A stretch of DNA of 64,000 nucleotides from Pseudomonadota bacterium. GTDB lineage: Bacteria; Pseudomonadota; Gammaproteobacteria; Burkholderiales; Gallionellaceae. Below the pieces are notes generated by a model that was not told where the DNA came from, searched no databases, and worked only from the letters and a program-made list of their open reading frames with translations. Shown one piece after another: positions 1-64,000 of the stretch; the first letter of the stretch is position 1, and each line of letters opens with the position of its first letter. Location: contig JAJYYO010000002.1 in NCBI GenBank assembly GCA_021800795.1, positions 1-64,000 on the forward strand, in the 5' to 3' direction. Made by a program: the position numbers and the translations under genes.

Positions 1-1670
1 TTTTCCACATAGTCGCGCCGGTACAGGCCGCGCTTGATGCAGGCTTCGGAATTCAGGATTTCGCGCATCTTTTCCAGAAATTCGCCTCTGACATGCTTTA
101 GCGCGGGTACCGGAAAATAGCCCTTGGCGCGGTCGATCACCGCGTCAGGAATCAGGCCGCGCGCCACCGCCTTGAGCGGAAACTTGCCGCCTTCCTTGAG
201 TTTCAGCGACGGCGGCATTTTCGCCGCCAGCTCAACCAGCTCATGGTCGAGAAACGGCACGCGCGCTTCCAGCCCCCAGGCCATGGTCATGTTGTCTACG
301 CGTTTGACCGGATCGTCGACCATCAGACGCGTCACATCCAGCCGCAACACTTCATCCAGAAATTCATCCGCACCCGGCTGTTGCAACTGTTCGGCGACCC
401 ACGCGCCCGTCACGTCCGGCACCGCGTAGGCATCGGTCATCATTTCCAGATATTCCGCATGATCGCGGTCGAAATAATGCCGTGAGAAGCGTTCAAGCGG
501 CGTACCCGTTTCCTGTTCCATGCGCGGATACCAGAAATAGCCGCCGAACACCTCATCCGCACCCTGCCCTGCCAGCACTACCTTCACCTCTTTCGATACC
601 CGCTCGCCCAGCAGATAGAACGCCGTCACGTCGTAGCTTGCCATCGGTTCCGACATCTGATGAATCGCGTCGGGCAGGTGTTTCAGGATTTCGTCGTTGG
701 GCAATGCAAATTTGTGATGTATCGTGCCGAATTCGGCGGCGATCAGATCAGAATACTCGAACTCATCAGCCACCTCGCCCGCCACTTTCTCGAAACCGAT
801 GGAAAAGGTATTCAATTTCTCCACATGATCGGCAAGCAGGCCGACCAGCAAGCTGGAATCCAGCCCGCCCGACAGCAGAATGCCGACCGGCACATCGGAG
901 GCCAGCCTGTGCCGCTCCACCGCTCGGCGCAATACGATGCGTGTCGCGCTGAGCCATTCCTGTTCCGTGAGTGTTTGCGGTGGTCGGGTCGCGTCCAGCG
1001 TCCAGTAGCAGCGCTGCACCACTTCCCCGCTGGAGGTTAATCGCAGCGTGTGCGCAGGAGGCAGTTTTTTTATACCCTGAAGGATAGTGCGCGGCGCGGG
1101 CACCACACCGTGCAGGGTAAAATGCTGATGTAACGCGACGGGATCGAGGCTGATATCCACCCCGCCGCCCGCCAGCAAGGCTTGCGGCGTGGAGGCAAAG
1201 CGCAGACGAGACTCGTCCAGCGTGTGATACAGCGGCTTGATGCCGAGCCGGTCGCGTGCAAGAAACAGGCTCTTGTCGCGCATATCCCAGATGGCAAAGG
1301 CAAACATGCCGAAAAAACGCTGCACGCAATTTTCGCCCCAGGCGTGATATGCCTTGAGGATAACCTCGGTATCGCCTGTCGAAAAGAAGTCGTAGCCCAT
1401 TTCGACCAGCTCCGCGCGCAGCTCCCGGTAGTTATAGATTGTGCCGTTGAACACCAGCGCCAGTTGCAAATTTTCGTCCAGCATGGGCTGATCGGCATGA
1501 GAGCTAAGATCGATGACTGCCAGGCGGCGGTGACCGAAGGCCAGCGCGCCGTTGCTGTAATAACCCTCGTGGTCCGGTCCGCGCAGCGCCAGTCGCGCCG
1601 TCATGCGCGAGAGCGCCTCCATGTCGGGCGACGCCCGATCGATGCGCAATTCTCCACAAATGCCGCACAT
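1..1670 (-). CDS. Asparagine-synthase-family amidotransferase, probable N-acetylglutaminylglutamine amide synthesis (3' end cut by window)
   Basis: The protein begins MCGICGELRIDRASPD, so Cys2 is the N-terminal nucleophile of a class II glutamine amidotransferase domain, followed by RGPDHEGYYSNG and FNGTIYNYRELRAELVEMG. The second half is an asparagine-synthase ATP-pyrophosphatase domain with the PP-loop LLSGGLDSSLLVGLL and a downstream GQGADEVFGGY motif. Phrases such as HGVVPAPRTILQGIKKLPP and DDPVKRVDNMTMAWGLEARV match my memory of the trio-amidotransferase subgroup (TIGR03104), which amidates N-acetylglutaminylglutamine to make the osmoprotectant NAGGN. The partner ligase would lie outside the window. 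General asparagine synthase AsnB is the alternative. About 556 codons are visible; the C-terminus continues beyond position 1. Confidence 0.75.
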   Translation of the reverse strand, partial: MCGICGELRIDRASPDMEALSRMTARLALRGPDHEGYYSNGALAFGHRRLAVIDLSSHADQPMLDENLQLALVFNGTIYNYRELRAELVEMGYDFFSTGDTEVILKAYHAWGENCVQRFFGMFAFAIWDMRDKSLFLARDRLGIKPLYHTLDESRLRFASTPQALLAGGGVDISLDPVALHQHFTLHGVVPAPRTILQGIKKLPPAHTLRLTSSGEVVQRCYWTLDATRPPQTLTEQEWLSATRIVLRRAVERHRLASDVPVGILLSGGLDSSLLVGLLADHVEKLNTFSIGFEKVAGEVADEFEYSDLIAAEFGTIHHKFALPNDEILKHLPDAIHQMSEPMASYDVTAFYLLGERVSKEVKVVLAGQGADEVFGGYFWYPRMEQETGTPLERFSRHYFDRDHAEYLEMMTDAYAVPDVTGAWVAEQLQQPGADEFLDEVLRLDVTRLMVDDPVKRVDNMTMAWGLEARVPFLDHELVELAAKMPPSLKLKEGGKFPLKAVARGLIPDAVIDRAKGYFPVPALKHVRGEFLEKMREILNSEACIKRGLYRRDYVE

Positions 1671-1724
1671 GCAAAACTCCAGTAGGTTCGGTTATACGAT
1701 TATCTCTTATGCAGCGTCAGGCAG

Positions 1725-3125
1725 CTAAACATTCCTGCTTGTCGCATGAAAAGTTATTTTCACCAGGGTACCTGTGCCTTCTGCGCCGGATGACAGGCTG
1801 ACTTCGGCATGGTGGCGATCCGCGACTTCGCGGACGATGGACAAGCCCAGCCCGCATCCCTTCTGGTTGGTACCCAGTACGCGATAGAAGCGCTCAAACA
1901 CCCGCTCGCGTTCACTGCTGGCAATCCCCGGGCCGTTATCTTCGACTTCCAGATTGATTTTTTCCTTATTGCGGCCGATTCGCACGGTCACCTGACCGCC
2001 TGACTGGGTATAGCGCAAAGCGTTGTCGATCAAATTGTTCAGCAGTTCTCCCAGCAACAGTGCGTTGCCCGTGACAGGGAAGCCGCCTTCGGCACTTTCG
2101 AATCCAAGATCGATTTTTTTTTGCAAGGCATCTTGCACCCAATATGCTGTGACGTCTCTCGCCAGAGCGGCCAGATCCAGTTCGGCCATCGTGTCCTGTG
2201 CGCCTGGCTCGGCTCGCGCCAACAAGAGCAACTGGTTTGCAAGGTGCGCGGCATGATCCGCAGCACGGCTTATCTGTTGCAGTGAGTAACGAATTTCGAC
2301 CGGGTTATCCAGGAGTTGTGCCAATTCTGCTTGCGCCTTGAGCCCGGCAAGAGGGGTGCGCAACTGATGTGCTGCATCGGCAATAAAACGGCGTTTCAAT
2401 ATCAGAGACTCGTCCAGTCGCGCCATCAATCCATTAAAACTATGAATCAGCGGTCTGACCTCGGCAACGACATGATGCTCAGGCAACGGACTCAAATCCA
2501 GCGAGGAACGACGTGTCACCTCGTTTCTCAGCTGCAACAACGGACGCAAGCCGCGCCCGACACCCCACCACACCATGATGCCGGTAAATACCGTTAAAAA
2601 TATCTGGGTTGGCAGTACGCGCCACATCCATTCCTGGGCACGCTCGTCGTGCAGCACCAGTGTTTTTCCCACCATGACCACGACACGACCGCTGATGACA
2701 TCCTTTTCCGGAACGATGACTGCCATCATGCGCACCGGATGGTTTTCGTAATTGGCCATATAGAAGATTGGTTTTTCACTCAGGCTGCCCGGTGGAGCGG
2801 GTAAATTCGGAGAACCAAATTTGAAATCCTGCTGCCATCCGCTAAGGGCGTAGTACACCTTGTCTTTTTTATCTTCCGACAACATGTTCAGCGCGCCGCT
2901 GTGAAGAGTAAATTCCACATGACCCTGATTGGTGTGCAACTGATCGACCAATAGCTTGCTTGCATCGGACAGAAAACGGTCATGCCGCCGGTCTGCGCTG
3001 TCATGACCGGCCTTGTAGATTAGCGCGATATTGAGGAGCAACAAAACCACCATCGGGATCAGCACCCACTGCAACAACTTCTGGCGCAAGGTGCCGGAAT
3101 CAAAAATGGATTTACAGAGACTCAT
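1725..3125 (-). CDS. Two-component sensor histidine kinase (TctE/QseC-like)
   Basis: A 466-residue inner-membrane kinase. A first membrane segment lies at about residues 17-37 (LLQWVLIPMVVLLLLNIALI), then a periplasmic region of about 120 residues resembling the 2CSK_N sensor fold, and a second membrane segment at about residues 168-190. The cytoplasmic part has the H-box FIADAAHQLRTPLAG with the phosphoacceptor His, the N-box NNLIDNALRYT, and the G-boxes DNGPGIA and GLGLSIV. The chosen ATG at 3125 overlaps the end of the response-regulator gene by 14 bp, as expected for a coupled pair; a longer reading frame runs to 3224 but would lie inside the regulator. The ligand cannot be read from sequence. 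TctE-type kinases often sense tricarboxylates and QseC-type kinases sense other signals. Confidence 0.9.
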   Translation of the reverse strand: MSLCKSIFDSGTLRQKLLQWVLIPMVVLLLLNIALIYKAGHDSADRRHDRFLSDASKLLVDQLHTNQGHVEFTLHSGALNMLSEDKKDKVYYALSGWQQDFKFGSPNLPAPPGSLSEKPIFYMANYENHPVRMMAVIVPEKDVISGRVVVMVGKTLVLHDERAQEWMWRVLPTQIFLTVFTGIMVWWGVGRGLRPLLQLRNEVTRRSSLDLSPLPEHHVVAEVRPLIHSFNGLMARLDESLILKRRFIADAAHQLRTPLAGLKAQAELAQLLDNPVEIRYSLQQISRAADHAAHLANQLLLLARAEPGAQDTMAELDLAALARDVTAYWVQDALQKKIDLGFESAEGGFPVTGNALLLGELLNNLIDNALRYTQSGGQVTVRIGRNKEKINLEVEDNGPGIASSERERVFERFYRVLGTNQKGCGLGLSIVREVADRHHAEVSLSSGAEGTGTLVKITFHATSRNV

Positions 3126-3786
3126 TGATTTCCAGCAAATAGCCCAATCCACGCAAGGTACGGATATGTGCATTACCCGTCTCAATCTTTTTGCGCAAAC
3201 GATGCACGTACACTTCGATGGCATTGAGACTCATTCCCTCGCCCAGATCCGACATCTGCTCGATCAGCAACTCCTTGCTCACCACACGGCCTGCACGCAA
3301 CATCAGTATTTCCAGCACACTCAATTCGCGTGCCGATAATTCCAGCGCTTCACCATGCAGCGTGGCACGGCAACCGACTGTGTCCAGGCATAACTCCCCG
3401 GCCTGCAAGACAGCACTGCTGGCTGATTGGCCGCGTCGCAATAATGCCCTTATTCTTGCCTCCAGTTCGAGCAACTCAAAGGGTTTTGCAAGATAGTCAT
3501 CCGCCCCGTAATCCAGCCCCTGAACGCGGTCTTCCACCTTGTCGCGCGCCGTCAGTATCAGTACCGGCACTTTCACGTTGCGGTGACGCAATCGACGCAA
3601 TATTTCAGTGCCGTCCATATCCGGCAATCCCATGTCCAGAATCACCAACTCGTATTCATGCGCTGTAAGCAAATCGTCTGCGCGAACGCCGTTGGTTTCG
3701 TGGGTCACGACATGATGCGAGCGGGCAAGAATACGTATCAGGCCGTCAGCCAGTATCGGGTCATCTTCAACGAGCAGTATGCGCAT
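3112..3786 (-). CDS. OmpR-family response regulator
   Basis: A 224-residue regulator. The receiver domain (residues 1-115) starts MRILLVEDDPILADGL and has the acidic pair, the phosphoacceptor Asp in VILDMGLPDMDG, the Thr of LILTARD, and the Lys of YLAKPFE. The C-terminal winged helix (about 125-220) has ELSARELSVLEILM and VSKELLIEQM, then the recognition helix region NAIEVYVHRLRKKI and the wing IRTLRGLGYLL. It is the first gene of the pair and overlaps the kinase gene by 14 bp, so the two are presumably co-translated. Similarity is to TctD/QseB-type regulators. Targets are unknown; no direct-repeat operator was identified in the 200 bp upstream. Confidence 0.93.
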   Translation of the reverse strand: MRILLVEDDPILADGLIRILARSHHVVTHETNGVRADDLLTAHEYELVILDMGLPDMDGTEILRRLRHRNVKVPVLILTARDKVEDRVQGLDYGADDYLAKPFELLELEARIRALLRRGQSASSAVLQAGELCLDTVGCRATLHGEALELSARELSVLEILMLRAGRVVSKELLIEQMSDLGEGMSLNAIEVYVHRLRKKIETGNAHIRTLRGLGYLLEINESL

Positions 3787-4003
3787 ATTCTCTTTCAGTA
3801 ATACGTTGGCGAATAGCCGTGATCATTGTCAGGGATGTTTTTTCCCTCAACCCGGCCGTTGCAGTGAATAAAAACATCTGCGCTTCGACAGCACGAACGG
3901 TATTGGGTTCACTGGAAGGCAGAGAAACAGCAGGTTGCACAGAAGATATCCGATGTCCTCAGAAAATCGGATTGCAACGGAGTCCAGCCTGCTGCCGGTT
4001 GGC
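3787..4003. other. Intergenic stretch without a recognised gene
   Basis: About 217 bp separate the response-regulator start from the end of rlpA. Both flanking genes are on the minus strand, so this should contain the regulator promoter and the 3' end of the rlpA transcript. I see no convincing coding region, no strong U-tract terminator and no repeat of the families found elsewhere in the window. Confidence 0.5.
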
Positions 4004-4963
4004 TTAGTGCAGATTCACCACAGGCATGAAGCCAAGTTTTTCCCTCAGTCCGTCCCTGCTGCTGCGCGCATCCGCAAGGCTTGCATAGGGACCGATATGC
4101 ACGCGAGTCGTGTTGTTTTGCATGAACAGCACGAGGCCCTTGCCGGCATCGCCCAGCTTGACGCGCATTTTTTCCAGAAATTTCTCGGCCGCAACCGTTG
4201 TATTAAATGCGCCCAGTTGCAGAAAGATATTGCTGCCTTGCGCCGCAATCGGCGTGCTGACAACCGGCTGTTCGGCAGCGATCGGCGCGCTCACAACGGC
4301 GACCGGCGCCAACGGTGCACTTTGCACGGCTTTGGCCATAGGGTGAACGTCCTGATGAGCGCCCGCAGACACGCTTTCGACTTCCACCTCGGAACTGCCG
4401 CTGCCGACGATGCCGAGCTTGTGCGCTGCGGTGTAGGAAAGATCGATGACGCGGCTATGCAGGAACGGACCCCTGTCATTGATGCGCACCACTACCGATT
4501 TTCCTGTGGCAACATTGGTCACGCGCGCATAGCTGGGTATCGGCAATGTCGGATGAGCTGCCGTCATCGCATACATATTGTATTTTTCGCCGCTGGATGT
4601 GCGCTGACCGTTGAATTTCTTGCCATACCATGAGGCGATGCCGCGTTGCTTGAAATTGCCCGGCGCGGTCATCGGTGTATAAGTCTTGTCCAGTGCGGCG
4701 TAGGGCCGGTTGGCGTAGCGATGCAAGGGTTCGGCGACCGGCACCGCGTCGGGTGTCGCGTCGAGGTTGGCAGGCGGATTATCGTCCGGGCCATCGCCGG
4801 CAAGATAGCCGCCGGGTGCCGGCGCCTGTACAGGCTGGACAGCAGTTGAATGATCCATAATCGGCGCCGGATTGGCACGTATGTCCGTCTGGCGTTGCGG
4901 CGCCGTGCCGCAGGCGCTGAGCGCCAGCGCCGCCAATGCCACAACAATAATTTTTTTATTCAT
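4004..4963 (-). CDS. rlpA: Septal ring lytic transglycosylase / lipoprotein RlpA
   Basis: A 319-residue lipoprotein. The signal peptide MNKKIIVVALAALALSACG ends in a lipobox (LSAC), so Cys18 should be lipidated. A proline-rich linker follows, then the double-psi beta-barrel domain at about 108-200 (GIASWYGKKFNGQRTSSGEKYN, then RINDRGPFLHSRVIDLSYTAA) with the catalytic-type Asp and His region of RlpA. The C-terminal SPOR domain at about 245-319 (FLQLGAFNTTVAAEKFL, VHIGPYASLADA) binds denuded glycan strands at the division septum. It sits 24 bp downstream of rodA in the elongasome operon, a common betaproteobacterial arrangement, so it is probably co-transcribed with the shape genes. Confidence 0.92.
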   Translation of the reverse strand: MNKKIIVVALAALALSACGTAPQRQTDIRANPAPIMDHSTAVQPVQAPAPGGYLAGDGPDDNPPANLDATPDAVPVAEPLHRYANRPYAALDKTYTPMTAPGNFKQRGIASWYGKKFNGQRTSSGEKYNMYAMTAAHPTLPIPSYARVTNVATGKSVVVRINDRGPFLHSRVIDLSYTAAHKLGIVGSGSSEVEVESVSAGAHQDVHPMAKAVQSAPLAPVAVVSAPIAAEQPVVSTPIAAQGSNIFLQLGAFNTTVAAEKFLEKMRVKLGDAGKGLVLFMQNNTTRVHIGPYASLADARSSRDGLREKLGFMPVVNLH

Positions 4964-4987
4964 GCTTACTCCTTGTCTGTCAATTGC

Positions 4988-6085
4988 TTAGCTCTTTACC
5001 AGCTTCTTGTGTGTCTGTATGCTCATCAGCATACCAAAACCCAGCAACAGGGTCAGCATGGACGTTCCTCCGTAGCTCACCAGCGGCAGGGGGACGCCCA
5101 CAATCGGCAGGATGCCGCTGACCATACCCATGTTGACGAATGCATAAGTAGCGAACGTCAGGGTGATCGAGCCTGCCATCAGGCGGGTGAAATAAGTAGA
5201 GGCGTTGGCCGTGATGACAAACCCTCTGCCGATTACAAAGAAATACATCGCCAATAATATCAAATTTCCGACCATGCCGAACTCTTCCGAATACACGGCG
5301 AAAATAAAATCGGTAGTACGCTCCGGCAGGAAATCCAGATGGGTCTGTGTGCCATTCAGATAGCCCTTGCCGAAAATGCCGCCTGAACCTACCGCGATCA
5401 TACCCTGTATCGTGTGATAACCCTTGCCCAGCGCATCCTGCGAGGGATCGAACAACATCTCGATGCGATGGCGCTGATAATCGTGCATCATTCTCCACAT
5501 CACCGGCGCGCTGGCGATTGCTGCAACGAACAAGCCGCCCATCACGCGCCAGGAGAGACCTGCCAGAAACAGCACATAAAATCCGCTGGCGGAAATCAAC
5601 AGCGCCGTGCCAAGGTCGGGCTGCCTTGCGATCAGCGCAACCGGCATCAGCAACAGCAGGGCTGCCACGACGTAATTCCTGAGTGTCAGACTGGCTTCAT
5701 GCTTCTCGAAATACCAGGCCATCATCAGGGGAACACCTATTTTCATCAGTTCGGACGGCTGTATGGTAGCCACGCCGATGTTCAGCCAGCGCCGCGCGCC
5801 GTGGCTGATTTCACCGAACAGCGCCACCGCTATGAGCAACAGCATGCCTGCCACATAGATCGGCACGGCGGTGCGCATCAGATAATGCAACGGCAGATTG
5901 GCAACGATCCACAGGCAACAAAAGGCCACCAGTATATTCATGCCCTGCGACATGACGCGCTCAAGATTATGGTCGCTCGCGCTGTAGAGCGTCAGCAGGC
6001 TGGCCAGCATCAGCAGGCTCATTCCTGCCAGCAGCGGCAGATCGAGGTGTGCCACAATGCGTTGCCAAAGTTGTCGTCTGGTCAT
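4988..6085 (-). CDS. rodA: Peptidoglycan glycosyltransferase RodA
   Basis: A 365-residue SEDS-family polymerase with about ten membrane segments. It extends lipid II into glycan strands in the elongasome together with the transpeptidase encoded just upstream. Family signatures include RRWLNIGVATIQPSELMK, the QPDLGTALL stretch, the FLPERTTDFIFAVYSEEFG loop containing the expected Glu and Asp residues, and the C-terminal GVPLPLVSYGGTSML. The ATG at 6085 (MTRRQLWQRIV) lies 1 bp after the mrdA stop codon and gives the normal family length; a longer frame to 6160 would overlap mrdA. The tight spacing indicates translational coupling. Confidence 0.95.
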   Translation of the reverse strand: MTRRQLWQRIVAHLDLPLLAGMSLLMLASLLTLYSASDHNLERVMSQGMNILVAFCCLWIVANLPLHYLMRTAVPIYVAGMLLLIAVALFGEISHGARRWLNIGVATIQPSELMKIGVPLMMAWYFEKHEASLTLRNYVVAALLLLMPVALIARQPDLGTALLISASGFYVLFLAGLSWRVMGGLFVAAIASAPVMWRMMHDYQRHRIEMLFDPSQDALGKGYHTIQGMIAVGSGGIFGKGYLNGTQTHLDFLPERTTDFIFAVYSEEFGMVGNLILLAMYFFVIGRGFVITANASTYFTRLMAGSITLTFATYAFVNMGMVSGILPIVGVPLPLVSYGGTSMLTLLLGFGMLMSIQTHKKLVKS

Positions 6086-6086
6086 G

Positions 6087-8000
6087 TTAATCCACCTCCA
6101 CTTCAGGGACGCCCGACGCTGCCGGGGTAGTCGTTTTCGGCGCAACCGGTATCTTGCCAAGCAGGTAGTAGTCCATTACCTTGCGGGCGATAGGCGCTGC
6201 CGTGCCGCCACCGTGCCCGCCGTTTTCCACCAGCACAACCACCGCAATTTTTGGTTTGTCGACAGGCGCAAAGGCGATGAACCAGGCATGGTCGCGATGC
6301 CGTTCGTCCATCTTGCTGGCATCGTATTTTTCTCCCTGTTTCATGGCGACCACTTGCGCCGTGCCGGTCTTGCCTGCGATGGTGTAAGGCGCGCCCGCAG
6401 AAGCCTGCGCCGCCGTGCCGCCGGGTTGGGTCACCGCCTGCATGGCGCGTTTGATCAGATCAAAATTTGCCGGATCAAGTTTGATATCAAACGCAGCTTT
6501 GTTTTCCAGTTTGTGTATTTCATTGGTGCTTGAATTCTTCACTTCCCTGACCAGATGCGGCCTGTAGCCTATGCCGCCATTCGCCAGAGTGGCTGTCGCC
6601 GAGGCCAGTTGCAAGGGCGTCACCAGGCTGTAGCCCTGGCCGATACCCACCGACACGGTATCACCCGCATACCATTTTTGTTTGAAGCGCTTCTGTTTCC
6701 ATTCCTGGGAAGGCAGCAGCCCCGATGTCTCCCCCTCAAGATCGATGCCGGTCTTCTTGCCGAAACCGAAGCCCGACAGAAAGCTGAAAATACGGTCTAT
6801 TCCCAACTCAACGGCAAGGCCGTAATAGTAGGTATCGCAGGAAACCACGATGGATTTGAACATATCCACCGAGCCGTGCCCGCCCTTTTTCCAGTCGCGA
6901 TAGTGATGACTGCTGCCCGGCAGGGTGTAAAAACCCGGGTCGCTGATGGTTTGCGTCGGCGAGCGCATGTTGTAAAACAGCCCCGCCAGCGCCATGAAGG
7001 GTTTTATCGTGGAACCCGACGGATATTGCCCGCGCAGCACCCGGTTATTGAGCGGGTGATCCGGCGAGTCGTTCAACTCCTTCCAGCTGTCCGCATCGAT
7101 CCCGTCAACAAACAGACTGGGGTCATAGCCCGGCCGGCTGACAAAGGCCAGCACTTCTCCATTGGCAGGATCGATTGCCACCAGCGCGCCGCGATAATCT
7201 CCGAATGCCTGCTCGGCGATGTCCTGTAATTTGGCATCGATGCTCAGAATCAGCGTATTTCCGGATACCGGCGGTGTGCGCGACAGGATGCGCACTGCGC
7301 GCCCGGCCGAATCCACCTCGACCTGCTCGATGCCTGTCGTGCCGTGCAGTTCATTCTCGTAATATTGCTCCAGCCCCGTCTTGCCAATGTAATCGGTGCC
7401 GCGATAATTGGCATCCGCATTGTTTTCTTCAAGTCTGTCTTCATCCGTCTGATTGATGCGGCCGATGTAGCCCAACAAGTGCGCCGTCTTATCGGAATAA
7501 GGATAATCGCGGAACAGGCGCGCCTTGATTTCGACACCCGGAAAGCGGTATTGCTGTGCGGCAAAGCGTGCCACTTCTTCGTCGCTCAATCGGCTGCGTA
7601 TCATCAGCGTCTCGAAATTGTGACTCTCCGCCTGCAGCTTCTTGAAGCGCTTGCGATCTCTGGGTTCTATATCGACCAGCTTAGCCAAATCGTCTATGGT
7701 GGCTGCCAGATTCGCCACCTTGCTCGGTGTGATTTCCAGCGTGTAGCCGGAAAAATTGTGCGCCATCACCACGCCGTTTCTGTCCAGTATCAGGCCGCGA
7801 TTGGGCACGATGGGCATCACCGAGATGCGATTTTTTTCCGCCAGCGTCTGGTAATAACCATGGCGCATCGCCTGTAAGTAGACAAAACGGCCCAGCAGTA
7901 TCCCCAGCAGCAGCAAGGCAAAACCGATGCTGATAAACAGCCGCAAGCGAAAATTGAAAATCTCCTGCTGATGGTTTTTTAGCTCAACCCGCTTATTCAT
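6087..8000 (-). CDS. mrdA: Penicillin-binding protein 2 (peptidoglycan D,D-transpeptidase)
   Basis: A 637-residue class B PBP of normal length. One N-terminal membrane anchor lies at about residues 20-42 (FISIGFALLLLGILLGRFVYL), followed by the PBP dimerisation domain (about 60-230). The transpeptidase domain has the active-site motif YPSGSTIKPF with the acylated Ser in SxxK, the second motif SCDTYYY, and the KTG triad in IAGKTGTAQVV. It crosslinks new glycan strands during cell elongation with RodA, MreC and MreD. Its start codon overlaps the mreD stop by 4 bp (ATGA). The C-terminal tail after the catalytic domain is short and proline/threonine-rich. Confidence 0.95.
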   Translation of the reverse strand: MNKRVELKNHQQEIFNFRLRLFISIGFALLLLGILLGRFVYLQAMRHGYYQTLAEKNRISVMPIVPNRGLILDRNGVVMAHNFSGYTLEITPSKVANLAATIDDLAKLVDIEPRDRKRFKKLQAESHNFETLMIRSRLSDEEVARFAAQQYRFPGVEIKARLFRDYPYSDKTAHLLGYIGRINQTDEDRLEENNADANYRGTDYIGKTGLEQYYENELHGTTGIEQVEVDSAGRAVRILSRTPPVSGNTLILSIDAKLQDIAEQAFGDYRGALVAIDPANGEVLAFVSRPGYDPSLFVDGIDADSWKELNDSPDHPLNNRVLRGQYPSGSTIKPFMALAGLFYNMRSPTQTISDPGFYTLPGSSHHYRDWKKGGHGSVDMFKSIVVSCDTYYYGLAVELGIDRIFSFLSGFGFGKKTGIDLEGETSGLLPSQEWKQKRFKQKWYAGDTVSVGIGQGYSLVTPLQLASATATLANGGIGYRPHLVREVKNSSTNEIHKLENKAAFDIKLDPANFDLIKRAMQAVTQPGGTAAQASAGAPYTIAGKTGTAQVVAMKQGEKYDASKMDERHRDHAWFIAFAPVDKPKIAVVVLVENGGHGGGTAAPIARKVMDYYLLGKIPVAPKTTTPAASGVPEVEVD

Positions 8001-8509
8001 TCACGATCCACGCGCATCTGACGCATTGACTGGAACAGGGAACTGGTCGGAATCCACAGCAGTGTAGAAGTCAGGCAACCCAGAAAATAGCTCCAAGCCA
8101 TCTGACCGTTCACCTGCCAGTGCACCATGCCATATATCGTATAGGTCAGCAGCAGGATGAGAAAAACCTGGGTGGTTTGCTCGCGCAAATCAAACATCCG
8201 TATGCGTCGGCTCATCACCACGCCGCCAAATGCCAGCACGGTATAGGACAGCGCATGTTGCCCGAACAAACTGGCATCATTCACATCCGACAGGATGCCT
8301 ATCGCCCAGGACAGGCCGATACCGACGCGCAACGGCTTGTGCGTACACCAGTAAAGCATGACTACCGCCACAAAATCGGGGCGCAATGTCAGCCAGATGC
8401 CGCCCCAGGGCAAGCCGTTGAGAAACAGCGCGCCGATTATGCTTGCCACGATGAAGGTGTTGCTGAGAGGGCGCAGGATTTCCGATTCCGGCCGATCAAT
8501 ATTGGCCAT
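7997..8509 (-). CDS. mreD: Rod shape-determining protein MreD
   Basis: A 170-residue inner-membrane protein with five or six predicted helices (for example FIVASIIGALFLNGLPWGGIW and LSWAIGILSDVNDASLFGQHAL). The family shows little sequence conservation, but the DFVAVVMLYWCTHKPLRVG stretch, size and position between mreC and mrdA make the call secure. The ATG at 8509 (MANIDRPESE) overlaps the mreC stop by one base (TAATG); the longer frame to 8641 lies inside mreC and is not used. MreD scaffolds MreC and the PBP2/RodA pair. Confidence 0.92.
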   Translation of the reverse strand: MANIDRPESEILRPLSNTFIVASIIGALFLNGLPWGGIWLTLRPDFVAVVMLYWCTHKPLRVGIGLSWAIGILSDVNDASLFGQHALSYTVLAFGGVVMSRRIRMFDLREQTTQVFLILLLTYTIYGMVHWQVNGQMAWSYFLGCLTSTLLWIPTSSLFQSMRQMRVDRE

Positions 8510-9414
8510 TAATGCCCCCCTGTCTTTCTGGTCTTCGCCCTGGCAGCCGCGGGCTCTTCTTCCGGACGTTCGGGCAGCTTGGGCTGTGCAGACAGGATCA
8601 TCAAAAAGCGATGCTTGTCCACCCCCCCGATGGGCGAGCACACAATGCGGGCAAATGGATAAGCCGCGTCGCGCTCTATTTTTTCCACCCTGGCAACGGG
8701 CATGCCCGGCGGATAGAGACCGTCAATACCGGAAGTGACCAGCACATCGCCCTTCAGAATATCGGCGCTGACCGGCATGTAGCGCAGCGATAACTGGCTG
8801 GTGTCCCCGGCGCCGAACGCAACACTGCGCAATCCGCTGCGCTGTACCTGTACCGGCACGGCATGATCTTTCTCGGTAATCAGTGTGACCTCGGATAGCC
8901 ATGGATAAACACGGGTGATCTGCCCCACGATACCCTTGTCGTCCATCACTACCTGTCCTGCCTGAATATGGTTCGTGCTGCCTTTGTCGATGAGCACTTT
9001 ACGCCTGAAAATATCCCGCTCGGCATAGGTGATTTCGGCGAATTGCACGGTAAACTGGCTGCGCCGCTGCAATGCCGTCAAATTGCGCAATTGCTGATTT
9101 TCCAGCAGCAGGGATTGCCATTGCACCAGTTGCGCGGTGTCCGTCTCATGTTGACGATGCAATGCCCGATTCTCTTCCAGCAAAGTGCGCTGCCTGACAA
9201 AAAAATCCGAGGCATCCTGCCACAGGACGCCCGGCAGCGTTGCCAGACGCTGCATAGGGGACACCAGCACAGAAAGTACACTGCGGGTGGACTCAAGATA
9301 GCGGTAACGCGCATCCACAAACATCAACAGCAACGACAGCACCGCAAAAAACACGAGGCGCGCAGCGGGGCTTGGGCCCCGGTCAAAAACCTGAAAAGTT
9401 TGCGTACTGTCCAT
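8509..9414 (-). CDS. mreC: Cell shape-determining protein MreC
   Basis: A 301-residue bitopic protein. A membrane segment lies at about residues 17-34 (RLVFFAVLSLLLMFVDARY), followed by a periplasmic coiled coil at about 65-110 (LLEENRALHRQHETDTAQL) and the beta-barrel region with IDKGSTNHIQAGQVVMDDKGIVGQI and LVTSGIDGLYPPGMPVARV, which are typical of the family. The tail is charged and proline-rich. The start at 9414 (MDSTQTFQVF) gives a normal N-terminus; the longer frame to 9528 reads into a heptamer repeat and is rejected. MreC links MreB filaments to PBP2. Confidence 0.93.
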   Translation of the reverse strand: MDSTQTFQVFDRGPSPAARLVFFAVLSLLLMFVDARYRYLESTRSVLSVLVSPMQRLATLPGVLWQDASDFFVRQRTLLEENRALHRQHETDTAQLVQWQSLLLENQQLRNLTALQRRSQFTVQFAEITYAERDIFRRKVLIDKGSTNHIQAGQVVMDDKGIVGQITRVYPWLSEVTLITEKDHAVPVQVQRSGLRSVAFGAGDTSQLSLRYMPVSADILKGDVLVTSGIDGLYPPGMPVARVEKIERDAAYPFARIVCSPIGGVDKHRFLMILSAQPKLPERPEEEPAAARAKTRKTGGH

Positions 9415-9420
9415 CTGGGC

Positions 9421-9536
9421 TGGTAAGTAGTAAGTCGGAAATAGCCAGTAGTCAGTAGGGAGCAGGGAGTGAAAAAACAGTTCTACGCCACTCACCACTG
9501 AGGCACACAGTGCCGCTCCACTCACCACTTACCATC
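9421..9536. repeat. Heptamer-period intergenic repeat between mreB and mreC
   Basis: The spacer between two genes of one operon is built from seven-base units. The left half reads TGGTAAG, TAGTAAG, TCGGAAA, TAGCCAG, TAGTCAG, TAGGGAG, CAGGGAG. After a short A-rich and mixed loop, the right half contains CACTCAC, CACTGAG, CACTCAC, CACTTAC units, roughly the reverse complement of the left. The transcript could fold into a long imperfect hairpin. The same unit style recurs at seven other places in this window. Confidence 0.8.
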
Positions 9537-9541
9537 AAAAC

Positions 9542-10668
<1,127 letters not shown>

Positions 10669-10956
10669 ATGTCATTAAGCACCGCCGACGTTCAGAAAGT
10701 TGCGCGCTTAGCGCGCCTTGCCATGAACAACACCGAAATCGAAGCCGCCAGAACGCAATTGTCCGGTATTTTTGAACTCATCGAAGAGATGCAGGCTGTG
10801 GATACCAGCGGCATAGAACCCATGTCGCACGCCCAGGATTTGTCGCAACGCCTGCGTGAAGACAGGGTCACCGAGACCGACCAGCGCGAGCTTTTCCAGT
10901 CGATCGCGCCGCAGGTCGAAGCCGGCCTGTATCTTGTCCCTCAAGTTATCGAGTGA
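10669..10956 (+). CDS. gatC: Asp-tRNA(Asn)/Glu-tRNA(Gln) amidotransferase subunit C
   Basis: A 95-residue GatC of normal size ([19 protein letters not shown], then [22 protein letters not shown] and LREDRVTE). The small subunit wraps around and stabilises the GatA-GatB pair that converts misacylated Glu-tRNA(Gln) or Asp-tRNA(Asn) to the correct amide. The ATG at 10669 is chosen because the family N-terminus begins here; a frame from 10630 would add thirteen unlikely residues. Its TGA overlaps the gatA start, so the two subunits are translationally coupled. Confidence 0.95.
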
Positions 10957-12431
10957 ATGCCATGTTGAATTACAGTCTCACACAACTGGGCGCCGCACTG
11001 CGCGCCAAAAAGATTTCCAGCGTCGAGTTGACTCAACTCTACCTTGACCGCATCGCCGCGCACAATCCAGTGTTGAACGCTTACCTCACTGTCGACGCCA
11101 AAACCAGTCTGACTCAGGCGGCGGCTGCCGATGCGCTGCTGGCGCAAGGCCGGGCGTTGCCGCTCACTGGCATTCCGATCGCACAGAAGGACATCTTTTG
11201 CGCCAAAGGCTGGCGCACCACCTGCGGATCGAAGATGCTGTCCGACTTCATTGCGCCTTATGACGCACATGTCGTCGAACAGTTCAACAAGGCAGGCGCG
11301 ATCAATCTGGGCAAGACCAACATGGACGAGTTCGCGATGGGTTCATCCAACGAAACATCGTACTTTGGACCCGTTAAAAATCCCTGGAATCACAACGCCG
11401 TGCCCGGCGGCAGCTCGGGCGGCGCCGCCTCGGCGGTCGCAGCCCGTCTGTGCGCGGCGGCCACAGGCACAGATACCGGCGGCTCGATACGCCAGCCGGC
11501 AGCGCTGTGCGGCATTACCGGCATCAAGCCGACTTATGGCACGGTATCGCGCTACGGCATGATCGCCTTCGCTTCCAGCCTGGATCAGGCAGGCCCGATG
11601 GCGAAGAGCGCGGAAGACTGCGCGCTGATGCTGAATGTAATGGCCGGCTTCGATGAGCGCGATTCAACCTCGCTGCTGCGCGAAAAGGAGGACTACACCC
11701 GCGATTTGAACCGGCCTCTTCAAGGATTACGCATCGGTCTGCCCAGGGAGTTCTTTGCGGAAGGGCTGTCGAATGACGTGGCAGGTCGCGTTCAGGATGC
11801 GATTGCCGAATACAAGAAACTGGGTGCTGTTGTCATTGACATCAGCCTGCCGAATTCGAATCTGGCCGTACCGGTGTATTACGTACTGGCGCCGGCCGAA
11901 GCGTCCAGCAACCTGTCGCGCTTCGACGGGGTGCGCTACGGTTATCGCGCGCCTGAATATACCGATCTGGCGGACATGTACGAAAAGAGCCGTGCACAGG
12001 GCTTCGGCGAGGAAGTCAAACGCCGCATCATGATCGGCACTTATGTGCTCTCGCACGGCTATTACGACGCATATTACCTGCAGGCGCAGAAAATCCGCCG
12101 CCTGATTGCGCAGGATTTCACCGACGCCTTCAAACAGTGCGACGTGATCATGGGGCCGACTTCCCCTTCCACCGCCTTTAACCTGGGCGACAAGGGCGAC
12201 GACCCGGTGCAGATGTATCTGTCCGATATCTACACCATCGCGGTGAACCTGGCAGGACTTCCCGGCATGTCCATCCCCTGCGGGTTTGGCGATCCGGGCG
12301 CAAACGGCCCTGCCATGCCGGCCGGCTTGCAGATCATCGGCAACTATTTCGACGAGGCGCGCATGTTGAACGCCGCGCATCAATATCAACTGGCGACCGA
12401 CTGGCACAGCAAACAACCAAACGGAATTTAA
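10953..12431 (+). CDS. gatA: Asp-tRNA(Asn)/Glu-tRNA(Gln) amidotransferase subunit A
   Basis: A 492-residue amidase-signature enzyme that hydrolyses glutamine and channels ammonia to GatB. The Ser-cisSer-Lys triad is visible as Lys79 in IPIAQKDIF, Ser154 in [12 protein letters not shown] and Ser178 in [11 protein letters not shown]. The first possible start is GTG at 10953, overlapping the gatC stop; ATG at 10962 ([10 protein letters not shown]) is an equally plausible start and would shorten the protein by three residues. In most relatives gatB follows directly; here a transposase gene and REP pair separate them. Confidence 0.95.
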
Positions 12432-12433
12432 AA

Positions 12434-12471
12434 GTAGGGTGGATAAAGCCCGCAGGGCGTATCCACCACCC
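12434..12471 (+). repeat. REP element, left copy
   Basis: A GTAG tetranucleotide is followed by an imperfect palindrome: GGGTGGATAA and GTATCCACC arms around a GCCCGCAGGGC core. This is the usual architecture of a REP sequence served by a REP-associated tyrosine transposase. It lies between the gatA stop and the transposase start and is inverted relative to the right copy at 12996-13028. Confidence 0.85.
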
Positions 12472-12476
12472 GAAAA

Positions 12477-12995
12477 ATGAGCGACTACAGGCGAGCTTTC
12501 CAACCAGGCGGATGTTATTTCTTTACCGTCGTGACATACGAGCGCAGGCCTTGGCTAATCGAAAAACCTGCGATCGAGCGTTTAAGGAAAGCCTTCCGTC
12601 ATGTCATGAAAGCTCGTCCGTTTTCGATTGATGCCATTGTTATATGGCCCGATCATCTGCACTGTATCTGGCAATTACCGGAAGGTGACCATGATTTTCC
12701 GGAACGTTGGCGGCAAATTAAACGGTTTGTGTCAATCGGCCTGGAAAGTCCGCTTAATGCACGCAATGAAAAGGCGTTGTGGCAACGACGATACTGGGAG
12801 CACTTGATTAAAGATGAAGAAGACTGGTATCGTCATATCGATTACATTCATTATAATCCAGTCAAACACGGTTACGTCACACGTCCTGCCGATTGGCCAT
12901 ACGGCTCTTTCAAACTTGCAATGAAGCGTGGCTGGTATGACGCCACTTGGGGCGATGCGGAACCTTCTTCTATCGCCGGAATGACATTTGAATAA
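12477..12995 (+). CDS. rayT: REP-associated tyrosine transposase (RAYT, IS200/Y1 family)
   Basis: A 172-residue single-domain HUH enzyme. The metal-binding HUH motif is seen in [13 protein letters not shown] (His-Leu-His), and the catalytic tyrosine is in the helix [19 protein letters not shown]. The N-terminus [24 protein letters not shown] is typical of RAYTs. These enzymes cut and rejoin single-stranded REP DNA and are normally single-copy and domesticated rather than freely mobile. The gene is bracketed precisely by an inverted REP pair, its stop codon abutting the right REP, and it splits gatCA from gatB. All motifs look intact. Confidence 0.9.
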
Positions 12996-13028
12996 TGGTG
13001 GATACGGCTGCGCCTTTATCCACCCTAC
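12996..13028 (-). repeat. REP element, right copy
   Basis: On the minus strand this reads GTAGGGTGGATAAAGG then the core GCGCAGCC and GTATCCACC, matching the left copy at 12434-12471 in arms and GTAG head but differing in the loop. The two are in inverted orientation around the transposase gene, so together they form a BIME-like unit. Confidence 0.85.
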
Positions 13029-13048
13029 AAAATAGGACTACACAAATC

Positions 13049-14503
13049 ATGCAATGGGAAACCGTCATCGGGCTGGAAGTGCACACGCAACTCTCCACCC
13101 AAACCAAAATTTTCTCCGGCGCGTCCACCACCTATGGCGCAGAGCCCAACACGCAGGCGGATGCGGTGAGCATCGCGCTGCCCGGCGTGTTGCCGGTACT
13201 GAACAAGGGTGCGGTTGAGCGCGCCATCAAGTTCGGCCTGGCAGTCGGTGCGCATATCGCGCCGCGCTCGGTGTTTGCGCGCAAAAATTATTTCTACCCC
13301 GACCTGCCCAAAGGCTACCAGATCAGCCAGTTCGATCTGCCGGTAGTCGGCATGGGCTCGTTGACCATACAGGTCGAGCCGCTATCAGGAAATGCAAAAC
13401 CCTACGAAAAAGTCGTGCGCATCACCCGCGCGCACCTGGAAGAAGACGCGGGAAAATCGGTGCACGGTGCATCGCAAGGCATGACCGGCGTGGATCTGAA
13501 CCGGGCCGGCACGCCGCTGCTGGAAATCGTATCCGAACCCGATATGTGTTCCGCCGCCGAGGCGGTGGCGTATGCAAAAACGCTGCACACGCTGGTGCGC
13601 TGGATCGGCATCTCGGACGGCAACATGCAGGAAGGCTCATTCCGCTGCGATGTGAACGTATCGGTGCGACGTAAAGGCGAGCCGCTCGGCACGCGGCGCG
13701 AGATCAAGAACCTCAATTCGTTCAAATTCATGCAACAGGCCATCGATTACGAGGTGCAGTGGCAGATCGACACCCTCGAAAATGGCGGAAAAATCCATCA
13801 GGCCACTATCCTGTTCAACCCGGATACCGGCGAGACGCGCGCGATGCGCAGCAAGGAAGACGCGCACGATTATCGTTACTTTCCGGACCCGGACCTGCTG
13901 CCGCTGGACATCACCCCTTCCATGCTGGAGGAGGTGCGCGCCACACTGCCTGAACTGCCGGAAGCTCGCCGCGGCCGTTATGTAAAGGAGCTAGGCTTGT
14001 CTGCTTATGATGCGTCCAGCCTTACGTCATCGCGCGAAATGGCGGATTTCTTCGATGTGTGCGTAAACGCCGTCGGTCACGCCAATGCCAAGCTGTGCGC
14101 CAACTGGATCATCGGCGAGGTCAGCGCCCAGCTCAATCGCGACGGACTGGAAATGGCGCAATGCCCGGTCTCCCCGCAACAGCTGAGCGGCATGCTGCTG
14201 CGCATTGCGGATGGCACCATTTCCAACTCCGGTGCGAAGGAATTATTCCGCACCCTGTGGGCGGAAGGCGAGACAGCGGATGCGATTATCGAAGCAAAAG
14301 GGCTGAAACAGGTTTCCGATTCGGGCGCAATCGAAGCGCTGGTGGATGAAATCATCGCCACCCATGCAGACAAAGTCGCTGAATACCGTTCAGGCAAAGA
14401 CAAACTGTTCGGCTTCTTTGTAGGGCTTGCGATGAAGGCCAGCAAAGGCAAGGCCAATCCGGCGCAACTGAACGAGGTGCTGCTGAAAAAACTGGCAGGT
14501 TAA
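13049..14503 (+). CDS. gatB: Asp-tRNA(Asn)/Glu-tRNA(Gln) amidotransferase subunit B
   Basis: A 484-residue GatB. The N-terminal catalytic domain has [13 protein letters not shown], the [18 protein letters not shown] motif, [11 protein letters not shown] and the [17 protein letters not shown] stretch; the C-terminal tail domain (about 330-484) binds the tRNA acceptor arm. The ATG at 13049 ([10 protein letters not shown]) is the family start; the frame to 12995 begins inside the REP element. Expression from the gatCA promoter would require read-through of the 620-bp RAYT/REP insert. Confidence 0.95.
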
Positions 14504-14559
14504 AATATTCATTGTCAGGTTTTGGCGAATCCAGCATAATCCGCTTTGCCGTTCAGACC

Positions 14560-14787
14560 AATGGGAGAGTGTGGTTTTGATACCACCGCCGAAGGCGTAA
14601 CACCCGTAACCGCTCAGGCAAAAGAACTATTGGCACAGGCAAATCTGGAGAGCGCAGGCTAAACCTGCCACCGAAGGGGCACGCAAAATCGTCATTCCCG
14701 CGAAGGCGGGAATCCAGTTGAATAGCTGGATTCCGGGTCTGGCCCGGAATGGCATTTTGTAATCTCTCAGGTACCAAGGACAGATGG
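14560..14787 (+). ncRNA. Tandem glycine riboswitch (gcvT RNA) with an insertion in aptamer 2
   Basis: Aptamer 1 (about 14562-14635) shows GGGAGAGT, then CCGCCGAAGGCGTAA and CGCTCAGGCAAAAGAAC. Aptamer 2 (about 14644-14787) shows CTGGAGAGC, then CCACCGAAGGGGCACG and, further on, ATCTCTCAGGTACCAAGGAC. Both are the conserved elements of the glycine aptamer. The RNA lies directly upstream of gcvT and a terminator, the expected position for glycine-induced antitermination. In aptamer 2 the segment after the GGGGC motif, normally a short P3 stem-loop, is replaced by about 70 bp of palindromic repeat (14689-14759). Confidence 0.92.
14689..14759. repeat. Palindromic repeat inserted in riboswitch aptamer 2
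   Basis: The segment starts CGTCATTCCCGCGAAGGCGG and ends GGCCCGGAATGGCATTTTG. It contains nested inverted repeats: CATTCC pairs with GGAATG on the outside, GGAATCCAG pairs with CTGGATTCC around an 8-nt loop, and GGG(TCTGG)CCC forms a small hairpin. This is the common proteobacterial CGTCATTCCCGCG-type repeat; a shorter relative is at 47596-47623. Confidence 0.85.
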
Positions 14788-14821
14788 GGCGCAGCACGAT
14801 TTTCGTGCTGCGCCTTTTTTT
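14788..14821 (+). terminator. Rho-independent terminator, expression platform of the glycine riboswitch
   Basis: A perfect 12-bp stem (14788-14799 with 14803-14814, GGCGCAGCACGA and its complement) closes a 3-nt loop and is followed by seven T residues. It ends 12 bp before the gcvT ATG, so it can only act by transcription attenuation ahead of the gcv operon. Confidence 0.92.
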
Positions 14822-14833
14822 GTGAAAGCCGAC

Positions 14834-15922
14834 ATGACTCTTAAAACAACTCCCCTCAATGCCGCACACCGCGCAATGGGTGCAAAAATGGTGGATTTCG
14901 GCGGCTGGGACATGCCGGTGAACTACGGTTCACAGATCGACGAACACCATCAGGTGCGTAATGATTGCGGCATGTTTGACGTGTCCCACATGCGCGTGCT
15001 GGATATGAAAGGCGAGGGTGTGCGTGACTTTCTGCGTTACCTGCTGGCGAACAACGTGGACAAGCTGACAATGCCCGGCAAAGCGCTTTATTCCGCGATG
15101 TTGCTGGAAAACGGCGGTGTGATCGATGACCTGATCGTCTATTTCATGAACGAAAACTGGTTCCGCATCGTGGTCAATGCAGGCACGGCGGACAAGGACA
15201 TCGCCTGGATGAAGAAACAGGCTGAACTGCATGCGCCACAACTCGACATCGCGGATCATCCTGAACTGGCGATGATCGCCGTGCAGGGACCGAATGCGCG
15301 CGCCAAAGTATGGGACGCGTTGCCCGGCAGTCGGGAACTGACCGAAAAACTGATCCCTTTCAGTGCGGTGGAAATGGGCGCCATGTTCATCGCGCGCACC
15401 GGCTACACCGGCGAAGACGGCTTCGAGATCATGATACCGGCCAAGGCGGCGCCGTTCTTCTGGGCGACGCTGGCGGAAAAAGGCGTCAAACCCATCGGGC
15501 TTGGTGCGCGCGACACGCTGCGCCTTGAGGCCGGCATGAACCTCTATGGACAGGACATGGACGAGAGCGTCGGCCCGCTGGAATCGGGTCTTGCCTGGAC
15601 GGTGGACCTTAAAAGTCCCCGCGACTTCATCGGCAAGCAAGCGCTGCTGGCACATCCGCCAACGCACAAACTGGTCGGCCTGGTATTGCTGGATCGCGGC
15701 GTATTGCGCGGGCATCAACAGGTGCACACCGCACACGGCAACGGCGAGATCACCAGCGGCAGCTTCTCCCCCACGCTGGAAAAATCCATCGCGCTGGCTC
15801 GCGTACCCGTCGAGGTTACCATCGGCGATACGGTACAGGTTGCCATTCGCGATAAAATGCTGAGCGCACAGGTGGTCAAGTATCCGTTCGCAAGAAATGG
15901 CAAGGCAGTCGTTAGCCTCTAG
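14834..15922 (+). CDS. gcvT: Glycine cleavage system T protein (aminomethyltransferase)
   Basis: A 362-residue folate-binding T protein. It begins [20 protein letters not shown] and has [13 protein letters not shown], the [11 protein letters not shown] stretch containing the catalytic Asp region, [12 protein letters not shown], and [20 protein letters not shown]. It transfers the methylene group from the lipoyl arm of GcvH to tetrahydrofolate, releasing ammonia. ATG 14834 is preferred; GTG at 14822 lies against the terminator U-tract. No good ribosome-binding site is visible between the terminator and the start, which is odd. Its stop codon falls in a heptamer repeat. Confidence 0.95.
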
Positions 15923-15993
15923 TCGCTAGTCGGTAGTTAAAACCGCGTAGCGACCAACCCAACTAATGACTAACGACTAGTAACTAACAACTG
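15920..15993. repeat. Heptamer-period inverted repeat between gcvT and gcvH
   Basis: Left arm units AGTCGCT, AGTCGGT, AGTTAAA and right arm units ACTAATG, ACTAACG, ACTAGTA, ACTAACA are approximate reverse complements around a loop containing GCGTAGCG. The resulting RNA hairpin lies within the operon, immediately before the strong gcvH ribosome-binding site GAAGGAG. Confidence 0.8.
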
Positions 15994-16005
15994 AAGGAGT
16001 TTTAA

Positions 16006-16395
16006 ATGAGCATTCCATCCAATCTGAAATACACCCCTTCCCACGAATGGGTCAAAACCGAAGCGGACGGCACGGTCAGCATCGGCATCACACAACACGC
16101 ACAGGAATTGCTGGGCGACATGGTGTTCGTCGAAGCGCCTGCCGTCGGGCGTCACCTGAAAGCACGCGAGGAATGCGCGGTCGTGGAATCGGTCAAGGCC
16201 GCCGCCGATGTGTACGCACCCATTTCCGGCATGGTCACTGAAATCAACGGGATACTGGATGGCAGCCCCGAAGCCATCAATGAAGACCCTTACGCTGCAT
16301 GGATGTTCAAACTGAAGCCGGACAACGCAGCCGACGTAGACGCGTTGATGGACGCGGCCGCTTATCAGGCCGTCGTAGACAGCGAAGCACACTAA
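16006..16395 (+). CDS. gcvH: Glycine cleavage system H protein (lipoyl carrier)
   Basis: A 129-residue H protein of normal size. The lipoylated lysine is Lys64 in [17 protein letters not shown]. The N-terminus [16 protein letters not shown] and the [19 protein letters not shown] hairpin are typical. It shuttles the aminomethyl group between GcvP, GcvT and lipoamide dehydrogenase; no lipoamide dehydrogenase gene is in this window. A strong ribosome-binding site (GAAGGAG at about 15991-15997) sits 9 bp before the ATG, suggesting independent initiation although transcription comes from the riboswitch. Confidence 0.97.
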
Positions 16396-16399
16396 AACA

Positions 16400-16521
16400 G
16401 GAGTGAGGATTGAGGAGCGAGTGAAAAACCTCTCTTCGATTTGCGCCATACTCAATCCTCGATCCTTGATCCTCACTCCTGCTTTTTAATTCTCAATCCT
16501 CAATCCACGATCCTCCATCCT
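16400..16521. repeat. Heptamer-period inverted repeat between gcvH and gcvP
   Basis: The left arm is GAGTGAGGATTGAGGAGCGA and the right arm includes ACTCAATCCTCGATCCTTGA followed by TCCTCACTC, its near reverse complement, with a second set of ATCCTCA-type units reaching the gcvP start. Unit length is seven bases. The gcvP ATG is flush with the repeat end, leaving no normal ribosome-binding site. Confidence 0.82.
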
Positions 16522-19371
16522 ATGAATTCTGACCAGTTTGTAAACCGCCACAACGGCCCCTCCTCCAGTGACGTTCAGGACATGCTGCAAAAAATCAACG
16601 CGTCCTCACTCGATGCGCTGATCGATGAAACCATACCGGCTGCGATTCGTTTGAAGACGCCGCTGAACCTGCCGGACGGCCTGTCCGAATATGCCTATCT
16701 TTCCCATCTCAGGGGCATTGCGGCGAAAAACAAGTTGTATAAGAGCTACATCGGGCTGGGCTATTACGACACCATCGTGCCGCCGGTAATCCAGCGCAAC
16801 GTACTGGAAAATCCGGGCTGGTATACCGCCTACACGCCCTATCAGGCCGAGATTGCGCAGGGTCGTCTGGAGGCGTTGCTCAATTTCCAGACCATGGTGG
16901 TGGATCTGACCGGCATGGAAATCGCCAATGCCTCATTGCTGGATGAGGCCACCGCCGCCGCCGAGGCGATGACCATGCTGCACGGCCTGCGCCCCAGGGA
17001 TGCCGCTGCAAAAAACAGTTTTTTCGTCTCGCACGAATGCTTTCCGCAGACCATCGAGCTGCTGAAAACCCGCGCCCGCCCATTGGGAATCGAGCTGGTA
17101 ATCGGCGACTTCAGGACGGTCACCCTGAATGACACGCTGTACGGAGCGCTGCTGCAATATCCTGCCGCCAGCGGCGCGGTGCACGACTACGGCGACTTTG
17201 TTGCCCGCGCGAAACAACACGGCATGACGATTGCGGTGGCAGCCGACATCCTGAGCCTGGTTTTGCTCACGCCGCCCGGCGAATGGGGCGCAGATATCGT
17301 ACTGGGCTCTACGCAGCGCTTCGGCGTACCGATGGGTTACGGCGGACCGCACGCCGCCTACTTCGCCTGCCGCGACGCCTTCAAGCGTTCCATGCCGGGG
17401 CGCATCATCGGCGTATCCGTCGATGCGGACGGCAACCCTGCGTTGCGCATGGCGCTGCAAACCCGCGAACAGCATATCCGCCGCGAGAAAGCCACCTCCA
17501 ACATCTGCACCGCACAGGCCTTGCTGGCCATCATGGCCGGCATGTATGCGGTCTATCATGGTCCGCAGGGGCTGCGCGATATCGCAAGACAGTTGCACCT
17601 GATGACCGTCGCCCTGTCGGTCGAGCTGAAAAAGCTGGGTTACCAGATCGCGCACGACAGTTTCTTCGACACGATCAAACTGCTGCATACCGATAACACA
17701 AAAATACGCGCGCTGGCTGAGTCGGCAGAAATCAACTTCCGCTACAGCAGCGAAGGCCTGGGGATCGCGCTGAATCAGACCACCTCGATTGCTGATCTGA
17801 ACGCCATCCTTGTCGTGCTCTCGGACGCGGCCGGAAAACCCGCCGCCCGGTTGAGCGAGGTGCAGGTAGCCGGCCAATCCATGCACCTGAAGGTGCGGCA
17901 ATCGGCGATTTTGAGTCATGCGGTGTTCAATTCCTACCATTCCGAAACGCTGATGATGCGCTATATCAAGCGACAGGAAAACAAGGACCTCTCGCTGACT
18001 CACTCGATGATCGCGCTGGGTTCCTGCACCATGAAACTCAACGCCGCAGCCGAACTGCTGGCGCTGACCTGGCCCGAGTTCGCCAACCTGCACCCTTTCG
18101 TGCCGGTCGAACAGGCGGCAGGCTTCCAGGAAATTATCGCGGGACTGGACGCGGCCTTGTCGGAAATCACCGGTTTCGCGCAGATGAGTTTTCAGCCCAA
18201 CAGCGGCGCACAGGGCGAATATGCGGGTCTCCTGGTGATCCAGGCCTGGCATCGCTCGCGCGGCGAAGCACAGCGCAATGTCGCGCTGATCCCGTCTTCC
18301 GCGCACGGCACCAATCCTGCCAGCGCGGCGATGTGCGGCATGGATATCGTGGTGGTGAAATGCGATCAGAAAGGCAACATCGACGTCGCGGACCTGCGCG
18401 AAAAAGCCGAGTTGCATCGCGACAAGCTGTCCTGCCTGATGGTGACCTACCCCAGCACGCACGGCGTATATGAGGAATCCATCATCGATATTACCGATAT
18501 CATTCACGCGAACGGCGGACAGGTGTACATGGACGGCGCCAACATGAATGCGCAGGTGGGGCTGACCAGCCCCGGCAACATCGGCGCGGATGTGTGCCAC
18601 CTCAACCTGCACAAGACCTTCGCCATCCCGCACGGCGGCGGCGGACCGGGTGTCGGCCCGATTGGGGTAGCAAAACATCTGACGCCTTTCCTGCCCTCCC
18701 ATCCGCTGATCCAAACCGGCGGCGATCAGGGCATCCATGCGGTATCCGCAGCGCCTTACGGCAGCGCGCTGATCCTGCTGGTGTCCTACGGCTACGTCAA
18801 GATGATGGGCGGCGCGGGGCTTAAAGAGGCGACCCGCATGGCGATCCTGAACGCCAACTATATCAAGGAATCGCTCAAGGACCATTATGCGACCCTGTAT
18901 GTGGGCAGCAACGGTCGCTGCGCGCACGAAATGATTCTGAACTGCATTCCATTCAAACGCGATGCCGGTGTGGAAGTGGCTGACATCGCAAAACGTCTGA
19001 TGGATTTTGGCTTTCATGCGCCGACCACTTCTTTCCCGGTGGTGGATACCTTGATGGTCGAACCGACCGAGAGTGAATCCAAGGCGGAGCTGGATCGTTT
19101 CTGCGAGGCGATGATTGCGATACGCGGCGAGATCGACGAGATTGCAGCCGGACGCGCCGACAAAAAAGACAATATCATCAAGCATGCGCCGCATACCGCG
19201 AAGGCTGTGGTGTCGAGCGACTGGAATCGGCCCTATACGCGTGAACAGGCGGCATACCCCTTGCCCTGGGTGCGCGAGAATAAGTTCTGGCCCGCCGTTG
19301 CGCGCGTGGACAACGTGTACGGCGACAAGAACCTGATCTGTTCCTGCCCGCCGTTGGAAAGCTACCTTTAG
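16522..19371 (+). CDS. gcvP: Glycine dehydrogenase (decarboxylating), P protein
   Basis: A 949-residue homodimer-type P protein with fused N- and C-terminal halves. Signatures are [20 protein letters not shown] near the N-terminus, [11 protein letters not shown], the glycine-binding region [13 protein letters not shown], and the PLP site [20 protein letters not shown] with the Schiff-base lysine in HKT. It decarboxylates glycine and loads the aminomethyl group on GcvH. ATG 16522 ([14 protein letters not shown]) is the start; the frame extends upstream to 16441 through the heptamer repeat, which encodes the implausible leader [15 protein letters not shown]. Expression is expected to follow the glycine riboswitch. 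Confidence 0.96.
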
Positions 19372-19375
19372 TTTA

Positions 19376-19409
19376 AAACTCCCCCGGAACGGCTGTTCCG
19401 GGGGAGTTT
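19376..19409. terminator. Terminator after the gcv operon
   Basis: A perfect 15-bp stem (AAACTCCCCCGGAAC paired with GTTCCGGGGGAGTTT) encloses the loop GGCT, 4 bp after the gcvP stop. The stem's own T-run at the 3' side is short, but its flanking A and T runs make it usable in both directions. Confidence 0.88.
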
Positions 19410-19451
19410 GTAGATCGTGAAAGCCGAACGGTCGTAAAAAACTAATCTCTG

Positions 19452-19511
19452 CAAAGGTGATGTGAAAAACGATCCCCTGCTTTTGCAGATGCTGAAACGT
19501 TATCACCTTTG
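19452..19511. repeat. Nested inverted repeats upstream of the TIGR04255/HEPN cassette
   Basis: CAAAGGTGAT (19452-19461) is the exact reverse complement of ATCACCTTTG (19502-19511), a 10-bp stem. Nested in the interval, TCTGCAAA is complementary to TTTGCAGA (about 19481-19489), an alternative pairing that uses part of the same left arm. The two pairings are mutually exclusive in part, as in attenuators or operator sites. Confidence 0.65.
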
Positions 19512-19517
19512 AGGGCG

Positions 19518-19556
19518 GAAGATTTGGATAAGAAGTTTGGATAGAAGTTTGGAGAG
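19518..19556. repeat. Three imperfect 12-13 bp tandem units
   Basis: GAAGATTTGGATAA, GAAGTTTGGATA and GAAGTTTGGAGA follow one another just before the first gene of the cassette. They could be iterons for a regulator or simple slippage products. Confidence 0.65.
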
Positions 19557-19597
19557 GACATTCATGCCCATTGGTGTGCTACTATACAAAATGATTT

Positions 19598-20362
19598 ATG
19601 ATTTCCATCAAAACCATGCAACGGCTTCCAAAAAAGCTTAAGAAAGAACCGCTGATCGATGCCGTATTCGAAATACGCTTCACGAGCGCTTTTCCTGCTG
19701 GTGGCATATTGCCGGGCTTTTTGTTTGGAAAACTTGATGGCAACAAGACGATTGAGCAACTTCCTGTGGCACAGTTGCCTCAGTCTTTGAGGGATACAGA
19801 CCCAAACTTGCAATTTGCACCATTAAGCAGACTTGATTGGAAACAGTTTTACATTAACGTTGGCGACCGTAGTGTGTCGATTGGTTTTAAGCATCCATAT
19901 CCTGGCTGGGACAGTTTTAAATCAGCGATTACCCAGGTAATGGAAGCCCTGAAAGATCCAGGTATTGTAACGTCCGTAGAGCGGTACGCACTCAAATATA
20001 TAGATTTACTTCCTGCGACCAGTCTTCGAGAGCAGGTCGCCTTTGTCAATTTTGATGTAACTCTTGCTGGGCACAAACTGGAAGAGGAGGCTTTTCAGCT
20101 TCGGTTAGAAATCCCGAAAGATGGTTTCATTCACGCGGTTCAAGTGGTATCTTCTGCAACAGTCACATTACATAACGGCGAAACAAGGCAAGGATTGATT
20201 GTTGATGTTGATACTATTGCCAACCAAAACAGTATTTCGTTTGATGATTTGCTTAATGACTTTTCCGAAAAGCTTGAAACGATACATCAAGCAAACAAGA
20301 AAATATTTTTTGATTGCCTGAAGCCCCAAACCATTATAGCGCTGGAGCCAGAATATGAATGA
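19598..20362 (+). CDS. TIGR04255-like family protein
   Basis: A 254-residue soluble protein. The opening LPKKLKKEPLIDAVFEIRFTS and the later SVERYALKYIDLLP resemble, from memory, the sporadic TIGR04255 family, whose biochemical function is not known to me. No enzyme motif, signal peptide or membrane segment is visible. Start may be ATG 19598 or ATG 19616 (MQRLPKKLKKEP); neither has a clear ribosome-binding site. It overlaps the next gene by 8 bp and heads a three-gene, AT-richer cassette inserted after the gcv terminator. Sporadic distribution and company of a HEPN-like protein suggest a defence or toxin-type role, but that is inference. Confidence 0.65.
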   Translation: MISIKTMQRLPKKLKKEPLIDAVFEIRFTSAFPAGGILPGFLFGKLDGNKTIEQLPVAQLPQSLRDTDPNLQFAPLSRLDWKQFYINVGDRSVSIGFKHPYPGWDSFKSAITQVMEALKDPGIVTSVERYALKYIDLLPATSLREQVAFVNFDVTLAGHKLEEEAFQLRLEIPKDGFIHAVQVVSSATVTLHNGETRQGLIVDVDTIANQNSISFDDLLNDFSEKLETIHQANKKIFFDCLKPQTIIALEPEYE

Positions 20363-20873
20363 GATTCGCTACAACCAAGCCTCGACATTTGGTCAGGTAC
20401 TAATTGCAGGAATGTTCGCTACACAGCTTTTGCCGGCCATTTCGCAACGAAATGTCGAGGAATCGAACGCAAAGAGTATATCGAGAGCCATTTATCGAAC
20501 AACAAGCAATGCGTCCACATACTCGCATTTTGGTAGCCCCATAACAGGTGGATACCGGCACGCCATTGAGAAATCTGAATATGCATGGAAAACTCAAGAG
20601 TTGGCAGATTTCCTTCTTCATTCCTCACAGATTTCTTTGGAAGCGATAGATTATTTGTTAGCGGCAATTCGTGATAATTACGGCGGCGTGAAAATAGATG
20701 TTGCCATACATACTGACCCTGAGGAAGGGTGGGTTAAACCAGTAATTACTGTCCATTCTGGGATGGAGGATTTTGATAAGCTTTTGGACCTTGAGGATGT
20801 TTTTTTTGCTAGGGCAGCGAATGACACAACTATTTTGACAATACTTCCTTTTGTCGTAATATCGCAGGCGTAA
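20355..20873 (+). CDS. Hypothetical protein, middle gene of HEPN cassette
   Basis: A 172-residue protein I do not recognise. The N-terminus has one weakly hydrophobic stretch (FGQVLIAGMFATQLLPAI, about residues 12-29), followed by a Ser/Thr-rich segment with SKSISRAIYRTTSNASTYSH-like composition, and an acidic C-terminal half (FDKLLDLEDVFFARAAND). No known motif is seen. It overlaps the upstream gene by 8 bp and its TAA directly abuts the ATG of the next gene, so all three genes are almost certainly one translationally coupled unit. It may be a partner or antitoxin of the HEPN-like protein. Confidence 0.75.
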   Translation: MNEIRYNQASTFGQVLIAGMFATQLLPAISQRNVEESNAKSISRAIYRTTSNASTYSHFGSPITGGYRHAIEKSEYAWKTQELADFLLHSSQISLEAIDYLLAAIRDNYGGVKIDVAIHTDPEEGWVKPVITVHSGMEDFDKLLDLEDVFFARAANDTTILTILPFVVISQA

Positions 20874-21227
20874 ATGGCCTTCAAGCCAGTAGATTTTTAC
20901 TACCTTGCAGGCTGGCTGTTTAAGCAGCAAAACCCACACGACGAAGCACGCGCTCGCGCAGTTGTTTCCAAAGCGTATTATGGCGCCTTTCTTGAGGCGA
21001 GGGATAAGGCTGGCATAGCCGATAAGTCATCCGGGGTTCACAAAAAAGTACATGACTACTATTTCACAGCGGGTAAATTGGCTTTGGCAAATCGACTCGA
21101 CGAATTACGGATAAAGCGCAACGAAGCTGACTACGATACCACGCTGACAATAACATCCAGAGATTCAGGGAAGGCTCTTGCTCAGACAAAAAAAATTCTG
21201 GAAGAACTCGGCGTCGCCATTATTTGA
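20874..21227 (+). CDS. HEPN-domain-like protein
   Basis: A 117-residue all-helical protein. The features are those of small HEPN proteins of the UPF0332 type: an N-terminal DFYYLAGWLF helix, the helix ARARAVVSKAYYGAFLEARDKA with the conserved Ser-x-x-Tyr-Tyr region, and the C-terminal LRIKRNEADYDTTL element that occupies the place of the RxxxxH motif. The usual histidine of the RNase motif is not obvious here (RNEADY), so catalytic activity is uncertain. ATG follows the upstream stop with zero spacing. HEPN proteins often act as RNase toxins or nucleotidyltransferase partners; no MNT-type antitoxin is present. Confidence 0.65.
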   Translation: MAFKPVDFYYLAGWLFKQQNPHDEARARAVVSKAYYGAFLEARDKAGIADKSSGVHKKVHDYYFTAGKLALANRLDELRIKRNEADYDTTLTITSRDSGKALAQTKKILEELGVAII

Positions 21228-21373
21228 AGTCACTAAAATAGGCGGTGGATGCGAGGTCAAATATTTCATTTGTTGCTTTCCATGACATAATTTCGAAACT
21301 TTCCGAAATTCAGGCAACGCGAATGACAGTTCCGATGCCGTTTTTGCGCCACATCATCCAGCGCTTTGCTGAT

Positions 21374-21633
21374 TTACGACTCCAGGATTTCCCGTACCAC
21401 CGCATCCTCCGGCACATCGCTGCCCGCCCTGGCTAAAATTTCCAGCGCCCTCGGCAAGCTGCCGTGTTTTGCACGCTCGGCAAAAAATCTGCCGCTGTCT
21501 TGCGGGCGGATATTTTCTCTGCCAGGGCAATCGCCACATATTGATTCATGGCTACACCATCGGCTTCAGCCGGTTGTTTCAATTCCTGATCCACAAATTT
21601 ACGCATAAACCCATGCCGATTACGCTGTGCCAT
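21374..21633 (-). pseudogene. Frameshifted RHH-type antitoxin remnant
   Basis: The minus-strand frame starts MAQRNRHGFMRKFVDQELKQ and contains ADGVAMNQYVAIALAEKIS, a sequence typical of HicB-like/ribbon-helix-helix antitoxins. It breaks at a run of six A on the plus strand (about 21482-21487). Adding one base restores the family-like continuation FFAERAKHGSLPRALEILA and then VPEDAVVREILES with a TAA at 21374. So a single-base deletion in a homopolymer killed the gene, or the assembly has an error there. No toxin gene is next to it on the same strand; the intact pair downstream is a different family. Confidence 0.6.
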
Positions 21634-21677
21634 AAAGTGGTAAACTACTCAAATACTTAATTCAGGGGTATTGAATC

Positions 21678-21905
21678 ATGTCGGACAAGATGAAGCAGGT
21701 ACTGGAAAATATTAAAGAATTATCGCCACATGAAAAGGGGACACTTGCGCATTGCCTGATATCGAGTCTTGACCAAACGAATAACGACGATGTTGATGAT
21801 GCGTGGGCTGAACTGGCCGGGGCAAGGTTTTCTCAACTGGAATCCGGCGAAGTGAAGCCGATTACATGGGAAAAAATCAAATTCGGACTTAAACGGTATA
21901 CATGA
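21678..21905 (+). CDS. Addiction module antitoxin (PF09720-like)
   Basis: A 75-residue acidic protein, MSDKMKQVLENIKELSPHEK then LIDSSL-like LISSLDQTNNDDVDDAWAELA. This is the pattern of the short unstable antitoxins found beside RelE/ParE toxins. Its last codons overlap the toxin start by 4 bp (ATGA), the usual coupling. It should bind the toxin and autoregulate the promoter in the 44 bp upstream, where the shared leader is AT-rich. Confidence 0.85.
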   Translation: MSDKMKQVLENIKELSPHEKGTLAHCLISSLDQTNNDDVDDAWAELAGARFSQLESGEVKPITWEKIKFGLKRYT

Positions 21906-22219
21906 CGAAGCTGTATTTTCATCCGGAAGTGGAACTCGAAATCAGCGAGTCCTTCCGGTGGTACGAAGCAATAGCCCAAGGGCTCGGTGATGATTTCATT
22001 TCAGAACTCGATAGCGCGTACGATGCCATCGTAAATCTTGCTGTAATATGGCCAATATTCAAAAAAGGTTTCCGCCGATACATACTTACCCGATTTCCAT
22101 TTGCCGTTATTTACAAGCAGCTTGGAGACGAAATTTATGTCGTTGCAGTTATGCACCAAAGCAGAAAACCGAATTATTGGTCGAATCGTGTCATTTCCAA
22201 CAACAAATCACAAATTTGA
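21902..22219 (+). CDS. RelE/ParE-family toxin
   Basis: A 105-residue ParE/RelE fold protein. Family features are FHPEVELEISESFRWYE at the N-terminus, the FISELDSAYDAIVNLAVIWP helix, RRYILTRFPFAVIYKQLGDEIYVVAVMHQSRKP with the conserved Arg, Phe-Pro and His-Gln-Ser-Arg-Lys-Pro end. It probably targets gyrase (ParE) or the ribosome (RelE); sequence alone does not decide. It lies downstream of its antitoxin with a 4-bp overlap and appears intact. Confidence 0.88.
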   Translation: MTKLYFHPEVELEISESFRWYEAIAQGLGDDFISELDSAYDAIVNLAVIWPIFKKGFRRYILTRFPFAVIYKQLGDEIYVVAVMHQSRKPNYWSNRVISNNKSQI

Positions 22220-22310
22220 CGAGCTTTATCGACAAGTAAGACAGATACGTGCTTTGCACTATATTCTCTCTGCCTGTGATGAATAATCTGGCTATAAGGA
22301 AACACACACT

Positions 22311-22865
22311 ATGAGCAAGAAAAAAGAAGCCTCCGATAAAGTTGCCGTCACGCTGGATGGCGCACCCGTCACCCTGCATGGCCGCTTTCCGGTTGTCGGG
22401 CAAACCGCGCCGCCGTTCACGCTGGTGGACAAGTTTCTCAAGGATGTAACGCTGCAAAGCTTCGAGGGACGCTGCAAGATACTGAATATCGTACCCAGTC
22501 TGGATACGCCCGTCTGTGCGACTTCGACGCGCAAATTCAACGAGGCCGCAAGTACGCTTGCCGACACCGTCGTTCTGATAATTTCCGCCGACCTGCCGTT
22601 TGCAATGGGCCGTTTTTGCGCGTCTGAAGGCCTGGAAAATGTCATTCCTCTTTCACTGATGCGCGGACGCGAATTCATGCGAAATTACGGCGTCAAAATC
22701 GCCGATAGCGTACTCGCCGGACTCACCGCCCGCGCGGTACTGGTGCTGGATGAACAGAACCGCGTGCTGTACACCGAACTGGTGGACGACATCACACATG
22801 AGCCCAATTACGATGCCGCTCTGGCAGTGCTGCAAACAACGAAGCCTCTACCAACTAACGACTAA
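22311..22865 (+). CDS. tpx: Thiol peroxidase (atypical 2-Cys peroxiredoxin)
   Basis: A 184-residue Tpx. The peroxidatic cysteine is Cys69 in [14 protein letters not shown] and the resolving cysteine is Cys103 in [13 protein letters not shown]. It reduces hydrogen and alkyl peroxides with thioredoxin. An AAGGA box about 10 bp upstream supports the ATG at 22311. The last residues (PLPTND) and the TAA are encoded by a heptamer repeat, so the natural C-terminus was replaced or extended slightly; this should not affect the fold. Confidence 0.93.
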
Positions 22866-22877
22866 CGACTAACGACT
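22853..22877. repeat. ACTAACG heptamer repeat at the tpx stop
   Basis: Three and a half head-to-tail copies of ACTAACG straddle the tpx stop codon, which is formed by the repeat itself. Same unit as in the right arm of the gcvT-gcvH repeat. No inverted partner arm is seen here. Confidence 0.85.
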
Positions 22878-22887
22878 GGATTTAATC

Positions 22888-23826
22888 ATGAATACACTCA
22901 TCTGCGGCTCAATGGCTTTTGACACCATTATGGTGTTCAAGGACCAGTTCAAGAAACATATCCTGCCTGAGCAGATCCACATCCTCAACGTCGCGTTTCT
23001 GGTGCCGGAAATGCGCCGCGAATATGGCGGCTGTGCGGGCAACATCGCATACAACCTGCACCTGTTGGGCGGCAAGCCGCTGATCATGGCGACTGTCGGT
23101 GACGACTTCGCACCCTATGCCAGGCGTCTGGAAAAACTGAACATCGCACAGACTCACATCCGTCACGTGCCGGACAGTTATACCGGACAAGCCTTCATTA
23201 CCACCGATCTTGACGACAACCAGATCACCGCCTTCCATCCGGGTGCAATGGGTTTTTCCGAGCAGAACAAGGTTGCCGACGCAAGCGGAGTGACGCTGGG
23301 TATCGTATCGCCGGACGGACGCACCGGCATGATCGAACACGCCGAACAGTTCGTCGACGCGGGCATTCCCTTCGTGTTCGATCCCGGTCAGGGCATGCCG
23401 ATGTTCTCCGGCCCCGATCTGTTGCGCTTCATCGATCAGGCCACCTATGTGACGGTGAACGATTACGAAGCAAAATTGCTGGAAGAAAAAACCGGCAAGA
23501 CGTTAAGCGAAATCGCCAAATCGGTGACTGCGCTGATCGTTACACTGGGCGCGGACGGCTCGCTGATTTACACCGACGGCAAAAAAATCGCCATTCCCAC
23601 GCCTAAGCCTGCCGCCATCGTCGATCCTACCGGCTGCGGCGACGCTTACCGTGCAGGTCTGATGTACGGTATCCAGCGCGGTTGGGCATGGGAGACTACC
23701 GGGCGTCTGGCCTCCCTGATGGGCTCGATCAAGATCGCCAGCCGGGGCGGCCAGAATCATGCGCCTACCCGTGAGGAAATCATGACGCAATTCAAGCAAC
23801 ATTTCGGCTCCTCCATCACGCTGTAA
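22888..23826 (+). CDS. PfkB-family carbohydrate/nucleoside kinase
   Basis: A 312-residue ribokinase-fold enzyme. PfkB signature 1 is around REYGGCAGNIAYNLHLLGG and signature 2 is DPTGCGDAYRAGLMYG with the catalytic base Asp in GCGDAY. The substrate cannot be read; relatives in betaproteobacteria are annotated as adenosine kinase or generic sugar kinases. It starts 22 bp after the tpx stop, just past the heptamer repeat, and may be co-transcribed with tpx and with the lipoprotein gene 3 bp downstream. Confidence 0.88.
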   Translation: MNTLICGSMAFDTIMVFKDQFKKHILPEQIHILNVAFLVPEMRREYGGCAGNIAYNLHLLGGKPLIMATVGDDFAPYARRLEKLNIAQTHIRHVPDSYTGQAFITTDLDDNQITAFHPGAMGFSEQNKVADASGVTLGIVSPDGRTGMIEHAEQFVDAGIPFVFDPGQGMPMFSGPDLLRFIDQATYVTVNDYEAKLLEEKTGKTLSEIAKSVTALIVTLGADGSLIYTDGKKIAIPTPKPAAIVDPTGCGDAYRAGLMYGIQRGWAWETTGRLASLMGSIKIASRGGQNHAPTREEIMTQFKQHFGSSITL

Positions 23827-23829
23827 ATC

Positions 23830-24276
23830 ATGTACCGATTGTTTTTGCTCCTGGTACTGCTGCTTTACGGTTGCGCCGGAGATCAACACGGCATCAGTGC
23901 AACAGGGAAGGAAATCGTTAAGCTGGGGGTAATCGAAAGCGTCACGCCCATCGAGATGGATGCCAGTTCAGGCGCAGGTTCCCTGGCCGGCGGCATTTTC
24001 GGTCAGGCGGGCGGCGCCAATACGGGAACCGGGCGCGGTGCAGTGGTCGGCTCCGTGCTGGGCGGCGTACTCGGCGGCACACTCGGCAATCAGGCGGGCA
24101 TCAATACCCGCCCCGGCCTGGAGCTCTGGATCAGGCTGGATAACGAAGAGCAGAGCAGCTACGTGATGCAGCCCGGCAAGCCGGATGCGTTCAGGGTCGG
24201 CGATCGCGTGCGCGTGGTATACAGGAAGGGTGAAACACGCGTCGAGCTGGACACGCAAGCAGCCCGTAAACCCTGA
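23830..24276 (+). CDS. Glycine-zipper outer-membrane lipoprotein
   Basis: A 148-residue lipoprotein with signal MYRLFLLLVLLLYGCAG (lipobox LYGC, Cys15). Residues about 50-95 form a glycine-zipper (AGSLAGGIFGQAGGANTGTG, then GAVVGSVLGGVLGGTLGNQAG) as in the SlyB/Pcp-type proteins, followed by a small beta domain with RVGDRVRVVYRKGETRVELD. Likely an outer-membrane structural or stress-related lipoprotein. ATG lies 3 bp after the kinase stop. The C-terminus is next to a terminator shared with the convergent waaA. Confidence 0.85.
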   Translation: MYRLFLLLVLLLYGCAGDQHGISATGKEIVKLGVIESVTPIEMDASSGAGSLAGGIFGQAGGANTGTGRGAVVGSVLGGVLGGTLGNQAGINTRPGLELWIRLDNEEQSSYVMQPGKPDAFRVGDRVRVVYRKGETRVELDTQAARKP

Positions 24277-24287
24277 GCAGTTGTTGT

Positions 24288-24314
24288 GCGGGCCTGGCCC
24301 GCTTTTTTATTTTT
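24288..24314. terminator. Rho-independent terminator between convergent genes
   Basis: GCGGG and CCCGC form a GC stem around CCTGG, followed by TTTTTTATTTTT on the plus strand. It ends the tpx-kinase-lipoprotein transcript just before the 3' end of waaA. Confidence 0.85.
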
Positions 24315-24322
24315 CTGCCGGA

Positions 24323-25786
24323 TTACCCCCGACTGCCAAGCATCTTGTCTATCACTGCCATTGCCTTATCCGTCGCCCCCTGATGCGCTGTGACAAACTG
24401 CATGCCCTGTTTGCGCATTTCAATCAGCACACCGGCGTCATTCAGCAACTTCTGCGCAGTCTGAAACAATTCATCCGCGTTGTTCACCCGGATAGCGGCA
24501 CCTGCCTCGACAGCCAGTCTTGTGGCATCGGCAAAGTTATGGGTATGCGGGCCGATCAACACCGGGGTGCCGACCGCGCAGGCCTCGATCAGGTTCTGCC
24601 CGCCGAACGGCAGCAGACTGCCGCCGATAAAAGCCAGATCGGATGCCGCGTAATAGGCGAACATTTCGCCCATGCTGTCTCCCAGCACCACCTGAACGTC
24701 AGCCGGCACCGGGCTGTTTGTACTCCTGCGCTGACAGCGCAAACCGCGCGCACTCAGCATATCGGCAATCTCATTAAAACGTTGCGGATGGCGCGGCACG
24801 ATGACCAGCAACACGTTAGCGTGAAAGTCGCGTAGCGATTCGTTCTCACCTTCCCCCTCCGGGGGAAGGATGGGATGATAACCAGACACTTGGTTGACGT
24901 TTTTTGGCAACCTAGTGGAATGGCTAGTGGCTCCATCAGGGAACCGACCGGCGCAAGCACTTTTATGCTCAGGGGATGAGCTTGCGCCATGTCGGTTGGC
25001 CGAGAAACCTTGAGCCTGCCACGCATCCAGCAACAGGCCCTCTTCGCCCTCGCGTGTGCTGGCTAACAGAAATATTTGACGTGTCGCGCCGAATTGTTTC
25101 CGCAACGACTTACCCGATTCCAGCATGGCTTGCGGCGGTGCAATATCGAATTTCAGGTTGCCCATCACGGTAACATTTTGAGCGCCGAGCTGAATCAGGC
25201 GCGCCGCATCGTCTGCGGTCTGCGCCGCAATGGCGGCAAGTTGCTGCAATGCGTTTCGGGTCAGGCCGGCTGCATGTCCGTAACCCTTCGCCGATTTTTC
25301 AGACAGGCGCGCGTTGAGCAGCAACATGGGGACGCCCGCCGCATGAGCGGCATTGATCAGATTGAACCAGATTTCGGTTTCCATCAGGATGCCCAGTTGC
25401 GGCCTGAAGTGATGCAGGAAGCGCCGCACCGCGAACGGATAGTCGTAAGGCAGATATACCCGCAACACATCCTTGCCATAAAGTTGTTCGCCGGCAGCGC
25501 GCCCGGTCGGTGTGGTGTGCGTCAGCAATATCCGATAGCCGGGATAGGCAGCGCGCAATCTGGCGACCAGACTCACCGTCGCACGCGTCTCTCCAACCGA
25601 GACTGCATGCAGCCAGATGACAGGTTTAACATGGGAGTCGCGCAGCGGTGCATCACGATCAGGGTAAAACCCGAAACGCTCGCCGATATGCTGCAAATAT
25701 TCCGGCTGGCGTCGTGCACGCCATGCCAGGCGCACAAACACCAGGGGCAGCAGCAGCCACCACAGCAAGGTATATAAAATTCTCAC
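24323..25786 (-). CDS. waaA: Kdo transferase WaaA with a repeat-derived internal insertion
   Basis: The 487-residue GT30 enzyme transfers Kdo to lipid A precursor. It has the N-terminal membrane anchor ([20 protein letters not shown]), [64 protein letters not shown] and [19 protein letters not shown] motifs. Relatives are about 425 residues; the excess is a segment at about residues 260-322, between LLDAWQAQ and [12 protein letters not shown], encoded by palindromic repeats at 24820-25010. The frame is intact and the flanking motifs are conserved, so the protein is probably functional with a surface loop. It overlaps apaH by 4 bp. Confidence 0.92.
24820..25010. repeat. Palindromic repeat cluster inserted in waaA
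   Basis: This segment contains CTTCCCCCTCCGGGGGAAGG (a perfect palindrome), then GATAACCAG and GGCTAGTGGCTCCATCAGGG, the last two shared with the element in gmd. It then has an inverted repeat AACCGACCGGCGCAAGC / GCTTGCGCCATGTCGGTT. A GCGTAGCG motif as in other repeats lies at its left edge (about 24830). Length is a multiple of three and contains no stop in the waaA frame. Confidence 0.85.
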
Positions 25787-26607
25787 CAGTGTTTAGCCAC
25801 AGAAGAGTCGGCGCACTCCACCTGGATGACTTCGCGGTCTTCCAGACGGATTGCAGTCAGCGGCCCGCCCCACAGACAGCCGGTATCCAGCGCGATGGCT
25901 TTGGGCCTGATCAATAATCCCAATGCCGACCAGTGACCGAATATCACGGTCGAATTGCGACTTTTGCGTTCAGGGATATCAAACCAGGGACGATAGCCCG
26001 GCGGGATATTCTGCAGTTCCGCCTTGAAGTTGAATTCCATCTTGCCTCTCTCCGTGCAGATGCGCATTCTCGTCAGCGCGTTGGTAATCACGCGCAAGCG
26101 TTCGTATCCGGTCAGGTCATCTGTCCAGGCGTTGGGCTGATTGCCATACATGTGTGCAAGAAAATCTACGTAGTCGTCGCCTTGCAGGGCAGCTTCCACT
26201 TCACGCGCAAGGCCTGCCGCCTGTTCCAGCGTCCAGCCCGGCAGCAGCCCCGCATGCACCAGCACGAATTCCCCCTCGACATGCAGCAGCCGCTGATTGC
26301 GCAGCCAGGTCAGCAATTCTTCGCGATCCGGTGCGTTCAGAATCTCATCCAGCGTATCGCCTCGATGCAGTCTGGACGTACCCTGCGCTACCGCCAGCAA
26401 ATGCAGGTCGTGGTTGCCCAGTACCGTAATGGCGCTTTCGCCCAGTGACCTGACCAGACGCAATACCCGTAAGGAATCGGGGCCGCGGTTGACCAGGTCG
26501 CCGACCAGCCACAGCTTATCCAGTTGTGGATCAAAACGTATTTTTTCCAGCAACTGCACCAATTCCGTGTGACAGCCCTGAATATCGCCTACTGCATAGA
26601 TGGCCAT
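25783..26607 (-). CDS. apaH: Bis(5'-nucleosyl)-tetraphosphatase, symmetrical
   Basis: A 274-residue metallophosphatase that hydrolyses Ap4A to two ADP. The family metal motifs are intact: [39 protein letters not shown], and VHAGLLPGW further on; [11 protein letters not shown] completes the site. ATG 26607 ([11 protein letters not shown]) is chosen over an upstream start that adds two residues. Its stop overlaps the waaA start by 4 bp, so the two are co-expressed. It diverges from the acyltransferase gene. Confidence 0.95.
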
Positions 26608-26679
26608 GAGCAAACACCTGTTAAAATGTCAGGGAGATTAGCAGATTTACATTACCGCCACTTGCACACCGCCAAACGC

Positions 26680-28620
26680 ATGCCGAATATTGCCAAGCAG
26701 TTCTATCCGGAAATACAGGGAATACGAGCGATTTCAATTATCGCGGTAATCCTGTTCCACTTCGGGTTGCATGCCCTGCCGGGCGGTTATATCGGCGTGG
26801 ACATGTTCTTCGTCATCTCCGGATTTCTCATTACCAGGATGATTACCTGGGAAATAGGCCGCGGCACTTTCTCGACTGCGCGATTCTACAAGAACCGTGT
26901 TGTTCGTCTGCTACCCAATTTATTCCTGATGACCGTAGCATCGGCCATCATTTCCTACTTTGTGCTGAAGCCCTATGACTTCTTTCAGTATGGCAAGAGC
27001 CTGCAATTTTCTGCCATCTACTTGACCAACATGGTATTCGCCAGGCAGCAGGGATACTTCGACATGTCACGCGACACCAAGCCGCTATTGCATACCTGGT
27101 CGCTCTCCATCGAGGAGCAATTTTACCTGATCTTTCCGGTTTTCCTCATTTTGCTCTACAAGTTGAAGGCACATCGCATCGCGGTGCTGGTTCTGATCGG
27201 GCTTGCCTCATTGTGGGTCAGATTCAATTATATTCAGCAGCATTTGCCCACAGAAGGTTTTTTTTCCTTCGCGGGGCGTATATGGGAATTTGTTGCAGGC
27301 GCACTGACTGCATTGATGTCGGCCTCACTCAGGGAGAAGCTTGCAAATAACGAGGCCCTCGCGCTGCTGTGCATGGTGCTGATCGCAGCATCGCTGCTGT
27401 TCCTTGACGAAAGCCATTCCGCACTGCTGCTCGTCATCCCCTGCCTCGCCACGGCGATGTTCATCGCGTCCAGCCAGGGCACCCGGACAGGGAGGTGGGT
27501 AAGCGGAAAGTTTCTGGTCTTTATAGGCGGGCTTTCCTATTCGCTTTATCTTTGGCACTGGCCGTTGATCGTGTGGTTTCATAATGCGGATTACCAATTG
27601 AACCGATATACCCGGACAGTTATCCTGATCCTGCTCACCGGTACATTGTCTTACCTGGCCTGGAAATACGTGGAAGAACCATGTCGGCAAAACCGGGAAA
27701 AATTCTCCGGAAGATTCGTGGCGGGACTCACTTTATGCTTTGCTACTTTTTGCGTCGCTGTCGGCGGCTATGTTTACGCGAAAGGCGGCATGGAAAACCG
27801 TTTCCCGAACTGGGTCAAAGCCAAAAACAATCTGGCGGCTTTCGACTTTAAAGCAGCCACAGGCATAGAAATCAATTATCCAGCCAACTGTCTGATCGGC
27901 GACGACCCCAAAGCCATTCTGAGCCACTGTTCTTTCGGGGATAAGCATTCGGAAAACCGTTTTCTTGTCCTCGGTGACTCCCACACCGCAGCATGGTATC
28001 CGGCATTTCAGGCAGCCGCCGAAGCGAAACATGCGCAAGGCACTCTGGTCACACTGCCCGGCTGCCCGCCGCTTTTTGGCATCAGCAGCCTGGATGGGGC
28101 AAAGGATATCTGTGCGCAGGGCTTCGATCGTCGCATCAGTGCGCTGATCGCCGCCAAAGTATTCAAAAAGGTTTTTCTGGTTGCGTCATGGAGCATGTAC
28201 ACCGAGGGCGATCCGAATAACCAGCCCAACCATTTTATCTCCGATGCGGAGACGGTCTCCCATGATTCGGCGTCCAGCAAGCGGGTCATCGCAAAGCATT
28301 TGCAGGAGACCATCCGTCGCATGAAGGAGAACAATATTGAGGTTGTCATCGTACACAGCGTGCCGGTACTGCCCCGCGTCATTCAGAATCTTCCCGATGA
28401 TTTCACGCAGCCGTTAGCGGATTTTCAGCGGCAGAATCAGTTCATGGAAGATTTTATGCGGCAACATCCGGGCGCCGTGTCCATCGACCCCGGCAGCGTA
28501 TTCTGCGATGTGCAGATTTGCAAAACCCGGAGCAATGGTAATATTCTGTATACGGACAATAACCATATCAGCCCTGCGGGTGCGTCCCTGCTCATCGGGA
28601 TGATAGCAAAGGCGCTATGA
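26680..28620 (+). CDS. Acyltransferase-3 / SGNH fusion (OafA-like O-acetyltransferase)
   Basis: A 646-residue membrane enzyme. Residues 1-360 are an acyltransferase-3 domain with about ten helices, opening FYPEIQGIRAISIIAVILFHFG (the conserved Arg and the His of FHFG), GYIGVDMFFVISGFLITRMI, and HTWSLSIEEQFYLIFP. Residues about 420-646 form a periplasmic SGNH domain with FLVLGDSHTAAWYPAF (Ser of GDSH) and DNNHISPAGASLL (Asp-x-x-His). Such fusions O-acetylate O-antigen or peptidoglycan. ATG 26680 fits the family start; ATG 26626 is possible. It begins a plus-strand module with the MBOAT and SGNH genes. Confidence 0.88.
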   Translation: MPNIAKQFYPEIQGIRAISIIAVILFHFGLHALPGGYIGVDMFFVISGFLITRMITWEIGRGTFSTARFYKNRVVRLLPNLFLMTVASAIISYFVLKPYDFFQYGKSLQFSAIYLTNMVFARQQGYFDMSRDTKPLLHTWSLSIEEQFYLIFPVFLILLYKLKAHRIAVLVLIGLASLWVRFNYIQQHLPTEGFFSFAGRIWEFVAGALTALMSASLREKLANNEALALLCMVLIAASLLFLDESHSALLLVIPCLATAMFIASSQGTRTGRWVSGKFLVFIGGLSYSLYLWHWPLIVWFHNADYQLNRYTRTVILILLTGTLSYLAWKYVEEPCRQNREKFSGRFVAGLTLCFATFCVAVGGYVYAKGGMENRFPNWVKAKNNLAAFDFKAATGIEINYPANCLIGDDPKAILSHCSFGDKHSENRFLVLGDSHTAAWYPAFQAAAEAKHAQGTLVTLPGCPPLFGISSLDGAKDICAQGFDRRISALIAAKVFKKVFLVASWSMYTEGDPNNQPNHFISDAETVSHDSASSKRVIAKHLQETIRRMKENNIEVVIVHSVPVLPRVIQNLPDDFTQPLADFQRQNQFMEDFMRQHPGAVSIDPGSVFCDVQICKTRSNGNILYTDNNHISPAGASLLIGMIAKAL

Positions 28621-28653
28621 AGCACGCTTCGCATCCACATTCCAGACCGTAAC

Positions 28654-30171
28654 ATGCTATTCAATTCATACAGCTTCATTTTCTTCTACCTGCCCGTCGT
28701 TCTGATCGGCTTTTTCCAGCTGGCGCGGGTCCATCATGCCTTTGCCGCCGGCTGGCTGGCCCTGGCATCGCTGTTTTTCTACGGATACTGGAATCCGGCC
28801 TATATCGGATTGCTGCTCGGCTCCATCGTGTGCAATTACGCATTCGGGATGTGGATAGCGAAAAGCAGGACTGAGGATCGAGGATTGAGGATCGAAAACC
28901 CGGAAGCGAGAAGCGTAGAGCGAGGATCAGGGAAAAGACATTTGCTGATAGTGGCGATCACGGCCAATCTTCTCTTGCTTTCCTATTACAAATATGCCGA
29001 TTTTTTCATAAGCAATGTCGACCTTCTGGCCGGCACGCACTGGAATATCGGCGAAATCATGCTGCCGCTGGGCATTTCCTTTTTCACCTTTACCCAGATT
29101 GCGTTCCTGGTGGACACCTATCAGGGCAAGGTTAAGGAATACAACTTTATTCACTATGTGTTGTTCGTCACCTACTTTCCCCACCTGATCGCAGGGCCGA
29201 TCCTGCATCACAAGGAGATGATGCCGCAATTCGCACGCGCTTCCAGTTACCGCTTAAACTGGGAGCATGTCGCCAACGGGCTGATGCTGTTCACCCTGGG
29301 GCTGTGCAAAAAAACCCTGGGGGCGGATGCACTGGCACCTTATGCAAACGCAGTATTCAACGGCGTGCAGAGCGGCATGTTGCCGACCGCTTACGAAGCC
29401 TGGGCGGGTGCGCTGGCCTATACCCTGCAACTCTACTTCGACTTCTCCGGCTACACCGATATGGCACTGGGTATCGCGCTACTCTTCAATATTAAACTGC
29501 CGGTCAACTTCGATTCACCTTACAAGGCGACCAGCATCATCGACTTCTGGCGTCGCTGGCACATGACCCTCTCCCGATTCCTGCGCGATTATCTGTACAT
29601 CCCGCTGGGCGGCAACCGCAAAGGGAAAATGCGTCGTTACGTGAATCTGATGGCGACCATGCTGCTGGGCGGCCTGTGGCACGGCGCAGGCTGGACCTTC
29701 GTCGTCTGGGGTGCATTGCATGGCGCATACCTCACCATCAATCACCTGTGGCGTGAAATGATTGCCGAGCGTTTCCTGAAACAAGTTCCCGGCTGGCTGG
29801 GCGCGCTGGCAGGCGGCATGCTTACCTTCACCGCAGTCGTCGCCGCGTGGGTGGTGTTCAGATCGAATGACATCGTTCAGGCAAAAATCATGCTGGAAGC
29901 GATGTTCGGCATCAATGCACGTCCCATTGCGCTCGATGCGGTGTTGCACGGACAACTGCTGCTGACGACCGACCTGTCGGGCCGAGACCTGATCAAATTG
30001 TTGTTCTACTCGCTGGCCTGGGTCTGGCTGCTGCCGAATTCCGCCCGTCTCAGGTTCATCAAGGGCAATTTCATTCTGGCGCTGGCGCAGGCGGTGGTTG
30101 TGGTATGCCTGCTGGCTCTCGCCATAGACCAGTTCGGCAGCTACAGCCCGTTTCTCTATTTCCGGTTCTGA
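28654..30171 (+). CDS. MBOAT-family O-acyltransferase (AlgI-like)
   Basis: A 505-residue polytopic protein that moves acetyl groups across the inner membrane for polysaccharide acetylation. Typical features: MLFNSYSFIFFYLPVVLIGFF, LPLGISFFTFTQIAFLVD, YFPHLIAGPILHHKEMMPQF, QLYFDFSGYTDMALGIA, FWRRWHMTLSRFLRDYLYIPLGG, and GGLWHGAGWTFVVWGALHG with the catalytic His. Residues about 71-95 ([21 protein letters not shown]) are encoded by a heptamer repeat and have no counterpart in the family; they lie in a loop between early membrane segments, and the frame is intact. It overlaps the next gene by one base. Confidence 0.9.
   Translation: MLFNSYSFIFFYLPVVLIGFFQLARVHHAFAAGWLALASLFFYGYWNPAYIGLLLGSIVCNYAFGMWIAKSRTEDRGLRIENPEARSVERGSGKRHLLIVAITANLLLLSYYKYADFFISNVDLLAGTHWNIGEIMLPLGISFFTFTQIAFLVDTYQGKVKEYNFIHYVLFVTYFPHLIAGPILHHKEMMPQFARASSYRLNWEHVANGLMLFTLGLCKKTLGADALAPYANAVFNGVQSGMLPTAYEAWAGALAYTLQLYFDFSGYTDMALGIALLFNIKLPVNFDSPYKATSIIDFWRRWHMTLSRFLRDYLYIPLGGNRKGKMRRYVNLMATMLLGGLWHGAGWTFVVWGALHGAYLTINHLWREMIAERFLKQVPGWLGALAGGMLTFTAVVAAWVVFRSNDIVQAKIMLEAMFGINARPIALDAVLHGQLLLTTDLSGRDLIKLLFYSLAWVWLLPNSARLRFIKGNFILALAQAVVVVCLLALAIDQFGSYSPFLYFRF
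28866..28935. repeat. Heptamer repeat inside the MBOAT gene
   Basis: Reads ACTGAGGATCGAGGATTGAG then GATCGAAAACC, and after a GAAGCGAGAAGCGTAGAGCG segment ends GAGGATCAGGG. The units GAGGATC/GAGGATT are the same as in the gcvH-gcvP spacer and in rfbB. It does not interrupt the reading frame. Confidence 0.82.
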
Positions 30172-31160
30172 TGGGCATGAGACATGCCAGATTTTTCTCT
30201 GTCCTCGTGTTTGCGCTCATGGCGCTCTACGGCGCTGTCGGATTCTATTTCCTCCCGCTGGCGAGTTTTACAGGCCCGCTGACGCGGATGGGGAAAATAT
30301 CGGAATCGCTATTCGGCTGGACACGGGAACAGCCCGCCATTAATCCCGTATATCTGGTCAACGCCTCATGGCAGGAGGCCGACATGCTGGCCATCGGCGA
30401 CAGTTTTTCCATGCCACGCCTCTGGCAAAGCGCGCTGGTTCAACGTGGAATAAAGGTTCACACCGAAACATGGGAGGCCATGCGCAACATCTGCGAGGAT
30501 TTTCCGGAATGGTTGCACGGCAAGGGTTTCAAGGGGCGCTATGTCGTAATCGAGGTCGTCGAACATAATTTCCAGGATACGCTGGATCGTTCCTTGAGCT
30601 GCAAACAAACCTTTTATCACCCTGTGCGCTATCCTCCTCTCTCGCCTCCGCCCCGAAGGATGCCTCTGCCTGAAACGGACTTTTCCGGAAAGCTGTCGGT
30701 GGGCATACAGACCGAATTGAACGATCTGAAATATCAAGGATTAAGTGCGAAGCCTGATTTCGTCGGCTGGAACATGAGCAATAACGTGCGCATGAATCGG
30801 GTGAAGCGCGGATGCGAACTGTTCAGCCACCCGAGTTGCAACGATGCGTTGTTTCTTGCGGATGACCAGGTGGAAGATTTTAATGAAGCCACGCTCGACA
30901 AAATGCAGGTAATCAATGAACGATTAAAAGGTATCAGACCGGTATGGGTTATCGTGCCCAATAAATCTACCGCCTACCTGTTTCCTGAAAAACACTTCTG
31001 GGACAAGGCTGAACAACGTTTTCGCGCGCCCAATGTATTGAAGGTGCTGCGCCAGCAGATAACTGAGAAAACCATAGACCTCTATCCCGCCAATGAAACG
31101 CATCTGTCCACCTCAGGCTATCTGATCCTGGGCGATGCGATTTACCGTAGCCTGCAATGA
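30171..31160 (+). CDS. SGNH/AlgX-AlgJ-like protein, first of a tandem pair
   Basis: A 329-residue protein with an N-terminal membrane anchor (FFSVLVFALMALYGAVGFYFL). The catalytic-type motifs of an AlgX/AlgJ-like SGNH domain are seen: ADMLAIGDSFSMPRLW (Ser of GDSF) near residue 80 and a C-terminal YPANETHLSTSGYLILGDAI carrying the His of the Asp/His region. It likely works with the MBOAT protein to move acetyl groups onto the polysaccharide in the periplasm. ATG 30171 overlaps the MBOAT stop (TGATG) and the gene overlaps its paralogue by 4 bp. Confidence 0.82.
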   Translation: MGMRHARFFSVLVFALMALYGAVGFYFLPLASFTGPLTRMGKISESLFGWTREQPAINPVYLVNASWQEADMLAIGDSFSMPRLWQSALVQRGIKVHTETWEAMRNICEDFPEWLHGKGFKGRYVVIEVVEHNFQDTLDRSLSCKQTFYHPVRYPPLSPPPRRMPLPETDFSGKLSVGIQTELNDLKYQGLSAKPDFVGWNMSNNVRMNRVKRGCELFSHPSCNDALFLADDQVEDFNEATLDKMQVINERLKGIRPVWVIVPNKSTAYLFPEKHFWDKAEQRFRAPNVLKVLRQQITEKTIDLYPANETHLSTSGYLILGDAIYRSLQ

Positions 31161-32158
31161 AATACGCCAGAATTTTTTCCATCCTCGTGTTTGCATCCAT
31201 GGCCCTGTACGGCGCCATCGGCCTGTATTTCCTGCCGCTGGCCGGCTTCGAGGGCGACCAGACGCGTATCGGCCTGCTGCCCGAAATCCTGTTCGGCTGG
31301 ACAAAACCACAGCCCGCCGTCGAACCTGCTCCACAAGCCGGCTGGCAGGATGCCGACGTACTGGTCATCGGCGACAGCTTCTCCGACGGAAGAATCTGGC
31401 AGACGGAGCTGGTGCATCATGGACTGCGCGTACACACCGAACACTGGGCCAATGTACGCGGCATCTGCGAGGACTTTACTCCCTGGTTAAAGGACAAAGG
31501 TTTCAAGGGAAAATATATCGTGCTTGAAGCCGTCGAACGCAATGTAGAGGCGGGACTCGCCCAGTATGTCCGCTGCAAGAAAATGGATTTCCATCACAGC
31601 GTCGAGGCCGACAAGCCGAAAGGCCCGCCGCCCACCGTGATCGACCGACACACGCCCGATTATTCAGGAAAAATATCGATAGGGTTGCAGACCAGGCTTA
31701 ACCAGTCCAGATATGAGCGTCTAAGCGCACAGCCCGATTTCAAAAGCTGGGATACCGGGCGCGGCAGCATCGTGGCGAGAGTGCCCGGCGGTTGCCAGCT
31801 GTTCAGTCACGCCCGCTGTGCCGATGCGCTTTTCCTGGCCAGCGACAACCTGGCGGATCTGAGTCAAAACGTGGTGAACGACATGCAGATACTTGATAAA
31901 CGCATGGCAGGATTTAACACGCTGTGGGTGGTTGTTCCGAACAAGACGACTGCCTACCTGCATCCCGAAAAACACTTCTGGGACGAAGCCGGCTCGCGCG
32001 TGCACTCGGTAAATTTGCTCAAGGTCGTACGCCAGGCCATCGAAGCAAAAACGGTAGATGTTTATCCCGCCAACAACCAGCATTTTTCGACTTCAACTTA
32101 TTTGATAATGGGCCGTGCGATCTATCAGGCCATGCAGCCATATCCACAAGACAAATAA
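31157..32158 (+). CDS. SGNH/AlgX-AlgJ-like protein, second of a tandem pair
   Basis: A 333-residue paralogue of the preceding protein along its whole length: same anchor (IFSILVFASMALYGAIGLYFL), ADVLVIGDSFSDGRIWQ, GICEDFTPWLKDKGFKGKYI, QLFSHARCADALFLASDN, VVPNKTTAYLHPEKHFWDEAG, and YPANNQHFSTSTYLIMGRAI. Both copies keep the GDSF Ser and the C-terminal His, so both could be active. Start ATG 31157 overlaps the upstream stop (ATGA). The pair is a recent-looking tandem duplication that could give two acetylation specificities. Confidence 0.82.
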   Translation: MKYARIFSILVFASMALYGAIGLYFLPLAGFEGDQTRIGLLPEILFGWTKPQPAVEPAPQAGWQDADVLVIGDSFSDGRIWQTELVHHGLRVHTEHWANVRGICEDFTPWLKDKGFKGKYIVLEAVERNVEAGLAQYVRCKKMDFHHSVEADKPKGPPPTVIDRHTPDYSGKISIGLQTRLNQSRYERLSAQPDFKSWDTGRGSIVARVPGGCQLFSHARCADALFLASDNLADLSQNVVNDMQILDKRMAGFNTLWVVVPNKTTAYLHPEKHFWDEAGSRVHSVNLLKVVRQAIEAKTVDVYPANNQHFSTSTYLIMGRAIYQAMQPYPQDK

Positions 32159-32224
32159 CGAACCCTCATATATCCAATGCCTTCGTCAAAAACGGATCAA
32201 TGAAAACGTATTGCAGGCAGGTCG

Positions 32225-32983
32225 TCAAGCCTTTTTGGGATGAGTCAATGACTTGATGAATCCACGGAACGGCTTGATTTTATTGTAATAATGGCATGAA
32301 AAATCCTGAAATGGCTCTTCTTTCATAAAGGGTCGAGCAATATTCACCGGCACATCGTACAGCTTGAAGCGAAATTTCCGGATTTTTTTAATATCTTCAA
32401 CCTGTCTCGAAAATTCGTTTTTATCGCCGGCAAAGCGTGTTTCTCCGTTTTTCCAGCCAACAAAATAAAGATCAAAACTGGTCGGCATGGTAAAAAACAG
32501 ATACTCACTGAACATGCCCCGAAGGTTTAACCCGGCTTCAAAATGGGTACGATCAAGATTTCTGTAGTAATCCAATCCAACAAATTGCGTACCCGGCGAG
32601 AACTCTGACGCCGTGCGTCTCGTACCATGCTCCAGCCTGCCCAAGGTTGCGCAAGTTACTACAACCATCCCTCCCGGCTTAGTCATCCGATACATGTTGT
32701 TCAGGGTCTGTATCCAGTTCGGATCGTGTTCGAAGCATTCACAGGAAATAGCAATGTCCAAACACGCGTCCGGCAGGTTGACTTCATGTCCGAAACCAAC
32801 CAGATCAACGCCAGGACCGGCACACAGGTCTACCCCCACATAACTGGAATCCGGGAAAAATTTTCTGATTGATCCATTCACATCATAAGAACCAATTTCA
32901 AGAATTTTTAGTCCGCTCGTTTTGTTTTGGACAAAGTATTTTCTTACCAGAGAAACGAATGTCAGTTGTTCTATGTGGGCCAT
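32225..32983 (-). CDS. Class I SAM-dependent methyltransferase
   Basis: A 252-residue methyltransferase. Motif I is SGLKILEIGSYDVNGSIRKF with the acidic residue of motif II in YVGVDLCAGPGVDLVG; the post-I region LDIAISCECFEHDPNW and PGGMVVVTCATLG match the methyltransferase-11/23 pattern. It converges on the SGNH pair and stands at the head of the minus-strand glycan cluster, so it may methylate a sugar or cap the glycan. The C-terminal half is basic (IKPFRGFIKSLTHPKKA). Confidence 0.8.
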   Translation of the reverse strand: MAHIEQLTFVSLVRKYFVQNKTSGLKILEIGSYDVNGSIRKFFPDSSYVGVDLCAGPGVDLVGFGHEVNLPDACLDIAISCECFEHDPNWIQTLNNMYRMTKPGGMVVVTCATLGRLEHGTRRTASEFSPGTQFVGLDYYRNLDRTHFEAGLNLRGMFSEYLFFTMPTSFDLYFVGWKNGETRFAGDKNEFSRQVEDIKKIRKFRFKLYDVPVNIARPFMKEEPFQDFSCHYYNKIKPFRGFIKSLTHPKKA

Positions 32984-33034
32984 TTATTATTACCGTGCAG
33001 AGTGAAAAAACCGGTTGAATCAAAAGTCGAGGGG

Positions 33035-33952
33035 TTAACTCTCAACCCACTTGCCAACGGCGGGTCGCGGATCCCAGCCTTCGATGTCTTCCAGCGGATA
33101 ATCACAAAACATGCCGTAACCCACTCGCCGCAACTTGCCAAGGCGGGTGGCGCGTGGAAAGTCACTTGCGGCAGCCGCTTGCATATTGCCGGCGGCAGGC
33201 TGGTTTCTTAATGTTGCCAGATAGTTATTGAAAAATTCCTTCTGAGTAATGCCCCATTTCGTCGCAAATATTCGTCCGCCCAGATTGTGCTTTACCCGGC
33301 CGGTACTCTTGAATCCGAAGTGATAGAAACGGCTGTTGCCGACCACGCGAAAATTTCTGCATCCTGCCACCCAGAATTTCATCAGCAGATCGTCGTCGGT
33401 GCTCATGCCGGGACTGAATTCGATGCTGTAACCACCCACCACCGTCCACCACTTGCGATGCACGAGGGTAGGCTGCAACGCCGCGCCTTCCATGTCGCCG
33501 CGCGCTTCGTTCATATAGTTTGCAAGCAATGCGGCCTCATCGAACTCTTCGGGATTCGTGCCGTAATCCTGATTGATGATAAGCGGGCTTTGCGATTTTC
33601 TGGGTTCGATCAAGGTGCCGAAATACATTGCAAGATCCGTATTCGTTGCCTTGATGGCATCGGAAAACGCCGTATCCCAGCCCGGGCAGGCGACCATATC
33701 GTCGTTCATATACAGCAGCCAGTCATGACTGGCTTTGGCGGCCAGGTTATTGACCGACAGACAAATGCCGACATTTTTCTCGGTATGACTGTATTTCAAG
33801 CCTTGCAGCCTGACCCAGTCCAGCGTCCCGTCGGAGCCGTCATTCACATGAATGATGATTTCATGGGGCACGCTTGAATATTTCTGTATGCTTTCAATGC
33901 ATAACTTTAAATAGTCGAGATTGTTCCAGGTGGGAATCAGTATGCTGAACAT
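33035..33952 (-). CDS. Glycosyltransferase family 2
   Basis: A 305-residue GT-A transferase: MFSILIPTWNNLDYLKLCIE at the N-terminus, then IIIHVNDGSDGTLDW, the DxD-like YMNDDMVACPGWDTAF and the acceptor-side PGMSTDDDLLMKFW. ATG 33952 is preferred over 33982, because the longer start would overlap the ligase gene and the shorter one leaves a 7-bp gap. It shares clear similarity with the plus-strand glycosyltransferase at 38816-39655 (same opening and the NDGSDGT, NDDM, FSPGMS motifs), so the two are paralogues in opposite orientation about 5 kb apart. Confidence 0.88.
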   Translation of the reverse strand: MFSILIPTWNNLDYLKLCIESIQKYSSVPHEIIIHVNDGSDGTLDWVRLQGLKYSHTEKNVGICLSVNNLAAKASHDWLLYMNDDMVACPGWDTAFSDAIKATNTDLAMYFGTLIEPRKSQSPLIINQDYGTNPEEFDEAALLANYMNEARGDMEGAALQPTLVHRKWWTVVGGYSIEFSPGMSTDDDLLMKFWVAGCRNFRVVGNSRFYHFGFKSTGRVKHNLGGRIFATKWGITQKEFFNNYLATLRNQPAAGNMQAAAASDFPRATRLGKLRRVGYGMFCDYPLEDIEGWDPRPAVGKWVES

Positions 33953-33959
33953 AATAAAC

Positions 33960-35225
33960 CTATGGGTTATTTGGCGAGGCATGCCCGCCGTGGTGAATAT
34001 TCAAACAGGCGGCCAGCAGAACGGCTACCGTTAAGCTGAAAAAGGCTGTCGCCATGGTCAGATTGAGCGTCTCGGCTGTCAAACCGAATACCACGAAGCT
34101 GCTGACAAAGACCAGTCCAAGCATTCCGGCCTGTCTTACCCGGGCAGTATCCGAGCGCATCGACAGATAAAAAATTCTGGAAGGCACAAGGTATATCGAG
34201 AGCATGGCAATTAAACCAATCATCCCCATTCCGGCGGCCTTGGACAGCAGTTCGTTGTGAACTTCCCCCTTGCCCAGCTCCGCGGCCATGGCGGTAATTT
34301 TCCCGGCTCTTTGCATGGGATCCATCTCGCGTGCAAACCCCTCCGGCCCGACACCGAAGACTGGGTTCTGCACAAAGATCTCCGCTGCCGCCTTGAAGAG
34401 CTGTAGTCGAATACCCGTAGACGTATCCGGATTGCCATGCTGGAATGCCGCCAACTCACTTCCCACTTCAGTAATCCGATGATGAATTTCCCGGCTGAAG
34501 TTGTAGGCGGAAACCCCCGCCACTACAAGCATGAGCGATGCGGCTATCAGCGCTTTAAGGTGGATTTTACCGAATCTGAAATAGATAAAAATTGCCAGGA
34601 ATATTGGCAAGGAAATCCAGCCCCCTCGCGAGCCTGAGATAATCGAGGCGTAGATTCCTGCCAGAAACCCGATAATCTTCAGGCTGCGCAGCAATAGCGC
34701 ATCACGCCCCGTCCAGTTGATGCTTAAGACCGACAACACACCCAAAACCAACTCAAAATCTCCAAAATGAATCAGATCCAGCGTGGCAATACCGTATCGC
34801 CCGTCGATAATCGGCTTGAGCATCAGGCAGCCGGCAATCGCGGCCAGGGGGAAGCCATACTGCACCATGGCGACGGCACCGAAGCGCACACGCCGCAACA
34901 TCATGAAAATGGGCGCAGCCAGTAAATAACGGGAAGCCGCATCATAGGGATGTCCGCTGTAGTGATGGTGGTAGCTTTGACTCATGAAAATGGCGATCGG
35001 CATCGAGGCCATTGCCAGCAGGTAGAAAGTCATCTTCCTGTTCCACGCAATCGGCTGCATCTCACCCGGACGGTATGCCCATACGCCCAGTGACAGCAGC
35101 AACAAAAGCAGGAAAACGCCGTTCATGCCGCCTTTAACGGCAAACATCAGACTCGGGTATATCAATATCAGGAACGCGGCACCTGTTTCTACCAGGCTGG
35201 CATAATGCAATTTGATTTTAATCAT
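33960..35225 (-). CDS. O-antigen ligase-like polymerase/ligase (Wzy/WaaL family)
   Basis: A 421-residue protein with about eleven membrane segments and the large periplasmic loop at about residues 250-320 containing GNPDTSTGIRLQLFKAAAEI and NPVFGVGPEGFAREM, followed by GEVHNELLSKAAGMG. This is the O-antigen ligase (PF04932) pattern with the conserved Arg and His. It either joins O-antigen to lipid A-core or polymerises repeat units. Its ATG overlaps the TGA of a decayed glycosyltransferase remnant (35222-35310), a junction also preserved at 36227-36230. Confidence 0.85.
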   Translation of the reverse strand: MIKIKLHYASLVETGAAFLILIYPSLMFAVKGGMNGVFLLLLLLSLGVWAYRPGEMQPIAWNRKMTFYLLAMASMPIAIFMSQSYHHHYSGHPYDAASRYLLAAPIFMMLRRVRFGAVAMVQYGFPLAAIAGCLMLKPIIDGRYGIATLDLIHFGDFELVLGVLSVLSINWTGRDALLLRSLKIIGFLAGIYASIISGSRGGWISLPIFLAIFIYFRFGKIHLKALIAASLMLVVAGVSAYNFSREIHHRITEVGSELAAFQHGNPDTSTGIRLQLFKAAAEIFVQNPVFGVGPEGFAREMDPMQRAGKITAMAAELGKGEVHNELLSKAAGMGMIGLIAMLSIYLVPSRIFYLSMRSDTARVRQAGMLGLVFVSSFVVFGLTAETLNLTMATAFFSLTVAVLLAACLNIHHGGHASPNNP

Positions 35226-35320
35226 TTCAACTCGGCCTTGAGAATTTCACGGTAGATCCTTTCATCTTCCTGTACAACCTTGGTCAACTGCAAGACTCGC
35301 AATAACGAACAAGGACTTTG
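35222..35320 (-). pseudogene. 3' remnant of a family 4 glycosyltransferase
   Basis: Reading the minus strand from about 35320, an open frame ends ERIYREILKAELK with a TGA at 35222. This matches the C-terminus of the intact glycosyltransferase at 36227 (ERIYREILENELK). No start or remaining domains are present. It is what is left of a second glycosyltransferase copy upstream of the ligase. Confidence 0.7.
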
Positions 35321-35417
35321 CAGTTTCAAAGATGCTGAGGTCTGACAGTGGTAACCAGAGGCTGAGGGCAAAGGCACAGGCACAGGCAGGACTTGGAAAA
35401 TTCATACTCGTGTCGCA

Positions 35418-35831
35418 TCAATAAATCGAATCAAACGGATTGATGATACGAACGCCAAGCGGCTCGAAGTGTCGCACATTGCGGGTTACAACGAGCAGAC
35501 CATGTGAAAGCGCCGTCGCAGCAATCAATACATCTGCTCCCTCATGCTTGGCTCGGCAACTCAAATCGCCCCACAGACGCGCAACGTCTGTGGATACAGG
35601 CAAGATGCGAGCCTCATAATTCCTTAAAAGCGCATCAAGCCAAACAGACAAGGAATCGGCGAATACAGGATCATCCTGACGTTTCCCGGTAATGCCGCGC
35701 TGAATTTCACCTATCGTTATCACGCTTAAAAAAAGTTCTGACTCTACTCGCTGCGACAACCATTGCACCACTGATTGAGCCGGCTGACGTTTGCGTAATT
35801 CTGAAATAACAACGGTATCGAGCAGGTACAT
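35418..35831 (-). CDS. vapC: VapC-type PIN-domain toxin
   Basis: A 137-residue PIN-domain endoribonuclease toxin. Acidic metal ligands fit: Asp5 in MYLLDTVVISEL, Glu42 in ITIGEIQRGI, and Asp in HEGADVLIAATAL. VapC toxins cut tRNA or rRNA; the target is not predictable. It starts in the last base of the antitoxin stop codon (TGATG), so it is coupled. The pair is inserted between remnants of the polysaccharide genes. Confidence 0.9.
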   Translation of the reverse strand: MYLLDTVVISELRKRQPAQSVVQWLSQRVESELFLSVITIGEIQRGITGKRQDDPVFADSLSVWLDALLRNYEARILPVSTDVARLWGDLSCRAKHEGADVLIAATALSHGLLVVTRNVRHFEPLGVRIINPFDSIY

Positions 35832-36091
35832 CAGAATTCAATATCACGCGGTTTCAAGTTCGCCTGTGCGAACTCGACATCATCCCGTGGTATAGCCAAT
35901 AAATGTGCTATGAAATCAGGGCGATCCGCTATTTCATGACGCAACATGCGCTCATAATCGGCGGTCGCAAGCACCACTACGGCCTCTCTCCCACGGCGTG
36001 TGACACGCTGCGGCTGCCCATGCAAAGCCGCTTCGACCAGCTTGCTAAATTGATTTTTGGCATCCTGTAAGCGCCAACTTGCTGAGTGCAT
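35831..36091 (-). CDS. VapB-type antitoxin of the Phd/YefM family
   Basis: An 86-residue antitoxin. The N-terminal DNA-binding part is WRLQDAKNQFSKLVEAALHG, followed by QPQRVTRRGREAVVVLATADYERML, typical of Phd/YefM proteins. The C-terminal tail (DDVEFAQANLKPRDIEF) would wrap the PIN toxin. It precedes vapC with a one-base overlap, and the AT-rich 100 bp upstream should hold the autoregulated promoter, including TAGCCATATTATCTAGCCAG-type palindromic sequence at about 36106-36125. Confidence 0.88.
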   Translation of the reverse strand: MHSASWRLQDAKNQFSKLVEAALHGQPQRVTRRGREAVVVLATADYERMLRHEIADRPDFIAHLLAIPRDDVEFAQANLKPRDIEF

Positions 36092-36198
36092 ATTTGCTCC
36101 TAACTAGCCATATTATCTAGCCAGACTATAGAGGACATTTGTGTAAATATCAAGAAATCAAATACAGGGCGGTTTCAAATGGCTGTTACAACAACTAC

Positions 36199-36264
36199 TG
36201 TTTCGACCAGCTTTGCATAATGCAATTCATTTCAACTCATTTTCGAGAATTTCACGGTAAATGC
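36199..36264. repeat. Duplicated glycosyltransferase-ligase junction (second copy; first copy 35184-35259)
   Basis: TGTTTCGACCAGCTTTGCAT aligns with TGTTTCTACCAGGCTGGCAT at 35184, then both share AATGCAATT, CATTTCAACTC and GAGAATTTCACGGTA. In each, a glycosyltransferase TGA overlaps an ATG of the ligase frame. At this copy the ligase frame keeps only about its first dozen codons (LHYAKLVET) after a 10-bp deletion. The two copies bracket the VapBC pair. Confidence 0.75.
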
Positions 36265-37297
36265 GCTCGTACTCATGCGCCACAGTACCCCAGCTTCGGT
36301 CATATTGTGGTACGGGCTCCATGCGGGTTAGCTGTTGTTCAACGGCACGAGCCCATGCTGGAATTGGTGCAGAGAGCGGCAACACAGAACCGGCATCCGG
36401 CACGACATGCTCCGCTGCGCCGCATACATCCGAGATGACGACCGGCACACGGGCTGCCATCGCCTCGGAAATCACCATGCCATACGGCTCGGCTTTTGCC
36501 GGATGGAGCAAAACATCCAGTTCACCGAGATATGCGTTATCTTCGCGCCAGCCCAGCAAACGGTAACCGCCTGCCCAGCCGGCGAATAAAGGTTTCAGTT
36601 CGGACGGATCGGGGCCCGCCACCCATAGCTCAAGATTGGGACGGGCGCTGCGCAACGCAGCCACGATCTCCATCGCCTGTGGCAAGCCCTTGCGCTGCCA
36701 CTCCCATCCGACAAACCCCACCACCCCGCCATCGGCGGCAACAGCGCGAGGCTCACGCGGACGCACCGGAAGTACGCCGGGAATAACAGGCGCGGAAATT
36801 TTTGCTGCCATCTCCGGATAATAACGAGCAAGCTGCCGGCTGATAAAAGACGAATTGGGCACGATGACGCTCGCGGTTTCGAGCTCCCGGCGCTCAAGAT
36901 ACAAGCGCACCCACACCCTCAACGAAATAAAACGCCACCAGCCTTTTTCATAAATCGTGGCGAAAGGCGGTCCATGAAAAGTGGTCACGTCATGTACACC
37001 CAGACGCTCATGACTGTGAATGACTCGATTCGCACGAGGATGCTCACGTACCCAACGCGCAACACGCCTGCTGAAGCGCACTTGCGACAGCCAGCGCGGG
37101 CGCTTGGCCGTCTCGCCCAGTTCAACCACGCTTATACCTGCAGGTTTATCTGTATGACAACGCTCGCAAAGCACCGTGACCTGATGCCCCAGCTTCTGAA
37201 GTTCGAGGGTTAATTCCCACACATAGCGCTCCATGCCGCCCACCGGGCCGTAGCGCTTAACGACTTGTACGATCTGTATCCCGCCGGATTCGCTCAT
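36227..37297 (-). CDS. Glycosyltransferase family 4
   Basis: A 356-residue GT-B transferase: QIVQVVKRYGPVGGMERYVW at the N-terminus with the conserved GGMER loop, then a C-terminal Rossmann half with VGFVGWEWQRKGLPQAMEI and EPYGMVISEAMAARVPVVIS carrying the E-x7-E motif. It uses a nucleotide sugar to extend the glycan. ATG 37297 (MSESGGIQIVQVV) is chosen; the frame to 37375 reaches into the downstream end of the AlbA-domain gene. Its 3' end is part of the duplicated junction. Confidence 0.88.
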   Translation of the reverse strand: MSESGGIQIVQVVKRYGPVGGMERYVWELTLELQKLGHQVTVLCERCHTDKPAGISVVELGETAKRPRWLSQVRFSRRVARWVREHPRANRVIHSHERLGVHDVTTFHGPPFATIYEKGWWRFISLRVWVRLYLERRELETASVIVPNSSFISRQLARYYPEMAAKISAPVIPGVLPVRPREPRAVAADGGVVGFVGWEWQRKGLPQAMEIVAALRSARPNLELWVAGPDPSELKPLFAGWAGGYRLLGWREDNAYLGELDVLLHPAKAEPYGMVISEAMAARVPVVISDVCGAAEHVVPDAGSVLPLSAPIPAWARAVEQQLTRMEPVPQYDRSWGTVAHEYERIYREILENELK

Positions 37298-37319
37298 TAT
37301 GCCCACTTCTATTTCCGGC

Positions 37320-38678
37320 TTATTTTGCAAAGTAGCCACCTGTCTTCGAAGCGCCACGGAATTCAATGTCGCCATTTTCTTTCAGGTTCTTAAGCCAGCG
37401 CTCAATATTTTTTACAGATGTTTGCATTTTCTTGGCAAGTAAAGGCGCTCTTAATCCTGGATGATGAGCGATCAAAGCGAGCAACGCATTTACTCCCTCA
37501 TTTGCTCCCTCATTTGCTCCCTCATTTGCTCCCTCATTTACTCCGCCAACCCCAGATTCCTTGTAAATCACAACGTGAAAACCATGCTGAAATTCTTCAA
37601 ATACCGGCTCTGCAAGGCCATGCTTCACGCAAGCATTCCTGATACGCTTGATCCCTGAGCCATAACGCTCAATCAGCCCGCATTCCTTGAACATGTTCGC
37701 TATTGCCCTGTTTCGGGTGCGAGAGGCGTAATGACCGCTGTTAAGCTGCGCGATGGTCAGGTCGCCATACAACTTGCCAGGATTGAAAAACTCGATTCTG
37801 TCGTCGAAAATCTTTATGATGGAATTGCCGCTGTCACGATAATCGCGATGAATCACCATATTGATGACGATTTCGCGAATCGCTTCCAGCGGATAATCAT
37901 AACGTTCCTGGCGTTGTGCTTCACCAGTGATGACATATTCAACCATCAGGTGTTTGCGTATAAAACTCAAAGCGCCCTCAATTTGACTCAGTAAATCAGT
38001 ATTGAGGTCGACATTGTCGATGATATCGGTTTCAGTTTTAAATCTGCCGACTTGCAAGGAAGTAATGGCTGAAATGTTATTTACAAAAAGCAGGTAGGCC
38101 GCGAAGGTCAGCTTACCTTCTTTGACCAATTCATACTTTTGCAAAACCTGGTAAGGATCGTCGTCAAAAATTCTGTCTTTATTTTTTTCGATTTTTTGAA
38201 TAAGACCCAATACTTTTTCCATCGAAATGTCGCCAAAATCATGACGCGTATCCAGATGATAGTCCCAGCTTGAGTTAATGGATTTCAAGTGCTCATTGGC
38301 AATTTCATCCAGGCTCATTAAATGATTCGAGTTTTGAATCCGCTTGAAATAACGATTTTTGAATGCAATCGGTTTGATGGGTTGTTCAGTTACACTTATC
38401 AGTACGATGGTCTTACCGTCAATCTTGCAAACCTCAATGTCCGGCAGAACGCTGGGGTGCGTATTGTTTTTGATCTGATTCAGCCAGTCTTTCAAGGTCT
38501 CGTTATTGACCTCAACCCCGTTGATTTTACTTGTATCCGAGACCCCAATGATAATCCGTCCACCCTTTGCATTGGCGAAGGCGACCACGGTTTCAATCAC
38601 CTCTTTTTGGAAAGAGCTTTTGAACTCCGTTGTGCCGGTTTCACCCGCACTGATAGCGCTTAATATATCATTGATCAT
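37320..38678 (-). CDS. Schlafen/AlbA_2-domain protein with HATPase-like and winged-helix regions
   Basis: A 452-residue protein. Residues 1-120 are an AlbA_2/Schlafen domain (GETGTTEFKSSFQKEVIETV, FANAKGGRIIIGVSD). The middle (about 250-340) has the IREIVINMVIHRDYRDSG motif of the HATPase_c_4 type, and the C-terminus (about 400-450) is a winged helix (HHPGLRAPLLAKKMQTSVKN). Between them lies a run of NEGA tetrapeptides (about 378-396) encoded by 12-bp repeats. Such proteins are variously annotated as transcriptional regulators or RecG-like helicases; some sit in defence islands. Base composition is more AT-rich than its neighbours, suggesting acquisition. Confidence 0.82.
   Translation of the reverse strand: MINDILSAISAGETGTTEFKSSFQKEVIETVVAFANAKGGRIIIGVSDTSKINGVEVNNETLKDWLNQIKNNTHPSVLPDIEVCKIDGKTIVLISVTEQPIKPIAFKNRYFKRIQNSNHLMSLDEIANEHLKSINSSWDYHLDTRHDFGDISMEKVLGLIQKIEKNKDRIFDDDPYQVLQKYELVKEGKLTFAAYLLFVNNISAITSLQVGRFKTETDIIDNVDLNTDLLSQIEGALSFIRKHLMVEYVITGEAQRQERYDYPLEAIREIVINMVIHRDYRDSGNSIIKIFDDRIEFFNPGKLYGDLTIAQLNSGHYASRTRNRAIANMFKECGLIERYGSGIKRIRNACVKHGLAEPVFEEFQHGFHVVIYKESGVGGVNEGANEGANEGANEGVNALLALIAHHPGLRAPLLAKKMQTSVKNIERWLKNLKENGDIEFRGASKTGGYFAK
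37487..37546. repeat. Five 12-bp tandem repeats within the AlbA-domain gene
   Basis: Units are CATTTACTCCCT, CATTTGCTCCCT three times, and CATTTACTCCGC. Each unit adds one NEGA or NEGV tetrapeptide, so copy changes would keep the frame. It is a minisatellite in a linker. Confidence 0.92.
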
Positions 38679-38815
38679 TATTCATTGAACTCGTCATCTT
38701 GTGACAGTTGCGCATTGTAGCGTCATAGGCGGCTTGGCGCATCAGTAGTGCACCTGCCGCCTGTTTTGTGCAGTAGAATCGGGTTCGCCCCTTTACCAAT
38801 CTGTTTGGTGTTCCC

Positions 38816-39655
38816 ATGTTTTCCATATTGATCCCCACCTGGAACAACCTCGAATTGCTCAAGCTCTGCGTTCGCAGCATCGGGCAAAATTCGGCTTATC
38901 CTCACCAGATCATCATCCATGTCAACGACGGCAGCGACGGCACTCTGGCCTGGGTGCGCGAGCAGGGATTTGAGTACACGAGCTCACCCGAGAACATCGG
39001 CATTTGCCTGGCGGTGAACGAAGCGGCCATGCACGCAAAGATGGATTACATCGTTTATCTGAACGATGACATGTATTGCTGTCCCGGCTGGGACACGGCG
39101 CTGGTGAATAAACTGAAGAACATTGATACCGATCTGTTCATGCTGTCCGGCACCATGATAGAGCCGCGCGATACCAGCAACCCCTGCGTGAGCGTGGGAA
39201 ATTACGGCACGGACTCGGACAATTTTGACGAAGATCGTCTGCTTGCCGAGTTGCCGCAACATCACAGGGCCGATTGGTGGGGCGCTACTTGGCCGCCGAC
39301 TGTGGTCAGCCGTCGCTGGTGGTTCAAAGTGGGCGGTTACAGCAGCGAATTTTCGCCCGGCATGAGCAGCGATAACGATTTTTCAATGAAGTTGTGGCAT
39401 GCAGGCTGCCGCATCTTTCTGGGCGTGGGCGACTCGCTGGTTTATCACTTCCAGTGCAAGTCCACCGGCAAGGTGAAGAAAAACGACGGCGGAAAGCAGT
39501 TTCTGCACAAGTGGGGCATGCGCCAGTCGGTGTTCGACCGCTATTATCTGAGGCGCGGTCAGACGGCGAATGGATTGAAGCTCGGGGAACCGGAAGATAC
39601 CCGCGAATTACGCTGGCAATTGCTGCGCAGCAGACTGAAGCGCGCACTCGGTTAA
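38816..39655 (+). CDS. Glycosyltransferase family 2 (paralogue of the 33035-33952 gene)
   Basis: A 279-residue GT-A transferase: MFSILIPTWNNLELLKLCVR, IIIHVNDGSDGTLAW, the NDDMYCCPGWDTALV metal-site loop, and FSPGMSSDNDFSMKLW. The similarity to the minus-strand paralogue runs over most of the length, diverging near the C-terminus. It is on the plus strand alone among minus-strand glycan genes and converges on the 39652-40404 gene, overlapping its 3' end by 4 bp, which suggests an inversion or insertion event. Confidence 0.88.
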   Translation: MFSILIPTWNNLELLKLCVRSIGQNSAYPHQIIIHVNDGSDGTLAWVREQGFEYTSSPENIGICLAVNEAAMHAKMDYIVYLNDDMYCCPGWDTALVNKLKNIDTDLFMLSGTMIEPRDTSNPCVSVGNYGTDSDNFDEDRLLAELPQHHRADWWGATWPPTVVSRRWWFKVGGYSSEFSPGMSSDNDFSMKLWHAGCRIFLGVGDSLVYHFQCKSTGKVKKNDGGKQFLHKWGMRQSVFDRYYLRRGQTANGLKLGEPEDTRELRWQLLRSRLKRALG

Positions 39656-40404
39656 GATTTAGCAGCGCGCAACGCGGTCAGTTTGCGATATTTAAGATAA
39701 GTCGTGCGCGCATTCATGCACGCGATGTTCCAGCCGGCAGCGCCATCCAGCAACCCTGCGCGCAACAGGTAAGTTCGCACGAACGCCCAGCCCCCGCGCA
39801 GCACGGCGTTCAGCATGCCTGAACGTTTACCCGCTGCAAACATCTGCTGTGCGGCAGCATTCGAGTAGTGTTCCACCTTGCGTTCCACGTCATCCTGTGT
39901 GAGGTAGCTGTAGTGCAGCAGCGGATTTTTCAGTTTAGCCGCCTTGCCGGTCAGCAACACGGACTCGTGAACCAGACTATCCGAAAATTTGCCCGCATCG
40001 CGTTTGAACAGGCGCAACACATCATCTGGATACCAGCCGCAATGGCGGATAAATTTTCCGCAGAACTGCGACAGGCGCGGGCAATAATATCCCTCTGCCT
40101 GAGCCTCTGTCATCGCCTGCTCGATTTCGCGGCGCAACTCGGGTGTGACGCGCTCGTCAGCGTCGATGGAGAACACCCATAAACCCGTCGCATAGCCCAG
40201 CGCGCGGTTTTTCTGAGGACCGAAACCCGGCCAGTCTGCATGCACATACACCTTTGCACCCATCTCGCGGGCGATTCTTGCCGTGTCGTCGGCGCTGCCT
40301 GAATCCACCACGATAATCTCATCCGCCCATGCAACCGATTCCAGGCAGGCGCGAATGTTGGCGGCTTCGTTCCTGGCAATAATGATGACCGACAGTCTTG
40401 GCAT
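39652..40404 (-). CDS. Glycosyltransferase family 2, WaaE/KdtX-like
   Basis: A 250-residue GT-A enzyme: LSVIIIARNEAANIRACLES, WADEIIVVDSGSADDTARIA, GFGPQKNRALGYATGLWVFS and the DxD-like SIDADERVTPELR. These match lipopolysaccharide core glucosyl/heptosyl-extending transferases of the WaaE type. It is immediately downstream of the dehydratase gene (one-base overlap at 40404) on the same strand, so probably co-transcribed. Confidence 0.88.
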   Translation of the reverse strand: MPRLSVIIIARNEAANIRACLESVAWADEIIVVDSGSADDTARIAREMGAKVYVHADWPGFGPQKNRALGYATGLWVFSIDADERVTPELRREIEQAMTEAQAEGYYCPRLSQFCGKFIRHCGWYPDDVLRLFKRDAGKFSDSLVHESVLLTGKAAKLKNPLLHYSYLTQDDVERKVEHYSNAAAQQMFAAGKRSGMLNAVLRGGWAFVRTYLLRAGLLDGAAGWNIACMNARTTYLKYRKLTALRAAKS

Positions 40405-42251
40405 TATTTATAGGTTGTGACTTGCTGTGGATTGGGTTGATATTCGGGCACCCAACTCGCGAGCGCCGTCTTCACGCGTTCATCGGGCATGGTTGCAGCA
40501 GCAGTCCATTCCAGCAGGGTCTCCAGCCACGCCTCATCGGCCTGCCGCGCCTTTGCGATGCGCAGTTTGGGATGCGGGGTAGGCAGGGTGTGTTCGTTGT
40601 CGGCCAGCAATTCTTCATAGAGTTTTTCGCCTGGACGCAGCCCGGAAAACTCAATTTTAATTTCTTCTTCGGTAAAGCCGGAAAGGCGGATCAGATCTTT
40701 CGCCAGATCCAGGATTTTTACAGGCTCACCCATGTCCAGCACAAAAATTTCACCTCCCTGACCCATCAAGCCCGCCTGCAATACCAGTTGCGCGGCTTCC
40801 GGAATGGACATGAAATAACGGGTAATCTCGGGGTGGGTAACCGTAATCGGCCCCCCCTGTGCAATCTGGGCGCGAAACTTCGGGATCACGCTGCCGGTAC
40901 TGCCCAGCACATTGCCAAAACGCACGATGACAAACCGGGTATCCCCGGAAGGCTGCAAGGACTGGCAGACCATCTCGGCCAGACGTTTGGACGCGCCCAT
41001 CACATTGGTCGGATTAACAGCCTTGTCGGTCGAAATCATCACAAACCTGGCTACCCCGTGTTGCTGCGCAGCACGGGCCACCGTCCAGGTTCCCAACACG
41101 TTATTGCGGATGGCCTGCCAGGCGTTGTGTTGCTCCATCAGCGGCACATGTTTGTAAGCTGCGGCGTGAAACAGCACGACAGGTTGATGAAGTTGCATGG
41201 CCTCATTGACTCGCGCCGCATCGCGCACGTCGCCCACCATGCAGACAAGGTTAATCGATGGATAAGTCTGCTGAAATTCCTGCTCAAGGGTATACAGTGC
41301 AAATTCGCTTTGTTCAAACAACACCAGCTTTGCAGGAGCAAAGCGTGCAATCTGCCGGCACAACTCCGAGCCGATCGAGCCGCCCGCCCCCGTTACCATG
41401 ACCGACTTATTGTGCAAAAGCCCTTGCAGTCCGGCCGCATCCAGCACCACCGGGTCGCGTCCCAAAAGGTCGTCCAGTTCGATCGCGCGCAACTGAGACA
41501 CCGCCACCTTGCCGCTCATCAAATCGTCGAACGAGGGCACGGTGAGCACTTGCACCTTCGCCGCATTACACAACTGAATGGCACGCTGACGCTGCTGGTG
41601 CGAACTCGATGGCATGGCGATGATGACGCGCTCTATGCCAAAGCGGCTTATCCACTGGCCCAGTTCATTCAAAGGGCCTAGTACTTTCACGCCATTGAGC
41701 ACGCAGTTCTGCTTGTTAATGTCATCGTCCAGAAAACCTGCCAGTTGCCAGGCCGGATTTCTTGCCAGATCCTTGGACAGCGCCACGGCAGCATCCCCCG
41801 CGCCCAGCACCAGCACGGGCTCGCTGCCGAGCTTCATGCGCCTGTTAAACCGGGTTTCCTTCCATGTCCGGTACAATATGCGGCTGCCGCCCATGAACAG
41901 GATCAGCAGCAACGGATTCAACACCAGCACGGAACGCGGCACGATGGAAGAGCTGCGCAACATCCACAACACAAACGGAATCGCCAGCGCGGCCAGCAGA
42001 ACAGCCAGCACGATGCGGCGCAAATCGTTCAGGCTGGCATAGCGCCAGATGCCGCGATACAACCCGAACATCCAGAATATCGCAACCTGCAACGGAACGA
42101 CCCACAGCAGGGTCTGTTGCATTTCAGAGTTGAAGTTGGCAGGCAATTCAAAATTGAAACGCAGCAAATACGCCAGCATCCACGCCAGCACTGCCGCAGC
42201 AACGTCGTGAATTATGGCCGTTGCGGTGCGAACATTCGATTTACGCAGCAT
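40404..42251 (-). CDS. Membrane-bound UDP-sugar 4,6-dehydratase/epimerase (WbpM/CapD-like)
   Basis: A 615-residue protein with four N-terminal membrane helices (about 10-130), a CoA-binding-like Rossmann region (EPVLVLGAGDAAVALSKDL), and a C-terminal extended SDR domain with NAD motif VTGAGGSIGSELCRQI, MVGDVRDA and the catalytic stretch MISTDKAVNPTNVMGASKRL, where Met replaces the usual Tyr as in the WbpM group. It makes a 4-keto-6-deoxy intermediate from UDP-GlcNAc for QuiNAc/FucNAc. The ATG overlaps the upstream transferase by 11 bp, pointing to a coupled initiation step. Confidence 0.92.
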   Translation of the reverse strand: MLRKSNVRTATAIIHDVAAAVLAWMLAYLLRFNFELPANFNSEMQQTLLWVVPLQVAIFWMFGLYRGIWRYASLNDLRRIVLAVLLAALAIPFVLWMLRSSSIVPRSVLVLNPLLLILFMGGSRILYRTWKETRFNRRMKLGSEPVLVLGAGDAAVALSKDLARNPAWQLAGFLDDDINKQNCVLNGVKVLGPLNELGQWISRFGIERVIIAMPSSSHQQRQRAIQLCNAAKVQVLTVPSFDDLMSGKVAVSQLRAIELDDLLGRDPVVLDAAGLQGLLHNKSVMVTGAGGSIGSELCRQIARFAPAKLVLFEQSEFALYTLEQEFQQTYPSINLVCMVGDVRDAARVNEAMQLHQPVVLFHAAAYKHVPLMEQHNAWQAIRNNVLGTWTVARAAQQHGVARFVMISTDKAVNPTNVMGASKRLAEMVCQSLQPSGDTRFVIVRFGNVLGSTGSVIPKFRAQIAQGGPITVTHPEITRYFMSIPEAAQLVLQAGLMGQGGEIFVLDMGEPVKILDLAKDLIRLSGFTEEEIKIEFSGLRPGEKLYEELLADNEHTLPTPHPKLRIAKARQADEAWLETLLEWTAAATMPDERVKTALASWVPEYQPNPQQVTTYK

Positions 42252-43212
42252 CGGTGCTCTCTTGATACAGACGCCAGCGCCTGTCTACCCACATGCTCAA
42301 ACCCAGATAAATCGCACCCCACAAGGCCAGCAGATTGCCCTGACCGCTTGTATCCAGCCCAAGCCCCGTCAATGCCGACACGCCCGCGAGCACCATCAGC
42401 ACATATTCCGCGATGGCGGTATTGCGATGGCCCCAGCCCATTTTTACCAGGCGCTGATAATAATGGCTGCAATGCGCATCCGTCAGCTTTTCCTTTTTGC
42501 GTGCACGACTCAGCAGCGTCAGGGTCGCATCCATTACAAACGGCGAAAAAACCAGAATGGGGAACCAGAATGGCCAGTAAACCTGCTGCCATCCCCATAC
42601 GCCGAAGGCCGCCGCCAGAAACCCCAGCGGAATGGAACCGGCATCGCCCAGAAACACGCGGGCCGGGTGGAAGTTATGATAAAGAAACCCCATGGCTGCG
42701 GCGCCTACCGAGAAATTCAACATGGCGAACGCTTCATTGCCGCTCATCAGTGCTGCTATCCCGTAGAAACTGAAACCTGTCAGTGCCATGCCGCCTGCCA
42801 TACCGTCCGAACCATCCATGAAGTTGTAAAGGTTGGTCATCCAGACGACATACAGCAGCACCGGCAGCATCCATATCCAACTCATTCCGCTACCCAATAC
42901 CACGCACAAGGCAGCAATAAAATGGCCGATCAAACGCGTTTTTGGCGTCAAACCGCGCACATCGTCAACCAGCGACAGGACGAATAATCCCAGCACGGGC
43001 AACACGATCCACCATGCCCAGAATTTGAACAGCAATACCCAGCCGGCCATGATTCCCGCCATCAAGGCGATGCCCCCGGTACGCGGTATCGGTTTGTCGT
43101 GCAGCGAGCGCTCGTTAGGGTGGTCTTCTATCGTGCCGTGCTTGCTCAAGGTCAGAATCAGCGTCAACAAAATGGTTACCGAAGCGGAAATCAGCGGGGA
43201 ATAGTGGTTCAT
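42241..43212 (-). CDS. Undecaprenyl-phosphate sugar-1-phosphate transferase (WecA/WbpL-like)
   Basis: A 323-residue PNPT-family membrane enzyme of about ten helices. It has DHPNERSLHDKPIPRTGGIAL near the N-terminus, the metal-binding TNLYNFMDGSDGMAGG motif and VFLGDAGSIPLGFL. It starts glycan assembly by putting a sugar phosphate (probably QuiNAc or FucNAc made by the adjacent dehydratase) on the lipid carrier. ATG 43212 follows a 44-bp gap after the heptosyltransferase end. Confidence 0.9.
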   Translation of the reverse strand: MNHYSPLISASVTILLTLILTLSKHGTIEDHPNERSLHDKPIPRTGGIALMAGIMAGWVLLFKFWAWWIVLPVLGLFVLSLVDDVRGLTPKTRLIGHFIAALCVVLGSGMSWIWMLPVLLYVVWMTNLYNFMDGSDGMAGGMALTGFSFYGIAALMSGNEAFAMLNFSVGAAAMGFLYHNFHPARVFLGDAGSIPLGFLAAAFGVWGWQQVYWPFWFPILVFSPFVMDATLTLLSRARKKEKLTDAHCSHYYQRLVKMGWGHRNTAIAEYVLMVLAGVSALTGLGLDTSGQGNLLALWGAIYLGLSMWVDRRWRLYQESTDAA

Positions 43213-43255
43213 GGACGTTATCGTAGTTTAAACGAGGTGGATTTTAACACGCGCG

Positions 43256-44326
43256 TCAACCACGGCTGCCGGAAAACTGCTCCAAACACTGCTGATAGAC
43301 TGACTGTGCAGTGATTTTCTGCTGGCAGGGCGGAATTTTATTTACCCCCTCCCCAGCAAGCGGGGGAGGGCTGAGGAGAGGGCAGTCGCGTTTAAAGCAG
43401 GGTGAACAGTCAAGTCCGCTGGTGAGGTGCAGGCAGGATTTTCCCGGGATGCCGCTGTAATTCGGGTCCGTCGGACCATGCAGCATGATACCTGGGACAT
43501 TCAGCACGGCAGCCAGATGCCCTATGCCGGTTTCGACACTGACAAAACCTTGCGCATGCAACAGCAAGCTCACCAGGTCGGTCAATGACAGTCCGGGCAA
43601 CACCAGCGCCTGAGGTACGCAGGCAAGCCGCAATGCGCGCTGCCGCTCTTCCTCATTTCCCCATGGCAATAAACAGCGCCAGCCCTGCCGGGTCAGCAAA
43701 CGCACCAGTTCCAGCCACGATGATTCCGGCCAGTATTTGCTGTTCCAGGTCGTCCCGTGCAACAGCACGATACTGGGCAGTTCGATCAAACTTTTCAGAT
43801 GTTCCGGCAGGCCGCTTGCCATTTGTCGACGGCGAAATGCATCCAGGCCAAAGTCGGCGGGTTGCCGGATGTCGGCACCGAACAGTTGCGCCACGAGTTG
43901 TCTGTTTTTCTCGATGACATGCAGGCCCGGCGCTACGCGGGCGGTTTTTTTGTAAAACCTTGCCGCCAATGATTCGCGCGCGCTATCCTTGTCAAAACCG
44001 TATATATCGGCACCGGCCAGACGTGCCAGCAGGGCGCTTTTCAGCAAACCCTGCGCGTCCAGCACCAGGACGTAATTTTCCGCCCCGAGTTGCCGCTTCA
44101 GGCCGCGCAGTAATTGAGGGATTTTCCACCAGCTTTTCTTGTGGCGGCGCAGCGGCACCGCAATCACCTTGTTGACAGCTTGATGCCATCCCGCCATTTC
44201 GGCAAAGGCGGGCTCCACCAGCCAGTGAATCTCGGCGTCGGGAAAACAGCCGCGCAGGTCGCTGATGGCCGGAAACAGATGCAGAATATCGCCCAGCGAC
44301 GACAGCCTCACGACAAGAATTTTCAT
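43256..44326 (-). CDS. Heptosyltransferase I-like (WaaC family) with a repeat-derived C-terminal insert
   Basis: A 356-residue GT9 enzyme: MKILVVRLSSLGDILHLFPA at the N-terminus, IPHSR-like surroundings replaced by ARESLAARFYKKT, LLHGTTWNSKYWP and FVSVETGIGHLAAVLN in the donor domain, ending with the Cys cluster DCSPCFKRDCP. Right after the cluster, residues about 314-327 (SPPPLAGEGVNK) are encoded by the palindromic repeat at 43344-43383 and have no counterpart in the family. ATG 44326 is chosen over 44377 because of the MKILVVRLSSLGD family start. It adds heptose to the inner core. Confidence 0.88.
   Translation of the reverse strand: MKILVVRLSSLGDILHLFPAISDLRGCFPDAEIHWLVEPAFAEMAGWHQAVNKVIAVPLRRHKKSWWKIPQLLRGLKRQLGAENYVLVLDAQGLLKSALLARLAGADIYGFDKDSARESLAARFYKKTARVAPGLHVIEKNRQLVAQLFGADIRQPADFGLDAFRRRQMASGLPEHLKSLIELPSIVLLHGTTWNSKYWPESSWLELVRLLTRQGWRCLLPWGNEEERQRALRLACVPQALVLPGLSLTDLVSLLLHAQGFVSVETGIGHLAAVLNVPGIMLHGPTDPNYSGIPGKSCLHLTSGLDCSPCFKRDCPLLSPPPLAGEGVNKIPPCQQKITAQSVYQQCLEQFSGSRG
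43344..43383. repeat. Palindromic repeat inside the heptosyltransferase gene
   Basis: Reads CCCCCTCCCCAGCAAGCGGG then GGAGGGCTGAGGAGAGGGC. The arms CCCCCTCCCC and GGGGGAGGG are complementary around AGCAAGC. It resembles the GC-rich ends of the gmd and waaA elements and keeps the frame. Confidence 0.8.
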
Positions 44327-44333
44327 GCGCGAT

Positions 44334-44879
44334 TCAATCGAACAACTCCGCGTCCTTGAGGTTCTTACCTTGCGCATCCTTAATGGAGAGTGCTGGAGGC
44401 GACGCCAACTGCCAATCTATCGCCAAAGCCGGGTCGTCCCAGCGCAGGCAGCGTTCGTGTTCAGAAAACCAGTAATCCGTGGTTTTGTAGAGAAATTCCG
44501 CCGTATCCGACAGGACCGCAAAGCCATGCGCGAAACCCTCCGGCATCCAGAACATGCGTTTATTCTCGGCAGACAGTTCTACGGCGACATGCCGGCCGAA
44601 GGTGGGCGAGCTTTTTCGTATGTCCACTGCGACATCCAGCACCGAGCCTTGCACCACGCGCACCAGCTTGGCTTGCGGGTGCTGAATCTGGTAGTGCAGG
44701 CCGCGCAACACGCCCTTTACCGAACGCGAGTGATTGTCCTGCACGAAATCCACATCCCGACCAACCAGCCCGGCAAATTTCAGGCGATTGAAACTCTCAT
44801 AGAAAAATCCCCTGTCATCGCCGAACACGCGGGGTTCGATAATCAGAAGGTCGGGAATACCCGTCTGAATCGCTTTCAT
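44334..44879 (-). CDS. rfbC: dTDP-4-dehydrorhamnose 3,5-epimerase
   Basis: A 181-residue cupin epimerase (RmlC), step 3 of dTDP-L-rhamnose synthesis. Motifs: [30 protein letters not shown] with the catalytic His, [13 protein letters not shown], and [15 protein letters not shown]. Its ATG overlaps the rfbA stop by 4 bp, and 7 bp separate it from the heptosyltransferase. Confidence 0.96.
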
Positions 44880-45847
44880 ACTGCTCCTCTTTCCCTGAGC
44901 ACCTGCATCAGGTACGCGCCGTAGCCGCTCTTGATCAAAGGCTTTGCCAACTTTTCCAATTGCGCCGCATCGATAAATCCGTTGCTGTAGGCAATTTCTT
45001 CAGGGCAGGCGATTTTCAATCCCTGGCGATGCTCGATGGTCTGGATGAACTGGCTGGCATCGAGCAGCGATTCATGGGTGCCGGTATCCAGCCAGGCGAA
45101 ACCGCGCCCCATGGTTTCTACCGACAATTGTTCACGTTCGAGATAAATTCGATTGACGTCAGTGATTTCCAGCTCACCGCGCGACGATGGCTTAAGCTCG
45201 GCTGCGATATCCAGCACGGCGTTGTCGTAAAAATACAGGCCGGTGACCGCGTAATTGGACTTCGGGATCAGCGGCTTTTCCTCCAGTGAAATGGCGCGAC
45301 CCGCCTTGTCGAATTCCACCACGCCGTAACGTTCCGGGTCGCGCACATGGTAGGCAAACACCGATGCACCCTCAGTACGCTGTGCCGCATTCAACAATTG
45401 TTGTTGAAAATCGTGACCGTAAAAAATATTGTCGCCCAGCACCAGCGTCGAAGGATCCTTGCCGATAAATTCACGCCCGATAATGAAAGCCTGCGCCAAT
45501 CCGTCGGGACTAGGCTGAACGGCGTATTGCAGGTTCAAACCCCACGCAGCGCCGTCCCCCAGCAACTGCTCGAAGCGCGGCGTGTCCTGCGGGGTCGAGA
45601 TGATCAGAATATCGCGTATTCCGGCCAGCATCAGCGTGGACAGCGGATAGTAGATCATCGGTTTGTCGTATACAGGCAACAGCTGCTTGGACACGGCCAG
45701 CGTGACCGGATGCAGGCGCGTCCCGGAACCGCCGGCGAGAATGATGCCCTTCCTGGAGTGCCCGCAAGGGGCAGGCCGTGCGGTGCCCGCACCTGAAGGT
45801 GCGACCGCTGTGCTCAGTGGTACGTGGTGAGTGGTAAGTTGGGTCAT
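44876..45847 (-). CDS. rfbA: Glucose-1-phosphate thymidylyltransferase with a repeat-encoded N-terminus
   Basis: A 323-residue RmlA; the usual length is about 290. The catalytic domain begins at residue 32 with [19 protein letters not shown] and continues with [30 protein letters not shown] and [10 protein letters not shown]. The first 31 residues ([20 protein letters not shown] and onward) are entirely encoded by a dispersed repeat at 45756-45841. There is no ATG, GTG or TTG in frame between 45847 and the first family residue, so translation must begin in or before the repeat. It makes dTDP-glucose, shared by the rhamnose and the 3-amino sugar branches. Confidence 0.94.
45756..45841 (-). repeat. 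Dispersed repeat at the rfbA start (inverted copy at 46606-46672)
   Basis: On the minus strand: heptamer units CTTACCA, CTCACCA, CGTACCA, CTGAGCA, then AGCGGTCGCACCTTCAGG with an inner hairpin GCACCTTCAGGTGC, then ACCGCACGGCCTGCCCCTTG. The copy on the other side of the TumE-like pair has the same order and near-identical sequence in the opposite orientation. Confidence 0.85.
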
Positions 45848-45890
45848 GTCGTACTCAGTTTTTTGTGTAAACCAGTTAACCATCTTCGCA

Positions 45891-46268
45891 TCAAGCGGCT
45901 CGTCCCTGTGGCATGCGAACATCCACTACAATCTCCGAATATGGGGCAAAAACACGATTTTGCTCATCCTTTTCAACCGCTTGCCATTCGGCTAATTTTT
46001 CCACGTCACCGTGGACATTTTTGTAGTCTCGCTTTAAGAGTCTGGCAAGTGCGGCAATGGTCATTGGACCTGATTCCCGCAAAACTGCAAGCAAGTCCCA
46101 GCGGCGCGGGGTGAATACTGCAAAGAGCTGGCCGATGTCGGAAAAGCCAATGCCATAATAGGGTGTCGGGGTCTCACCTTTCTCCAGTGCTACCATCGTT
46201 TGCGCAGCTCGCGCCAAACTTAATTCCAGCGGTTCACCCACCTTTACATTCAGGATGCTTTCGTTCAT
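45891..46268 (-). CDS. Winged-helix antitoxin-like regulator of a TumE-type pair
   Basis: A 125-residue protein with a helix-turn-helix at about 60-110 ([20 protein letters not shown] then [17 protein letters not shown]) typical of MarR/HVO_A0114-type antitoxins. The N-terminal third has a dimerisation-like helix ([17 protein letters not shown]). It overlaps the toxin gene by 4 bp, but here the toxin gene is upstream, so the order is reversed relative to most pairs. It could repress its own promoter. Located between rfbA and rfbD, inside an otherwise standard rhamnose operon. Confidence 0.7.
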
Positions 46269-46543
46269 TTTAGAACTCCTTTTACGTCGGCCATAAAATC
46301 GGCCATCAACTGCCGTGGATTTACGAAACAGTAATTCTGTTCCTTGTCACCGAGGTGTTTGTGATCGCCCTTGCCGCGCTCGTTGTCGTAACCGACTATC
46401 CGCTTACCTTTTACAATATAAACCAGCCTGTACTTGTACGGATGTTCAGAGGGTGGAACTGGTTCTGGCACATTCCAAATCACGATTTCGACAAAGCCGA
46501 CACCATATACTTCCTTTGCGCGAAAAAATTCAGTGGCTTTCAT
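46265..46543 (-). CDS. TumE-like (DUF6516) toxin
   Basis: A 92-residue protein: MKATEFFRAKEVYGVGFVEI, IWNVPEPVPPSEHPYKYRLV, YDNERGKGDHKHLGDKEQNY and a C-terminal helix ([17 protein letters not shown]). The RVGYDNERGKGDH-type segment is the hallmark I recall of the TumE/DUF6516 toxins that pair with a winged-helix antitoxin. ATG 46543 is preferred over the frame to 46579 because the family begins at MKATE. Function assigned by context and memory only. Confidence 0.65.
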   Translation of the reverse strand: MKATEFFRAKEVYGVGFVEIVIWNVPEPVPPSEHPYKYRLVYIVKGKRIVGYDNERGKGDHKHLGDKEQNYCFVNPRQLMADFMADVKGVLK

Positions 46544-46605
46544 GGGGTGTATGAGACCATAGCATGCTGTTTGTGTCAATTACTGAAAGTGGGATTATAG
46601 TTTTT

Positions 46606-46672
46606 ACTTACCATTGAGCGTAGCGGTCGCAGCTTTAGCTGCGGGTACCGCACGGCCTACCCCTTGCGGCCC
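46606..46672 (+). repeat. Dispersed repeat at the rfbD end (inverted copy at 45756-45841)
   Basis: Plus strand: CTTACCATTGAGCGTAGCGG then TCGCAGCTTTAGCTGCGGG with an inner hairpin CGCAGCTTTAGCTGCG, then TACCGCACGGCCTACCCCTT. It ends at the rfbD stop codon. Confidence 0.85.
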
Positions 46673-47575
46673 CTACTTGTCACTCTCCAGCACTTCAGTA
46701 AGCATACGCTCGACGCCTGCCTGCCAGTGCGGCAAATGCAGATCAAAGGCAGTTCTTAACTTAATCGTGTTCAGACGCGAATTATGCGGGCGTCCGGCGG
46801 GAGTTGGAAAGGCGCTGGTAGGTACGGGCTGGATGGCATCGGGCGCAACCTTGAGTTGAATCCCTGCACGCCGGGCATAGTCGAGAACGAAGCCGGCATA
46901 ACCATGCCAGGAGGTTTCGCCACGAGCTGTCAGATGATAAAGTCCGGAAAACTCGGGATTTTGTCTGGCCGCGCGTATCGCGTGGGCAGTCACATCGGCC
47001 AGCAAATCCGCGCCTGTCGGTGCGCCGATCTGATCGTCGATGACTTTCAAGCTATCGCGCTCTTGCGCCAGACGCAGCATGGTTTTGGCGAAGTTGCCGC
47101 CCCGCGCGCCATAAACCCAGCTGGTGCGAAAAATCAGATGCTTGCAGCCCGACTGCCGGATGAATTGCTCGCCTTCCAGCTTGGTCGCGCCATAGACGCT
47201 CAAGGGGCCGGTCGGGTCGGCTTCCGTCCAGGGCTTGTCGCCAGCGCCATCGAACACATAGTCGGTGGAATAATGAACCAGCCATGCATTCAAACGCGCA
47301 GCTTCCTGCGCCAGCACGGCAGGCGCCTGCGCATTGACGGTGCGTACAAGTTCGGGCTCGCTCTCGGCCTTGTCCACGGCGGTATGTGCGGCTGCGTTGA
47401 CGATAACGTCAGGGGCGACGGCCCGGACCGTCCCGGCAATACCGTTAAGATTGGTAAAGTCGCCACACAAATCTTTGGAATTTGCATCCAGCATGACCAG
47501 TTCGCCCAGTGGTGCGAGACTGCGCTGCAACTCCCAGCCCACCTGACCGTTTTTACCGAGCAGCAGTATCTTCAT
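46673..47575 (-). CDS. rfbD: dTDP-4-dehydrorhamnose reductase
   Basis: A 300-residue SDR (RmlD). Motifs: MKILLLGKNGQVGWELQRSL with the NADPH glycine-rich loop, VNAAAHTAVDKAE, VHYSTDYVFDGAGDKPW, and the active site YGATKLEGEQF. It reduces the last intermediate of dTDP-L-rhamnose synthesis. ATG 47575 is the family start; the frame to 47695 runs through a palindromic repeat and the rfbB end. Its TAG falls in the dispersed repeat at 46606-46672. Confidence 0.95.
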   Translation of the reverse strand: MKILLLGKNGQVGWELQRSLAPLGELVMLDANSKDLCGDFTNLNGIAGTVRAVAPDVIVNAAAHTAVDKAESEPELVRTVNAQAPAVLAQEAARLNAWLVHYSTDYVFDGAGDKPWTEADPTGPLSVYGATKLEGEQFIRQSGCKHLIFRTSWVYGARGGNFAKTMLRLAQERDSLKVIDDQIGAPTGADLLADVTAHAIRAARQNPEFSGLYHLTARGETSWHGYAGFVLDYARRAGIQLKVAPDAIQPVPTSAFPTPAGRPHNSRLNTIKLRTAFDLHLPHWQAGVERMLTEVLESDK

Positions 47576-47595
47576 AAGCAAGCCTCTAAGGAATT

Positions 47596-47623
47596 CGTCA
47601 TTCCGGCGCAGGCGGGAATGACG
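47596..47623. repeat. Short CGTCATTCC palindromic repeat between rfbB and rfbD
   Basis: CGTCATTCCGGCGCAGGCGG then GAATGACG: the arms CGTCATTCC and GGAATGACG are perfect complements. Same family as the element in the glycine riboswitch. Confidence 0.85.
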
Positions 47624-47636
47624 GTAAAAATTTTCA

Positions 47637-48728
47637 TCAGGCGCGCTCTGAATAATTTTTCTCGATCCACTGCCGATAATTACCCGACAGCACATTGTTC
47701 ACCCAATCCTGATTGTCCAGATACCATTGCACCGTCTTGCGTATGCCGGTCTCGAACGTCTCGGCAGGCTTCCAGCCCAGTTCGCGCTCGATTTTGCGCG
47801 CATCGATGGCATAGCGGCGATCGTGTCCGGGACGGTCGGCGACAAAGGTGATTAAGGAACGGTAAGAAGAGGATTGAGGATCGAGGATTGAGGATTGAGA
47901 CGCCGGGAGTGGGCGCAGTTCGTCCAGAAGGTCGCAGACGGTATGCACGATATCGAGGTTGGCTTTTTCGTTCCAGCCGCCGACATTATAGACCTCGCCC
48001 GGTCGGCCTTTTTCCAGTACACAGCGTATTGCACTGCAATGATCCACAACGTACAGCCAGTCGCGAATTTGCTGACCGTCGCCATACACCGGCAGCTTCC
48101 TGCCCGCGAGTGCATTGACGATCATCAGCGGGATGAGTTTTTCGGGGAAGTGGTAAGGGCCGTAGTTGTTGGAGCAGTTGGTGGTCAGTACCGGCAGCCC
48201 GTAGGTGTGGTGGTAGGCGCGCACCAGATGGTCGCTGGCGGCCTTGCTGGCCGAGTAGGGGCTGTTCGGCTCATACCGGTGCGTCTCGCTGAAGGCAGGT
48301 TCATCCTTTGCGAGTGAGCCATACACCTCATCGGTGGAAACATGCAGGAAACGAAAATCAGCTTTTTCAGTATCCGCCAAACCAGACCAGTAGCTGCGCA
48401 CCGCTTCGAGCAAATGGAAGGTGCCGACGATGTTGGTCTGAATGAAGTCTTCCGGGCCGTGTATGGAGCGATCAACATGGCTTTCAGCCGCAAAGTTGAC
48501 CACGGCGCGCGGGCGATATTGCGCCAGCAGCCCGGCTACCAGTTCCGCGTCGCCGATATCGCCCTGCACGAAGAGGTGACGCGGATTGCCCTTGAGTGTT
48601 GCGAGATTCTCCAGATTCCCCGCGTAAGTCAGCTTGTCCAGACTGACAACGGTTTCGTCGCGTTGCGCGCACCAGTTCAGAACGAAGTTCGCCCCGATAA
48701 ATCCTGCACTGCCGGTCACTAAAATCAT
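47637..48728 (-). CDS. rfbB: dTDP-glucose 4,6-dehydratase with a heptamer-repeat insert
   Basis: A 363-residue RmlB. Motifs: [30 protein letters not shown] with the catalytic Thr-Asp-Glu, [15 protein letters not shown] with Tyr-x3-Lys, and [17 protein letters not shown]. Step 2 of dTDP-rhamnose synthesis, also the source of the dTDP-4-keto-6-deoxyglucose needed by the FdtD/FdtB-like genes. Residues about 274-287 ([12 protein letters not shown]), just before [17 protein letters not shown], are encoded by a heptamer repeat. Relatives go directly from the helix to Y-R-x-LI. The frame is intact. Confidence 0.95.
47866..47902. repeat. Heptamer repeat inside rfbB
   Basis: GAGGATTGAGGATCGAGGAT then TGAGGATTGAG: five heptamer units of the GAGGATT/GAGGATC type, identical in unit to those in the gcvH-gcvP spacer and the MBOAT gene. 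The insertion is in frame. Confidence 0.88.
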
Positions 48729-48785
48729 GGTCTGCCTCTACTAAAATTCATTTGAAAAATCGCATGTCGGTGTTGAATCCATTCA

Positions 48786-49919
48786 TCATGCGGCCAGGCG
48801 CGCAAGCCAATTCGCCGCGTCCGTGATCGCGATGCCATGCAGGAATTCTTCCTGCCGCAGGCTATGGACAACCTGCACTGCCTCAGCGTCTGGAAACTGC
48901 CCTGCGAAGCGAATCAAAGCCCGGTGCGGCTTATTGTCGCCCGATTTACATTCGATCAACTGCGTCAGTCTGCCGGCCTCGCTAAGTGCAAAGTCCACTT
49001 CCGCTCCGTCTTTGGTACGGATGTAATGAAGGTCGGCCTCTCTTCCCGCACTATCCTGAAGGAAGTGCGCCTGTTTCAGCAGCATTCCTGCCATCGCATT
49101 TTCCAGGCGAATCCCCTGGTCGCCACGCACCAACCCGGTATCAAAAAAATACACCTTAGGCGCTTGCAGAATGGCGCGCCCGATGTTGCGATGCCAGGGA
49201 TGCACCGTAAAGACGATGAAAAGCGCCTGCAAAATATCCAGATAACGTTTCAGCGTTACCGGGGATACAGCCAGATCTCTGGCAATTGAGGCCAGCGATA
49301 ACGGCGAACCCACCCGCTCGCGCAATAGTTCGACAAACAGACGCATCGTATTGATCTCATGCAAACGCGAAAACTCCAACACATCCTCTCGTATCAGATC
49401 GGTGAAATACTGCGCCCGCCAACGCTCCGCCTGAATCGAGTCGGCAGCCAGACAAGGCTCAGGAAAGCCGCCGCGTTCCAACAGATGATCGAGCGCCTCC
49501 GCCGGATTGCTGTTTTGCTGTTCGCACCACTCGCGCACCGAAATCGGGTGCAACCGAAAAGCAAAATACCGCCCCGCCAACGAATCACCCGACTGCCTGA
49601 AAGTCTCCATACGGGCGCTGCCGGTCACCAATAACGACTGACTTGCCGGGCGACCATCCACTACGCCCTTGAGCCAGGCCTTCCAATTCGGCATCTTGTG
49701 AATCTCATCCATAACCAGCAATCCGGCGCGAGGATTCCACGATTGCCGTTGCAATACCGCACGATCAGCCAGCACATCCCAGTTCAAGTACTGCGCATTG
49801 CCGAACGACTGCATTAACTGCCTGCTCAAGGTGGTTTTTCCAACCTGGCGCGGACCAGTCAACACCACAGTTTTGGTGGACAAATCGTTTAATACCACAT
49901 TATCAAGGTAACGTTTCAT
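48786..49919 (-). CDS. AAA-type ATP-binding protein with DUF4143-like C-terminus
   Basis: A 377-residue ATPase. Walker A is VVLTGPRQVGKTTLSRQLM (about residues 17-35), Walker B is LLVMDEIHKMPNWKAWLKG, and sensor-like VTGSARMETFRQSGDSLAGR follows. The C-terminal half has TLKRYLDILQALFIVFTVHP and the DUF4143 features VYFFDTGLV and EVDFAL. Such single-gene ATPases occur sporadically and their role is unclear. ATG 49919 (MKRYLDNVVLND) is preferred to the 49940 start. Separates the rhamnose genes from the GDP-sugar genes. Confidence 0.88.
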   Translation of the reverse strand: MKRYLDNVVLNDLSTKTVVLTGPRQVGKTTLSRQLMQSFGNAQYLNWDVLADRAVLQRQSWNPRAGLLVMDEIHKMPNWKAWLKGVVDGRPASQSLLVTGSARMETFRQSGDSLAGRYFAFRLHPISVREWCEQQNSNPAEALDHLLERGGFPEPCLAADSIQAERWRAQYFTDLIREDVLEFSRLHEINTMRLFVELLRERVGSPLSLASIARDLAVSPVTLKRYLDILQALFIVFTVHPWHRNIGRAILQAPKVYFFDTGLVRGDQGIRLENAMAGMLLKQAHFLQDSAGREADLHYIRTKDGAEVDFALSEAGRLTQLIECKSGDNKPHRALIRFAGQFPDAEAVQVVHSLRQEEFLHGIAITDAANWLARLAA

Positions 49920-49945
49920 TGCGACCAATATAATACACAATATAA

Positions 49946-50068
49946 TTAAGTCGCGACTTTATTAAACAACAGACCCGGATGGTCGTTAAAATAAGACAAG
50001 ACTATGTCATCGTGCGTGTTGATGCTTGGGTAGGATTGATTTTTTCTGCGGATTTCCATTACGTTCAT
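49946..50068 (-). CDS. Possible 40-residue protein with a strong ribosome-binding site
   Basis: The minus strand reads GAGGAGAG, a 5-bp gap, then ATG at 50068, encoding MNVMEIRRKNQSYPSINTHD and a further 20 residues ending LLFNKVAT, with TAA at 49946. I do not recognise the peptide. The strong Shine-Dalgarno and correct spacing support translation; the short length and lack of recognisable family argue for caution. It could be the truncated start of a lost gene, or a leader peptide for the ATPase downstream. Confidence 0.4.
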   Translation of the reverse strand: MNVMEIRRKNQSYPSINTHDDIVLSYFNDHPGLLFNKVAT

Positions 50069-50119
50069 TATTCTCTCCTCGGTCAAATCTAGATACTCAA
50101 GGGCGCTTAGCCGCTAAGC

Positions 50120-51268
50120 TTACGTACAATGTGCGTTGCGGTGATCTATTATCAGGTCACCGTACAGATCCGCATACGACTTTGCCATCTGCTCGGCTGT
50201 AAAGTACTTCCAGTATCGCTCCTCGGCGCGTTTTCCCATGGCAGCAGCTTCCGCCGGGTGCTCCCACAGGTAACTCATTGCTTGTCTGAGCGCTGCCGGA
50301 TCGCTGGGCGGCACAACCAGGCCGGTTTCATTCGCGATGTTAATGTAGGTCGTGCCGGTGCCGATTTCGCTGGAGATCATCGGTTTGCCAAACATCGCAC
50401 CTTCCAGCAACGACAGCCCGAAGGCCTCGGAACGCAGATGAGACGGAAAAACGACACCGTAGCATAACATCAGCAGTGCCGACTTGTCCGCGTCGGGCAG
50501 TTGCCCCAGAAAATAAACATTTCGCAGCCCCAGACGGACAGCATGGCTTTTCAGCTCCGCCTCGACCGGCCCGGCACCCACTATCACTACCGGGTAATCG
50601 GTGCCCTGCAGCGCATCCAGCAAAATATGCAGCCCCTTGTAGTAACGCAACATCCCGACAAAAAGGAAAAAGCGCTCCGGCAGCTGTGAGCGCCAATTGG
50701 CCAGCAGCGCTGGCGCAGGTGCGGGATAAGTCGACTTGTCCAGTCCGTAGGTGATCTCCACGATCTTGTCGCGATAAAGATTCAGCACCGGGCTGCTGGC
50801 AAGGTAGTTGGGAGAAGTTGCAACGATCCGGTCTACGCTGGCAAGAAAACGGTGCTTGAGCGGACGGTACAGTTTCAGCAATGTTTTCTGACGGATGATA
50901 TCGGAGTGATAAGTCACCACAGTCGGCTTGCCGTGCCCGGTGGCGAAATGCACTATATCCATGAACGGCCAGGGATAATGCAGATGAACGATATCGGCCT
51001 GCCGGGCCAGTTCGGCGAACTTGCGGAAAGCCGAAAATGACAATCCCGTTGACGCCAACTGCAAATCCAGCTTTGCCTGATGAACCAGATGCCCGGAAAA
51101 CTCTACAGGCTCCTTATGTGCGTTAGAGGAGAGTGCCAGCACTTCGCTGGTATATCCATAGCGGGCGCATCCTTTACACATCTGAAAAATCGCCTGCTCA
51201 ATCCCGCCGAATGAATCCGGATAATATGTCTTGAAAAAATGCAAAACCTTCGGCGACTCGCGGCTCAT
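50120..51268 (-). CDS. Glycosyltransferase family 4
   Basis: A 382-residue GT-B enzyme: KVLHFFKTYYPDSFGGIEQA with the GGIEQ loop, IVHLHYPWPFMDIVHF, FLFVGMLRYYKGLHILLDAL and SEAFGLSLLEGAMFGKPMIS (E-x7-E motif). Mannosyl/rhamnosyl-type transferases have this pattern. Overlaps the upstream gene by 4 bp (ATGA) and lies in a four-gene run with gmd, so the substrate may be the GDP-6-deoxyhexose made there. Confidence 0.9.
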   Translation of the reverse strand: MSRESPKVLHFFKTYYPDSFGGIEQAIFQMCKGCARYGYTSEVLALSSNAHKEPVEFSGHLVHQAKLDLQLASTGLSFSAFRKFAELARQADIVHLHYPWPFMDIVHFATGHGKPTVVTYHSDIIRQKTLLKLYRPLKHRFLASVDRIVATSPNYLASSPVLNLYRDKIVEITYGLDKSTYPAPAPALLANWRSQLPERFFLFVGMLRYYKGLHILLDALQGTDYPVVIVGAGPVEAELKSHAVRLGLRNVYFLGQLPDADKSALLMLCYGVVFPSHLRSEAFGLSLLEGAMFGKPMISSEIGTGTTYINIANETGLVVPPSDPAALRQAMSYLWEHPAEAAAMGKRAEERYWKYFTAEQMAKSYADLYGDLIIDHRNAHCT

Positions 51269-52416
51269 AATGCCACCTCGCGATACACAGCAGCCGTTTC
51301 CCGGGCGCAGCGTTGCCAGCTGAAGTCAGCCGCGCGCAATAAGCCACGGCATCTGGCCCCGGCGCGCCAGGTTTCGTCTTCCAATCCCGCAGCGATCAGT
51401 TGACTTAAAGTGTCCACATTCTGCGGCTCGCACATCGCTGCGGCATCTCCTGCCACTTCAGGCAAGGTCGAAGCATTGGAACACACCACAGGAATACCGG
51501 ACGCCATCGCTTCCAGCACCGGCAACCCAAAGCCTTCATACAGGGAGGGAAACACGAAAAGACGGGCCCCGGCATAAATCAATGGCAACTCGTCAGCCTC
51601 TACAAAACCCAGGTAACGTGCCCAGCCTGCCGCCACGGCAGTTTCAATGCGCGCATGCAACTGCTCGCTGCGCCAGCCGCGATAGCCGGTCAATACCAGC
51701 GGCCAGCGCTGCCGCTCGGCGTGAGGCAGCCTTGAATAGGCATCGAGAAGCGCTTCCAGGTTTTTGCGGGGTTCGATAGTGCCTACATACAGGCTATATG
51801 CTCCCGCCTGCAGACCGAATTTATTCAAGACAGGCGCCAACTCATCGTCTGTTCTGGGTCTGAAATCAGCCGAACACGCCAGGGGAACCGCACGAATCTT
51901 ATCCAGCGGCCAGGCAAAATAAGCAGCGATCTCCCGCCTGGTATATTCCGAGTCGGTTATCAGCATGTCAGCCCGCTGTAACGTGAGTTCGATTTCCTTG
52001 CGCATATACCTCACACGTTCAGTAGGGCTGCACTGTGCCCAAGTAAACATCGAAAGATCGTGAAAGGTACACACGGATGGCCCGTCGAATGGCGGCAAAT
52101 AAAAGTTCGGCCCGTGAAAAACGTGATCCGCATGCCCACGTAACGCATAATGTTTTATCGGTGGATATACAAAGCGATAGATTCCGACGGCTACGGAACT
52201 TTTGAGTATCGCACGTCGGAGATGGGCTGAAATCGAAGCGGTCGATGTTGCCGGCATCGTGGCCTCAGGCAGTTCATCGACAAAGCGATGCCCTGAAAAA
52301 AATCGCAGCTGTTCTATCTCAGGCAGTTTTTTGAGGTTCTGCGCCAGTTCGAAGGTGTAGCGCCCGATACCGGTAAGAGGAAACCGCACCGGGTCAATCG
52401 ACAATATAACCCTCAT
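51265..52416 (-). CDS. Glycosyltransferase family 4
   Basis: A 383-residue GT-B enzyme. It begins [20 protein letters not shown], then [35 protein letters not shown] and [20 protein letters not shown] with the E-x7-E motif, and [19 protein letters not shown] 52416 gives a 4-bp overlap with the reductase gene; a longer frame to 52437 exists. It pairs with the preceding enzyme downstream of gmd and the reductase, consistent with use of GDP-deoxyhexose. Confidence 0.9.
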
Positions 52417-53264
52417 GCGCTTGCCGAATACATCCACTCTAATGTGGCGAGCAGCGAAATTCTATCCTGCACGCCAATATGCCTCGCCAATTTATCACTG
52501 CTTCCGACAAGACGTTTTACCTCATTCGCTCTTACAAACGATGGATTGACGTTCACCTCGATGGCATAACCCGCTATCTCAGCCATCATGTTCAAAACCT
52601 CTGACAAGGAAAATGCCTCGCCGGAACAGACGTTGAACACCTCGCCGACTGGACTGCTTTCGACCAGCTTGCGATAAATGGCCGCCACTGTTCTTACGTC
52701 CGAAAAATCACGAGCCACGTCAAGGTTGCCAAGTTCAATTTCGCTCGCACCCCGGCGGAAATGATCGACAATTTTGGGCAGTAAAAAACTTATCGTTTGC
52801 CCCACTCCCGTGTAATTGAAAGGCCGCGCAATCACAATAGGCAGCTTATTCATCCACAACCTGGCCATGTATTCCATCGCCAGCTTGCTCACCGCATAAT
52901 CATTCATTGGAGACGGACTTACAGACTCGTCAATGACGCCGCTGGTGGCATTTCCGTAGATGTTGGCGCTGCTCGCCAACAGCACAGACTGAATATCAGG
53001 CGCATGTTCAGCCAGCGCTTCCAGCAAGTTGCGCGTCCCGATCAGGTTGACCCGATAAAAGACGTTGGCATCGCCATGCACTACAAATGACATCGCTGCC
53101 AGGTGAATGACAGCCTCCGGCTGAGCTGACCGTATCTCCTGTTTGACTTCTTCGAGATTTGTCAGGTCAGCCGTCAGGCCCACGACCTGATGCCCATGTT
53201 CTTCCAGTTCCCGTTGCACGTAATGCCCGGTAAACCCGCCTAGTCCGGTAACCAGAATGCGCAT
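52413..53264 (-). CDS. rmd: GDP-4-keto-6-deoxy-D-mannose reductase-like SDR
   Basis: A 283-residue SDR: MRILVTGLGGFTGHYVQREL with the NAD(P) loop, VIHLAAMSFVVHGDANVFYRVN, the ANIYGNATSGVIDE stretch and the active site MNDYAVSKLAMEYM with Tyr-x3-Lys. It is next to gmd (1-bp gap), so the likely reaction is reduction of GDP-4-keto-6-deoxymannose to GDP-D-rhamnose (Rmd) or GDP-6-deoxy-D-talose. The stereochemistry cannot be read from sequence. Confidence 0.8.
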   Translation of the reverse strand: MRILVTGLGGFTGHYVQRELEEHGHQVVGLTADLTNLEEVKQEIRSAQPEAVIHLAAMSFVVHGDANVFYRVNLIGTRNLLEALAEHAPDIQSVLLASSANIYGNATSGVIDESVSPSPMNDYAVSKLAMEYMARLWMNKLPIVIARPFNYTGVGQTISFLLPKIVDHFRRGASEIELGNLDVARDFSDVRTVAAIYRKLVESSPVGEVFNVCSGEAFSLSEVLNMMAEIAGYAIEVNVNPSFVRANEVKRLVGSSDKLARHIGVQDRISLLATLEWMYSASA

Positions 53265-53265
53265 A

Positions 53266-54558
<1,293 letters not shown>

Positions 54559-56733
54559 TCATTCTTGACGTTGATGTACTTCAAACCAATCCAGTCGAGT
54601 CGAGAGACCAAAGTAATTTTCATCGGTTGCAGAATTAAATTCGGCCTTATTCTCCCCTCGCTTCAGAATATCCTTTGGAATATCAGCCGTAAATTTTCCA
54701 TTCCCCGTCCAACGATACTGAAGATCATGTCCATTTAAACGGATATGGATACTTTCCCGAATTGCGTCACTTACAATCAAATCAAATCGACCCTCAAGGA
54801 CATAAGGCTTTCCAGTCGGAACCATATCAAATAATAACGACGAATGCCCATGCGTTTTCCAAGCCGAAGCTCGATGAAAAAAATAATTGACGTCCCACTC
54901 AGCTTCTCTCCAACCACTCCCGTGAATTGGCAACTCCATACTCCACCATCTTCCAAAATCCCAGCGATATCGATCCGATCCTTCGACGGGAGTGAATTGC
55001 TTGAAATCAAGCGGCCATGGCTTGGCTGCCAGAATATTGCGATAGCGTTGTGCAACATGATCCTTACCAGAATTAAGCTGTGCCCGGTATTCGTTAAGTG
55101 CAGGATACTGTGTAGCAGAACCATCAGGCTTGATATTCAGGACGACAATCTTATCCTTTGGAATCACAAGATCGGGAGTTACTGGCAATAGTGCGAGGCC
55201 GGGGCCGGACACGGGAGATGCCGCCCTGAACACCCAGCGATCGGATTCCTCCACGCAATTTCCGTTTCTTGCCAGAGAATCCCTCTTCTGCCAATTTCCC
55301 TCAGGCATCAAGCAAACCTCAACGGAGTTAATTGGCTTGTCATAGAAATAGCTCAGAGCATTGCTGATGTTATTCAGCATCCAGGTATGGTTAATTTGCT
55401 CAGATCCATCGAGGATCAAGAGCGTTTTATTGTCAAGATTGCCGTCGAAATTTTCGACGATACTGCGAAGCAATTGGCGTTGTGTATCTGATATTTGCTG
55501 ATAATGGTGAAATTGATATAGTTGCGCCCCCATGCCAAGCAGAAGTAAAGCGATGCAAGCAATCTCGGCGAGCCATTTCCGAATTCTGGATAACAGCATC
55601 AGGCTAGCAAGAAACACCATTGCCGCTCCTGGAGCCGCAAACAGATAGGTCCGCTGACTGATCAACATATGCGCATTGGAAGACAAGTACGGCAGATAAC
55701 CTAAAAGGGATAAAAGCAGGCCAATCGACATGATGCGTAAAGAAAGACGGCTGTCTGTTGCTCTGCTCTCACTATCATCCAGGTTACCCGATGGAAAGAT
55801 TTTGTTTCTAAAATGTATTACCGCAGCACAAACAATAGTTGCGAATATGAGATAACTGTAATTTCGATATTCCAGCAATACCATTCCGACCGCATCAAAC
55901 CAGCCCCCGGCCAGGGATCGCAGCAACCCGATGGAAAATAATTTCGGCAACTTATGAAGCAGAGCCGACGCCAGGCCGCCTCCACCCCCAATCACCCCAC
56001 TTTGGTATATATCACCACTGCCAAGAACCAACAAAGCATGAACAATACATAAACCAACGGTGATTACCCAACTGGAAGAAAGTAGCGGGTAAGTTCGGAT
56101 GTAATCCCAAGTCTGCCTGAAACCCACCCGTGCAAATAAAACCAGGAATGGCATCGGTGCAAGGAATAGTGCCGCCTCATACATCAGGATGGCTACCCCA
56201 AGCGATATCGCACCCGCTAAAGCCAGTCCAAAACGTATCGCCCTCCGTGGCTGATCATATGCAGTTACTAGCATTGCAGCAGCAAATAACACAAGAGCCA
56301 GAGAAATGTTGATGTGTATACCCCTGAATGACAATTGCATCGTATCCGCAGGATAAAGAATAACTAGCGCGCCTAAAAACATCGCCCATCCACGTGACCT
56401 TGTTAAAAACCAGGCGATGATAGATGCGGCAACCCCCTTCAAGACCAATGAAAGCATTTGCAGCAGATGCCAGAAAATGAAAGAGTCTGGATTTAAAAAA
56501 TAGGCAACAGCATGAGGAAAAATGGTCAACGGACGAAGTCGATGGGCCGCTAATGGCGTGTCAACACCGGCCCAAAAAAACAGCCCGTTTTTTGTGAACA
56601 ATGCGAGTACATCCCACTCTTCGATGAGTCCAGTTAATTGAAAGCCGAAAGGCAGCCACAACAATAAAACGATTAATACAGGAGAAATTATAAAAGGAAT
56701 CCAAGTTCGCTTAAACATCATATCCGCATTCAT
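54559..56733 (-). CDS. Polytopic membrane protein, GT-C-like, unassigned
   Basis: A 724-residue protein with about twelve membrane segments in the N-terminal 430 residues (for example WIPFIISPVLIVLLLWLPFG, GWAMFLGALVILYPADTM) and a C-terminal periplasmic or extracytoplasmic domain of about 290 residues. The first loop has an acidic pair (EEWDVLALF) and histidine-rich AAHRLRPLTIFPHAVAY, which resembles GT-C glycosyltransferases. I do not recognise the family. The AT-rich composition contrasts with the left part of the window. It begins the AT-rich section. Confidence 0.7.
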   Translation of the reverse strand: MNADMMFKRTWIPFIISPVLIVLLLWLPFGFQLTGLIEEWDVLALFTKNGLFFWAGVDTPLAAHRLRPLTIFPHAVAYFLNPDSFIFWHLLQMLSLVLKGVAASIIAWFLTRSRGWAMFLGALVILYPADTMQLSFRGIHINISLALVLFAAAMLVTAYDQPRRAIRFGLALAGAISLGVAILMYEAALFLAPMPFLVLFARVGFRQTWDYIRTYPLLSSSWVITVGLCIVHALLVLGSGDIYQSGVIGGGGGLASALLHKLPKLFSIGLLRSLAGGWFDAVGMVLLEYRNYSYLIFATIVCAAVIHFRNKIFPSGNLDDSESRATDSRLSLRIMSIGLLLSLLGYLPYLSSNAHMLISQRTYLFAAPGAAMVFLASLMLLSRIRKWLAEIACIALLLLGMGAQLYQFHHYQQISDTQRQLLRSIVENFDGNLDNKTLLILDGSEQINHTWMLNNISNALSYFYDKPINSVEVCLMPEGNWQKRDSLARNGNCVEESDRWVFRAASPVSGPGLALLPVTPDLVIPKDKIVVLNIKPDGSATQYPALNEYRAQLNSGKDHVAQRYRNILAAKPWPLDFKQFTPVEGSDRYRWDFGRWWSMELPIHGSGWREAEWDVNYFFHRASAWKTHGHSSLLFDMVPTGKPYVLEGRFDLIVSDAIRESIHIRLNGHDLQYRWTGNGKFTADIPKDILKRGENKAEFNSATDENYFGLSTRLDWFEVHQRQE

Positions 56734-56758
56734 TAAACAGTCCCTGCTTGGTATAGTG

Positions 56759-57151
56759 TTACGGTTCGTGCCTGACTTGAAATACCCACCTCGTTAATAC
56801 GAAGGTGACTGGCATAGTGATTATCAAGCTTGCGAGAGGTGCTAAAGTGGCACGTAATTGAAATAGTTCAACCCATAAAAAAACCACCAGCAACCCAACA
56901 AGATATTGCACAAGGTAGACGACAGGAAAAAGCATACCTCGCTTCCCTGTACTTGGCATTGCAAACACAAAATAGCGGCTTAACAGGTATGCTAACGCAA
57001 TGCCTATAACAAAGGTAATGGTGTAACTAATTCGGTATGAAATAAAACGCAACAGCGCCAAATATATCCCATAAGTCACGATGGTATTAAAACCACCTGA
57101 AAGCAGGAAGCGCCCGAAGGATGCCGATAAACGCATGGCTTTAAGTGCCAC
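56759..57151 (-). CDS. GtrA-family membrane protein
   Basis: A 130-residue four-helix protein: [45 protein letters not shown] and [16 protein letters not shown] are the GtrA pattern. GtrA proteins are thought to help flip undecaprenyl-linked sugars. The listed start is GTG 57151, overlapping the upstream gene by 11 bp; ATG 57136 is a reasonable alternative. The glycosyltransferase at 58113 is a candidate GtrB-type partner. Confidence 0.87.
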
Positions 57152-58097
57152 TCTGAACCAAGGCTCTTTCTTCCTTCAGTTTCAGAAAATCAGAATAGTC
57201 ACGAATGTAATCTGCAACATCGTAATGTTCTGAGGCAAATACCAACAGCACGGCATCTGCAGAATAACGATACTGTATACCCCAGGTCATCGGTGGCAGA
57301 TAAACCCCCATTGATGGCTTATCGAGAACGAACTCCTCCCGATGATCACCATCATCTGCCACCACGCTTACGCTACCTTTAACAGCGATTAGAAACTGGT
57401 GACAAACATGGTGTGCATGTTCGCCACGAGTCTCTGCTGTGGGAACGTTATAAACCACAAAATATCGTAATGGCTCAAAAGGGATGTCACGCTGGAATTC
57501 TCCGACTGAGAGACTACCTCGCATATCCGGCACATGCTGAAAAGCATGAAGCGTAACACCTGCTACTGTAGTTTGAACACGGCTCGGCACGCTGAGTACC
57601 AAATGCTCACTATGGGTATGCGGATGCTCTGTTGTATCAACGTATCCAGTGATTCTCGCCGGATTACCGACAACAATCGCATTTGCCGGTACTGAACGGG
57701 TAACCACTGAACCGGCACCTATCATCGCATTTCTGCCAATTGCAATGCCTGGCAGTATTGTTGCATTAGCGCCTATAGATGCGCCAGAGTGGACAATGGT
57801 ACGGGCAAAAGACACAGGATAGCGTTTGCTTCGCGGAAAAATATCATTTGTGAAAGTAACATTTGGCCCGATAAAAACGTCATCTTCAACATCGAGCCCA
57901 TCCCATAATTGCACCCCGCACTTAATGGTGACCCGATCGCCAACCGAGACGTCATTTTCAACAAAGACATAGTCACATAAGTTGCAGTCCCGGCCAATTT
58001 TTGCTCCAGGAAGAATATGTGTAAAAGCCCATACGCGCGTGCCTACCCCAATTTGGGTACTCTCACATAATGCTTGTGGGTGAACAAAATAATTCAT
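57141..58097 (-). CDS. WxcM/FdtD-like bifunctional acetyltransferase and sugar 3,4-ketoisomerase
   Basis: A 318-residue fusion. Residues about 1-155 are a left-handed beta-helix acetyltransferase ([20 protein letters not shown]-like hexapeptides, [47 protein letters not shown]). Residues about 185-318 are a cupin ([51 protein letters not shown]) of the QdtA/FdtA/WxcM type. Together with the aminotransferase at 59052 it should make dTDP-3-acetamido-3,6-dideoxyhexose (Qui3NAc or Fuc3NAc) from the RmlB product. Ends overlap gtrA by 11 bp. Confidence 0.88.
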
Positions 58098-58112
58098 GTC
58101 TCATGCACTCGA

Positions 58113-59039
58113 TTATTCAAAATGGTGGATATTCATAGGAATGGCGATTGGCCTGGCTTTGGTGTTTTCATATGCTCGCCAGGCGTAAGATCCAACAATC
58201 CCCAGCCCGAATAGATTGACTGCGCCCAGGAAGGTGATAGTCAACATGGTCATTGCATAGCCCGGCACGGAAATCAAACCTGTTAACTTGCCACCGACCA
58301 CAACCAAGCCTAATAGTCCTGCGATGACGGCGGCCCCCCCTCCTACTCGAATCAGCAAACGAATTGGCAGATCTGTAAAGGCGAAGACACTGTCCATAAG
58401 ATAGTTGATCTTTTTTCGTACAGTCCATGCAGATTTTCCGTGCTGGCGCTCCTGTCTTACATAACTAATAAATTTTCGCCGAAACCCGAGCCAAAATATT
58501 TGTGAAATCAGGGAGCTGTGTCGCTCGTCCAATTGGAGCAACGTATCTCGAAAAGCACGATTACACCCGAATATATCAACTCCACCGCTGGGCACGTCAG
58601 GCATCACGTATTTTTGGTAAAGCCACCAAAAAATCTGTGCGGAAATTCTGCTTAAACGAGGGTCATTTCGGCCTTCCCGTGTACCAACGACCACATCATA
58701 CGAACCGCTCCTCAAAACCTTATCCATTTCAAGTATAAGCTCAGGTGGCTCTTGCAAGTCTGCCGCCATCACTGCATAGCGCTCACTATTACTTAATTGC
58801 AGCCCCGCGCGAATGGCCGCAAAAGAACCAAAATTTCGCGACAAAAGTGCAAGTTTGGAAGGGAACGGTTGATCAGGGAGCGCATCACGCAGCAATTCGT
58901 AACAGCGGTCAGGGCTGCCATCGACTATAAAAACGGCTTCCAATTCTTCTTCAAGTTTTTGATGAAGATCAGCTACCGCCTTAAGCAAGTCAACAATTGA
59001 GCCTTCATTACAATAGACTGGAATAATGAGGCTGAGCAA
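58113..59039 (-). CDS. Glycosyltransferase family 2, DPM1/GtrB-like
   Basis: A 308-residue GT-A enzyme with two C-terminal membrane helices (about 230-290). Motifs: LSLIIPVYCNEGSIVDLL, AVFIVDGSPDRCYELL, LSRNFGSFAAIRAGLQ and the DxD-like AADLQEPPELILEMD. It probably transfers a sugar to undecaprenyl phosphate for the adjacent GtrA. The start is TTG at 59039: upstream is TAG with no ATG or GTG, and AAGAGG lies 7 bases before the TTG. Confidence 0.9.
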   Translation of the reverse strand: MLSLIIPVYCNEGSIVDLLKAVADLHQKLEEELEAVFIVDGSPDRCYELLRDALPDQPFPSKLALLSRNFGSFAAIRAGLQLSNSERYAVMAADLQEPPELILEMDKVLRSGSYDVVVGTREGRNDPRLSRISAQIFWWLYQKYVMPDVPSGGVDIFGCNRAFRDTLLQLDERHSSLISQIFWLGFRRKFISYVRQERQHGKSAWTVRKKINYLMDSVFAFTDLPIRLLIRVGGGAAVIAGLLGLVVVGGKLTGLISVPGYAMTMLTITFLGAVNLFGLGIVGSYAWRAYENTKARPIAIPMNIHHFE

Positions 59040-59051
59040 GTAAGCCTCTTG

Positions 59052-60140
59052 CTAATTAAAAAAAGATTGGACAGCGCTTATTACTTGATTGACATCCTGA
59101 TCCGATAGCCCCGGAAAACAAGGCAGGGATACAACAGCGTCACACGCTGATTCGGTATTGGATAGTTTACCGATGGTTTTCGCATTCGGATATGCTGGCT
59201 GAAGATGATCGGGTAACGGATAATGGACATCGGTTGCAACACCCAAAGATTGCATGTGGCTACGGAAAGTTTCTCGCGAATCGACACGAATCACATACAG
59301 ATGCGCAACATAATCATCGTCAACCGACACGGGCAGCACAAGGGGAAGACCGGAAAACGCCAAATTGTACTTTACCGCGATCCGTCGCCGATATTCATTC
59401 CATCCGTCCAGCAGCGGCAGTTTGTCTCTGAGGATTGCTGCTTGCATTTCATCCAAACGACTATTACGGCCAAACGGTGTTTCTACATGGTATTTTTGCG
59501 CCCAGCCATATTGCCTTAGCGTCCGCACACTATTTGCAACGGCTGGATTGTTGGTCACGATCGCCCCCCCATCGCCAAGGGCACCAAGATTTTTGGTTGG
59601 ATAAAAACTAAAGCAGCCGATATCTCCAAAACTGCCTGCCCGCCTACCATCCCTTGTCGCTCCATGCGCTTGCGCACAGTCTTCGATCACAACCACCCCT
59701 GCCTCGCGCGCCAAACTCACCAGCTCAACAATATTTGCCATTTGACCATAAAGATGCGTAACTATTACAGCCTTTGGGTCATGCTTGAGTGCCTGCGCCA
59801 AAGAAACCGAAGACATATTCAAGGAAGCGGAGTCCACGTCCACATAAACTGGAACAGCACCGACAGCATGAATCGCAGTGCTGCCATAGAACCCCGCATT
59901 GGCCACTGCGACTACTTTATCGTTTTTTTTAACACCGACAGCGCGTAAAGCAAGTTCCAGAGCATCAGTCCCGTTGGCAAGCGAAACGCAATCTGCGACA
60001 CCGATATAAGCTGCGAACTCACGCTCAAAGTTTTTAACTTCCTCACCTAAAACGTACCAGTGACTTTGCAACACACGCTGAATAGGAGATAAAAAATCGA
60101 AGTTGGCATTTGAAACACTGGCGGAAAAAATAGGAATCAT
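59052..60140 (-). CDS. DegT/DnrJ/EryC1-family sugar aminotransferase (FdtB/QdtB-like)
   Basis: A 362-residue PLP enzyme: SLANGTDALELALRAVGVKK, VVAVANAGFYGSTAIHAVGA, VIEDCAQAHGATRDGRRAGS, and the PLP lysine in GCFSFYPTKNLGALGDGGA. It places an amino group at C3 of the keto-sugar made by the FdtD-like isomerase, giving the substrate for the acetyltransferase half of the same protein. Just upstream of the glycosyltransferase and on the same strand. Confidence 0.9.
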   Translation of the reverse strand: MIPIFSASVSNANFDFLSPIQRVLQSHWYVLGEEVKNFEREFAAYIGVADCVSLANGTDALELALRAVGVKKNDKVVAVANAGFYGSTAIHAVGAVPVYVDVDSASLNMSSVSLAQALKHDPKAVIVTHLYGQMANIVELVSLAREAGVVVIEDCAQAHGATRDGRRAGSFGDIGCFSFYPTKNLGALGDGGAIVTNNPAVANSVRTLRQYGWAQKYHVETPFGRNSRLDEMQAAILRDKLPLLDGWNEYRRRIAVKYNLAFSGLPLVLPVSVDDDYVAHLYVIRVDSRETFRSHMQSLGVATDVHYPLPDHLQPAYPNAKTIGKLSNTESACDAVVSLPCFPGLSDQDVNQVISAVQSFFN

Positions 60141-60242
60141 GGTTTAAGGTAAGTTAATTCTTCATAAAAAGTCGTTATCGTTGTATTATTTTTTGTAAAT
60201 AGTGAAAATAATAAATCCAAATACGTATTCCCACTATACTCC

Positions 60243-61625
60243 TCACGAACAATATTGCATTAAGCTTGAGAGAAAACTCGACATCCATACTGCAAAAACA
60301 AGGTACAAGAAAAACACCCCATAAATTCCTGCATTTTGCCTTATCAAAGGTAATTTTACAAACACAACCCATACCGACAAAGGCAGCAATGCAGCAATTA
60401 TGGGTAGTGACCATCTATTTTCACTGCCTGAAAATGCATGAACAGAAGCCCAACCAATCAGCAAACTGGGAAATGCATAAGTGAAAAGAATACGCGCCGC
60501 ATTTGATCTTGCCGTCTTTAAAGCTGCGTCATATTTATGCAGCTCACGAACTCCGTAAAAGTAACCTGCCAACCCCCAAAATACGACAAATTGACTGAAT
60601 ATAAAAAGAACCGGCCTGTATTTGATATGCAATTTGTAAACATAGGGGAAGAGATAGTCAAAGTCTAGCACACCATATAAATGTGAAAAAATCGTCTTAA
60701 ATCCAACAAGTGGATTATGTATATACCAGGCAAGTCCTTCCTCATGAGAGCCTTGTGTCCATGGGCTTGCGTAACACATCTGCATATTTCCACCTGATAA
60801 GTTAGTCATGTATTTCAGAACATGCGATCCCCAATCAAATTGAGAAGCCCCTAGATCTGCTACTGGCATGAAACTCAGCACATTAAATGCCGAGAAGTTG
60901 TAGATAACCTGTGGAGTAACAGCCAACAGAAACCCAATAAGTATTGACGATACTGACAGCACACCCAATGCAAACAAATTTTTCTTTTGGCAATAGATAA
61001 AAATGCAAACTACAACGCACAGAGGGAAAAGTAGGTAGATGCTACCCGGCCTCACCATCACGGCAAAGCCGATTAAATATCCCAACAGAATGTGCCATCC
61101 TACGGTCTTATTGGCACCAGTGCCGGGTGGCGAATATGTGAATATTTTTAATATCGCGTAAACAATATAAACTAGTAAAATTGCAGTGAAACCATCGGTT
61201 AGCGCAATCGCTAGGTATGGATATATAAGAATATTTGCAAGTAAAGAATAAAAAACTATTATGCCTATTTGCCGTGAATAATTTTTCACAATCACCTGTG
61301 ATAACAAGTAGACACCCAAAAAGTAAAGAGTTAACTGACTTATAAATAACAAAAATTTAAACTGCAGCCCCAAAATTCCCGCCAGTTTAATGATCCAAGA
61401 AAGAAAAAGTGGATAACCATAAAGCCTTAAGTTATCTAATTCTTTTTCATTTAGTGAAATGCCTGACTCAACGTATGCCTTGGCTATTCGAGTGTAGCCA
61501 TCAGCATCGCAACAGGGCGGTTGTTTAATCTGGTAATAGAAGCACAAAAAAGCAAAGCAGGTTGCCAACAATAGCGCAAGCCGCATTCCGACACTCTGAT
61601 TGCCTTCAAATTTATTTTTCCACAT
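60243..61625 (-). CDS. Polytopic membrane protein, GT-C/ArnT-like
   Basis: A 460-residue protein with ten or more membrane helices and an N-terminal acidic loop (KQPPCCDADGYTRIAKAYVES) with the aspartates expected in a GT-C glycosyltransferase. It also has IALTDGFTAILLVYIVYAIL. Function unassigned; a lipid-linked sugar transferase is plausible given the position near GtrA and GT2 genes. The base composition is AT-rich. Confidence 0.7.
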   Translation of the reverse strand: MWKNKFEGNQSVGMRLALLLATCFAFLCFYYQIKQPPCCDADGYTRIAKAYVESGISLNEKELDNLRLYGYPLFLSWIIKLAGILGLQFKFLLFISQLTLYFLGVYLLSQVIVKNYSRQIGIIVFYSLLANILIYPYLAIALTDGFTAILLVYIVYAILKIFTYSPPGTGANKTVGWHILLGYLIGFAVMVRPGSIYLLFPLCVVVCIFIYCQKKNLFALGVLSVSSILIGFLLAVTPQVIYNFSAFNVLSFMPVADLGASQFDWGSHVLKYMTNLSGGNMQMCYASPWTQGSHEEGLAWYIHNPLVGFKTIFSHLYGVLDFDYLFPYVYKLHIKYRPVLFIFSQFVVFWGLAGYFYGVRELHKYDAALKTARSNAARILFTYAFPSLLIGWASVHAFSGSENRWSLPIIAALLPLSVWVVFVKLPLIRQNAGIYGVFFLYLVFAVWMSSFLSSLMQYCS

Positions 61626-61719
61626 CAGTAATTTCCAATATTGAATCTATAATTAATTTTTAACGGGTGTGGCAAAGTTCAAAACTCACGCATCGAATCA
61701 TGGAGCATCCTTAATTAAT

Positions 61720-62148
61720 TTATGTTTTTGTGTCCTTCACACTGGCAGAGCCAAAAACGAATAAACGTGTCAGCACATACATGAGCAGGGTATAACCAAC
61801 GGCAGAAATCACCTGAGAAACTACGGCATGAAGGTTTAAATATTTCAGTGCGAATCGCAATATTAACAAATTGAATAAAAATGAAATCATAAATGCGATT
61901 AAATATCGTATGCTTTCTGTTACAAAACGACCATCACTCCTGAACACAAATTTTTTTGACAATACAAATCCGAGTACAAAACCAACGGCATACCCAGCTA
62001 TGTTCGATAATATTGGCGAAGCTCCCAAAGCCATTAACGAAAAAATAACGATAAAACCAACGATCGTATTGATCATCCCACTTCCCGCATAACGTGTGAG
62101 ATACGCCGCCTCCTTCCACCAATCAGGCGTAAATTGCTTATTGATCAT
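61720..62148 (-). CDS. GtrA-family membrane protein
   Basis: A 142-residue four-helix protein: YAGSGMINTIVGFIVIFSLM, LSNIAGYAVGFVLGFVLSKKF, ISFLFNLLILRFALKYL and GYTLLMYVLTRLFVF match GtrA. It is the second GtrA in the window. It overlaps the fusion glycosyltransferase by 11 bp, so the two are probably a flippase/transferase pair, as with GtrA-GtrB. Confidence 0.88.
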   Translation of the reverse strand: MINKQFTPDWWKEAAYLTRYAGSGMINTIVGFIVIFSLMALGASPILSNIAGYAVGFVLGFVLSKKFVFRSDGRFVTESIRYLIAFMISFLFNLLILRFALKYLNLHAVVSQVISAVGYTLLMYVLTRLFVFGSASVKDTKT

Positions 62149-63799
62149 CGCTTCGGTGCTTTATATTAACGCTACTTTCTACTATATAAAGGGGGCGACC
62201 TTTAACTTCCCGGTAGATTTTACTAATATAAACACCGAGAATCCCCGTTGAAAGCAATTGTATTCCCCCAAAAAACAAAATGATCACAGTCAGAGATGTC
62301 CATCCACGAATAGTGACTGTCGGATCTATAATTCTGCTTACGATTAAAATCACTGCAAGAACAAAACTTATCGAAGTTATAAAAAGTCCTGCCAAGCTGG
62401 AAAAATAGAGCGGCTTTTCAGTAAAGGAAGTTAGGCCATTCAGCGCAAAATTGACATATTTTTTGAATGAAAATGTCGATACCCCAGCGTAGCGCTTATC
62501 CCTTTCGTATACCACGCCGACTTGCGGATAACCAACCCAGGCCACCATGCCTCTGTAATAACGATTTTCCTCCTTCATTTTTTTCAAAGACTCTATAACA
62601 ACTCTGTCTATCAGACGAAAATCCCCTGTGTCTTTGGGTATTTTCGTTTCACTCAAACTGCCAATAACCCGGTAATATAATTTTGCGGTCAATTTAAATA
62701 ACGGATTTACCCCCTGCCGGTTGGGCCGCACACCGTAAACAACTTTATATCCTTTGTCCCACTTTGAAATTAAATTTAGAATAATTTCAGGCGGGTCTTG
62801 CAGATCGTCATCGATCACGACAGCAATTTCTCCGCGTGAAAAATCAATGCCGGCAGTTATGCCGATTTGATTGCCAAAATTACGGGAAAAATTAATCAGT
62901 TTTACCGCAGGATCTGTTTGAGCAAGCAGCTTTAATTTGTGTAGCGTATTGTCTGTGCTGAAGTCATTGATAAAAATTAATTCATGCTCAAATCTCGGGG
63001 ACAATTGATCGAGAACACTTTTTGTTCTGCGGTAAAACTCCTCAATTCCATGTTCTTCGTTATAAGTCGGAACGATCACAGAAAGAAGCTTAGAGGGATG
63101 CAGCAGATGCCCGAAATATTTATTCAGAGCAGCTTGTACATAATCATCACCGAAGCCTATATTCAATTCGGCTAAAATAATCTTTATTTCTGAAATATCA
63201 ATATCATAGCTCGTGCCTTTGCTGACCAACATGCAATTCGCCGGGATTCCGATGAAATCCTCTATATCCCGAACAAGTTGTAAAACCGGGGTTTGATGCG
63301 TGCTGGCAATATTGATTATCTGGTTTAAACAAAGGCCCCCACTCAATACATCGCCAATGATCGCATGTACATCATCAATGTCTATTAGATTTTTTTGAGC
63401 ATGCTTCCACAACTCGAAAGGTTTCTGATTTGAGATTGCATCAACAAGGTAATTGACCAAGCTGGACTTGGCATCTGAAAGACCCAACACCTGGGGCAAA
63501 CGAAAGATGTAAAAATTTTTTGCTGAGTCCTGTATCAACTTTTCCATACGGACTTTATGTTGTACATATGGGGTGTGACCCACTTCCGGATCAACAATGC
63601 TGCATGAGCTGAAATATACAAAAATGGCATTAGGATGCTTTGACAACGCTGCACTGACAGCAGCTTCCTCATCCTGAATTATTTTTTCATCTTTAATAGC
63701 TGAGTCATTAACTCCGCCCGCAAAGATCAGATATTTCGACTGCAAGGAATAGTCGATGAACCGGTTTGCAATAACACCATTACCAATAACCATGCGCAT
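62138..63799 (-). CDS. Fusion of an SDR/epimerase-like domain and a GtrB-like glycosyltransferase
   Basis: A 553-residue protein. Residues about 1-230 look like an extended SDR (MRMVIGNGVIANRFIDYSLQ, IFVYFSSCSIVDPEVGHTPY, then VQHKVRMEKLI and IFRLPQVLG), with a serine-rich motif and Tyr-x3-Lys-like YVQHK. Residues about 238-553 are a GT2 with two C-terminal helices: LSVIVPTYNEEHGIEEFYRR, LIFINDFSTDNTLHKLKLLA, VVIDDDLQDPPEIILNLISK and KDTGDFRLIDRVVI. The combination is unusual: a nucleotide-sugar modifier and its transferase in one chain. The N-terminal glycine-rich loop (VIGNGVIANRF) is atypical, so enzyme activity there is uncertain. Confidence 0.82.
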   Translation of the reverse strand: MRMVIGNGVIANRFIDYSLQSKYLIFAGGVNDSAIKDEKIIQDEEAAVSAALSKHPNAIFVYFSSCSIVDPEVGHTPYVQHKVRMEKLIQDSAKNFYIFRLPQVLGLSDAKSSLVNYLVDAISNQKPFELWKHAQKNLIDIDDVHAIIGDVLSGGLCLNQIINIASTHQTPVLQLVRDIEDFIGIPANCMLVSKGTSYDIDISEIKIILAELNIGFGDDYVQAALNKYFGHLLHPSKLLSVIVPTYNEEHGIEEFYRRTKSVLDQLSPRFEHELIFINDFSTDNTLHKLKLLAQTDPAVKLINFSRNFGNQIGITAGIDFSRGEIAVVIDDDLQDPPEIILNLISKWDKGYKVVYGVRPNRQGVNPLFKLTAKLYYRVIGSLSETKIPKDTGDFRLIDRVVIESLKKMKEENRYYRGMVAWVGYPQVGVVYERDKRYAGVSTFSFKKYVNFALNGLTSFTEKPLYFSSLAGLFITSISFVLAVILIVSRIIDPTVTIRGWTSLTVIILFFGGIQLLSTGILGVYISKIYREVKGRPLYIVESSVNIKHRSDDQ

Positions 63800-63845
63800 A
63801 TATTTGCCCGAGTATTCAAGGATAAAGTAATTTATCTAACTAACA

Positions 63846-64000
63846 TTACTTTCTAACCACGGCCAAGATTGAAACACCGAATGGCAAACTTACAAACCTA
63901 AGGAGGTATTTTTCAATGCCGAAAATTTTCTCAAGAATATAGTTCAATGGCCTGCTGGGCATGTCCACATCTGATGCCCCATCACGCTTCAACAAGTTAT
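63846..64000 (-). CDS. C-terminal end of a class I methyltransferase-like protein (cut by window)
   Basis: The minus strand encodes NLLKRDGASDVDMPSRPLNY, then ILEKIFGIEKYLLRFVSLPF and GVSILAVVRK before TAA at 63846. The ending (helix, then LPFGVSILAV) is typical of class I SAM-dependent methyltransferases in glycan clusters. The rest lies beyond position 64000. Confidence 0.6.
   Translation of the reverse strand, partial: NLLKRDGASDVDMPSRPLNYILEKIFGIEKYLLRFVSLPFGVSILAVVRK

Follow-up and report, generated by a model that had tools for sequence, protein, structure and literature searches.

A CGTC-type REP palindrome pair in the second aptamer of a tandem glycine riboswitch, and extended aptamer arms across the Gallionellaceae

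Within the window (the whole 64,000-nucleotide stretch analysed, at the start of contig JAJYYO010000002.1 of a Gallionellaceae genome), positions 14552–14821 carry what a covariance search and a terminator scan confirm as a tandem glycine riboswitch with its terminator, and the P3b hairpin of its second aptamer contains a pair of CGTC-type REP palindromes. The reading favoured here, which is judged quite probable, is that of a functional ON-riboswitch of gcvT–gcvH in which a REP dimer inserted at the P3b tip of aptamer 2 is tolerated, the tips of this aptamer being a recurrent landing place. Extra sequence at the P2 and/or P3b tip was found in 44 of the 137 species of the family in which aptamer 2 could be read, three of them having it at both. 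The parts, namely the riboswitch and the repeat type, are known and it is their recurrent combination that is unusual; a search of open-licence papers found no report of a repeat inside a riboswitch aptamer.

Anatomy of the riboswitch and its insertion

A covariance search with RF00504 matched window positions 14552–14639 of the + strand over the full model (1–94) at 62 bits and positions 14640–14789 of the same strand at 42 bits, both above the gathering score of 32. In a search of the whole genome the second match was placed at 14635–14793 with 50.7 bits. The expression platform was detected by a pattern scan as a terminator-like hairpin at 14786–14816 with a T-run after it. The tandem aptamers and terminator lie upstream of gcvT, which is followed by gcvH, with gatB on the other side, and gcvT was the sole match in a search of a plasmid collection. 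The first-pass annotation had described a glycine riboswitch with two aptamers and a terminator and had proposed a covariance search; this search and the terminator scan bear out the description, with aptamer 2 at the claimed site and the repeat as an insertion within it. The features of the locus are as follows.

12477–12995, + strand: RAYT-like Y1 transposase gene between gatA and gatB (PF01797, E 5.5e-7), with GTAG-type hairpins at both ends
12995–14503: gatB (ORF list, domain search)
14512–14540, + strand: candidate sigma-70-like promoter of the riboswitch–gcv transcript, TTGTCA-17-CATAAT, just 3' of gatB (consensus scan alone, 10/12)
14552–14639, + strand: aptamer 1 (RF00504, 62 bits)
14603–14605, + strand: candidate pseudoknot strand CCC, in the aptamer 1 P3b loop (CCC/GGG co-occurrence in relatives; pseudoknot described for the class in PMC13104608)
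14640–14789, + strand: aptamer 2 including the insertion (RF00504, 42 bits)
14654–14668, + strand: P2 hairpin of aptamer 2, GCAGG..CCTGC, of normal length here and the second insertion site in relatives (sequence)
14669–14681, + strand: 5' core of aptamer 2, CACCGAAGGGGCA (invariant in all 137 species)
14683–14689, + strand: 5' strand of the P3b stem, GCAAAAT, partner of 14754–14760 (sequence; minimum-energy folds)
14690–14717, + strand: CGTC-REP unit 1, comprising CGTC, an 8-bp stem ATTCCCGC/GCGGGAAT, loop GAAG and tail CCA (58 matches in its own genome; anatomy compared with PMC3733652)
14726–14753, − strand: inverted REP unit 2, comprising an 8-bp stem ATTCCGGG/CCCGGAAT, a 5-nt loop and a degenerate tag (sequence)
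14754–14760, + strand: 3' strand of the P3b stem, ATTTTGT (sequence; minimum-energy folds)
14761–14773, + strand: 3' core of aptamer 2, AATCTCTCAGGTA (invariant in all 137 species)
14786–14789, + strand: GGGG 3' of aptamer 2 P1, candidate partner of the aptamer 1 CCC and base of the terminator (sequence)
14786–14821, + strand: intrinsic terminator, the expression platform (pattern scan: 14 pairs, loop of 3, T-run)
14834–15922, + strand: gcvT (PF01571, E 1.9e-80; PF08669), with a probable ATG start (the ORF list has GTG at 14822)

The covariance model left 69 nt unaligned within the aptamer 2 P3 hairpin, where the model itself has 4, and the P3b segment is 79 nt long in the window, the commonest length among relatives being 15 nt. 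The recognisable repeat occupies 59–64 nt (14690–14753). The P3 arm had initially been described as replaced by about 70 bp of repeat, the remainder of which is the 7-bp stem GCAAAAT/ATTTTGT joining the repeat to P3b; a repeat does lie in P3, but it extends the P3b tip alone and leaves P3a and the P3b base intact. Unit 1 fits the complete anatomy that defines CGTC-REPs, with a CGTC tag, a stem of 8–9 bp starting from AT, a loop of 4–5 nt and a CCA tail, and in unit 2 the stem and loop are present and the tag is degenerate.

At a tolerance of up to three mismatches, the unit CATTCCCGCGAAGGCGGGAATCCAG is present at one place in the window and absent from all of 100 shuffles. BLAST matched the insert 58 times in the host genome, a figure that takes in the insert itself and incomplete pieces; here and in the other genome BLAST figures given below, matches and not copies are counted, and fragments, the two strands of a palindrome and the copy in the riboswitch each add to the number. 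The two short motifs face each other in 14 of 29 other matching loci, some of these loci being two ends of one pair, and 16 further loci picked by hand comprised 12 facing pairs and 4 solo units. A chance resemblance to a repeat is ruled out by the shuffles and the genome matches, and the insert is a pair of CGTC-type REP palindromes and a dispersed repeat of the host genome, which agrees with the mobile-type palindrome that had been proposed for aptamer 2. The CGTC-1 REPs of PMC3733652 (dRS3 in Neisseria) share with it the CGTC tag, the 8-bp stem from AT, the 4-nt loop, the CCA tail and the arrangement as dimers, and they likewise have no transposase gene alongside; 'S. lithotrophicus', taken here as Sideroxydans, is among the CGTC-positive species of that paper. 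The window copy differs in being embedded in an aptamer, and the main text of PMC3733652 does not contain the word 'riboswitch'.

The RAYT-like gene 1.7 kb upstream was considered as the mover of the insert. It is flanked by a GTAGGGTGGATAA-type GTAG hairpin and its inverse (window 12433–13030), hairpins of another sequence than the repeat in the riboswitch, so that the insert does not belong with the GTAG-REPs of this gene. Exact short motifs of the CGTC type were absent from the loci (1.6–3.3 kb) of the five Y1_Tnp matches of the genome. The gene is probably not the mover, and CGTC repeats are described in PMC3733652 as having no known transposase. Among the compared loci the sole match to the RAYT gene was a paralogue of the same genome at 49% identity (locus L328), and most of these loci do not span the gap between gatA and gatB.

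The layout is that of the gcvT-type tandem glycine riboswitch of RF00504, with the same two aptamers, core motifs, terminator, CCC/GGG strands and position upstream of gcvT; it differs in the REP dimer held by P3b of aptamer 2 and in the extension of P2 or P3b in the 44 family members. CCC in P3b of aptamer 1 together with GGG right after aptamer 2 was present in 131 of 131 rows of a loose parse, in which aptamer 1 was unread in 6 rows and 9 Nitrotoga-like rows had false P2 lengths of 160–187. A poly-C/poly-G pseudoknot has been described for gcvT-type glycine riboswitches in PMC13104608, where the aptamer is not specified. Since GGGG at 14786–14789 doubles as the base of the terminator, this pseudoknot would compete with the terminator in the window. 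In the presence of glycine, both aptamers would fold and CCC in P3b of aptamer 1 would pair with GGG behind aptamer 2, a pairing that would take the base of the terminator stem and let transcription proceed into gcvT, while the terminator would form when glycine is absent. Judged by this arrangement of strands, the riboswitch would be an ON switch. The REP dimer at the P3b tip would act as a longer side arm because the repeat can fold on itself and its ends pair, and the glycine pocket, P1, P2 and P3a would be left untouched.

Insertions across the family

The riboswitch was found in 140 of the 158 genomes of the window's family, and a laxer RF00504 search of the remaining 18 gave no riboswitch. 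The locus was taken from all 140 genomes, the window included, and 137 were retained after leaving out L112 and L251, which lie at contig ends, and the degraded L356. The exact 17-base start of aptamer 2 was present in at least 80 loci, about half of those listed being assigned to Gallionella, Gallionellaceae, Sideroxydans, Sideroxyarcus, Ferrigenium or Nitrotoga. The P2 segment of aptamer 2 measured 14–17 nt in 107 of the 137 and at least 28 nt in the other 30, and the P3b segment 13–28 nt in 120 and at least 40 nt in 17, two P3b lengths of 19 being parse offsets. These cut-offs of 28 nt and 40 nt were set after the lengths were known, and at 80 nt the P2 count becomes 25. The comparison with relatives that the first-pass annotation had recommended thus refutes an insertion common to all homologues, P3b being shorter than 40 nt in 120 of 137.

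Covariance searches lose insert-bearing aptamers: 16 of the 24 genomes with a single RF00504 match carry an insert in the other aptamer. As a control, TPP riboswitches were searched for in 41 genomes of the genus, 35 of which gave 36 matches in total, all of them 91–115 nt long; 21 genomes had a match above the cut-off in this control and its strict filter may have dropped long ones.

Some irregular leaders should also be noted. In L356 (genome G156) the glycine riboswitch is degraded, with aptamer 1 apparently lost and aptamer 2 altered, and no match was found in G157, from the same genus group. About 110 nt of other sequence interrupt the terminator behind aptamer 2 in L079 and L096, which alters the expression platform. 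More than 60 nt separate the T-run from gcvT in 15 of 128 leaders (median 18), partly taken up by repeats, and long spacers of this kind include those of L066, L069, L075, L091, L095, L240, L243, L245, L286, L296 and L298.

The inserts of the 44 bearers were sorted by eye on their segments into about five palindrome families. In P3b, CGTC-REP dimers or single units occur in 9 species, the window being one of them, a type E of about 134 nt in 3 and shorter AT-rich extensions in 5. In P2, type B with TTAGTCGTTAG-like units occurs in 9 species, type C (CTCGCGTAGCGAG...CCCTCGCCC...GGGAGAGGG) in 13 and type D in 1, besides four others and a D2 group (L108, L235 and L351) whose arms resemble one another, two of its members being short and footprint-like. 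Exact short motifs recovered this sorting in 9/9 cases for CGTC-REP, 3/3 for E, 8/9 for B, 11/13 for C and 1/1 for D, and by these motifs CGTC-REP and E lie solely in P3b (12/12) and B, C and D solely in P2 (20/20). None of the repeat-family motifs was found in the 130 nt before aptamer 2, which is the region of aptamer 1, in the 137 rows (shorter in L266).

Whole-genome dispersal searches covered types B, C, D and E. Type B gave 68 matches in G014, 54 in G051, 32 in the window's genome, 21 in G024, 12 in G114 and 6 in G015, and was scarce in other hosts with 1 match each in G117 and G116 and 0 in G153. Type C was matched 31 times in G008, 23 times in the window's genome and 20 times in G016, the remaining six hosts having 2 to 7 matches, and type D gave 46 in G057, 3 in G070, 1 in G022 and 0 in the window's genome. 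Type E matched itself alone in G010, with 4 matches in G005 and 2 in the window's genome. B, C and D are therefore dispersed repeats in their hosts, with uneven match numbers. A B-type repeat is also present at window 15906–15994, at the end of gcvT and before gcvH in the same operon.

A further element of about 60–65 nt, N (GATAACCAGCGACTT...TAGTCGAATGGCTAG), is nested in C within the P2 arm of L113, L234, L254, L309, L347 and L350, C being without it in L105 and L269, and in a CGTC-REP within the P3b arm of L259. Copies of N also lie at window 24876 and 53475, with no Rfam match at the gathering score. By eye its ends are conserved and the letters of its inner stem change in pairs, and many copies lie inside C-type or REP palindromes. 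The family offers numerous sites where CGTC-type REPs and other palindromes have inserted and where the empty site is easily recognised.

Turnover and choice of site

When mapped on a tree of gcvT from 132 species, 28 of which bear a P2 insert, the P2 trait requires 26 changes compared with a mean of 25.9 and a minimum of 23 in 100 label shuffles, and the P3b insert (17 bearers) needs 12 compared with a mean of 16.1 and a minimum of 13. The P2 trait is thus distributed near-randomly on the tree and the P3b trait is somewhat clustered. Five of the 137 rows were dropped from this tree, which is built on a short gene piece with some weak forks, and its figures are counts of changes in which gain, loss and transfer are not separable; an earlier gcvT tree of 123 rows gave 18 (P2) and 10 (P3b) changes.

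It is a serious possibility that the scatter was produced not by insertion time and again but by entire gcvT leaders passing horizontally between species, or by deep inheritance followed by numerous losses. L105 (G016, group g1) and L234 (G145, group g14) share the same arms and C element and yet are far apart by gcvT, which suggests that part of the scatter is due to inheritance or transfer of old insertions and not to new insertion. Because similar arms surround C in distant hosts and each family is confined to one site, either transfer or old inheritance of some inserts, or a choice of site, is indicated. Nevertheless, about five families, two sites and the nestings require several separate insertions in any case, and with the number of families per site as a lower bound these would be three or four in P2 and two or three in P3b, with the nestings in addition.

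The confinement of families to one site (12/12 in P3b for A, the CGTC-REP family, with E; 20/20 in P2 for B, C and D) is also what would be expected if the tips were true targeting hot spots, with palindromes or transposases seeking DNA hairpin loops or particular sites. N is nested in other palindromes both in the riboswitch arms and elsewhere, and by rough rates the P2 tip is occupied in 30/137 and the P3b tip in 17/137, in loops mostly of 4–6 nt, as against 15/128 for the spacer between terminator and gcvT with its median of 18 nt. However, P2 of aptamer 1 is also a hairpin and the motifs were absent there in the 137 rows, one old insertion per family with later spread would give the same split, and selection against other sites would give the same picture. 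The counts are moreover inflated by shared inheritance, and the CGTC repeats are reported to be without a known transposase (PMC3733652). Targeting of this kind is possible but doubtful. A stronger version, in which the tips are a continuing hot spot for site-choosing, hairpin-seeking palindromes with no known transposase, and the sensor a standing habitat with nested arrivals and footprints whose changing arms alter the kinetics of the switch between species, is improbable.

In the best reading, the tips are a tolerated place of fast turnover for self-folding mobile palindromes. Palindromes of about five families would arrive, nest, shrink and vanish at the P2 and P3b tips of aptamer 2. These tips would be the recurrent landing place because they would point away from the glycine pocket and the dimer contacts, while P3b of aptamer 1 would be locked by the CCC–GGG pseudoknot. 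Aptamer 1 P3b has a single length in 114 of 114 strictly parsed rows, and aptamer 1 P2 reaches up to 55 nt in correctly parsed rows. Taken over 137 species, the inserts constitute a natural insertion scan that shows the free and the locked arms of a tandem glycine riboswitch.

State of the second aptamer

The core motifs CACCGAAGGGGCA and AATCTCTCAGGTA are letter-for-letter identical in 137 of 137 rows although the parser tolerated three mismatches in each. The basal P2 arms of insert-bearers pair at 111 of 125 positions, a figure reached by 0 of 2000 re-deals (mean 100.3, sd 2.5). For the basal P3b arms the evidence is weak: 63 of 75 positions pair, which 33 of 2000 re-deals reached, and at 7 pairs (288 of 2000) there is no signal. 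In a folding test of 35 bearers, taken from a set of 128 rows before the final 9 joined, native pairs formed with a mean probability of 0.30 when the insert was real and of 0.18 when it was shuffled, the mean in 93 insert-free rows being 0.47. The real insert lay above its shuffle mean in 29 of the 35; below it were L062, L098, L113, L234, L236 and L309, with L113 and L309 near zero. The window alone scored 0.43 against 0.28, a difference that is not significant as 6 of 60 shuffles did as well. The claim in the first-pass annotation that the insert extends P3 without disrupting the core therefore finds indirect support, in core motifs unchanged in all rows including the 44 bearers, in the P2 arm pairing and in the majority of real inserts that exceeded their shuffle mean.

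The minimum-energy fold of the free window RNA keeps P2 and the extended P3b, and a GGAGAG–CUCUC pairing replaces P1 and P3a of aptamer 2. Confidence in a functional riboswitch was slightly lowered by this loss of P1 and P3a; such folds ignore the ligand and tertiary contacts, and insert-free relatives score poorly too. The fold would be expected if the insert had broken aptamer 2, with the switch running on aptamer 1 alone or decaying, as would the fall in native-pair probability with inserts. In N. gonorrhoeae and B. subtilis the glycine response survives the mutation of one aptamer (PMC13104608), and one relative, L356, does have a degraded riboswitch. This explanation is nonetheless unlikely, the core motifs being unchanged in all 44 bearers, even beside the decayed insert of L072, the P2 arms still pairing though their letters change, and non-bearers also folding poorly by the same method (mean 0.47). 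It is equally unlikely that the inserts were selected, the longer side arm slowing or pausing RNA polymerase or tuning the folding to a glycine set point suited to each species: 44 of 137 species carry them at one gene and the P2 arms keep pairing, but their lengths and sequences are very different, and the near-random P2 scatter (26 changes against 25.9) with insert-free close relatives points to neutral turnover.

A comparable arm is known from the N. gonorrhoeae gcvT riboswitch, which has a 73-nt P3 loop in aptamer 2 and is reported to be glycine-responsive (PMC13104608), which speaks for the switch surviving such an arm. Like that of the window its aptamer 2 P3 is long, with a predicted Y-shape of two stem-loops that varies within the genus; it differs in being a translational switch, and the main text of PMC13104608 uses the word 'insertion' 0 times and 'repeat' once. 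In the N. gonorrhoeae sequence (L311) the P3 loop contains a hairpin GCCGTCTGAA...TTCAGAC, and the same hairpin is present in G200. The hairpin of L311 resembles an inverted DNA uptake sequence. A BOX element of the pneumococcal trp operon (PMC3049150) is likewise a repeat that has been taken into a riboswitch leader and is reported as probably folding independently, but it is a single case and sits between two T-box riboswitches and not inside an aptamer stem.

To look beyond the family, 70 genomes were sampled at the level of the order. The riboswitch was present in 38 of them, those of the window and G133 included, from which 18 loci were fetched and 9 inspected. Long extensions were observed in aptamer 2 P3b (G161, G200), in aptamer 1 P2 (G173, G166) and in P2 of a single aptamer (G169). 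The asymmetry between aptamers 1 and 2 is thus a feature of the family and not a rule, since aptamer 1 P2 is extended outside it. In L329, from another family, a match to the Xanthomonas sRNA sX9 (positions 398–470, − strand, 44.9 bits against a gathering score of 44) lies inside the aptamer 2 P3b extension; a search of open-licence papers on sX9 gave nothing. This match has TTTAAAC/GTTTAAA near its ends, and sX9 may itself be a repeat. An unusually long linker between the two aptamers was also observed in L343 (G188), from another family.
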